From assembly GCF_000337335.1 (NCBI RefSeq), contig NZ_AOJN01000002.1, forward strand, positions 1-32,359: a stretch of DNA of 32,359 nucleotides, given 5' to 3'. Under the pieces are notes generated by a model, which did no database searches, was not told where the DNA came from, and saw only the letters and a list, made by a program, of their open reading frames with translations. Both the position numbers and the translations under genes were made by a program. The DNA comes from Halorubrum distributum JCM 10118. GTDB taxonomy: Archaea > Halobacteriota > Halobacteria > Halobacteriales > Haloferacaceae. Below, piece by piece: positions 1 through 32,359 of the stretch (the stretch's first letter is position 1; every line of letters starts with the position of its first letter).

Positions 1-741
1 AGAACTCTACCACAAACCCGGACGAAAAGCGCTCAAACACGCCGTCAAAGCCACTCTCTGAAATCAACAATGTGCTACACAAGAGCGTACTTTCTTTTGC
101 TATCTCTGTTCTTTTCTCGTCACCGTATAGTAGTACTAGCTGTAGTGGATATTCACCGCTATACCAAGATGAAGAGTACCACTCTGCGTTTTTTGTATCA
201 ATTTCAAGACGAAGAACAGCTCCATCATGTGCGAAGGTTTCACCGACGACATTCGGGTAAGCATGTGGCTCATAATTTTTTGGATCCCATGGAACCCCAG
301 GGTCATCCACAAACACCACAGAAGGTAATGGGGTAGAAACAGGAAGCCCATCAAATGAACGTTCATCTACAAGGCCTAATCCTCTGGCTGGAGGCCCTCG
401 GATTAGATTCTTAACATCACCATTCTGAATATAGCCAGATACATTCGGAATGAGCCGCACAGATCCTTCTTTTATTTCGAAAATGTTCTCTACAGATCCA
501 AATACATTGAGGCGTGTTTTATTTGGCATTCCGTACCCGGAGATGAACAGATCTAGCTTGATGGTATCTCCTGGCTCGATCTTTGTGTTTCTGAGTGAAG
601 GGACAATCTCATAGTTAGGAGAAACATCACCGTATTTGACGGCAGGAGACGAAGAAATCGAATACTGATCATGTGTCTCCAACCACATTTCGCCCACATA
701 TTCATCAACATCAAGATCCGCTATGAAACCAAGATCACTCA
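1..741 (-). CDS. hypothetical protein, partial (runs off the window start)
   Basis: The minus strand is open from an ATG at 741 to the window edge, 247 codons without a stop. It begins MSDLGFIADLDVDEYVGEMW and contains beta-rich stretches such as IEPGDTIKLDLFISGYGMPN. I do not recognise the family. There is no signal peptide or membrane segment. Composition is AT-rich (roughly 43% GC by eye) compared with the GC-rich neighbours, which suggests recent transfer. A TATA-like stretch (GTATTTTTTG on the minus strand, near 770) lies about 30 bases upstream of the start. A competing plus-strand frame ends at 61, where composition also rises, so the last 20 codons of this reading may belong to a different, joined sequence. 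The long open frame is good evidence for a gene; its function is unknown. Confidence 0.55.
2..61 (+). CDS. possible C-terminal tail of a gene entering from the left
   Basis: The plus frame 2-61 reads ELYHKPGRKALKHAVKATL followed by TGA, with haloarchaeal-like third-position GC. It would be the end of a gene lying mostly outside the window, converging on the minus-strand ORF. It overlaps that ORF completely, so at most one of the two is native here. The family cannot be named from 19 residues. Confidence 0.25.
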   Translation, partial: ELYHKPGRKALKHAVKATL

Positions 742-802
742 TTCAAAACCTGTCAGGACGGCAGAGCAAAAAATACTCTGAATGGTCTAACAATATCAGA
801 CT

Positions 803-1040
803 ATGACCGGAATCGTGATCCTCCCCGCTGGTCGCGACGACGCGTTTGAGGACTACAAACAGTTCATCCGAGATGGGCACCCAATTGAGGATATTGAGTC
901 CAATCTCAATATCTAGGACCTCGAACAATTTCGGACAACATCTGACAACAATCTCATCTACATCTGGGGGACCTCAGTAGCCGAGGCGTGGCAGAACGTC
1001 CCGAAAGCGCCTCTCAAGCGTTCTCGAACCGATCACGAAC
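803..1040 (+). pseudogene. decayed hypothetical gene with in-frame stop, joined to an orc remnant
   Basis: Starting at ATG 803 the frame reads MTGIVILPAGRDDAFEDYKQ, continues to SNLNI, meets an in-frame TAG near 914-916, and then continues in the same frame as DLEQFRTTSDNNLIYIWGTS and VAEAWQNVPK before a TAA at 1038-1040. Both halves look protein-like, so this is a gene broken by one nonsense codon. From about 1010 the sequence stops belonging to this gene and instead matches DNA of the orc1/cdc6 gene at 1758, so the 3' end has been replaced by recombination. The family is not recognised. Confidence 0.6.
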
Positions 1041-1088
1041 AGTAAACCCGCCGACACAGCCATCATCACCGGACCTACCGGCGCAGAT
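1011..1088 (+). pseudogene. fragment of an orc1/cdc6 gene (Walker A region)
   Basis: Read in frame, 1013-1088 gives LSSVLEPITNSKPADTAIIT followed by GPTGADN. This matches residues 27-53 of the Orc1/Cdc6 protein encoded at 1758 (SSVLEPITNGEPADTAIVTG, then PSGVGK). The nucleotide match is also high: about 18 bases around TTCTCGAACCGATCACGAAC are identical. The P-loop decays (GPTGAD instead of GPSGVGKT) and the frame ends within the palindrome at 1092. It is a nonfunctional remnant of a second, related initiator gene. Confidence 0.75.
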
Positions 1089-1091
1089 AAC

Positions 1092-1123
1092 TTAACCAAC
1101 AAAATCCCGCTACTGTTGGTTAG
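1092..1123. promoter_or_regulatory. palindromic element copy 1 (TTAACCAACA / TGTTGGTTAG)
   Basis: The left arm TTAACCAACA (1092-1101) and right arm TGTTGGTTAG (1114-1123) are separated by 12 bases. Arm start-to-start distance is 22 bases, about two helical turns. The last base of the right arm departs from the perfect palindrome. The small gene at 1186 starts 62 bases downstream. It belongs to a family of five copies in this window. Confidence 0.7.
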
Positions 1124-1185
1124 TCATCGTGAGTAGGACCTTTCCCAAAACCGGTCTTTATCCGTACGATGGACCAATCTAAGGT

Positions 1186-1479
1186 ATGAGCGCCTCGGCG
1201 CCTCCAAGCGTCTCTATCTCGCATTCCGAGCCTACTGATATTCCAGCAGTCTTGGACCGAACCGGTATCGACTACGTCGGTGTTCACGACCAACGACTAC
1301 TGGCTATCTATCGCACCGGCATCTTCAATGTGGTAACTGAGTCGGGGCCAGTATCGAATGCGCACACACTCCAAATCGAATGCTGGGAAGCACCACTTCC
1401 GTCTCATGGTGATGAGCAATCACCTCAGGAGCTTCTTGAGGAATTTGCCGCCGTATTTGACGCAGGCAACCAGAGCTGA
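1186..1479 (+). CDS. small hypothetical protein
   Basis: A 97-residue ORF with a haloarchaeal acidic profile, beginning MSASAPPSVSISHSEPTDIP and ending EEFAAVFDAGNQS. The central part (IDYVGVHDQRLLAIYRTGIF) could form a small alpha/beta fold. There are no Cys pairs, signal peptide or membrane segments. I do not recognise the family. A weak TATA-like TCTTTATCC lies at 1155-1163, in the right place for a leaderless transcript, and palindrome copy 1 is just upstream, so this gene may belong to the palindrome-linked set. The ORF could also be chance, but its composition and promoter spacing favour a gene. Confidence 0.5.
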   Translation: MSASAPPSVSISHSEPTDIPAVLDRTGIDYVGVHDQRLLAIYRTGIFNVVTESGPVSNAHTLQIECWEAPLPSHGDEQSPQELLEEFAAVFDAGNQS

Positions 1480-1612
1480 AGTTTTCTATTTGTATCGACG
1501 ACCTCGCGATCTCGATGAACACGTCAGACAGAGCTCTCTATGAGGTCCATCCGGCTCGAACTACAGTGATCTGTCCAGAGCGAGCTCGACACCATGGACT
1601 GGGCTTCTAGAC

Positions 1613-1704
1613 GTTTCCGGAAACAGTGTGTTTCCACAATCAAAATCGAGGGACAGCGGAGCAATCGAAGTGAATATACCACTGCGATCAGAGCGTTTCC
1701 GGAA
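1613..1704. promoter_or_regulatory. GTTTCC-box cluster upstream of orc1/cdc6
   Basis: Three boxes lie upstream of the Orc1/Cdc6 gene: GTTTCCGGAAAC, a perfect 12-base palindrome (1613-1624), GTTTCC (1630-1635), and GTTTCCGGAA (1695-1704). They could be initiator binding sites or operators. They do not resemble the ORB repeats around the second initiator at 13425, and no long AT-rich unwinding region is evident here. Confidence 0.35.
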
Positions 1705-1717
1705 TCTCCCCGGTCAC

Positions 1718-1726
1718 ACTTATATC
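1718..1726 (+). promoter_or_regulatory. TATA box of the short orc1/cdc6 gene
   Basis: CTTATATCA lies 32-40 bases upstream of the ATG at 1758, the usual spacing for a haloarchaeal TATA box with a very short leader. Confidence 0.5.
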
Positions 1727-1757
1727 ACTCACGCTGAGAATAACTACCCACCGACCG

Positions 1758-2786
1758 ATGATCCGTGATGCTCGCGTCCTCCGCGCCGGGTTCGTCCCTC
1801 GAGAAGTCGAGCATCGCGACGCCGAAGTCAACCACCTCTCGAGCGTTCTCGAACCGATCACGAACGGCGAGCCAGCTGACACAGCCATCGTCACCGGGCC
1901 CAGCGGTGTCGGTAAAACCTGTATCTCGAAGTTCGTTACCGAACGGCTCCGCGAGGAAGTGCTCGACGTCGAGGCCACCTACGTCAACTGTTGGCGGAAC
2001 TACAGTCGCTTCCGAACGCTGTATCAGATCCTCGATGACATCGGTGCGACGATAGACATCCATCGCCAGTCGACACCCCACGACGAGCTCATTGACCGGC
2101 TCCAACAGTACGATGGCCCGCGAACTGTCGTCATTCTCGACGAGGTCGATCAACTCGAAGATCCGAGTCTCATCTACGACCTCCACAGTATGGAGCAGTT
2201 CGCGGTGATCTGTATCGCAAACAAGGAAGAAGAGCTGTTCAGCCGGGTCGACGACCGACTGGTGAGTCGGCTGCGCTCCAGCGAGCACGTCCGGATGGAT
2301 AAGTACCACAACGAGCAACTCTACGACATCCTGAGTGCCCGAACGAAATGGGGACTTGAAAAGGACGTTATCACCGACAAGCAGCTCTATCAGATCGCTG
2401 ATGCCGCTGCTGGCGATGCTCGGCTGGCTATCGGGATGCTTCGCAGCGCAGCCAGCACAGCTGACCGCGAAAATTGCGAGGAGATCACCAACGACATGCT
2501 CCTAGACGCTGCTGAAGATGCTCGGGCTCAAATTAAGCAGAAGAGCCTGGACTCACTCACGCCGCATCAGCGAGTCGTCTACGATATTGTTCGCGACCAC
2601 GGCCCGATCGGGCCGAGCGAGATCCACGAGCGCTATACCGAGGACGTCGATGACCCACGGACGAAGCGGACTATCCGCACGTACCTCTCGAAGATGGCCC
2701 AGTACAACCTCCTCGAGGCGAAAGGAACGAGTCGGGACCGAGAGTACTCACTCGTCGATTCGGCAGCTGCGTCGCCGGTCTCGTAA
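1758..2786 (+). CDS. Orc1/Cdc6 family replication initiator (short form)
   Basis: 342 residues. An AAA+ ATPase domain comes first: Walker A GPSGVGKT at residues 47-54, Walker B with sensor context TVVILDEVDQLED near 121-133, then an AAA+ lid (GDARLAIGMLRSAA). A C-terminal winged helix follows (SLDSLTPHQRVVYDIVRDHG to KGTSRDREYSLVD). The family binds origin DNA and recruits the MCM helicase. The protein is shorter than full-length haloarchaeal Orc1/Cdc6 such as the 448-residue copy at 13425, and it lacks the long N-terminal extension. A TATA box sits about 35 bases upstream. A decayed relative lies 700 bases upstream. No ORB repeats like those at 13000-16400 are visible near it, so it may act elsewhere or as a regulator. 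Confidence 0.9.
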   Translation: MIRDARVLRAGFVPREVEHRDAEVNHLSSVLEPITNGEPADTAIVTGPSGVGKTCISKFVTERLREEVLDVEATYVNCWRNYSRFRTLYQILDDIGATIDIHRQSTPHDELIDRLQQYDGPRTVVILDEVDQLEDPSLIYDLHSMEQFAVICIANKEEELFSRVDDRLVSRLRSSEHVRMDKYHNEQLYDILSARTKWGLEKDVITDKQLYQIADAAAGDARLAIGMLRSAASTADRENCEEITNDMLLDAAEDARAQIKQKSLDSLTPHQRVVYDIVRDHGPIGPSEIHERYTEDVDDPRTKRTIRTYLSKMAQYNLLEAKGTSRDREYSLVDSAAASPVS

Positions 2787-2912
2787 GTCGACGGGCTAGC
2801 CGCGGACCTCCGCATCGACCGCGTCGCGGTCCCGAGGCGAGACTGGGACCGACTCGTCGACTCGTTCGGCGGTGCCAGCCTCCTAGTTGCGTGCGGCGGC
2901 CGTCAGGGGAAT

Positions 2913-3896
2913 TCACAGCGAGATGTCCGTCCCGTCCCCCGCCGCCACGGCCTCTCGGTAAACGGTCTCGCCGGCCGCAGCGTCCAGCGTCGCGGACCCG
3001 ACGCTGACGACCACCACGACCCCGTCGGGTGACTCGCGGACGTACCCGTCTGCGAGGGGAACGCCGAGTTCGACCAAGTCGTCCGCGTCGAGGTCGCTCG
3101 CAAGGAGGTCGCCGGTCTCGGCGACCTCCGCTGGTACGTCGGCGAACGTCCGTTCCGCGCGCTCGAAGACGCGAGGGTCGATCTCCTGCATCTCCGCCGT
3201 GAACGCGCCGACGGCGACGACGAGACTCCCCGCTTCGAGCGCGTCGGACGGAAAGACGGGCTCGGTTGCGGTCGTCGCGGTCACGACGACGTCGGCCCCC
3301 TCGACGGCCGCCCGGGAAGTGTCGACCGCGCGCGCCGGGATCCCCTCCGCGCTCAGGTCCGCGGCGCACGCGGTCCGCGAGTCGCTCGGCGAGTGGATCC
3401 GAACGTCCGAGAGCGCCGCGACGGTCGCGATGGCCCGGGTCTGCCAGCGTGCCTGCGTGCCCGCGCCAAGAACGCCGAGCGTGAGGTCCTCGCCGTCCGG
3501 GTCTGGGGCCAGTTTCCGAACCGAGACCGCCCCGATACAGCCCGTCCGGGCGTTGGTGATCGTCGTCCCCGCCATGAACGCCTTCGGGAGGCCTGTCCGC
3601 GCGTCCGTGAGCGCGATCTGGGCGTTGACCGTCGGAAGCCCCCGCTCCGGGTTCCCCTCGTGGACGCCAACGAGCTTCGTCGCGTAGTGGTCCGCGCCGT
3701 GGACGTACGCCGGCATCGCGATCCCGGTTCCGGCGGAATCGTCGCCGTCGAGACCCGCACCGACCGGAAAGTGCGGTCGCGGGGGCCGCTCGACCTCGCC
3801 GGCGGCCTGTTTCACCAACGCGTCGTCCACCACGTCGACGAGCGCCGCCAGATCGAGGTTCCGTTCGACCTCCGTCGCGGAGAGTACGAGCACCAT
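2913..3896 (-). CDS. ornithine cyclodeaminase / mu-crystallin family protein
   Basis: 327 residues from the ATG at 3896 (MVLVLSATEVERNLDLAALV). The open frame extends to 3956, but that would overlap the divergent gene. A substrate-binding part with HYATKLVGVHEGN (the conserved Lys region) and TTITNARTGCIGAVS precedes a Rossmann domain with the dinucleotide motif LGVLGAGTQARWQTRA and the later VVVTATTATEPVF and VAVGAF segments. Family members are ornithine cyclodeaminases, alanine dehydrogenases or ketimine reductases such as delta1-pyrroline-2-carboxylate reductase; the substrate cannot be read from sequence. It is divergent from an FAD amino-acid oxidoreductase, which suggests sequential steps: oxidation of an amino acid to an imine, then reduction of the imine. 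The gene is very GC-rich. Confidence 0.88.
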   Translation of the reverse strand: MVLVLSATEVERNLDLAALVDVVDDALVKQAAGEVERPPRPHFPVGAGLDGDDSAGTGIAMPAYVHGADHYATKLVGVHEGNPERGLPTVNAQIALTDARTGLPKAFMAGTTITNARTGCIGAVSVRKLAPDPDGEDLTLGVLGAGTQARWQTRAIATVAALSDVRIHSPSDSRTACAADLSAEGIPARAVDTSRAAVEGADVVVTATTATEPVFPSDALEAGSLVVAVGAFTAEMQEIDPRVFERAERTFADVPAEVAETGDLLASDLDADDLVELGVPLADGYVRESPDGVVVVVSVGSATLDAAAGETVYREAVAAGDGTDISL

Positions 3897-3982
3897 GTCC
3901 GAGGCGTCGCTCCCCGGTGACTTAGACTGCTCGTCGACCCGGCCGGCCGGTGTCATACGCTTATTTCTCGGGGGGTCGATCG

Positions 3983-5155
3983 ATGGCTATGGACGCACTC
4001 GTCGTCGGCGGGGGGATCATCGGCCTCGCCGCCGCACACTCGCTCGCTGACCGCGGCGTGGACGTGACGCTCGTCGAGAAGGGATCGCTGGGGAACGCGA
4101 GCACCGCTCGCTCGGCCGGCGGGATCCGGTCGCAGTTCTCCACGCGTGTGAACGTCGAACTGTCGCTCGCCAGCAAGGCGGTCTGGAACTCGTTTAAGCA
4201 GCGCTTCGGTGTGGACATCGGGCTCCGGAAGAACGGCTACCTGTTTCTCGCGCGGACCGACGAGACCGCAGAGCGGTTCCGCGAGAACGTCGACATGCAG
4301 CGCGAGCTCGGCGCGGAGAGCGAACTGCTCACGCCCGCGGAGGCGACCGAGCATTGTCCGGGACTCGATCCCGACCCCTTCGTCGCGGCGACGTACAACC
4401 CCGACGACGGGATCGCCGACCCGAACCTCGCCGTACAGGGATACGCCGAGGCCGCCCGCGAGCGCGGCGTCGACATCCGGACGAAGACAGCCGTCACGGC
4501 CCTCCACCGCGAGGGCGGTCGCGTCGTCGGCGCGGACATTCGGGCGGTCGGCGCGGACGAAGCCGAGCGCCACGAGGTCGACTGCGTCGTGAACGCGGCA
4601 GGCGCGTGGGCCGCCGCAATCGGCGAGATGACCGGCGTGGACCTCCCGATCGCGCCCCGGCGGCGACAGATCGCCGTAGTCGACCCATCACCGCCGGTGC
4701 CCGAGTCGGTGCCGCTGACGATCGACCTCGAGACGGGGTCGTACTTCCGGCCCGAGCGGGACGGAGTGGCGCTCGTTGGCGGCCACTTCGACGAGGACGA
4801 CCCCGATCGAGACCCCGACGCCTACGACGAGGGGATGGACGTCGAGTGGGCGGCACGCGCGGTCGAGCACGCCGCCGCGTACACCGAGTACTTCGGGCTC
4901 GACACCCGGATCAAACGCGGCTGGGCCGGGCTGTACGCGGTCACGCCCGACCACCACCCGGTCGTCGAGGAGACGGTCCCCGGTTTCGTGACCGTCGCCG
5001 GGTTCTCCGGACACGGATTCCAGCACGCGCCCGCCTCCGGACGGATCGCCGCCGACCTCGTCGTCGATGGGGAAACAGATCTCCTTGACGCCTCGCCGCT
5101 TTCGGCCGATCGGTTCGAGCGCGGCGAGACCCTCACTGAGCGAAGCGTCGCCTGA
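3983..5155 (+). CDS. FAD-dependent oxidoreductase, DadA / glycine-oxidase-like
   Basis: 390 residues from ATG 3983 (the ATG at 3989 is an alternative); the frame is open upstream to 3950 without a better start. The N-terminus has the FAD-binding motif VVGGGIIGLAAAHSL ending in the acidic VTLVEKG. A DAO-fold substrate domain follows, and the C-terminal FAD motif is GFVTVAGFSGHGFQHAPASG. This family oxidises secondary or D-amino acids (sarcosine, glycine, D-proline, D-hydroxyproline) to imino acids. The mu-crystallin-family gene diverges from it with under 90 bases between the starts, so shared regulation is likely. One coherent reading is D-proline or hydroxyproline oxidation here and imine reduction by the partner. 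There is no membrane segment, so it is probably cytoplasmic. It is among the most GC-rich genes of the window. Confidence 0.88.
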   Translation: MAMDALVVGGGIIGLAAAHSLADRGVDVTLVEKGSLGNASTARSAGGIRSQFSTRVNVELSLASKAVWNSFKQRFGVDIGLRKNGYLFLARTDETAERFRENVDMQRELGAESELLTPAEATEHCPGLDPDPFVAATYNPDDGIADPNLAVQGYAEAARERGVDIRTKTAVTALHREGGRVVGADIRAVGADEAERHEVDCVVNAAGAWAAAIGEMTGVDLPIAPRRRQIAVVDPSPPVPESVPLTIDLETGSYFRPERDGVALVGGHFDEDDPDRDPDAYDEGMDVEWAARAVEHAAAYTEYFGLDTRIKRGWAGLYAVTPDHHPVVEETVPGFVTVAGFSGHGFQHAPASGRIAADLVVDGETDLLDASPLSADRFERGETLTERSVA

Positions 5156-5296
5156 CCGATCAGGGGACGATCACGGGGGTAAGTCGACTTCGGAAACGGC
5201 CTCGGAAACGGCCGCGCAGTCCGAATATCCGGTGACTGAGTTCGAATGAGCGCTCGGTCGATTCATTTCTGGAAACCCGGAAGCGCCGCGCCGGCG

Positions 5297-5304
5297 CTTA
5301 TTGA
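5297..5304 (+). promoter_or_regulatory. TATA box of the RecA-like/PolB operon
   Basis: GCTTATTG/CTTATTGA lies about 25 bases upstream of the ATG at 5326, so the operon mRNA is probably leaderless. A GCGCCGGCGC palindrome sits directly upstream. Confidence 0.45.
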
Positions 5305-5325
5305 GACGGTGAACGGGTATCGGGT

Positions 5326-6264
5326 ATGGGAGACCACGCAACATCGAACCGATTGGCGGTGGACCAGCCGACACGGGGCGCAGACCGCAATCGATCCCTT
5401 GCTGACCAAGCCGATCCGGCTACGGACGAGATGCTGTTGCCGTCACTCAACGACGGCATCACGCTGCTCGATGTCGAGGGAGGCCGCGGCGTCCCGATCC
5501 TACAGTCGCTCGTACTCGACCATCTCCTCCTACACGACGGGCCCGCCTTCTGGGTCGACGCAAACGGCCACGCGACGACGACAACACTCGCCCAGATCGC
5601 GCCCAGCCAACGGCTACTCAACCGAATCCACGTTGCCCGCGGATTCACCGCCTACCAGCACTACGGCGCCGTCTGTGATCTCCCGACGGCAGTGAACAAG
5701 TCGATCCAGATGTCTACCACCGACGCCAGGGCGGCCGGTCGAGGGGATCCGAGTCGTGACGAGGACACGTCGCCCCACACACCCGCCCTCATCGTCGCGC
5801 CGGCCGTCGACGCCCAGTATCGCGCCGACGATACCCTTGGCGAGTCCCACGCTAAAACCCTCCAAGCCCGTGCCCTTGCCCGGTTAGCGACCTACGCCGA
5901 GGGGTACGACATCCCGGTGCTCGTTACGCGAAACGAACGAAACGAATTCACCGAATCAATCGCGACGGTCGCCGATCACCACCTGGAGTGCGAGCAAACT
6001 CGGATGGGGCCACGGATCGTCGGCGAGGACTTCGAGACGCTCGTCTATCCCGTCGACGACGGCGCGTACTACCAGACGACGTTCGCGTACTGGCGGCAGC
6101 TGCTCGCGGCACGCGCCACGCAAGTCGGCGTGGAGCCGACGACGCCGGCGCCGTCGACGCCGGGGGGTGTCGGAACAGGCGTCACCGCTGACGGTGAGAC
6201 GGTGGCTGCCACCGCCGATCCCTTGCTCGATGCGTGGACGGCGAGCGGTACAGGAGGCCGATAG
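5326..6264 (+). CDS. RecA/RadA-like protein with degenerate Walker A (PolB-associated)
   Basis: 312 residues. The order of elements resembles a RecA/RadA core: a first strand with LLDVEGGRGVPILQS (residues 48-61) where a P-loop should stand, a second strand (GPAFWVDANGHATT), a Walker B-like hydrophobic strand TPALIVAPAVDAQYR, a helix SHAKTLQARALARLATYAEG, and the strand IPVLVTRNERNEF as in the RadA VIVTNQ region. The Walker A consensus GxxxxGK(S/T) is absent, so ATP binding is probably lost. It is the first gene of a three-gene operon with an exonuclease-less PolB, which recalls bacterial ImuA (a RecA-fold protein) in ImuA-ImuB-DnaE2 mutasomes. A role as a polymerase accessory or recruiter is inference. 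The last ~45 residues are low-complexity Pro/Thr/Gly-rich. Confidence 0.7.
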   Translation: MGDHATSNRLAVDQPTRGADRNRSLADQADPATDEMLLPSLNDGITLLDVEGGRGVPILQSLVLDHLLLHDGPAFWVDANGHATTTTLAQIAPSQRLLNRIHVARGFTAYQHYGAVCDLPTAVNKSIQMSTTDARAAGRGDPSRDEDTSPHTPALIVAPAVDAQYRADDTLGESHAKTLQARALARLATYAEGYDIPVLVTRNERNEFTESIATVADHHLECEQTRMGPRIVGEDFETLVYPVDDGAYYQTTFAYWRQLLAARATQVGVEPTTPAPSTPGGVGTGVTADGETVAATADPLLDAWTASGTGGR

Positions 6265-6266
6265 CG

Positions 6267-6572
6267 ATGGGGCGGACGAACCCAACCTACCGGGATGCGC
6301 TCCGGGCCATCGAAGAGCGCTGGGCGGAGTTCCGGCGGGCACTGCGGCGTCGCGACCAGCCGCGCTTCGACCGGCTGTTCGAGTACGCCCGCGAGCACGC
6401 CGACGCGAGCGGACTGTTAAACCACCAGAATCCGCTGCTGCCGGCGCTGTTCAGCATCGATCTTGAACAGGAGGCCCGCCTCAACGATCACGAGGAACGC
6501 CTCGAGGAGCTCGAAGCCGCGGTCGCAGCACGCGATGATCAAGAGAGTGGCCCACCGGACGCGAACCCGTGA
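6267..6572 (+). CDS. small coiled-coil protein between RecA-like gene and polB
   Basis: 101 residues from ATG 6267, chosen because a Shine-Dalgarno sequence AGGAGG (6252-6257) lies ten bases upstream and the preceding stop codon ends at 6264. The N-terminal part (TNPTYRDALRAIEERWAEFR) is helical and basic. The C-terminal part (DLEQEARLNDHEERLEELEA) is a predicted coiled coil. The stop codon overlaps the GTG start of polB in GTGA, so the two are translationally coupled and probably made in proportion. There is no known domain that I recognise; a bridging or subunit role for the polymerase is inference from position. Confidence 0.75.
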   Translation: MGRTNPTYRDALRAIEERWAEFRRALRRRDQPRFDRLFEYAREHADASGLLNHQNPLLPALFSIDLEQEARLNDHEERLEELEAAVAARDDQESGPPDANP

Positions 6573-8740
6573 CGATGCCGTTCAGCATCGACTTCCTGGA
6601 CGACGGCCGCGTCCTCGAGTGGGAGGCAACTGCCGACGGCGCCGTCGCGACCGAGCGCGATGACTACACCCCGCGGTTCTACGTCGCCGCTCGCGACCCA
6701 GCGTCCGACCTCGACCTCACGACACTCCAGTCGGTGTACGACCAGCACCCGGACGTCGTCGTGACCGAGATGGTTGCGCGACGCCCCGGCTTTCGACGAG
6801 ACGAGGAGGCCGTTCTCGCAGTCGACGTTGCCCACATCGATCGCGTCACTCAACTCGCCCGGCAGGCGCGTCAACTGTCGGACTATCCAGTCGGGGATCT
6901 CGCCTGTTTCAACGTGGACTTTTCGCGAGAGTTCCGGTACTGTCTGGAGACCGGCGCCGATCCGACGCCGGTGAGCGAGCTGTCGACGCTCCGGCTCAGT
7001 GTTCCGGTGACCGAAACGAGCAACGACGTCTACGGAGAGTTGACCGTCGCCGGCGACACTGTCACCGGCTCGCCGACGGATCTCCTGACCGCCGTCCAGG
7101 GGGCGCTCGACGCACACGATCCGGATGTCTTGGTCTGCTCGACAAGCGAGATCGTCCCGACCCTGTACGAAATGGCAACTGACGCCGGCGTCGACGACTT
7201 CTCGCTGAGTCGGTGGGCGGACGTCGATTATCAGCAGCTCGCGAGCCGGTCGACGTACTCGAGCTACGGCCGCGTCGGCCACTCCCCGGCGCGGTACAAC
7301 GTGCCCGGCCGGGCGATTATCGACGAGTCGAACACGTTCTTCTACGGGGAGACGAACCTCGACGGCGTCCTCGACCTCGTGTCGCGCTCGAACAAGCCCG
7401 TTCAGGAGCTCGCGTGGGCGTCGATCGGGAACGTGCTCACGGCGATCCAGATCTGCGAGGCCCACGACCGCGACGTCCTCGTGCCGTGGAACTCCTGGCG
7501 ACATGAGTTCTACAAGCCGATGGGGACGCTCCACGACGCCGACCGCGGCGGCTTCATCTTCGCGCCCGAGGTCGGCCTCCACGAGAACGTCCACGAACTC
7601 GACTTCTCCTCGTTGTATCCGAACATCATCTGTACCCGGAACGTCTCGCCGGACGTCATCCGGTGTGAGTGCCACAGCGACCGCGACGACGTCCCCGGCC
7701 TCGGGTACTCGATCTGCGAGGACCGGGGCTACCTCGTCGACGTGCTCCAGCCGATCATCGACGCACGCGACAAGATCAAGGCGGCCATCCGTCGCGAGAA
7801 GGAACGGGACGACCCCGACGAGGACCGGCTGGCGGAACTCGAGGGGCGGTCGGGCGCACTGAAGTGGATCCTCGTCGCCTGCTTCGGCTATCAAGGGTTC
7901 AGCAACGCGAAGTTCGGCCGCATCGAGTGCCACGGAGCAATCAACGCGTTCGCTCGCGAGATTCTGCTGACGGCGAAACAGCGGCTGGAAGCTGGCGGCT
8001 GGCGGGTCGTCCACGGCATCGTCGATTCCATCTGGGTGACGCCGGACCCCGACGTCGACGACGAGAATCGCGAGGACCTCGAGACGCTCGCGACGGCAAT
8101 CACGGATGAGGTCGAGATCCGGCTCGAACACGAAGCCCACTACGACTGGGTGGCGTTCGTGCCGCAGCGCGAGAGCGACGCCGGCGCGCTGACGAAGTAC
8201 TTCGGAAAGGTCGCCGGCGACGACGAGTTCAAGATACGCGGTATCGAAGCTCGGCAGCGCTCAACCCCGCCGTTCATCGAGGCCGTCCAGCGGGACTGTC
8301 TCGACCGGCTCGACGCGACTCGGTCTCCGGATGCCGTCCTCGACTGTCTTCAGGATGCGATCAAGCGGCTCCACGCTGGAACGGTACCGGTCGAGCAGCT
8401 CGTCGAACGGAATCGTGTCTCCAAGCCGCTGGAAGGCTACTCACAGAATACCCAAAACGTGGCCGCGTTGAAACGGGCTCGCGAGCAGGACCTCGCTATC
8501 CACCCGGGACAGGACATCGAGTACGTGGTCGTCGACGACGAGAAATCCTCACGAGATCGAGTCGCGTTAGCCCACGAGGAGATAGCGTCGTACGATGCGT
8601 CTTACTACGAGACGCAACTCGTCAGAGCTGTCGAGAGTGTGCTGGCACCGCTTGGTTGGGATCGGACGGAGATCCGACGTGAGATCGCAGAGACGCGGGT
8701 CCCAGAGTTGTCGGCGTACACGAACCCGGCGAAAAATTAA
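6569..8740 (+). CDS. family B DNA polymerase lacking exonuclease motifs
   Basis: 723 residues from GTG 6569 (ATG 6575 is an alternative). Motif A is LDFSSLYPNII with its catalytic Asp at residue 345. Motif B is ALKWILVACFGYQGFSNAKF around 430-449. Motif C is HGIVDS at 482-487, where the usual YGDTDS has lost its first Asp but keeps the second, which is the metal-binding one in family B enzymes. A Cys-containing insert (CECHSD to SICEDRG) follows motif A. In the N-terminal half neither the Exo I D-x-E nor the Exo II NxxxFD motif is present, so proofreading should be absent. Length is near that of other archaeal PolB enzymes. An active, proofreading-deficient, possibly translesion polymerase is the best reading. 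It ends the three-gene operon; palindrome copy 2 starts within its stop region. Confidence 0.9.
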   Translation: MTMPFSIDFLDDGRVLEWEATADGAVATERDDYTPRFYVAARDPASDLDLTTLQSVYDQHPDVVVTEMVARRPGFRRDEEAVLAVDVAHIDRVTQLARQARQLSDYPVGDLACFNVDFSREFRYCLETGADPTPVSELSTLRLSVPVTETSNDVYGELTVAGDTVTGSPTDLLTAVQGALDAHDPDVLVCSTSEIVPTLYEMATDAGVDDFSLSRWADVDYQQLASRSTYSSYGRVGHSPARYNVPGRAIIDESNTFFYGETNLDGVLDLVSRSNKPVQELAWASIGNVLTAIQICEAHDRDVLVPWNSWRHEFYKPMGTLHDADRGGFIFAPEVGLHENVHELDFSSLYPNIICTRNVSPDVIRCECHSDRDDVPGLGYSICEDRGYLVDVLQPIIDARDKIKAAIRREKERDDPDEDRLAELEGRSGALKWILVACFGYQGFSNAKFGRIECHGAINAFAREILLTAKQRLEAGGWRVVHGIVDSIWVTPDPDVDDENREDLETLATAITDEVEIRLEHEAHYDWVAFVPQRESDAGALTKYFGKVAGDDEFKIRGIEARQRSTPPFIEAVQRDCLDRLDATRSPDAVLDCLQDAIKRLHAGTVPVEQLVERNRVSKPLEGYSQNTQNVAALKRAREQDLAIHPGQDIEYVVVDDEKSSRDRVALAHEEIASYDASYYETQLVRAVESVLAPLGWDRTEIRREIAETRVPELSAYTNPAKN

Positions 8741-8779
8741 CCAACAAAGGACCCATTCAGAATGGGAGCTGTTGGTTAA
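8737..8779. promoter_or_regulatory. palindromic element copy 2, nested hairpin after polB
   Basis: The arms TTAACCAACA (8737-8746) and TGTTGGTTAA (8770-8779) form a perfect inverted repeat. An inner inverted repeat CCCATT-CAG-AATGGG lies between them. Arm start-to-start distance is 33 bases. The left arm overlaps the TAA stop of polB (8738-8740). A short frame starting at ATG 8791 follows 11 bases later. It could act as a terminator, an operator or both. Confidence 0.75.
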
Positions 8780-8790
8780 CAGCGACAATC

Positions 8791-8976
8791 ATGACACGAT
8801 ATCGACCAGACACGAGCCGGAAGACGGAGAGATATGGTCACATCGCTCCCAAGCGTGTAGCTCGATCTCGCAGACGGACACCAACCGAGCGAAGTCGACT
8901 ATCCCGCGTGATTGAGGTAGTTGTGTACCGCCCTGGGATCGCTATCGAAGCCGCTAGGGCGGTCAATCCGCCGTGT
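8791..8976 (+). pseudogene. possible truncated gene following palindrome copy 2
   Basis: The ORF of 61 codons starts 11 bases after the palindrome and reads MTRYRPDTSRKTERYGHIAP and onwards, very Arg-rich. After about 43 codons it runs into the 59-base tandem repeat and stops there. The first part could be the 5' stub of a gene whose body was lost; the rest is read-through. No family is recognised, and it may not be coding at all. Confidence 0.25.
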
Positions 8977-9035
8977 TAGTTGTGTACCGCCCTGGGATCG
9001 CTATCGAAGCCGCTAGGGCGGTCAATCCGCCGTGT
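8918..9035. repeat. exact tandem duplication of 59 bp with terminator-like hairpins
   Basis: Two identical 59-base units occupy 8918-8976 and 8977-9035. Each contains an ACCGCCCT/AGGGCGGT inverted repeat (8927-8934 with 8956-8963; 8986-8993 with 9015-9022). The right unit includes the last codons and stop of the PadR gene (stop at 9022-9024), so the unit arose from the 3' end of that gene and its downstream hairpin. The copies are identical, so the duplication is recent or kept identical by recombination. Confidence 0.95.
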
Positions 9036-9309
9036 CGCGATTGATGTACTGGTCTTCCCACTCAACGCGGGCTTCGATTTCTCTAGTCCCGCGCCGAGTG
9101 GTGGTGTACTCGTTGGTCCGCTTATCGCGTTGGCTTTTTTCGAGGAGTCCTTTCTCAACGAGGGTGTCGAGATTCGGATAGAGCCGCCCGTGATGGATCT
9201 CTTGTTCGTAGTACTCTTCGAGCTCAGCTTTGATCGCGAGCCCGTGGGGGTCGTTGAGCCCGTCGACCAAGTACAGCAGGTCGCGCTGAAAGCCGGTGAG
9301 GTCGTACAT
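9022..9309 (-). CDS. PadR-family winged-helix transcriptional regulator
   Basis: 95 residues from ATG 9309. It begins MYDLTGFQRDLLYLVDGLND, followed by HGLAIKAELEEYY and GRLYPNLDTLVEKGLLEKSQ, the PadR pattern in which a recognition helix (RLYPNLDTLVEKG) precedes a beta wing (RTNEYTTTRRG). It is the short form made of the winged helix plus a brief tail, common in haloarchaea and resembling repressors of halophilic phages. Targets are unknown; it is a candidate binder of one of the palindromes in the window, which is inference only. A TRAM gene lies upstream on the same strand with about 60 bases between. The 3' end is inside the 59-base duplication. Confidence 0.88.
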   Translation of the reverse strand: MYDLTGFQRDLLYLVDGLNDPHGLAIKAELEEYYEQEIHHGRLYPNLDTLVEKGLLEKSQRDKRTNEYTTTRRGTREIEARVEWEDQYINRDTAD

Positions 9310-9368
9310 AGATGCGGGTAATTTGTCGAGACTTGAAATACTACGCGTTCCAGAACGTCGTAGTTCGG

Positions 9369-9800
9369 TTACGAGACCAGTGTCCGATCATCCTCCACGA
9401 TACTCGCAAATGCGACATTTTCCTGTACTTGGTCAATTTGAACCGTTGGTTCATCGCCTGGGAGCGCGTCAGGGACGATAACGACGTAGCCACGTTCGAC
9501 TTTCGCGATCCCGTCTCCTTGGTCGCCAACAGACTCAACAGTAACCTCCCGAATCTCTCCCTCATCGACAGGGGGTGCTGAGGGGGCAGCAGTTGGGGCG
9601 TCCTGCGATTGGGATGGCTCTTCGTGTGAATTCGGTTCAGCGGTGGTGTTGGAGCGAAGAACCGCTATTCGGTACGGGTCGCCGACATCGAGCGTGCCTT
9701 GATCAACCGCGCTGGCGGGGACCTCGATCAGATACGACCCGTTTCGTTCTTCGAGCTGACCAGTGTACAGCAACTGAAGCGAGTCGGGGATTTCGACCAT
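9369..9800 (-). CDS. TRAM-domain RNA-binding protein
   Basis: 143 residues from ATG 9800. The N-terminal 40 residues (PDSLQLLYTGQLEERNGSYL) resemble a short beta domain. A flexible Pro/Ser/Ala/Glu-rich linker follows (residues ~50-78). The C-terminal half is a TRAM domain: GEIREVTVESVGDQGDGIAK, then VERGYVVIVPDALPGDEPTV and QVQENVAFASIVED. TRAM is a small OB-like RNA-binding fold; haloarchaea have many single-TRAM proteins that may act as RNA chaperones. There are no enzyme domains such as a radical-SAM or methyltransferase module, so it acts alone or as a partner. The gene is on the same strand as padR downstream, possibly co-transcribed. Confidence 0.88.
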   Translation of the reverse strand: MVEIPDSLQLLYTGQLEERNGSYLIEVPASAVDQGTLDVGDPYRIAVLRSNTTAEPNSHEEPSQSQDAPTAAPSAPPVDEGEIREVTVESVGDQGDGIAKVERGYVVIVPDALPGDEPTVQIDQVQENVAFASIVEDDRTLVS

Positions 9801-9900
9801 TGGATGCGGTTCGTATGAGCGGTCAATGGCAAGTAAGTGTATCTCCAGCCGGCTTTAATTCGGGATGAGATGAATGTACCCGCAGCATCGACGCGTCACG

Positions 9901-10743
9901 TTACGACAGCGATAGCAGTCCCACTCCGGCAACACAGACGCCGGTCACGAAGCCGGTCCCGTGGGCTATGACGTTTGGAAATCGCCCACCCGAGACAGGT
10001 TCAACAGAAAAGATCGCGGCGACGAGTGCGCTGATGACGATACCGCAGGTCCCAGCAAGTACGATCGCGGGCCGATGAGCCGATAGCCAGCGGCGAACTG
10101 TGAGGTCGCGATCCCACCATCTGAGTGAGACGAATCCGATCGCGACCAGTATACCAGCGACCGGTACTACGGTGCTTGGCCTCGCGAGGAGGGGAGATTG
10201 GTAGAGTGCGACACCCACCCCACTAGTGACAAACGCGACGGTCATGGCGGCCGACACCGGCCACGTGTACCACTCAGCAATCACGCCGAACAGGCCGATA
10301 ACGAGTAGCCCACCGAATGTGCTCACAACGCCAGAGAATCCGAACGCAATCGAGTCAGGGCCAACAAGCCCCCACCGCTGATACAGGAGCCAATAGTCGT
10401 TAGCAACAGTCGTGAGTGGGGCGACGACAAGAAGCGCTCCATACAGCAGCCAGAACAGTCGACGTCGTCCCCACGTGACGTATACCAGGTAGGCTGCGCC
10501 GACCACAAGTCCGTACCAACCCAGATTCGCGGTGAGATGCGCGGGGCTATCGTGAATCGCCGCCGCCGTCCAAACAGTGGTTAGTGTTGGGTCTCCGTAG
10601 GTAAACACCAGCCGCGAGGATACCCCAGCAGGGAGCCAAGCATAGACGCCGAAAAGAAAGCTCGGAACAACAAGAAGGAGAACCGCATCAGCGCACCGGA
10701 TTTGTTGTCGAGAGGCTGAGAGCTGTGTAACCGACCCCATCAT
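9901..10743 (-). CDS. rhomboid-like intramembrane serine protease
   Basis: 280 residues with six or more hydrophobic segments. Rhomboid signatures are visible: HDSPAHLTANLGWY (His64, His69, Asn72) in the loop/TM2 region, GFSG with the candidate catalytic Ser at residue 137, and the C-terminal helix IAHGTGFVTG with candidate catalytic His at 261. These residues form the Ser-His dyad of rhomboid proteases, which cleave membrane proteins inside the bilayer. Unlike core rhomboids, the helix between Ser and His is long, with WDRD and other soluble residues, so this is a divergent haloarchaeal member. Start is ATG 10743 or 10740. The gene diverges from the metallo-beta-lactamase lipoprotein gene. 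Substrate unknown. Confidence 0.75.
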   Translation of the reverse strand: MMGSVTQLSASRQQIRCADAVLLLVVPSFLFGVYAWLPAGVSSRLVFTYGDPTLTTVWTAAAIHDSPAHLTANLGWYGLVVGAAYLVYVTWGRRRLFWLLYGALLVVAPLTTVANDYWLLYQRWGLVGPDSIAFGFSGVVSTFGGLLVIGLFGVIAEWYTWPVSAAMTVAFVTSGVGVALYQSPLLARPSTVVPVAGILVAIGFVSLRWWDRDLTVRRWLSAHRPAIVLAGTCGIVISALVAAIFSVEPVSGGRFPNVIAHGTGFVTGVCVAGVGLLSLS

Positions 10744-10962
10744 CGCTACTCAGTTATTTGATTCGTAGTGGGTCATTCAAGAGACTACTGTATTTTATTG
10801 GACTGGAACATCGGTAGCGACACAATATCTAACACTGCTGAGGAATGTCCGCTGAGCGTCGGAATCGATCACAAACCACCTGTCATAATTGTGAGCTGCT
10901 CACCATCTACCGACCACACAGCTGACCCAGAGGGATTTATTGCTAGAGAAGAGTTGTCTACT

Positions 10963-12390
10963 ATGAGTTCAATCGGGAGTCGCGGTCGACTCCTCATTAT
11001 CGTCGGGATCGTTCTCCTTGCGGGCTGTTCAGGAGCGGTTCCCGGCGACCCGTCCGTAGGTACTCCGGATACCGGAAATGAGTCGACAGCCACGCCTGCG
11101 AACGGAACGCTCGAAGTCCACTACATCAACGTCGGGCAGTCAGTAAGTACGCTCATTGTGGGGCCCGAGGGCGAGACGATGCTCGTCGATACTGGCCACT
11201 ACAACGATGACGGCGAATACGTCTTGGAGTATCTCCAAGCCCACGATATCACGCGAATCGATCACCTCGTTACCTCCCACAACGACGCCGACCACATCGG
11301 CGGTAACGCCGCAATCATCGAGTATTACGAGACGGACGCCGACGGTATCGGCGCCGTCTACGATCCCGGGATCGCAGCTAGCACACAGACCTATGCCGAG
11401 TACCTCGACGCAATCGAGACCCACGACGTGACGCTGTACGAAACCCGAGAAGGTGACTCGGTTGATTTCGGAAGTGTTGACGTCGACGTCTTAGGTCCAC
11501 CAGAACCGTATCTCGAAAACGAAGCCCGCAACGAGAACAGCATCGTGCTCAAACTCACCCACGGCGAGACGAGTTTTCTCCTCTCGGGAGATGCCGAGGA
11601 TGATCAAGAAGAATACCTCGTCGACACGTACGGAAGCCAGCTTGAATCGACGGTTCTCAAGGCGGGCCACCACGGCTCAGCCAGCTCCTCAAGTGGGGCG
11701 TTCCTTGATACCGTTCAGCCAGCAGCGGTGGTCATCTCAAGTGCGTACGACTCGCAGTACGGCCACCCGAACGACGAAGTCCTTGAGCGACTGTCCGAGC
11801 GGTCAATCCCCACGTACTGGACCGCCACACATGGGAATATCGTGCTGGTGAGCGATGGCAAAGCCGTCTCCGTTCAGACGCAACAGACAGCCCCAACTGA
11901 TCCGCTCGACATCCGTGATGGCGGTGCCGTCGATCCCGGGACATCGGGAGACGTCACTGAACGCGTTCGGATCGGTGGTGAGGGCACTGGCGAAATCGAC
12001 GCTGGTGGGGAGCCAGAAGAGACCAATTCCGGGTCTGATTCTGACGTAGATTCCAACGCCAGTGCGCTCGCTGTCGCAGAGATCAACGCGGATGCTGAAG
12101 GTCGAGATGGTGACAACCTCAACGATGAATACGTCGTCTTCGAGAATACCGGCTCTGAGACACTTGATCTGTCAGGGTGGACCGTCGCAGACGACGCCGA
12201 CCACACGTACACGATCCCAGATGGGTTCACGCTGGGGCCTGATGAGACGGTGACGTTGTACACTGGGAGTGGCACCGCAACCGACAGTGAGCTGTACTGG
12301 GGGTCGGGGTCGCCAATCTGGAACAATGATGGTGATACGGTGATCGTAACTACGGACGAGGGCGACCGAGTGCTGGAGGAGAGCTACTGA
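10963..12390 (+). CDS. ComEC/Rec2-like metallo-beta-lactamase lipoprotein with lamin-tail domain
   Basis: 475 residues from ATG 10963, preferred over the upstream in-frame start at 10768 because it begins a lipoprotein signal: MSSIGSRGRL, a hydrophobic stretch, then LLAGC with the lipid-modified Cys at residue 22. A Thr/Pro/Gly linker precedes a metallo-beta-lactamase domain (EVHYINVGQS, LVDTGHY, SHNDADHIGG with zinc ligands His106, Asp108, Asp110, His111, then LLSGDAEDDQE and AGHHGSASSSS). After an acidic linker comes a C-terminal lamin-tail (LTD) beta domain from residue ~365 (DEYVVFENTGSETLDLSGWT, then YWGSGSPIWNNDGDTVIV). The MBL part resembles the nuclease-like domain of ComEC. It is likely membrane-anchored on the outside and acts on nucleic acid or another phosphoester. 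It is coupled to a DUF3006 gene. Confidence 0.88.
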   Translation: MSSIGSRGRLLIIVGIVLLAGCSGAVPGDPSVGTPDTGNESTATPANGTLEVHYINVGQSVSTLIVGPEGETMLVDTGHYNDDGEYVLEYLQAHDITRIDHLVTSHNDADHIGGNAAIIEYYETDADGIGAVYDPGIAASTQTYAEYLDAIETHDVTLYETREGDSVDFGSVDVDVLGPPEPYLENEARNENSIVLKLTHGETSFLLSGDAEDDQEEYLVDTYGSQLESTVLKAGHHGSASSSSGAFLDTVQPAAVVISSAYDSQYGHPNDEVLERLSERSIPTYWTATHGNIVLVSDGKAVSVQTQQTAPTDPLDIRDGGAVDPGTSGDVTERVRIGGEGTGEIDAGGEPEETNSGSDSDVDSNASALAVAEINADAEGRDGDNLNDEYVVFENTGSETLDLSGWTVADDADHTYTIPDGFTLGPDETVTLYTGSGTATDSELYWGSGSPIWNNDGDTVIVTTDEGDRVLEESY

Positions 12391-12686
12391 TGAACACAAT
12401 CGATCTGCCGGACGGCGAGTACATCGCGGTTGTTGATTCGATTGAAGATGGGCTCGCGACGGTGTTCTTTGAACATGACGATGAGGAAGTGGGAGACGCC
12501 GTCTTGGACGCAAGTATATTGCCAGAAGACGGGCGGCATGCTGACGCGATCCTCTCAGTCACGGTCGTGGACGGTATCATTGATGAAACACACTACGACT
12601 CTGAGAAGACGGAAACACGGTCCGAGGCCGCTCAGAATCGGTTCGATCGGCTATCAAGGCGGCCACCCTCGAAAGACGAATCGTAA
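12390..12686 (+). CDS. DUF3006 domain protein
   Basis: 98 residues starting at ATG 12390 in a TGATG overlap with the upstream stop, so translation is coupled. The motif GEYIAVVDSIEDGLATVFFE is characteristic of DUF3006, a small beta-barrel-like family often found next to ComEC-like metallo-beta-lactamases. The middle (VGDAVLDASILPEDGRHADA, ILSVTV) completes the domain, followed by a charged tail. It is probably cytoplasmic with no signal peptide, although its partner is exported. Function is unknown in general; conserved pairing suggests a functional link with the lipoprotein. Confidence 0.85.
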   Translation: MNTIDLPDGEYIAVVDSIEDGLATVFFEHDDEEVGDAVLDASILPEDGRHADAILSVTVVDGIIDETHYDSEKTETRSEAAQNRFDRLSRRPPSKDES

Positions 12687-12718
12687 CTGGTCGGTGAACT
12701 CCAACGAGGTCGAACCCC

Positions 12719-12742
12719 CACACCCCGTGTGCGATATGAAAT
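12719..12742 (-). repeat. ORB-like repeat 1 (inverted)
   Basis: On the minus strand it reads TTCATATCGCACACGGGG followed by TGTG, a perfect match to the consensus. It is the only copy in the inverted orientation and marks the left edge of the origin. Confidence 0.85.
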
Positions 12743-12904
12743 CGGCAAGATGCTGAGGAGGGGTAACAAGAAGGAGAGCCCGTGAAGCATCGGAAAACCG
12801 CGTTTTCATTGTAAAGAGACCTCCAAGACGCTGATATTAGGATAGGTATGTTTGATGGAAACCTTTAGGTAGTCACTCTATTAACTATACCCGCAATAAG
12901 GCTA

Positions 12905-12948
12905 AACTCGGTTAAAACGAACAGTATGTTTCGTGGAATAACCGAGTT
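12905..12948. repeat. 10-bp inverted repeat in the origin AT-rich region
   Basis: AACTCGGTTA (12905-12914) and TAACCGAGTT (12939-12948) are perfectly complementary arms separated by 24 bases, inside the candidate unwinding region. The arms differ from the TTAACCAACA family. Confidence 0.7.
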
Positions 12949-13067
12949 CGCTCGTGGGATTACGTCTCCGTGTACCTGACGCTTCTGTCGGGTTTACGCC
13001 TTCTCGCGGGCTCTCTCATCCAATTTCGAGATATTCGAGTGGGCTATCGCTACCTACCGTCTCGGCA

Positions 13068-13091
13068 AATTCATATCGCACACGGGGTGTG
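13068..13091 (+). repeat. ORB-like repeat 2
   Basis: Contains TTCATATCGCACACGGGG followed by TGTG; perfect consensus, plus orientation, facing away from repeat 1 across the AT-rich stretch. Confidence 0.85.
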
Positions 13092-13257
13092 TGGGTAACT
13101 TCCCGACGCGGTCAAACTCCACTTCAGATCCTCAACCGGTATATCGACACGGCTGGTCGGGAATACGTCAGGTGATTCATCTTGTACTCGGGGAGTACTG
13201 CCACCGAGATCGTTTGTCTCGCCTTGACGTCGACAGCTGGCCGACGATCTGATCGAC

Positions 13258-13281
13258 ATTTCATCTCGCACACGGGGGGTC
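13258..13281 (+). repeat. ORB-like repeat 3
   Basis: Contains TTCATCTCGCACACGGGG followed by GGTC; the G-string variant of the repeat. Confidence 0.8.
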
Positions 13282-13365
13282 ACTCCGACTAATTGATCTT
13301 GCCCGCGGTTACGGTATTAATTTGGCCACCCTTCGTGATACCGTCTGTATCGGTAGAATTCATCA

Positions 13366-13389
13366 AATTTAATCTCGCACACGGTACCC
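13366..13389 (+). repeat. ORB-like repeat 4 (degenerate, at the orc promoter)
   Basis: Contains TTAATCTCGCACACGG but then TACCC instead of the G-string. It ends directly before the TATA box of orc1/cdc6, so initiator binding could repress its own gene. Confidence 0.7.
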
Positions 13390-13390
13390 A

Positions 13391-13402
13391 TATTTATTTA
13401 TA
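13391..13402 (+). promoter_or_regulatory. TATA region of orc1/cdc6
   Basis: TATTTATTTATA lies 23-34 bases upstream of ATG 13425 and immediately downstream of ORB-like repeat 4. Confidence 0.6.
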
Positions 13403-13424
13403 GTTTCGACCTAACTCCACAAAT

Positions 13425-14771
13425 ATGGCTGACGGCGAGGATCAACAGTCCCTTTCACAGTCCATCAAAGGTCGCCTCCAGGAGGGCGTTCAAAACTCGG
13501 TGTTTCGAGATAAGGGACTTCTTGACCCGGATGCCGTCATCGACGAGGACCGGATCGTTGGGCGTGATGACCAACTGGACGACATCATCACCTATCTCCG
13601 ACCGGCGTTACAGGGGAACCGCCCACCCAATATGCTTCTCTACGGCCCGTCTGGGACGGGGAAGTCACTCATCATCAACGCGGTCTGTCAGCAGGTGCTT
13701 GAACTCGCGAACGCCCAAGACGACCGGTTTGGGGTTATTAAAATCAACTGTCAGACAATCAAGTCCCACGACAGAGCCGTCTATCGTCTCGTGGAAAACG
13801 CTGCCAATGAGGCCGGCGTTGAAATCGGTGTTCCTCAGAGCGGCGTCTCGACCGATCAGAAACTCAACCGGTTCTATGAAGTCTTGAGCAACAACTTCGA
13901 CTCGGTTATTATCATCTTGGATGAGGTTGACCTCTTGGTCGGCCGCCAGCGGGACCCGAACGACGAACCAGCATACTCAAAGCTGCTGTATCAGCTTTCT
14001 CGAGCCTCACAGCTCGGCCAGATCGAGGGACACGTGTCCGTTGCTGCGCTTACAAACGACCCCCGGTTTATGGAGAACCTCGACGGCCGAGCTGAGAGTT
14101 CGTTCAATCCGCAGGATGTCGTTTTCTCCGATTACGATGCGGACCAGCTCCAGTCGATTCTTCGCCGACGTCGCGATGCGTATCGAGAGGATGTGCTTGA
14201 AGATGGTATCATTCCACTTAGCTCAGCGTTTGCCGCGCAGGACCACGGCGACGCGCGGAAAGCAATCGATCTGTTCCGAAAAGCCGGCGAGATAGCGGAC
14301 CGAGAGGGTGAAGAGACGGTTCATGAAGGACACGTTCGCGATGCCCAGAAAGAAGCGGAGCGGGATCGGACGCTGACGCAGATGCAGGGGCTCTCGACCC
14401 AAAAGAAGCTCTCGCTGTACGCAACCGCGATCGTCCCCGTCTACTCACAGCGCAACCTGAACGCTGTTCCCAGCACGGTCGCATATCGTGTGTATCAGTA
14501 CCTTACTGAGCTACTTGACGCTGATACAAAATCACGCGACTCCTATCTCCGCTATATGAGTGAGGCGGAGACGTACAACTTCGTCACCTCAGAAAAACGA
14601 GGCCGCGGCTACGGGAGCGGGGTTCACAAGGAGTACTCGTTCGTTGACGATCCAGGGGTGGTTGCTGAAACCCTCCGGGCTGATATTCGGCTTGAGGAGG
14701 CAGACGATGAGGGTGATCTGATTAAGTCTGTTGTCAACGCACAGATAGATGATTTCTTTGAGGGCAAGTAG
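13425..14771 (+). CDS. Orc1/Cdc6 replication initiator protein
   Basis: 448 residues, the usual length of plasmid or secondary-chromosome Orc1/Cdc6 in haloarchaea. Domains: N-terminal helix with VFRDKGLLDPDAVIDEDRIV and GRDDQLDDI; AAA+ core with Walker A GPSGTGKS (residues 74-81) and Walker B VIIILDEVDLL (~160-170); sensor region AALTNDPRF; lid with HGDARKAIDLFRKAG; C-terminal winged helix (SLYATAIVPVYSQRNLNAVP onwards to RGRGYGSGVHKEYSFVDDPG). It should bind the ORB repeats placed on both sides of the gene and load MCM. The promoter is overlapped by ORB-like repeat 4, consistent with autoregulation. Codon use is slightly less GC-rich than the early part of the window. Confidence 0.95.
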   Translation: MADGEDQQSLSQSIKGRLQEGVQNSVFRDKGLLDPDAVIDEDRIVGRDDQLDDIITYLRPALQGNRPPNMLLYGPSGTGKSLIINAVCQQVLELANAQDDRFGVIKINCQTIKSHDRAVYRLVENAANEAGVEIGVPQSGVSTDQKLNRFYEVLSNNFDSVIIILDEVDLLVGRQRDPNDEPAYSKLLYQLSRASQLGQIEGHVSVAALTNDPRFMENLDGRAESSFNPQDVVFSDYDADQLQSILRRRRDAYREDVLEDGIIPLSSAFAAQDHGDARKAIDLFRKAGEIADREGEETVHEGHVRDAQKEAERDRTLTQMQGLSTQKKLSLYATAIVPVYSQRNLNAVPSTVAYRVYQYLTELLDADTKSRDSYLRYMSEAETYNFVTSEKRGRGYGSGVHKEYSFVDDPGVVAETLRADIRLEEADDEGDLIKSVVNAQIDDFFEGK

Positions 14772-14798
14772 CGCCCAGCGTTACCGCAGCCCCAGCCA

Positions 14799-14822
14799 GA
14801 TTCATCTCGCACACGGGGTGTG
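14799..14822 (+). repeat. ORB-like repeat 5
   Basis: Contains TTCATCTCGCACACGGGG followed by TGTG; perfect consensus, 28 bases downstream of the orc1/cdc6 stop. Confidence 0.85.
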
Positions 14823-14877
14823 ATTGTGTGAGACGACCTGTCGCTCTCGGGATCTATGTCTGACAATAGTATACACG

Positions 14878-14901
14878 ATTTCATTTCGCATACGGGGTGT
14901 C
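14878..14901 (+). repeat. ORB-like repeat 6 (CATACGGGGT variant)
   Basis: Contains TTCATTTCGCATACGGGG followed by TGTC. The CATACGGGGT core (14889-14898) differs from CACACGGGG in the other copies and is shared only with repeat 7 on the far side of the TnpB gene. Confidence 0.75.
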
Positions 14902-14945
14902 CCTCGGTCCCAGACTCGGAACTATCTCGGAGTGTGTCGTCCGTA

Positions 14946-14953
14946 GGTATTTA
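14946..14953 (+). promoter_or_regulatory. TATA box of tnpB
   Basis: GGTATTTAAGAG places TATTTAAG about 30-37 bases upstream of the ATG at 14984, supporting that start over the upstream in-frame codon at 14897. Confidence 0.5.
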
Positions 14954-14983
14954 AGAGATTACGGTTATACCACAGGGCGTCGG

Positions 14984-16282
14984 ATGGCCGACACCGCTAC
15001 CGTCACGAAAACGCTTGAGGCCACTCTTGTTGATCCAACTGCGCACAAAGAGCGGAAACTTCGTGAAACGGTAGCGACATATCAGGACGCGCTCGAAACA
15101 GCCTTCGATAGTGAAGCGAGTACGCAGTCAGAAATCAACGATCTCGTTACCGGATACGATTTGACTTCGTACGCAAAAGATGCCCTCAAACAATACGTCC
15201 CCCAACTTGAGTACAGCTACGATGCGGATGAATTAGCAGAAGATCATCCTGTTCGCTTCACTCACCGTGGGCTACAGATTGATCACTCCTCAACACGGGC
15301 CCACGAGTTCTGCTGGCGCGTTCCTCAGGCAGGTTACGGGACTGGCTTCTGGATACCCCTGCGGATCAACCCTGATCAGAAACCACTCTGGTTTGATCTC
15401 TTGGACGGAACTGTATCAGCTGGTGAATTTCGACTCACTCAGCATCGAGCATCATGGACGTTACACGTTACTGTGAAGTATTCGGTTGAAGACCCGGAGA
15501 TCCCGGATGACCCGACGCATATCGGCTTCGACGTCGGTGAATCGACGTTGCTCACGGGCTGTGCCCTACAACACGACGCACCGACAGATCCATTCTTGTT
15601 TGATGGCAGTCGGGCACGACGCATACGGAAGGAGATGTACACGACTCTCAAGCGCTTACAGGAGCGAGATTCTACAGAATGGCGTATCGAGTGGCGCTTC
15701 GAACATTTCCAGAACGCCCTCACTGATATCGTGGAAAAATCAACCACCCGGGCCGTCGAATATGCCTGTCAGTTCGATAGTCCCGTCATCGTCCTTGAAG
15801 ATCTATCGTGTATCCAAGAGCAGCTGGACCACGGTACTCATATGAACCGACGATTACACTCTTGGGCCTTTGCTCAGCTAATCAGTCGGCTTGAAGACAA
15901 GGCGCTCGAAGCGAGCGTCCCAGTTGAGTTCGTACCACCTGCGTACACGTCTAAGACGTGCCATGAGTGTGGACATATCGGATCTCGGTCCTCACAAGCC
16001 GAGTTCAAATGTACCAATCCCGACTGCTGGGTAACTGAATATCAGGCAGATATCAATGCAGCGGCAAACATCGCCCATCGTGCCGATCCGTGGGGAGAGA
16101 GTGTGCCTTGGAAAACGGGACACAATGACTCCCCGCGGAATGGGTGCCCACGTGACAGGGCCTTGGAACGCCGAGAGAAGAATAGGAACAACCGACAGAT
16201 GACGCTCTCGGAGTATAGTTCCGAAACCTCCTCATCTAATGAGACCTCCCCTGTGGGGAGTACCACAGGAGATAGCAAATGA
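14984..16282 (+). CDS. tnpB: TnpB, RNA-guided nuclease of an IS1341-type element
   Basis: 432 residues from ATG 14984 (MADTATVTKTLEATL), preferred because a TATA box lies about 35 bases upstream. The RuvC-like catalytic residues appear present: Asp in HIGFDVGEST, Glu in VIVLEDLSCIQE, and the last Asp in ADINAAANIAHR. The zinc ribbon is CHECGHIGS and CTNPDCW. TnpB proteins are omega-RNA-guided DNA nucleases that cut the empty donor or target site. The C-terminal tail after residue ~360 is hydrophilic and Ser/Thr-rich. All key residues are intact, so the protein may be active. No transposase tnpA is nearby, so mobility would depend on another element. Confidence 0.92.
   Translation: MADTATVTKTLEATLVDPTAHKERKLRETVATYQDALETAFDSEASTQSEINDLVTGYDLTSYAKDALKQYVPQLEYSYDADELAEDHPVRFTHRGLQIDHSSTRAHEFCWRVPQAGYGTGFWIPLRINPDQKPLWFDLLDGTVSAGEFRLTQHRASWTLHVTVKYSVEDPEIPDDPTHIGFDVGESTLLTGCALQHDAPTDPFLFDGSRARRIRKEMYTTLKRLQERDSTEWRIEWRFEHFQNALTDIVEKSTTRAVEYACQFDSPVIVLEDLSCIQEQLDHGTHMNRRLHSWAFAQLISRLEDKALEASVPVEFVPPAYTSKTCHECGHIGSRSSQAEFKCTNPDCWVTEYQADINAAANIAHRADPWGESVPWKTGHNDSPRNGCPRDRALERREKNRNNRQMTLSEYSSETSSSNETSPVGSTTGDSK
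16250..16269 (+). ncRNA. candidate omega-RNA 3' hairpin of the TnpB element
   Basis: CCTGTGG and CCACAGG form a perfect stem with a 6-base loop, overlapping the last codons of tnpB. In IS200/IS605 elements the omega-RNA comes from the 3' part of tnpB and the right end, and the guide is the sequence immediately after the element. Here the following sequence leads into the ORB cluster. The RNA ends cannot be determined from sequence. Confidence 0.4.
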
Positions 16283-16283
16283 G

Positions 16284-16307
16284 GATGTCACCTCTCATAC
16301 GGGGTCC
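16284..16307 (+). repeat. ORB-like repeat 7 (degenerate half)
   Basis: Only the right half CTCATACGGGGT matches the consensus; the left half is replaced. It shares the CATACGGGGT variant with repeat 6, suggesting both derive from one repeat split by the TnpB element. Confidence 0.55.
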
Positions 16308-16324
16308 ACTTCGAAAGGGACCTC

Positions 16325-16348
16325 AATTCATTTCGCACACGGGGGGTC
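16325..16348 (+). repeat. ORB-like repeat 8
   Basis: Contains TTCATTTCGCACACGGGG followed by GGTC; the G-string variant. Confidence 0.85.
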
Positions 16349-16355
16349 ATTGTCG

Positions 16356-16379
16356 ATTTCATATCGCACACGGGGTGTG
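16356..16379 (+). repeat. ORB-like repeat 9
   Basis: Contains TTCATATCGCACACGGGG followed by TGTG, identical to the sequence of repeat 1 over its full length, 31 bases after the start of repeat 8. Confidence 0.85.
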
Positions 16380-16399
16380 TTGCCTCAACGTTGTCAGCG

Positions 16400-16423
16400 A
16401 ATTCACTTCGCACACGGGGGGTG
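16400..16423 (+). repeat. ORB-like repeat 10
   Basis: Contains TTCACTTCGCACACGGGG followed by GGTG; one mismatch in the left part. Last repeat of the downstream cluster. Confidence 0.8.
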
Positions 16424-16453
16424 GAGTCCAGCGGAATACCATCAGTTATTGTC

Positions 16454-16777
16454 TTACTCGTCCGGGTTGACCGGCTCTTTATATTTTGACCTCACCGATT
16501 CACCATCTCTCCATTGCCAGTAGTAGTAGCGATTATCGTTGATCTCCTTGATTGTGATCGTCGCCTTCGACGGGACGTCGTCCGGAAGGTCATCCGGCTG
16601 CTCGGCGACCTCGTCGTCATCCGGCGCGTCGTCAACGTGGCCGCCGCGAGCTTTGTGCGCTGCCAACGCCTCGGCGTAGCGTGCGACGTACCGGAGCTGC
16701 TCGGGGGTGTAACTGTTGAGGGTGTCGACCATCTCCGTCGAGAGGTCGGCCGGCGGCGTCGGTGGCTTGTCGGACAT
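16454..16777 (-). CDS. small plasmid-type hypothetical protein (DUF6788-like pattern)
   Basis: 107 residues from ATG 16777 (MSDKPPTPPADLSTEMVDTL); the upstream in-frame codon at 16819 would lie inside the palindrome and is rejected. An N-terminal helix pair (SYTPEQLRYVARYAEALAAH) is followed by an Asp-rich linker and a C-terminal beta module SKATITIKEINDNRYYYWQW, then RDGESVRSKYKEPV. That module recalls small haloarchaeal plasmid proteins of the DUF6788 type; the assignment is from memory and not certain. Palindrome copy 3 lies 17-57 bases upstream, exactly in the promoter region, so it is probably an operator or promoter element. Confidence 0.7.
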   Translation of the reverse strand: MSDKPPTPPADLSTEMVDTLNSYTPEQLRYVARYAEALAAHKARGGHVDDAPDDDEVAEQPDDLPDDVPSKATITIKEINDNRYYYWQWRDGESVRSKYKEPVNPDE

Positions 16778-16793
16778 CAGCGATCGCCTCGTG

Positions 16794-16834
16794 TTAACCA
16801 ACAAAGCGCGTACCAGCATAGATTTGTTGGTTAA
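16794..16834. promoter_or_regulatory. palindromic element copy 3 (perfect arms)
   Basis: TTAACCAACA (16794-16803) and TGTTGGTTAA (16825-16834), 21-base spacer, arm start-to-start 31 bases (about three helical turns). It lies immediately upstream of the minus-strand gene starting at 16777. Confidence 0.8.
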
Positions 16835-16921
16835 CCAGATATCGAACCACCACGGGTACGAGGATGTTGTAGAGGACTCCCTACACGAAACTGGAATCGG
16901 TCAGTATAGGCATACAATTAA

Positions 16922-17458
16922 TCAGTCAGAATTGATTGTTGAATCAAGGCTGAAGGTTCTAATATTGCTGTCAGATACCGTTTGAGTACGTGGTTCTATA
17001 TCGTGGACTTGGAGATACCTGAACCGATCTTCCCCCGATCTCGTACTGACCGTCGCACGACCGCCGAGGGTAAGTTCATTGAATTCGGCTTGTGTAGCTG
17101 CTATATTGACTGGGGTCTTATCTCCCCTAGTTGGATTCACATTAACAAAATATCGAACGTCATCGAACTGATTTTTCAGTTCCTCATGGAGGCTGCCGGA
17201 GACGGTAACGAATTGATCATCAAAAGCAGACCCAGTGTATTCGGGATCATATTGACCGTGAAGGATATTCTCCGAGCGTTCGAACAGCACGTTGAGTAGG
17301 TCAATACTGGTCGTTCTCCCATCAGAAGTGGTCACCTCTACATTGATTGATTTCACAAGAACAGATCCTGTCGTGGTGTCGGCCGAACTAACGCAGCCTG
17401 CGACCCCGACAGCACCCACAACACTCACTCCTGCGAGGAAATTCCGGCGGGAGGGCAC
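16922..17458 (-). CDS. haloarchaeal Tat-type lipoprotein, unknown function
   Basis: 178 residues from GTG 17458. The N-terminus MPSRRNFLAGVSVVGAVGVAGC has a twin-arginine RRNFLAG motif, a hydrophobic stretch and a lipobox ending VAGC, so it is exported by Tat and lipid-anchored at Cys22. The mature part is beta-rich: VLVKSINVEVTTSDGRTTSI, then DDQFVTVSGSLHEELKNQFD and GRATVSTRSGEDRFRYLQVH. No enzymatic motif is visible. A TATA-like AGATATTTTG (minus strand, about 17482-17490) lies near -30. It is a monocistronic gene between small plasmid-type genes. The family is not recognised. Confidence 0.8.
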   Translation of the reverse strand: MPSRRNFLAGVSVVGAVGVAGCVSSADTTTGSVLVKSINVEVTTSDGRTTSIDLLNVLFERSENILHGQYDPEYTGSAFDDQFVTVSGSLHEELKNQFDDVRYFVNVNPTRGDKTPVNIAATQAEFNELTLGGRATVSTRSGEDRFRYLQVHDIEPRTQTVSDSNIRTFSLDSTINSD

Positions 17459-17636
17459 ATCCTAAATATGTGACATACTGGCAAAATATCTTGTGCCTGT
17501 TTCTTATCGACAGCATTCAGCACGCACGCAGGCTGTCACGGCTGATCCACGCACAAGAACGCGAAACAAATCACCGAGCCGGGATTGCCACACCACTATT
17601 AGTGAATAGAAAACTATTCTAGAATAGAACGCACGG

Positions 17637-18050
17637 TCAGATGCTGTCCGGACGGGGAGCGTTCTCGTACTTGACCATCTTCTCGGGCTTGTCAGTGATA
17701 GTGTCGTAGATCTGCTGGAGCGTGTCCTCTGCTGCGAGGAGGTTATGATCGTCGAGGAACGCCCGGCCGTCCTCCGTGAGCCCATAGAACTTCCTCGGGT
17801 AGCCCTGCCGGCGCTGGTCGTCGTCTAGAGCGACCTCCTTCACGATGCCCTTATCGATCAACTTCTGGATGTGTTTGTAGACGGTGGCGTCGCTCACGCT
17901 GGGGTTGAGCTCCTCGAGCTCATACATCGAGGGGAGCTGGTCAGGATGCTGGAGGATGTTGTTAATCAGCGCGAACCGCGTCTGCTGGGTGACAAAGTGG
18001 ACGAGTTCCCGTGATTCTGTCCCCTCAGCTGTCCCCGTTTCTGTGCTCAT
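17637..18050 (-). CDS. winged helix-turn-helix transcriptional regulator
   Basis: 137 residues from ATG 18050 (MSTETGTAEGTESRELVHFV). The frame is open to 18116, but the upstream part lies in the operator-rich region and starts poorly. The winged helix is TRFALINNILQHPDQLPSMY, then ELNPSVSDATVYKHIQKLID and a wing with QGYPRKFYGLTEDGRAFLDD, as in ArsR/MarR-like haloarchaeal regulators. A C-terminal helix LQQIYDTITDKPEKMVKYEN may dimerise. It is divergent from the broken gene at 18179, a common arrangement of regulator and target. The shared intergenic region carries repeated GAGTAAA/TTTACTC boxes suited to autoregulation. Confidence 0.85.
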   Translation of the reverse strand: MSTETGTAEGTESRELVHFVTQQTRFALINNILQHPDQLPSMYELEELNPSVSDATVYKHIQKLIDKGIVKEVALDDDQRRQGYPRKFYGLTEDGRAFLDDHNLLAAEDTLQQIYDTITDKPEKMVKYENAPRPDSI

Positions 18051-18081
18051 ACAACACGATACACGTCCTAGCGACAAGTAG

Positions 18082-18150
18082 TTTACTCTTGGGTAAATCA
18101 CTCTGGAGTAAATCAAATCTAACTAAGCTAGTGAATTACTCCGTAAATCA
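18082..18150. promoter_or_regulatory. cluster of GAGTAAA / TTTACTC operator-like boxes
   Basis: In the divergent region are TTTACTC (18082-18088), GGGTAAATCA (18091-18100), GAGTAAATCA (18106-18115), ATTACTC (18135-18141) and CGTAAATCA (18142-18150). They form two head-to-head pairs (18082-18097 and 18134-18148) plus a single box. They are probably binding sites of the winged-helix regulator at 18050, controlling itself and the gene at 18179. Confidence 0.55.
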
Positions 18151-18178
18151 TATCGCACGACGCTGAGGGGAGTCATAT

Positions 18179-18726
18179 ATGCCCGACGAGGAACCGCCGG
18201 TCCCTGAAGAAGTCCTCACCAGTGCGAAGGATCAACTCGACGACGTAGCGATCTCGCTGGCGGACAACGAGGAGATCCTCCACGCCCTGAGCGAACTGAC
18301 CCCCGTCTACGAAAATGAGCGCTCGTACTTCGTGCTGGGCAACTACGACCGGGAGCCGATTCGACGCTGAATCTGGTGGTCGACCGGCTCAACCGCCGGC
18401 AGGACGCCTATGCATTCCGAATGGTCGACATCCGTGGCGAGTGGGACAACAGCATCCAGAAATTCTGCCTGATTGCCGATATCGTCACCTACCTCGTTGG
18501 CGTCGCCGAGAAGGATCCGAGTGACTTCCTCGTCGAGCAGGGGCTCCTCGTCGGCACGACGGAGTTCTTCGCGAAGAGCCACGTCCTCAAACGGGTGTAT
18601 GAGGACGAGAAACACCCCTTCGGCTGGATGCAGGACGGCGTCTTCGAACTGTTCGAGCAAGAGGGACAGCTGTATCGCTGGCAGACAGAGGAGGAACTCA
18701 TCGGCGTGACGGAAGAACTCCCGTGA
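18179..18726 (+). pseudogene. hypothetical gene split by a frameshift
   Basis: The first frame starts at ATG 18179 (MPDEEPPVPEEVLTSAKDQL), continues through YFVLGNYDREPIRR and stops at TGA 18368-18370. The second frame is open from before 18361 and continues LNLVVDRLNRRQDAYAFRMV through CLIADIVTYLVGVAEKDPSD and the C-terminus QTEEELIGVTEELP at 18726. Joining the frames with one added base at about 18365 gives a continuous ~182-residue protein, so one base has been lost. The encoded family is unknown but looks soluble and alpha/beta. Divergence from the regulator at 18050 suggests it is that regulator's target. A sequencing error or programmed shift cannot be excluded. Confidence 0.75.
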
Positions 18727-18752
18727 CAGCTGTGGGACTCTAACTGCCTACG

Positions 18753-19502
18753 TTATTTTACGGTTTCGCCGCCATCAACCGGGAGTGACTGTCCGGTAAT
18801 ATACGATGCTTCATCGGAGCACAGCCAAACGATGACGCTGGCAACCTCATCTGGGGACGCAGCCCGCCTCATCGGAACTTCTCCGATAATCGAACTGCGT
18901 TCTGCTTCAGACATCGACTCCAAGGCTGGCGTCTCTACAATCGTCGGACAGACTGCATTGACGCGAACGTCATCGTTAGCAGTTTCTAAGGCCGCTGTCC
19001 GTGTCAGACCGACTACACCGTGTTTGCTGGCGGCGTACGGTGCCCGACCGGGGCTCCCACGGAGTCCGGCCTTCGAGGAGACGTTGACGATGGCGCCGCC
19101 GCCGGTGTCGTATAATGCGGGGAGTTCGTATTTCATACCGGCCCAGACGCCAGTCTGATTGACATCGAGGACGCGGTCCCACTCTTCCTCGTCGATTTCT
19201 GGGACTTGGGCTGGTGTGTTCCCGATCGCGGCGTTGTTGACGGCGTAGTCGAGTCGCCCGTGTTCGTTGAGCGTGGTGTCCACGAGAGCTTCAATTGACT
19301 CGCTGCGACTGGTGTCGACCTCGATGAAGGTTACATTGCCATCATTTTCTTTGATTTGTTCAGCGGTCTCTTGCCCAGCTTCCGTGTCGATATCGGCGGC
19401 GACGACTGTTGCTCCTTCGGCGGCGAGTCGGTTGGCGGTTGCGCGGCCGATGCCGGAGCCAGCGCCGGTTACAAGTGCGACGGAATCCTCAAAGTCGTAC
19501 AT
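18753..19502 (-). CDS. SDR-family NAD(P)-dependent oxidoreductase
   Basis: 249 residues from ATG 19502 (a TTG at 19505 is the alternative). The Rossmann motif TGAGSGIG is near residues 12-19, Asp in VVAADIDTEAG suggests NAD preference, NNAA occurs in LDYAVNNAAIG, the catalytic Ser is in NVSSKAG, the Tyr and Lys are in YAASKHG, and the C-terminal signature is ITGQSLPVDGG. It is a classical short-chain dehydrogenase/reductase of normal length, probably acting on an alcohol or ketone; the substrate is not readable. It diverges from the squalene-synthase-family gene at 19675 with about 170 bases between, so the two may share control, but a functional link is not shown. Confidence 0.92.
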   Translation of the reverse strand: MYDFEDSVALVTGAGSGIGRATANRLAAEGATVVAADIDTEAGQETAEQIKENDGNVTFIEVDTSRSESIEALVDTTLNEHGRLDYAVNNAAIGNTPAQVPEIDEEEWDRVLDVNQTGVWAGMKYELPALYDTGGGAIVNVSSKAGLRGSPGRAPYAASKHGVVGLTRTAALETANDDVRVNAVCPTIVETPALESMSEAERSSIIGEVPMRRAASPDEVASVIVWLCSDEASYITGQSLPVDGGETVK

Positions 19503-19513
19503 CAACTACAAAT

Positions 19514-19529
19514 ACTGAATATTTAGTCA
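19514..19529. promoter_or_regulatory. TGA-N8-TCA-type palindrome at the SDR promoter
   Basis: ACTGAATATTTAGTCA contains TGAATATTTAGTCA (19516-19529), which matches 11 of 14 positions of the palindrome upstream of the gene at 24422. It overlaps the AT-rich core promoter of the SDR gene. The weak match makes a shared regulator only possible. Confidence 0.3.
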
Positions 19530-19608
19530 AGTACTTTGTGGTACTCTTAGGAAAAACGTAGTGTAGGACCCTTGCCTACCAATCTGCTACTAAGAGAAGA
19601 CGAAAAAT

Positions 19609-19618
19609 TTAAATATTA
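19609..19618 (+). promoter_or_regulatory. TATA box of the squalene-synthase-family gene
   Basis: TTTAAATATT lies about 57-66 bases before ATG 19675 and 15-24 bases before an in-frame GTG at 19633. It supports transcription beginning near 19635. Confidence 0.5.
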
Positions 19619-19674
19619 ATTGTTTGTTCATAGTGGACGAGTTCAAACGGCTGAGCAAACACCACTCAAAATAT

Positions 19675-20742
19675 ATGACGCGACATCAACCATCCCCGTC
19701 CAAGCCCCCGCTTGCGTACTGCCATGACGCTGTCCAAGACGTATCGCGTACGTTCGCTCTTACCATCGATGCACTCGACCCACCACTGGCCGACCAGATT
19801 TGTGTCGGCTACCTGCTCTGTCGAATTCCGGATACGATCGAGGATTCAACCCACATTTCGACGGAGACCCAACAAAGGCTTCTTAGGACCTACTACGCGA
19901 GCCTCGACCCTGAATCACCAACGTCGATAGAAGTGTTCACGCGTCAAGCACGACAGTACATATCAACTCAGTCTCCTGTAGCGGACTGGGAGCTTGTTGG
20001 GAACACTCCGACCGTTATGGCCGCCTTCGAACAGTTCTCACAAGACACACAGGAGGCAATGCGACCTCCCATCCGTGAGATGATCACAGGGATGATTCGG
20101 TTCACCGGGCGATACGCAGACGAGCCGGGGATTCGAATCCAAACGCTCATTGAACTCAGAAGCTATTGTCACTACGTCGCTGGTACTGTCGGGACATTAA
20201 TCACGAACCTCCTCGCAAAGCAACCACTCACGACTTCCCGCGAGGAGGCCCTCCGAAGGAATGCTGAACATTTCGGTCGACTCCTACAACTGGTGAATAT
20301 TGCAAAAGACGTCCACGAGGACTACGTAACCGAAAACAATGTGTATCTCCCAAGTGAGTGGCTAGCAGCCGAAGGAATTCCCCAAGATCAAATCATTCAC
20401 ACAGACTACCAAGAGGGAGCTATATCGGTGCTTTCACGAGTCCTTGAGCAGGCCAACCAACACCTCGACGCTGCTCAATCCTACATCGAAAAAATGCCAC
20501 TAGGCAACGGAAACACCGTCGTCGCATGGGCAGTTCCATATCTCTTAGCCGTCGGCACTCTTCGAGAACTCCGTACAAACCCCGGAACCGCATTTGCTCC
20601 GGAGAGTGTGAAAGTATCCCGTACAGAGGTTCGGACCATCCTGAATGCGGTGTCTGCTACTGATCGGCAGTACCTCACTTCTCTCCGAGAACAGGTTGCT
20701 GACAACCCGCTTGAAGAGCTACCACCTCGTCTCGCTCCCTGA
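19675..20742 (+). CDS. squalene/phytoene synthase family protein
   Basis: 355 residues from ATG 19675; GTG 19633 is an alternative closer to the TATA box, but 19675 gives the usual distance to the conserved YCHDAVQDVSRTFALTI start of the domain. The first Asp-rich motif is DTIED (residues 53-57) in YLLCRIPDTIEDS. The second is NIAKDVHEDY, matching the NIxxDxxED motif of squalene synthases. Other conserved elements are RSYCHYVAGTVG and NNVYLP. The enzyme should condense two prenyl diphosphates head-to-head (farnesyl to squalene is typical of this haloarchaeal branch). Both metal-binding motifs are intact. Many haloarchaea also keep a chromosomal homologue, so this may be an accessory copy. GC is moderate. 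Confidence 0.88.
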   Translation: MTRHQPSPSKPPLAYCHDAVQDVSRTFALTIDALDPPLADQICVGYLLCRIPDTIEDSTHISTETQQRLLRTYYASLDPESPTSIEVFTRQARQYISTQSPVADWELVGNTPTVMAAFEQFSQDTQEAMRPPIREMITGMIRFTGRYADEPGIRIQTLIELRSYCHYVAGTVGTLITNLLAKQPLTTSREEALRRNAEHFGRLLQLVNIAKDVHEDYVTENNVYLPSEWLAAEGIPQDQIIHTDYQEGAISVLSRVLEQANQHLDAAQSYIEKMPLGNGNTVVAWAVPYLLAVGTLRELRTNPGTAFAPESVKVSRTEVRTILNAVSATDRQYLTSLREQVADNPLEELPPRLAP

Positions 20743-20843
20743 CGGGCTCCAAGCAGTCTCCATCTGATTTCGGGGGTGACAAACGGGCCATGTGGACTCC
20801 GCTGGGCCCCTACTGATGGCAGAAAATACTAGCCGCGTCGTTT

Positions 20844-21452
20844 TTATTCGTTTTTGGTTGAAATACGGTCGATGTGAGCATCGATCGTGGCTTTCAATGG
20901 TTCAATCGACTGCTCTGGGTTGTACACAGTGAGCCGTCGGGCACGGATTCCAATAAGTAGTGAAAGCAGTGTCTCTGCTTCTACCTCAACGTCGACGTCG
21001 ACAAACTGGTTGGATTCGATACCACGACGAAGAATGTCCTCGAGAACCATCTTCACCCTTTCTTCAACTTCCAGGTATTGCTCACGAACAGCCTCGTCGT
21101 GGGGTGCATTCATTCGAAGTTCGAACATCGACAACATCAGTCGATAGGGTTCTTCGTTAACTGTCGTTGGGAGGAGAAGTTCGATTAGATGATCGAGTTC
21201 CTCGCGAGGTGAAGATCCTTCTTCGGGGAGGATAGCAAGAAATCCTCCGAGAATGTACTTGAGGAAATCAACGAGAAGATCGTCACGACCGTCGTAGTGG
21301 TAGTAAATAAGGGCCTTACTGCGGTCAAATTCATCGGCGATGTGCTGGATGGTGAGGTCGCTGTAGCCGTGTTTCTTCACGGCGATGTGGGTGGCTTCCA
21401 TGATATCCCGTTTTCCGGGATCCATGTCGTCGCCGTAGTTTTCGAAACTCAT
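20844..21452 (-). CDS. TetR/AcrR-family transcriptional regulator
   Basis: 202 residues from ATG 21452. The N-terminal TetR helix-turn-helix is MEATHIAVKKHGYSDLTIQH, then IADEFDRSKALIYYHYDGRD and DLLVDFLKYIL. The C-terminal part is an all-helical ligand-binding and dimerisation domain (EEPYRLMLSMFELRMNAPHD, later EVEAETLLSLLIGIRARRLT). It is divergent from the membrane-associated ArsR-like gene at 21665. TetR regulators often control a neighbouring efflux or enzyme gene, but no transporter is adjacent here. Ligand unknown. Confidence 0.9.
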   Translation of the reverse strand: MSFENYGDDMDPGKRDIMEATHIAVKKHGYSDLTIQHIADEFDRSKALIYYHYDGRDDLLVDFLKYILGGFLAILPEEGSSPREELDHLIELLLPTTVNEEPYRLMLSMFELRMNAPHDEAVREQYLEVEERVKMVLEDILRRGIESNQFVDVDVEVEAETLLSLLIGIRARRLTVYNPEQSIEPLKATIDAHIDRISTKNE

Positions 21453-21664
21453 TAGATGTACCTATTGTTTCAAGCGGCCTGTCCCTTTTGATTGTTCTGC
21501 GAATTGGTGTGTCTTGTTGTCTAGAGGAACCGATGGGATCCCCATGTTGAGAGAAGGAAATCGGTACGTCGACCCTGTTCCTTGGTTATACGATGGTGAA
21601 GCAGATTCAAATGTTTCTTTGAGTTTTCCCTAATCATATATTTGTATAGATAGTCACAACTACT

Positions 21665-22303
21665 ATGTCGTCATTGCTACCTCTGAAACCAACTCCTAGC
21701 TCAGCATCTGACCGTGGGTTAGAACCGAAACTCGTTGGATTTGAAGACGAATCTGCAGATCAAATTCTGTCAGCAGTCAGCTCAACAACAGCCCGGCGTA
21801 TTCTCACGCAGATCTATGAAGAACCAACGACGGCTTCAGACATGGCTGCTGAGATCGACTCTTCAGTACAGAATATCAGCTATCACTTAGATCGACTTCA
21901 AGACGCAGAGTTAGTGGAAGTTGTCGAGACGTGGTATTCCGAGCAGGGGCGCGAGATGGACGTGTACGCCCCGACCAATAGCGCACTCGTCCTTTTTGCG
22001 GGAGCAGAGCGAACGACACCGTCACTCACAACAGCGTTGCGTCGTGTCTTCAGCGCGGTCGGTATCGTGGGAGTTGTCAGTATAATCGTCCACGCACGTT
22101 GGGCAGGATTGACACCCTCACCGTTGTCGCGAGGTGGTGAGCCTCCCCAGCCGGATCCAACTCTGTGGGAGGCACTCGTTGCGTTCGGAACCGGCCCTGG
22201 CGGGTTCGTCCTCGGGGTCAGCGTCGTACTAATCTTGTCCCTCTTTGTGACGTGGTACTGGCGGACGTATCGTCCGGCACGGGGACACACCCACTCAGCG
22301 TGA
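21665..22303 (+). CDS. ArsR-like HTH protein with C-terminal membrane segments
   Basis: 212 residues from ATG 21665. Residues ~30-110 form a winged helix (ILSAVSSTTARRILTQIYEE, then TASDMAAEIDSSVQNISYHL and a wing ending in MDVYAPTNSALVLFAG). Two hydrophobic segments follow: VFSAVGIVGVVSIIVHARWA (about 131-150) and GFVLGVSVVLILSLFVTWYW (about 178-200). This regulator-plus-two-TM architecture is common in haloarchaea and suggests a DNA-binding domain tethered to the membrane, perhaps sensing envelope state. The lipoprotein gene downstream begins about 70 bases later and may be co-regulated. Confidence 0.85.
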   Translation: MSSLLPLKPTPSSASDRGLEPKLVGFEDESADQILSAVSSTTARRILTQIYEEPTTASDMAAEIDSSVQNISYHLDRLQDAELVEVVETWYSEQGREMDVYAPTNSALVLFAGAERTTPSLTTALRRVFSAVGIVGVVSIIVHARWAGLTPSPLSRGGEPPQPDPTLWEALVAFGTGPGGFVLGVSVVLILSLFVTWYWRTYRPARGHTHSA

Positions 22304-22375
22304 GTGATCTCTGGGACTCAAAGATGCCTTTGAATCTAGGATAAGACGATACTCTCCTCCCTCTAATGTGTGTAT

Positions 22376-23341
22376 ATGAAACGTCGAATGTTTCTGGCAA
22401 GTGCTGGGATTGGTTTCTCGACCGCCGCAGCAGGGTGTACTTCCCAAGCAGTGTCGAGTCGATCGCCTGAGGCAGACACAGAAAAGACAGCAAACACATC
22501 TGAGAGCACACAAAACGAGACTGTTCAAAAGTCGACCCAGACACTAATCAAAGCCGGTGACACCGCTGAGCGGACTATCGGGACCAGGTCCCTTGACACA
22601 CGTGGCCTTAGAAAGCCTCACCATGTCGCATTCCGGAATCCGACAGAGGAGACCCATCACGGAACGATTACGATTTCGACTGCGAGCGAAACAGTGTTTG
22701 AGGAATCGATAGAGCTCGAAGCGAACACGAGTCTGATTGCGTCGCTTTCTGATCTCAATCTATATACTGTTCGGGTAGCCGTTCCTACGTTAGATGCGAC
22801 CAAGGAGGTAACCGTTGAACCCGATCAGTTTACCTGTAACGTGACTAAGACAACGATCAGCGTTCGTGAAGATAGGACACTCGGCTCGACGAGTGTGTCG
22901 ACGCGTATGGCGTGTCCCGGTGTTGTGTCCAAATCAGTGCCTGCCGACGAACGTGTGTTGCACACGCTCGGTGAGGATTCGACTTCCACAGATACCAAGC
23001 GAGGTAGCCACACGCTCGTACTCCGGAACTCGTCGGACGAAACGTGGACGGCCCGAATGCTCGTTGAGAACGATTCGACAGCGCAATTTGACGGGGTCTA
23101 TACGGTCGGACCTGCGGGGGCGGTACTGATTACTCTCGGTGAGCGCGGAACGTACACGTTATCGGTGGATGTGCTCGGAACGGAGAGAACAATTACTGAG
23201 CAAGCAACGCCTGAAAACTTCGATTGTAACCAGTCATCAACGCAGGTCAATATTAGCGCCGGGGGAGAACTCACTGGGAACACCCTTTCAACGCTCATGG
23301 CTTGTAGCACCGAGGTGAACTCAACGAACGAATCATCGTAG
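22376..23341 (+). CDS. lipoprotein with two tandem Ig-like repeats
   Basis: 321 residues from ATG 22376; an in-frame GTG at 22370 is less likely. The signal is MKRRMFLASAGIGFSTAAAGC, a Tat-like KRR plus lipobox with Cys21. A Ser/Thr/Glu-rich linker leads to two internally similar domains: repeat A (PHHVAFRNPTEETHHGTITI to TFLS-like SVSTRMAC) and repeat B (SHTLVLRNSSDETWTARMLV to NTLSTLMAC). Both share an x-V/L-x-x-RN-x-(S/T)-x-E-T start, a CN motif in FTCN/FDCN, and a terminal MAC. The paired Cys in each repeat could form a disulfide outside the cell. Function is unknown. Confidence 0.82.
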   Translation: MKRRMFLASAGIGFSTAAAGCTSQAVSSRSPEADTEKTANTSESTQNETVQKSTQTLIKAGDTAERTIGTRSLDTRGLRKPHHVAFRNPTEETHHGTITISTASETVFEESIELEANTSLIASLSDLNLYTVRVAVPTLDATKEVTVEPDQFTCNVTKTTISVREDRTLGSTSVSTRMACPGVVSKSVPADERVLHTLGEDSTSTDTKRGSHTLVLRNSSDETWTARMLVENDSTAQFDGVYTVGPAGAVLITLGERGTYTLSVDVLGTERTITEQATPENFDCNQSSTQVNISAGGELTGNTLSTLMACSTEVNSTNESS

Positions 23342-23611
23342 CAGAGTGTAGGTACGCGGTTTTTTTAGACCAAGGGAAGTGGCTATGCTCGTTAGTAATG
23401 TATTTCCGGTAGATGTGGATAAGGTGGGTCTGGCTAATGATAAAATGTTGATCCCTTTTGACTCGAATGTCGCTTACACAGGCTCTTCAGTCTCTGTCAG
23501 GGACACACGAAAATTGGATTCCAACAGATCGGTTTTTGACGGCTTGCGAATGTCGGTCTGATAGATTCAACCGGTTATAGAAACTACGGCAAACCGGTAA
23601 GATGGGCTAGT
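23342..23611. other. intergenic region without a supported gene
   Basis: The only open frame (23379-23561, 60 codons) has no coding character, no promoter and no recognisable motif. A short TTTTTTAG tract at 23360-23367 follows the lipoprotein stop and could end its transcription. Confidence 0.5.
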
Positions 23612-23836
23612 TCACAAGGTCATCAGGTACGCAACCCAAACTAAGACTGAGGCGGCGCCAATGCCCCCCATCAGGTAAGTGTACACCTTTCGTGTTTTGC
23701 CATGGATTTTGTAGCTGCTATAAATCGAAATAAGCCCTGCTAATGGAACAAGAACGACAGAAATGATTGTACTAACTGCCCCAAGTATGAGGTACTGACG
23801 TGTATTCGTCTGGTCTGCTGTGGCTGTTTCTGACAT
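23612..23836 (-). CDS. small two-TM membrane protein
   Basis: 74 residues from ATG 23836. A short polar N-terminus (MSETATADQTNTRQ) precedes a hydrophobic helix YLILGAVSTIISVVLVPLAG, a basic loop SSYKIHGKTRKVYTY and a second helix LMGGIGAASVLVWVAYLMTL. It is a small integral membrane protein of unknown function, of a type common in haloarchaea. The promoter is well formed: the TATA-like TTTAAATA (minus strand, 23867-23874) and a perfect palindrome lie between the TATA box and the expected transcription start. Confidence 0.8.
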   Translation of the reverse strand: MSETATADQTNTRQYLILGAVSTIISVVLVPLAGLISIYSSYKIHGKTRKVYTYLMGGIGAASVLVWVAYLMTL

Positions 23837-23849
23837 TGCCCTACCTGTG

Positions 23850-23867
23850 ACTGAATATCTATTCAGT
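23850..23867. promoter_or_regulatory. 18-bp perfect palindrome, operator of the small membrane protein
   Basis: ACTGAATA-TC-TATTCAGT sits directly downstream of the TATA box (23867-23874) and 14 bases before the minus-strand ATG at 23836. That is a typical repressor position. It contains the TGA-N8-TCA form also seen at 19516, 24366 and 25366. Confidence 0.65.
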
Positions 23868-23874
23868 ATTTAAA

Positions 23875-24365
23875 CTGGTGGTTTTTCAATAGATATCTCT
23901 GGCGTACAAAACAATTGAGCTATCTTCTAGGGCGGGGATTCCGAGAGCCAAGGACAAAGGTTGGGCCGAGTGCGGTTGCCCGACGGTCGAGTCGATGCTG
24001 GCTTTCCGAGCTAGATGATACGACTACTTCCACTATACTGCTTTCTCGGATTCGAGTCATTGAGGTCATCTTCGATCTAGAAAATGAAACCAATTCGGGC
24101 TACTTCCTCACCCACCTCGGTGCCAATATCTATCTGACCGGGTGTCGCTATCTGGGCCACCCAAATCAATATGATAGAGGAATGCTCCTTGTCACACCGC
24201 AACACGAACTAATCACCACTCCGTTCTAGCCATTAGCCCAGCTATTATTGACATAATAGGGGCTGTGTCGCGATCTATGTGAAATTGTTCCCACCACACC
24301 AAATAGATCCCGACATCACAGTTCCACCAAGCACAGTACGGCACCAAAGCACAAAAAATATATAC
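23875..24365. other. non-coding or decayed region
   Basis: The largest open frame (23915-24229) starts with TTG and reads LSYLLGRGFREPRTKVGPSA and onwards. It lacks a promoter, has uneven codon use and matches no family I know. The region may be the remains of an insertion element, since GGGCGGGGATTCC (23932-23944) resembles sequences seen at insertion-sequence ends in haloarchaea; this is only an impression. Confidence 0.35.
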
Positions 24366-24379
24366 TGACAATATAGTCA
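24366..24379. promoter_or_regulatory. TGACAATATAGTCA palindrome upstream of the polyprenyl-synthetase-like gene
   Basis: The 14-base near-palindrome starts 56 bases before ATG 24422 and ends 15 bases before the TATA-like AAAAATATAC (about 24394-24402). A 13/14 match occurs at nearly the same distance upstream of htpX. The position just upstream of the core promoter suits an activator. Confidence 0.6.
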
Positions 24380-24421
24380 ATTTGCTGCCCTCAAAAATAT
24401 ACGTTAAGAGATTAAAACAAA

Positions 24422-25237
24422 ATGACTACGTTATCAACTCTCGATGAGCGGCGAAACACAATCAATCAACGTCTGGAAACAGCGTTAGGAAGCAGTGATG
24501 ACCATTCAGTCGTTCTAGCGAACTCAGCTATTAACTCGTGTTCAGACCGATGGTACGGCCAATTGGTTGCTCTCTCCTACGCTACAATTGCTGATCAACC
24601 AATTACTGATGTAGTATTATCGGCATCGGCCGCAACGGAGTTACTGCGTGGATACTGTCAGCTGCGAAGTGAACTGCTCTATCAACTTCACACCAGTCAA
24701 CGCAATTCTCTGACGAGAGACCCAGTGAAAATGCTGCTGGCTGGTGATTATCTCAACTCTACAGCTTACACAGTCTTCTTTGAGGCAGGTAATCAGCAAT
24801 TCGAAAAAGCTCTTGAGGCTCTTATTGAGACATCAAGATCTCTGATTGATTCATTCAACGCTACGCGAATCAAATCATTTGATACGTATACATTCTTAGA
24901 TAAGCTCGTTGGTATATTAGGTGAAGGAGCAGTAACTATTGCAGCCAATCTCACAGGAAGCAACACTGTACTTCGTAACGAGTTCACAAACTTGGGCCGA
25001 GCCCTTAGCTCGGCATATCATGCTTTTAATATTCTTGAACTGGAGGATCGCAGGTCTGTAGGACCTATTGACCATTCACAATACGAGGAATCTGACCTTT
25101 GTCAGTACGGCGCGAGACACTTTCGAGGAGCTATGTACACTCTCAACGAACTTCAGGAAGTTGTAGATGTTGAACCTCTTCTAGAGCTAATTGACGCTCA
25201 TTTTGGGGGGAAGATGGGGTATAAGAAGTGGATTTGA
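24422..25237 (+). CDS. degenerate polyprenyl synthetase (isoprenyl diphosphate synthase fold), catalytic Asp motifs lost
   Basis: 271 residues from ATG 24422, with a TATA box about 25 bases upstream. The all-helical pattern follows trans-prenyltransferases: SAATELLRGYCQLRSELLYQ at the place of helix D, MLLAGDYLNSTAYTVFFEAG matching the conserved AGD-x-L-x-S-x-A helix after the first Asp motif, and FLDKLVGILGEGAVTIAANL then LGRALSSAYHAFNILELEDR matching the KT/GxxFQ-DD region. The first DDxxD is replaced by LRSELLYQ and the second by NILELED, so synthesis is unlikely. It could bind prenyl chains or regulate another synthase. The gene is AT-rich (about 44% GC), unlike most neighbours. Confidence 0.65.
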   Translation: MTTLSTLDERRNTINQRLETALGSSDDHSVVLANSAINSCSDRWYGQLVALSYATIADQPITDVVLSASAATELLRGYCQLRSELLYQLHTSQRNSLTRDPVKMLLAGDYLNSTAYTVFFEAGNQQFEKALEALIETSRSLIDSFNATRIKSFDTYTFLDKLVGILGEGAVTIAANLTGSNTVLRNEFTNLGRALSSAYHAFNILELEDRRSVGPIDHSQYEESDLCQYGARHFRGAMYTLNELQEVVDVEPLLELIDAHFGGKMGYKKWI

Positions 25238-25365
25238 TATCTATTCTCTCCCGAAGGACGGTTTAGCTTTGTAACGTCCAGAATCCAGTGGCTAGCTACC
25301 AGCTACCAAAAACGAACTACAGTAGAATGTACATACTGGCTTCAGATTTTGCTGCTCATCCCAGC

Positions 25366-25379
25366 TAACTATATTGTCA
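25366..25379. promoter_or_regulatory. TAACTATATTGTCA palindrome upstream of htpX
   Basis: The reverse complement of the 24366 element with one mismatch. It starts 57 bases before ATG 25423 and ends 15 bases before the TATA-like TTTTATAC (25394-25401), the same geometry as at 24366. Confidence 0.6.
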
Positions 25380-25393
25380 ATATATAACCGGGG

Positions 25394-25401
25394 TTTTATA
25401 C
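25394..25401 (+). promoter_or_regulatory. TATA box of htpX
   Basis: TTTTATAC lies 22-29 bases upstream of ATG 25423, so the mRNA is probably leaderless. Confidence 0.55.
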
Positions 25402-25422
25402 TATGGCCACATACCGCTCGTT

Positions 25423-26331
25423 ATGCGACATCTCGGACTAAAAATACGGATGGCTATCGTCGGCAGTATCCTTCTCGCGTTCTATTCCGGAGCCGTCGCT
25501 GTAGCGTGGTACTTCTTCGGGCAAAGCCAGAGCATCCTCGCGCTCGCCATCGTTGGCAGTATTCTGCTCGTGGGCGTCCAGTACAAGGTTGGAAAGTGGG
25601 CCGCGCTCAAGAGCGTCGGAGCTGAGGATATGGATAAACGACAATATCCGCAGATTTACCTGTTCGTTGAGAAGGTCTGCCATGAAAAGGATCTGAATAT
25701 GCCGAATTTAAAGATCGCGGACATGGGCGTTCCAAACGCGTTCGCGGTTGGCCGCCGCGGCAGCGGGACCGTCGTTGTCTCCCGTGAACTCATTCAACTG
25801 CTCGACCGGGACGAACTTGAGGGCGTCCTGGCGCACGAACTCGCACATATTGACAACCGCGACGTCATTACAATGCAAATTGGCCAAGGCATCGCCTCGA
25901 TCGTCAGCATCGTCGCACAGTACATTGTGCTGTTCACTGGCGACAACGACCTCGCGGATTTCTTCCTTGCCATCGTAGTCGGGAATCTCGTCCAGTTCTT
26001 CGTGATGGTATTTGTGCTCGCCATCAGCCGACACCGCGAGTACGTCGCGGACGCTGACGCCCGCCGCGCAATCGGCTCCGGGGATCCGCTCGTTCGCGCA
26101 CTCAAGAAGATCCACCAAGGGAATCAGCATGCCTCTCGGTCTACAGATCAGCGTACTGGTGAACCAGTAAATCAGCGTAACAGCAGACATGGGAAACCGC
26201 GCCCCCCTGCGCAGGGTTCCAACCAACAAGTAGCTACTCTCTGTATCTCTAGCCCTGATCGCAACTTTATACAGCGGGCAATGTCCACGCATCCACCGAT
26301 GGAGAAGCGCATCCAGCGGCTCCAATCATAG
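25423..26331 (+). CDS. htpX: HtpX-like M48 family membrane metalloprotease
   Basis: 302 residues. Two N-terminal membrane helices (MAIVGSILLAFYSGAVAVAW and SILALAIVGSILLVGVQYKV) precede the M48 domain with HELAH (His138, Glu139, His142) as zinc site and catalytic Glu, a further hydrophobic hairpin (IASIVSIVAQYIVLF and FFLAIVVGNLVQFFVMVFVL), and the third ligand Glu in HREYVADADA. The C-terminal part is Gln/Arg-rich with STHPPMEKRIQRLQ. The family degrades misfolded membrane proteins at the cytoplasmic face. All catalytic residues are present. It shares an upstream palindrome with the polyprenyl-synthetase-like gene, so the two are probably co-regulated although not in one operon. Confidence 0.93.
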   Translation: MRHLGLKIRMAIVGSILLAFYSGAVAVAWYFFGQSQSILALAIVGSILLVGVQYKVGKWAALKSVGAEDMDKRQYPQIYLFVEKVCHEKDLNMPNLKIADMGVPNAFAVGRRGSGTVVVSRELIQLLDRDELEGVLAHELAHIDNRDVITMQIGQGIASIVSIVAQYIVLFTGDNDLADFFLAIVVGNLVQFFVMVFVLAISRHREYVADADARRAIGSGDPLVRALKKIHQGNQHASRSTDQRTGEPVNQRNSRHGKPRPPAQGSNQQVATLCISSPDRNFIQRAMSTHPPMEKRIQRLQS

Positions 26332-26360
26332 ATCCCTTTGTCTGAGATTGTGACTGACCT

Positions 26361-27668
26361 ATGCCCAAAACGACTTCTGACTCAAACAACATCATGATTC
26401 CTGATAGATCTATCCCTGTGTTCGTCAAATCGAGGGCGAACACGCTCCTGTCTTTGCTCTTTACTCTCGTGCTAGGGGGGACAGCCTATACAGGATTCGT
26501 GACTGGTCGATATGAATCGGTCCTGTTCAGCTTAGTAGCGATCGCGATTGTCATCGTCCCAGCTGTAATAGCCCGTGACCCGACAGTGACGCCCCCATGG
26601 TACTTTCTGCTCCTAATCTGCCTTCCCATTCTCTGGGACGTCAGGACGGGTTCCTCGCTTCAACTAGGGGTCGTCCCAAGCCTCTCTCTTGCGACCCTTG
26701 GTCTTCTGTTGATGGTCGAAATCCACTACCTGACGACGCTCCGACTGGCGCCGTGGTTCACCATCGTACTCACCGGTATTTTCACACTCGCGATGGCGGC
26801 AGTCCTCAATATCGTCCGCTGGATCTCCGATACTCTGTTTGGGACGACGTTTCTGCTCAACGGGCGCACGCAGGATGCGATCAATACGGCGGTGATGATC
26901 GAGTTTGTCGCCGCGGCTATTGCCGGAGTCATCGCTGGCGGCATCTTCTATCTACACTTTCAACGGCCGTCTGTTCAGACTGGTAGTCGATTACAGGCTG
27001 ACTCGGCAACACCCGGTACGAAAATAAACGCTCAATCGGCCGTCCTGAGCGACAGGTTAGGCATCTCACCACAGCGGCAACGACAAGCCGTCCGCATGAT
27101 GCAAGCAGGGTTAGCGCTAGTATTTGGATACGGACTCTGGACAGTCCAAGTTCCGCTCCTGATAAATTCGGGGGTTGCATTGGTCATTACGTTTGTCCCG
27201 GCAGTGATAGAACGGGACTACGGTATCCCGATCGAACCAGCACTCGCTCTTTGGCTAACTGGCGCAGTTTTCCTCCACGTTCTCGGAACTGTCGGGCTCT
27301 ACGGCTTGATACCGGCATGGGATTCACTTACGCATACACTTTCGGCGACAGTCGTTGCCGCAGCAGGGTACACGTTCCTCAGGACAATCCACCTCCACGC
27401 CTCATCGATTCACTTCCCTCCTTGGGCGATGTTCGTGTTCACCCTCATGGTCGTCCTCGCGACCGGCGTAGTCTGGGAGGTTCTCGAGTTTGTCCTCGAT
27501 CGAAGTGCGCTCCTCTTTGGGGCTGACCCAGTGCTCGCGCAGCACGGAATTGACGACACGATTATCGACTTGATCTTTAATGGGATCGGTTCGATACTTG
27601 TCGCAATGTGGGGTACGGTGTATCTCACGACAGTGTCAAAGCGTCTCGCTAGTCAGCTCACACAGTAA
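26361..27668 (+). CDS. DUF2238-like multi-pass membrane protein, two similar halves
   Basis: 435 residues from ATG 26361, 30 bases after htpX, so possibly in one transcript. About ten hydrophobic segments are visible. The C-terminal half has LIPAWDSLTHTLSATVVAAA, then GVVWEVLEFVLDRSALLFGA and DDTIIDLIFNGIGSILVAMW, matching the DUF2238/YjdF pattern of W-D-x-x-x-H, G-x-x-W-E-x-x-E-F and D-T-x-x-D-L. The N-terminal half repeats parts of it in degenerate form (the AVIARDPTVTPPWYFLLLIC and AVIERDYGIPIEPALALWLT segments correspond), suggesting duplication. Function is unknown; conserved Asp, His and Glu in membrane helices suggest transport or a membrane enzyme. Confidence 0.75.
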   Translation: MPKTTSDSNNIMIPDRSIPVFVKSRANTLLSLLFTLVLGGTAYTGFVTGRYESVLFSLVAIAIVIVPAVIARDPTVTPPWYFLLLICLPILWDVRTGSSLQLGVVPSLSLATLGLLLMVEIHYLTTLRLAPWFTIVLTGIFTLAMAAVLNIVRWISDTLFGTTFLLNGRTQDAINTAVMIEFVAAAIAGVIAGGIFYLHFQRPSVQTGSRLQADSATPGTKINAQSAVLSDRLGISPQRQRQAVRMMQAGLALVFGYGLWTVQVPLLINSGVALVITFVPAVIERDYGIPIEPALALWLTGAVFLHVLGTVGLYGLIPAWDSLTHTLSATVVAAAGYTFLRTIHLHASSIHFPPWAMFVFTLMVVLATGVVWEVLEFVLDRSALLFGADPVLAQHGIDDTIIDLIFNGIGSILVAMWGTVYLTTVSKRLASQLTQ

Positions 27669-27687
27669 GCTGTATCTCCTTTCGACC

Positions 27688-28203
27688 CTATTCTTCACCA
27701 CGACTCGAAACCAGATATTCAGTGAACCGGAACCTAGTCACGAACGTCACCGAGTCCCCGTATCCTTCACTCGTGAGCACGGTTTCGGCCCCCTCGCCGG
27801 CCGCGATATTCGTCGTGTTGATGTAGACCTCGGCCGCCGACCCCGCACTGAGATGCTGGGCAGCGAGGGCGGCGAGGGCGGCGTCCGCCCGCTCGACCTC
27901 GTCGGCAGGGCGGTCGTCGGCGTTCGCGATGTACCGCTGGACACCGTCAATCACCCGTGAGACGACAGGCTTGGAAAACACCAACGGTGTCGCGATCGTC
28001 GCACAGCGTTCGTCTATCGCGGCGTCAACGGGCGGGCCTTCGACGGGGCGGCGCATGAGTCGTGACCGGACCGCGGTCAACGATAGACTTGAACTGCCGC
28101 GGATGGCGACACTGTCCACATTCTCAAGACAGATCTCGCTGTCGTCATGCGAGCAATCATCGATTAGTGGGTCGACGAAGAAGTGGATAATCTCGCCGAC
28201 CAT
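27688..28203 (-). CDS. hypothetical protein, possible PIN-like fold
   Basis: 171 residues from ATG 28203 (MVGEIIHFFVDPLIDDCSHD); the codon at 28242 is the alternative. The C-terminal half, with VERADAALAALAAQHLSAGS then AEVYINTTNIAAGEGAETVL and GDSVTFVTRFRFTEYLV, resembles haloarchaeal PIN-like proteins with an alpha helix before a T-x-N/D-x-A motif; catalytic Asp residues are not all identifiable, so this is tentative. It converges on the DUF2238-like gene and diverges from the sufS stub, suggesting a chromosomal origin of this segment. Confidence 0.65.
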   Translation of the reverse strand: MVGEIIHFFVDPLIDDCSHDDSEICLENVDSVAIRGSSSLSLTAVRSRLMRRPVEGPPVDAAIDERCATIATPLVFSKPVVSRVIDGVQRYIANADDRPADEVERADAALAALAAQHLSAGSAAEVYINTTNIAAGEGAETVLTSEGYGDSVTFVTRFRFTEYLVSSRGEE

Positions 28204-28282
28204 GTGAGCGCGGTCAACTACGTCATTGAGTGGCAATCTCACCTATGGTTTATCTAATCAGCATCAGAGTCTTGGTAGTACC

Positions 28283-28380
28283 ATGAGTTTTGATGCCGAA
28301 GCAGTACGTGCTGACTTCTCTATCCTCGACCGGCGCGTGAACGGCTATCCGCTCACCTACCTCGACAACGCCGCGACCAC
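28283..28380 (+). pseudogene. sufS: 5' stub of sufS (cysteine desulfurase), truncated
   Basis: From ATG 28283 the frame reads [20 protein letters not shown], then [13 protein letters not shown], the N-terminus typical of SufS-type cysteine desulfurases. After NAATT (around 28378) the similarity stops and the frame ends within 5 codons (TAG at about 28398-28400). The promoter (GTTTATCTA, ~28246-28254) and start are intact, but the catalytic domain is missing. The cut coincides with the 3' end of the minus-strand gene at 28357, so a recombination replaced the rest of sufS. Confidence 0.85.
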
Positions 28381-29382
28381 GCACGCCGGCGGGAGGTAGA
28401 CGCTCTGCTCGCCGGCGATCTCCTCCAGGTTGTTCCGGTGACGGTGGTTGAAGTAGCACTCGTAGCTACAGTATCCACAGATTGCGCCGGTATCGTACTC
28501 GGCGACGTACGGACCGCGGCGAGTTCGCCAGACGTTCGTCCCGCACTCGGTACAGGCAGCGTTCTCGAGATCGGCAGGACCTGGTCCCTCGTACTCGACG
28601 TCGAGCCCCTCGTCTTGCGGTGTCGTTTCGGGCCAGATTTCGTGGGTCCTCCAAAACTCACGGACGCGAGCGAGGCTGTGGCACACCGTCTTTCGCACGG
28701 TGACGTGGTCGGCGTCGCGACCGCTGTCGTCCCAGCCGTCGGCCGTCCAGAACTCACCGAACTGCGCGCCGCGATACAGCCCGTTCCAGTCGACGCCGAC
28801 GATGTCGGCTGGTGGCTCGTCCGTGAGTGTCGGTCTGGTCAGCTGCCGAATGGCATCGAGCTGCTTGGGCGGACTCCCGCCGAGGATGTGGACGCGCCGC
28901 CCTCTCCAATCGGCAGGGTCGGAGAAATCGTGGGCCAGGCGGTCGGCGTATCCTCGTGAATACCCGAGAACGAGGGTCTCGGGAATCGCGTCGATCACCG
29001 CCCGCGACTTCGGAACGACGATGAGCTCGGCCTCTGGATAGCTCGCTTGGATCTCACGAGCAGCAGCGACGTGGGCGTCGACGTCGTCGATTTCGTCGAT
29101 GTCCCCGATGACCCCGACCTCTGGTTCGTGCTCGAAGAAGCGGTCGACGAACCGCTCCAGGTCGGGATTGCGGAAGTCGTTATCGAGCATCCCCACAGGA
29201 ATTTCGAGGTTCAGGTACTGGTCTACCTGATACCCACAGTCTTCTCGAAACCCGGGAAGAAATCCGAGGGCCAACGCATCAGCGACGAATGGAACTCGAT
29301 GGAGGAACGCCACATGGTCCGCTTGTCTGGCGGCAGCGATGTCGCTAGCCGTGCTGGAGTCTGGACTCAAATCGAGGGACAT
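28357..29382 (-). CDS. DUF6610-like plasmid protein with C-terminal zinc-finger, 3' end altered by recombination
   Basis: 341 residues from ATG 29382 ([20 protein letters not shown]); the frame extends to 29466, inside palindrome copy 4. Conserved blocks include [60 protein letters not shown] and [20 protein letters not shown], which I associate with the haloarchaeal family DUF6610. The layout resembles a TIM-barrel-like enzyme, but no function is known. Two CxxC pairs near the C-terminus (CTECG and CGYCSYEC) could bind zinc. The last residues VVAALSR and the stop are antisense sufS sequence, so the native C-terminus was lost or replaced. The function of the trimmed protein is uncertain. Confidence 0.75.
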
Positions 29383-29455
29383 GACTGAACTCGCGAGGGG
29401 GCTGCTGGTCGCCCCGCACCCATTCAGGGGCCCGAAAAACGGGATACTCTCACCG

Positions 29456-29497
29456 TTAATCAACACAAGGTGTTGGCTGGCTCCGATTGTTGGTTAA
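29456..29497. promoter_or_regulatory. palindromic element copy 4
   Basis: TTAATCAACA (29456-29465, one mismatch) and TGTTGGTTAA (29488-29497), arm start-to-start 32 bases. It lies 74 bases upstream of the DUF6610-like start and 9 bases downstream of the small gene's stop at 29507. Confidence 0.75.
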
Positions 29498-29506
29498 GAC
29501 TGATCG

Positions 29507-29728
29507 CTACTCCTCATCCTCACGCAACTCTTCAGCCTTCCACTGGAGCCGACGCAGAATCTGCGTCCGATTCTGGTGGGCGTTCTCGTAGGCAACACAC
29601 TCACGGAGTGTCTCCATATCGGGGATCGTCGCAATCCCGGCCTTGATCAGTCGGTAGTTCGGTGCTTCGAGGCGCTTCTCGGGTGGGAATTCATCGTTAT
29701 TGCCGCTGCTGTCCGCGGAATTCTTCAT
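29507..29728 (-). CDS. small hypothetical protein
   Basis: 73 residues from ATG 29728 (MKNSADSSGNNDEFPPEKRL). A helical body YRLIKAGIATIPDMETLREC then VAYENAHQNRTQILRRLQWK and an acidic tail. It follows the DUF932-like gene on the same strand with 66 bases between, so it is probably in the same operon. No family is recognised. Confidence 0.65.
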   Translation of the reverse strand: MKNSADSSGNNDEFPPEKRLEAPNYRLIKAGIATIPDMETLRECVAYENAHQNRTQILRRLQWKAEELREDEE

Positions 29729-29794
29729 CTCTATCGCCCTCCACCCCTGAAGGGCGAGAAAGACAGAACAGACGACTACGTCACCGTCGCGGCG

Positions 29795-30955
29795 TCAGGC
29801 CATCGCGTCCTGGAACCGCTCACGAAGCGCGTCCTCACGCTCCTCGAACTGGTCGACCTTCTCCTGTAGATCGTCGCTGACGCGCTCGATGCTCGCGAGC
29901 GCCCGCTCGCCGGCGAGCGACGCCTGCGACCCGTCGTCGCCGTCCGCCTCCAGCTCCTCCTCGTAGGCTCGCTCGACCCGCTCGATGGTACCCTCGGGGT
30001 TGAACAGGATGTCGTTGGCCGTGCGAACGTAGCCGTCCAGCGACGCGCCTTCCTTGCCCTGGAAGAAGTGAGTGAGCGGGTACGTCGCGCCGGAATGTAG
30101 CGTCCACATATCGATCTCGACGGGTGAGGCCGCGTTGGCCTCGGCATCGCTCGCAGCGCGCTCGGCCAGGTAGTCCGGGAAGCCCAGCAGACTGTAGAAC
30201 TCCGTGACGGTGAACGGGAGATCGGAGAAGTCGAGTTCGATGTCCTGGGCGTCACGGATGAACTCGAAGAGGTCGTCAGCCACGAGTTCGACCTGTGCGA
30301 GAATCTCTTCCCACCAGGTTCGGAAATTCCGCACGTCGCCGACGTGCTTGATGACCTCCTTGTCGGTGAGCGAGCGCATCGTGTTCGAGCAGTAGCCATC
30401 CTGAGCGAACCCTTCCACGTAGACGGCGTGTTCGCCGAAGAAGTCGTATCCCGACGTGACGCCCATCGTGATCGGATCCGACCGGCCGGGAAGGCGCACC
30501 TCGAGGCCGTCGAACATGATGTCCATGTGGACCTCGCCGCCGCCCCGGTAGCGCCGAATCTCGCCGAACATCACGTCACCCAGCGGCGTTCCGTCGATAG
30601 TCTCCTCCCGAAGGACCTCCTCCAGCGGCCCGTAGACGTCGACCGGGTTGATGATCGCGTACGAGTCGGTCGGAATATGGAACAAGGAATCCGTTTCGGC
30701 ATCCTCCTCACGGGCCTGCTCTCGAGCGCGACTCGGCTCGACGAGCGCGTTGAACCGCTCCGTCTCGACCCACTCGTCGGTGTACGGATTCTTGTAGGCC
30801 ACGGTCGACTCGACGGCCTGCGGGAGGTCGCGGATCGCCTCAGCGAAGCTCACGGTGTCTTTGCCGCCGTGACGCTGACGATACCACTCGGGTAGTTCGG
30901 TGTCGGTACGTCCATCGACGCCAGCGAAGATGGTTCTCGACTCTGGGTCTTTCAT
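29795..30955 (-). CDS. DUF932-like plasmid/phage-type protein
   Basis: 386 residues from ATG 30955 (MKDPESRTIFAGVDGRTDTE). This start is chosen because a ribosome-binding sequence GAGGTGA precedes it by a few bases; the codon at 31000 is less likely. Conserved blocks AIINPVDVYGPLEEVLREET, GEVHMDIMFDGLEVRLPGRS and ITMGVTSGYDFFGEHAVYVE, then GYCSNTMRSLTDKEVIKHVG, resemble the DUF932 family found on plasmids and phages. The C-terminal ~50 residues form a coiled coil (IERVSDDLQEKVDQFEERED). The function of DUF932 is unknown. It heads the minus-strand cluster 30955-29507, and palindrome copy 5 is 93 bases upstream. Confidence 0.8.
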   Translation of the reverse strand: MKDPESRTIFAGVDGRTDTELPEWYRQRHGGKDTVSFAEAIRDLPQAVESTVAYKNPYTDEWVETERFNALVEPSRAREQAREEDAETDSLFHIPTDSYAIINPVDVYGPLEEVLREETIDGTPLGDVMFGEIRRYRGGGEVHMDIMFDGLEVRLPGRSDPITMGVTSGYDFFGEHAVYVEGFAQDGYCSNTMRSLTDKEVIKHVGDVRNFRTWWEEILAQVELVADDLFEFIRDAQDIELDFSDLPFTVTEFYSLLGFPDYLAERAASDAEANAASPVEIDMWTLHSGATYPLTHFFQGKEGASLDGYVRTANDILFNPEGTIERVERAYEEELEADGDDGSQASLAGERALASIERVSDDLQEKVDQFEEREDALRERFQDAMA

Positions 30956-31047
30956 CGTAGTCACCTCGACGCAGGAACGCTCATCGACGGCTGCCTGCAT
31001 CGTCTCGCGCCCTGCGCCCCTCTGCCGGGCGCAACAACAACACCACG

Positions 31048-31088
31048 TTAACCAACATTGACCCAGGAAACAGCCGATTGTTGGTTAA
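31048..31088. promoter_or_regulatory. palindromic element copy 5 (perfect arms)
   Basis: TTAACCAACA (31048-31057) and TGTTGGTTAA (31079-31088), arm start-to-start 31 bases. It lies upstream of the DUF932-like gene in the 31001-31197 non-coding stretch. Confidence 0.8.
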
Positions 31089-31197
31089 TAACCAACCGGC
31101 GGCGACACATCTTACTGTCGTTACTCAGTACTTGAGCGACGAAGTCGTACCTGCTACGGGTTCGGAATCCACGGATGTCTCTCCCAGGGGAGATGGC

Positions 31198-32340
31198 TCA
31201 ATCCGATTCTACTATATCCCGCAAAAGCTTATGTCGGGCACGTAAATCTCCTGCTGTCCAATCGCTCTCCGTGTCGTTACTCATTGAGTGAACAAGCGGG
31301 TTATAGTGAGCAACAGCATCTCGAAGGTCTTTCACATCCCATATTGTTGCTCCATATGATTCTAGATCTACCGGTAGCTGCTGCATCTCATCGGCCTCAG
31401 ACAGGATGTCAAGTAGTTCCCCTACGGTACCCCCGGCTAGCTTGTCAGGTGCGAGATCGCCGACATAGGTCGTGCGGATGTGAATGTCGGTCTCAGTTTC
31501 CCAGTCCGGGATGTGTTCACGGATGATCTTTCGTAGTCGAATTTCAAACTGAGCGAGAAGCACGTACAGGTACTGGTAGACGGGAATCTTGTTCAGGTCG
31601 AATCGGGTCACGATTCCCTCCGGATCATTTGGCTGGCCGACGAAACAGAACCGTTCTCCGTCTCTTCCTAGTCGTTCAATTACCGTCCCGACTTCTTCTC
31701 CGGGAGCGACGCAATCTGAGTCCGTTAGCGGCAGTACGTGTTCGGTGACGGGCTCTTCACCTCGTATCTCCATCTCTGCTCTGGAGACGTAGCCACGAAG
31801 TCCCTCTAGTTGCTCCGGATCATCGAAGACGAATGCAGCGTCGTAGTCCTCATAGTAGAGATCTAAGTAGACGAAGGCAGCGTCATCCTCAGCACTATAT
31901 ACATCCAACTCCGGGAAACATGTCGCTGTATAGCGAGCAGGCTCGCTGATTGTCGGTGAGGTTGCACTCGCCATGAGTTGGGACTCAACTTCTGATGGGT
32001 CTGGTCGGATTGATGATACCGCTGGGTCGAACTCCTCTGACTCCGGACTATTGACTTTGAGGAGCATGTGGGGAATATCGGCCTCAAAATGGTCGCGATC
32101 AACCGATTCAACATCTGCAACTTTCGGAGCCAAGTAACTGCGGAAGGGGCCCTTTGTCTCTTCTGTTTTGAATCCTCTCGTAGTCAAGAATACACCGTTT
32201 CCGTCCTCTGTTAGGACGTGTAGCGACCGTTCGAGAAACAGCAGGCCGGTATGGATACGGGCTGTATCCGGAGCGCTCTTCTGTAGGAGATTGTTGATAC
32301 TGCTGAGCTGCTGCTGTCGAGTCGAAGAGGACAAGGACAC
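31198..32340 (-). CDS. CBS-domain protein with C-terminal HEPN-like module, start possibly outside the window
   Basis: The 380 residues from GTG 32340 are given, but the frame stays open to the window edge, so the true start may lie beyond it. The N-terminal ~200 residues are unknown (LLFLERSLHVLTEDGNGVFL, later AAFVYLDLYYEDYDAAFVFD). Residues ~200-260 resemble a CBS module: HVLPLTDSDCVAPGEEVGTV, then FCFVGQPNDPEGIVTRFDLN. The C-terminal part is helical and HEPN-like, starting YQYLYVLLAQFEIRLRKIIR and carrying RDAVAH (Arg340, His345), which fits the R-x4-6-H motif of HEPN ribonucleases. An adenine-nucleotide-sensing CBS domain joined to a candidate RNase suggests a stress or defence effector; this is inference. 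Confidence 0.6.
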   Translation of the reverse strand: MSLSSSTRQQQLSSINNLLQKSAPDTARIHTGLLFLERSLHVLTEDGNGVFLTTRGFKTEETKGPFRSYLAPKVADVESVDRDHFEADIPHMLLKVNSPESEEFDPAVSSIRPDPSEVESQLMASATSPTISEPARYTATCFPELDVYSAEDDAAFVYLDLYYEDYDAAFVFDDPEQLEGLRGYVSRAEMEIRGEEPVTEHVLPLTDSDCVAPGEEVGTVIERLGRDGERFCFVGQPNDPEGIVTRFDLNKIPVYQYLYVLLAQFEIRLRKIIREHIPDWETETDIHIRTTYVGDLAPDKLAGGTVGELLDILSEADEMQQLPVDLESYGATIWDVKDLRDAVAHYNPLVHSMSNDTESDWTAGDLRARHKLLRDIVESD

Positions 32341-32359
32341 CGCGTCAGCGGTGTCCGAC

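Follow-up and report, generated by a model that had tools for sequence, protein, structure and literature searches.

The window, that is, the whole 32,359-nucleotide stretch of Halorubrum distributum JCM 10118 DNA analysed here, is one haloarchaeal contig with a GC content of 56.6%. The genes and sites that concern us are listed below; "prenyl" refers to the gene of the 271-amino acid protein and to its relatives.

18753-19505, minus strand: SDR-family oxidoreductase gene (SDR; adh_short_C2, 8e-68), 90% identical to its Halorubrum tebenquichense counterpart.
19516-19529: operator-like site of SDR, TGACTAAATATTCA on the minus strand, conserved in H. tebenquichense and before SDR in the locus of another genus (L141).
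19617-19630: weak, tentative operator-like site of SQS, TAATTGTTTGTTCA directly after TTTAAATAT; not significant in the half-site test.
19675-20742, plus strand: squalene/phytoene-synthase family gene (SQS; PF00494, 6e-56) with both Asp motifs, DTIED and DVHED; its start codon was picked by reference to the H. tebenquichense orthologue.
20844-21452, minus strand: TetR-family regulator (TetR_N, 31.1 bits, cut-off 24), the candidate repressor of the sites.
23612-23836, minus strand: P74, a predicted membrane protein of 74 amino acids, from a family present in 65 of 392 genomes.
23850-23867: P74 palindrome, operator-like, ACTGAATATCTATTCAGT, immediately following the TATA box TTTAAATA; identical in H. 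tebenquichense, with equivalents before P74 in many genera.
24357-24364, plus strand: TATA-like stretch immediately before the prenyl palindrome, conserved in H. tebenquichense.
24366-24379: first palindrome (prenyl), TGACAATATAGTCA; TGACATTACAGTCA in H. tebenquichense.
24422-25237, plus strand: predicted pseudo-prenyl-synthase of 271 amino acids, with a dead trans-isoprenyl diphosphate synthase fold.
25366-25379: second palindrome (HtpX), TAACTATATTGTCA; TGACTATATTATCA in H. tebenquichense.
25394-25400, plus strand: TATA-like box of HtpX, TTTTATA.
25423-26331, plus strand: HtpX-type membrane metalloprotease (Peptidase_M48, 2e-31; HELAH).
26361-27668, plus strand: P435, a predicted membrane protein of 435 amino acids, linked to HtpX in H. 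tebenquichense and with relatives in a second cluster on contig C1.

Elsewhere in the window, two Orc1/Cdc6-like ORFs, one family-B DNA-polymerase-like ORF and one TnpB-like ORF (1758-2786, 6569-8740, 13425-14771 and 14897-16282; translations judged by eye) suggest plasmid or mobile DNA. Relatives of the prenyl gene were found on megaplasmids too. The fold, the lost active site, the selection, the shared sites and the neighbourhoods described below were all obtained by computation.

The nearest relative of the 271-amino acid protein is that of H. tebenquichense, a member of the same genus (76% identity). When the protein alone was searched, no match was obtained in Pfam or NCBIfam, and a weak one to polyprenyl synthetase in the PDB. 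The family alignment comprised 18 sequences from 11 named genera. The family profile matched GGPP synthase (1wy0) in the PDB at 5.7e-10, together with many other prenyl synthases, and PF00348 was detected in 10 of the 18 relatives, but not in the window protein by itself. The AlphaFold2 model (pLDDT 83.5, pTM 0.87) matched FPP and GGPP synthases along the whole length (Foldseek TM ∼0.67, Z up to 25.8), and the matches included non-catalytic plant subunits (structures 3qkc, 5xn6 and 3kra). Structure prediction, with a Z of ∼25 to FPP synthase, thus bears out the prenyltransferase fold that an earlier, sequence-only reading of this DNA had proposed.

The active site was compared by aligning 17 family members with the two genuine synthases of the same genome (contigs C18 and C39). 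In the window protein, 15 of the 16 catalytic positions are changed. All three Asp columns of the first Asp-rich motif, DDxxD, are lost in 17/17 relatives. In the second motif the first Asp is absent from 17/17 and the second from 16/17; the third is still there in some relatives and is a Glu in the window protein. The alignment therefore confirms the loss of both Asp-rich motifs, which had been read from the single sequence. Among the IPP/diphosphate-binding residues, the Lys and the last Arg of GGKRxRP, KT and a later Lys are gone in all 17, and one Arg is retained in 16. A near-invariant D-R-W-Y-G (D-x-W-Y-G in its general form) sits in place of GGKRxRP. The best-conserved stretch of the family, LLAGDYL, lies at the position of the helix that forms the dimer in active prenyl synthases. 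Relative to the sister species H. tebenquichense dN/dS is 0.26, which argues that this pseudo-enzyme is being maintained and that its gene is not decaying. From the model and the alignment, the 271-amino acid protein is very probably a pseudo-enzyme of the trans-isoprenyl-diphosphate-synthase fold, devoid of the capacity to bind Mg and diphosphate. The strongly conserved new D-x-W-Y-G motif at the former IPP-binding motif, and the purifying selection, would also fit an enzyme of a different, unrecognised reaction that dispenses with diphosphate-Mg binding. We regard this as very unlikely, because no new catalytic-type residue cluster was identified in the protein and a cofactor domain was not found.

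The protein thus has the descent and the fold of the trans-isoprenyl diphosphate synthases (GGPP/FPP synthase, PF00348), but has lost their active site. The same fold (Z 23-25) is seen in the non-catalytic subunits of heteromeric trans-prenyl synthases (plant GPPS small subunit 3qkc, OsGRP 5xn6 and mint GPPS), which likewise are without the catalytic Asp motifs. Plant SSU proteins are reported to steer GGPP synthase to shorter products (PMC11974751). Such plant non-catalytic subunits (3qkc, 5xn6 and 3kra) offer a precedent for a non-catalytic partner role. Unlike the plant-type GPPS/GGPPS small subunits, however, the 271-amino acid protein is archaeal, has no CxxxC interaction motif in its sequence and is tied to TetR and MATE genes.

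When 392 genomes of the order were searched with a profile, strong, near full-length relatives were found in ∼47 of them; the weaker matches were mostly ORFs of ∼350 amino acids, a size typical of genuine synthases. In a phylum-wide search (295 genomes) the family matches were confined to the order. Among 33 loci, the neighbours were TetR regulators (30 loci), a MATE pump (23, in 21 of them directly upstream) and a zinc-ribbon small membrane protein (19), followed by P74 (8), SDR (6), SQS (4) and HtpX (3). The commonest arrangement is TetR3 facing TetR2-MATE-prenyl, and the annotation of a Natrinema plasmid gives TetR, MATE and polyprenyl synthetase in that order. The zinc-ribbon protein, which stands with a TetR or prenyl gene at, e.g., L072:6735-7166, L088:3074-3514 and L030:4819-5271, looks like a further member of the module.

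The full window arrangement recurs in H. tebenquichense, and parts of it are found elsewhere: prenyl/P74/TetR/SDR in L141, SQS/TetR/P74 in L112 and L115-L117, and TetR-P74-SQS in L148 and L149. On contig C1 of the same genome (L029, L030), MATE, prenyl, P74, SQS and HtpX are found again, together with several TetR genes, in a paralogous second cluster. The association with a squalene-synthase-family gene, first noticed in the window, therefore recurs in the second cluster and in other genomes. In total, the genome has four genes of the SQS/phytoene-synthase family. The P74 family keeps company with TetR, SQS, SDR, MATE and prenyl; P74 and prenyl co-occur in 11 genomes against 3.6 expected (hypergeometric 2e-4, kinship ignored), and orthologues of the window TetR (58-81%) adjoin P74 in other genomes. 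The larger structure would be a haloarchaeal module linked to TetR genes and built around a dead prenyl synthase that annotation has misnamed.

These neighbourhoods raise the question of whether the pseudo-enzyme serves the MATE pump, its old prenyl cavity holding a hydrophobic compound or isoprenoid and handing it to the pump, or buffering the TetR ligand. The prenyl gene lies within a few bases after MATE in 21 of the 33 loci, TetR plus MATE is a usual efflux arrangement, and the fold is retained with the diphosphate-binding residues all gone. The idea is nevertheless on the unlikely side, since the protein occurs without a nearby MATE gene in the window form, L139, L141 and L145, and co-regulation with squalene-synthase genes suits isoprenoids better. 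It is also unlikely that the haloarchaeal dead prenyl synthases with the DxWYG signature serve a TetR-controlled system of MATE efflux and membrane stress as an accessory subunit, or as one that holds a ligand, the fold having been recruited to drug efflux or stress sensing. MATE efflux in Halorubrum amylolyticum is backed by dye accumulation and efflux-inhibitor tests (PMC11721430); the likeness to the present case lies in pump class and genus, and the main text of that paper does not mention polyprenyl genes or operons.

The two palindromes, TGACAATATAGTCA and TAACTATATTGTCA, are where the sequence-only reading had placed them. The reverse complement of TAACTATATTGTCA is TGACAATATAGTTA, with one mismatch to TGACAATATAGTCA. 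They start 56 and 57 nt ahead of the ATG codons at 24422 and 25423, and the TATA-like boxes AAAATATA (prenyl) and TTTTATA (HtpX) come 14-15 nt after them. The identical geometry attributed to the pair is real in the window; in H. tebenquichense, however, the prenyl site is ∼140 nt from the ATG, with different intervening DNA, and the HtpX palindrome has kept its spacing. The longest inverted pair of the region is in fact 19 nt (24359-24377 and 25368-25386). The TATATA next to the first palindrome thus belongs to the repeat, whose second copy is oppositely oriented. Since this pair stands on both sides of the prenyl gene, and the HtpX-P435 block next to it has the opposite orientation in H. tebenquichense, the palindromes might mark the termini of a small mobile or invertible element, or the places at which it recombines. 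We find this highly improbable: the inverted block does not end at the repeat pair, and in another species and another genus the sites still precede the same genes.

With up to three mismatches allowed, the palindrome pattern matched 9 places in the window against 1.6 expected (0/100 shuffles). Genome-wide, the pattern of the first reading matched 45 places and its reversed control 38, so the signal is local. At least four clear sites are present in the window, and not two, the further ones being those of SDR (19516-19529) and P74 (23850-23867); the SDR, P74, prenyl and HtpX sites are all retained in H. tebenquichense. A palindrome upstream of orthologues is therefore present in that species, and equivalents stand ahead of the same genes in another genus. 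An ArsR site at 21643 (TGTATAGATAGTCA) was dropped, as it is not conserved in H. tebenquichense, and the C1 matches at 23135, 26687 and 34411 were left uncounted, as they lie 3′ of a gene, within a TetR gene or ∼600 nt upstream of the HtpX paralogue. In the half-site test the window TetR gene had no operator-like site of its own. The palindrome is no private signal of prenyl and HtpX; it is one of a family of operator-like sites.

This family lies mostly over or just behind the TATA box, and it is also found before SDR, P74, P74-SQS and TetR-MATE-prenyl promoters. In L141, from a different genus, the sites are TGAATTGATATTCA at P74, TGACAAAATATTCA at SDR and TGAATTTTTGTTCA on the side of the zinc-ribbon/prenyl unit. 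A consensus built from these three sites alone, TGAMNWNNWNKTCA, matched 28 places in the whole genome of the window, three of which are exactly the SDR, P74 and prenyl sites, within 5 kb (Poisson P 1.2e-5 for 5 kb, 0.003 for the whole window). This recovery is the cleanest independent test of shared operators. In the MATE form, ACTRAY-type palindromes such as ACTAACTAGTTAGT were found ∼30 nt ahead of the start in 12/12 TetR2 promoters tested. The C1 P74-SQS promoter has the same site as the C1 TetR2-MATE-prenyl promoter, and the genome has no further strong match of this type; hence the pseudo-enzyme and the squalene-synthase gene share an operator in the C1 cluster. In the window, the link between prenyl and SQS runs via P74, SDR and the adjacent TetR, the SQS site itself being weak. 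The half-sites of both operator types are alike (ACTRAM), with a spacing of 6 or 2. TetR3 genes of L072, L073, L074, L075, L078 and L084 have a TGAC-N6-GTCA site of their own ∼50 nt ahead of the start; its sequence is roughly TGACGRRNNGGTCA, and it may represent a third class of operator.

At P74, SDR and MATE-type promoters the sites cover the TATA box or follow it directly, which suits a repressor. The prenyl and HtpX palindromes stand upstream of the nearest TATA box, ending 14-15 nt ahead of AAAATATA and TTTTATA, as would be expected if an activator bound them. Such a protein is distinctly unlikely, because the SDR, P74 and MATE-type sites are over or behind the TATA box, and the prenyl site itself also comes after another TATA stretch, the one retained in H. 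tebenquichense. A repressor is the reading that we retain, and the adjacent TetR (20844-21452) is its likely source: its TetR_N HTH domain scores above the cut-off, and conserved palindromes occupy the core promoters of its neighbours SDR, P74 and prenyl. An archaeal precedent for a local TetR repressor with few sites is FadRSa of the Sulfolobus lipid gene cluster (PMC6449355), likewise a TetR-family protein with few semi-palindromic sites in one gene cluster. The genes are different, most FadRSa sites are ≥130 bp upstream whereas the present ones are at the core promoter, and binding is here predicted.

The second gene is, as first read, a membrane protease, an M48/HtpX protein of 302 amino acids with HEXXH as HELAH. 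It scored 109.7 bits with Peptidase_M48 (cut-off 20.3), and the NCBIfam HtpX equivalog models matched below their cut-offs. P435 showed a weak DUF2238 resemblance and nothing more. Relative to prenyl, the HtpX-P435 block (25310-27664) has the opposite orientation in H. tebenquichense (L024 10898-8545), and its promoter has moved along with it. A stretch of a SufS-like neighbour at 28155-28387 accompanies the inverted block, and H. tebenquichense HtpX (L071 12272-13179) reads in two frames, from a frameshift or an assembly error. The HtpX site has the same position and spacing in H. tebenquichense, yet it is off-consensus and the weakest member of the family; no significant site was detected at the HtpX relatives on C1, in L125 and in L139. 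The special pairing of prenyl and HtpX suggested earlier is not supported in that form: HtpX is near the prenyl gene in 3/33 loci, its site is the weakest, and the main partners are TetR regulators and the MATE pump. As a neighbour of P74 in another genome (L125), HtpX may belong loosely to the module.

We consider it reasonably probable that the palindromes are operators of a local TetR repressor over a small regulon, and that the 271-amino acid protein is a non-catalytic partner in an inducible membrane module. The repressor, most likely the 20844-21452 product, would act locally on palindromic operators, its regulon within the same 9 kb comprising SDR, P74 and the pseudo-prenyl-synthase, HtpX more loosely, and perhaps SQS. 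This regulon would be the Halorubrum variant, with its genes rearranged, of an accessory module of haloarchaea that most often takes the form of TetR facing TetR-MATE-pseudo-prenyl-synthase. We infer TetR binding, repression, a hydrophobic inducer and the partner role from sequence: a hydrophobic membrane-active compound would bind the TetR protein and lift repression, and derepression would yield small membrane proteins, an additional enzyme of the squalene-synthase type, in the common form the efflux pump, and in some cases HtpX. The 271-amino acid protein may then dock on a resident prenyl synthase or hold a prenyl chain. That it thereby shifts isoprenoid flow to apolar membrane isoprenoids is a tentative possibility, and flux steering may not be its general role, since SQS genes are absent within 6 kb of most MATE-prenyl loci. 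Squalane lowers proton permeability and increases solute leakage in archaeal model membranes (PMC8200183), and squalene is widespread among archaea (PMC6770870), which makes an inducible squalene-synthase gene in a membrane response plausible. A membrane-stress module is plausible, and envelope or lipid stress may be its purpose.

Searches of the open literature yielded no description of this gene combination. Public annotation names these genes polyprenyl synthetases, so pathway reconstructions include an enzyme that is very probably unable to work. If the module is real, then: i) isoprenoid metabolism, efflux and perhaps membrane quality control would be tied to local repressors in haloarchaea, ii) regulated accessory squalene-synthase genes would be indicated, and iii) the module would offer a compact way of testing how archaea adjust apolar membrane isoprenoids.
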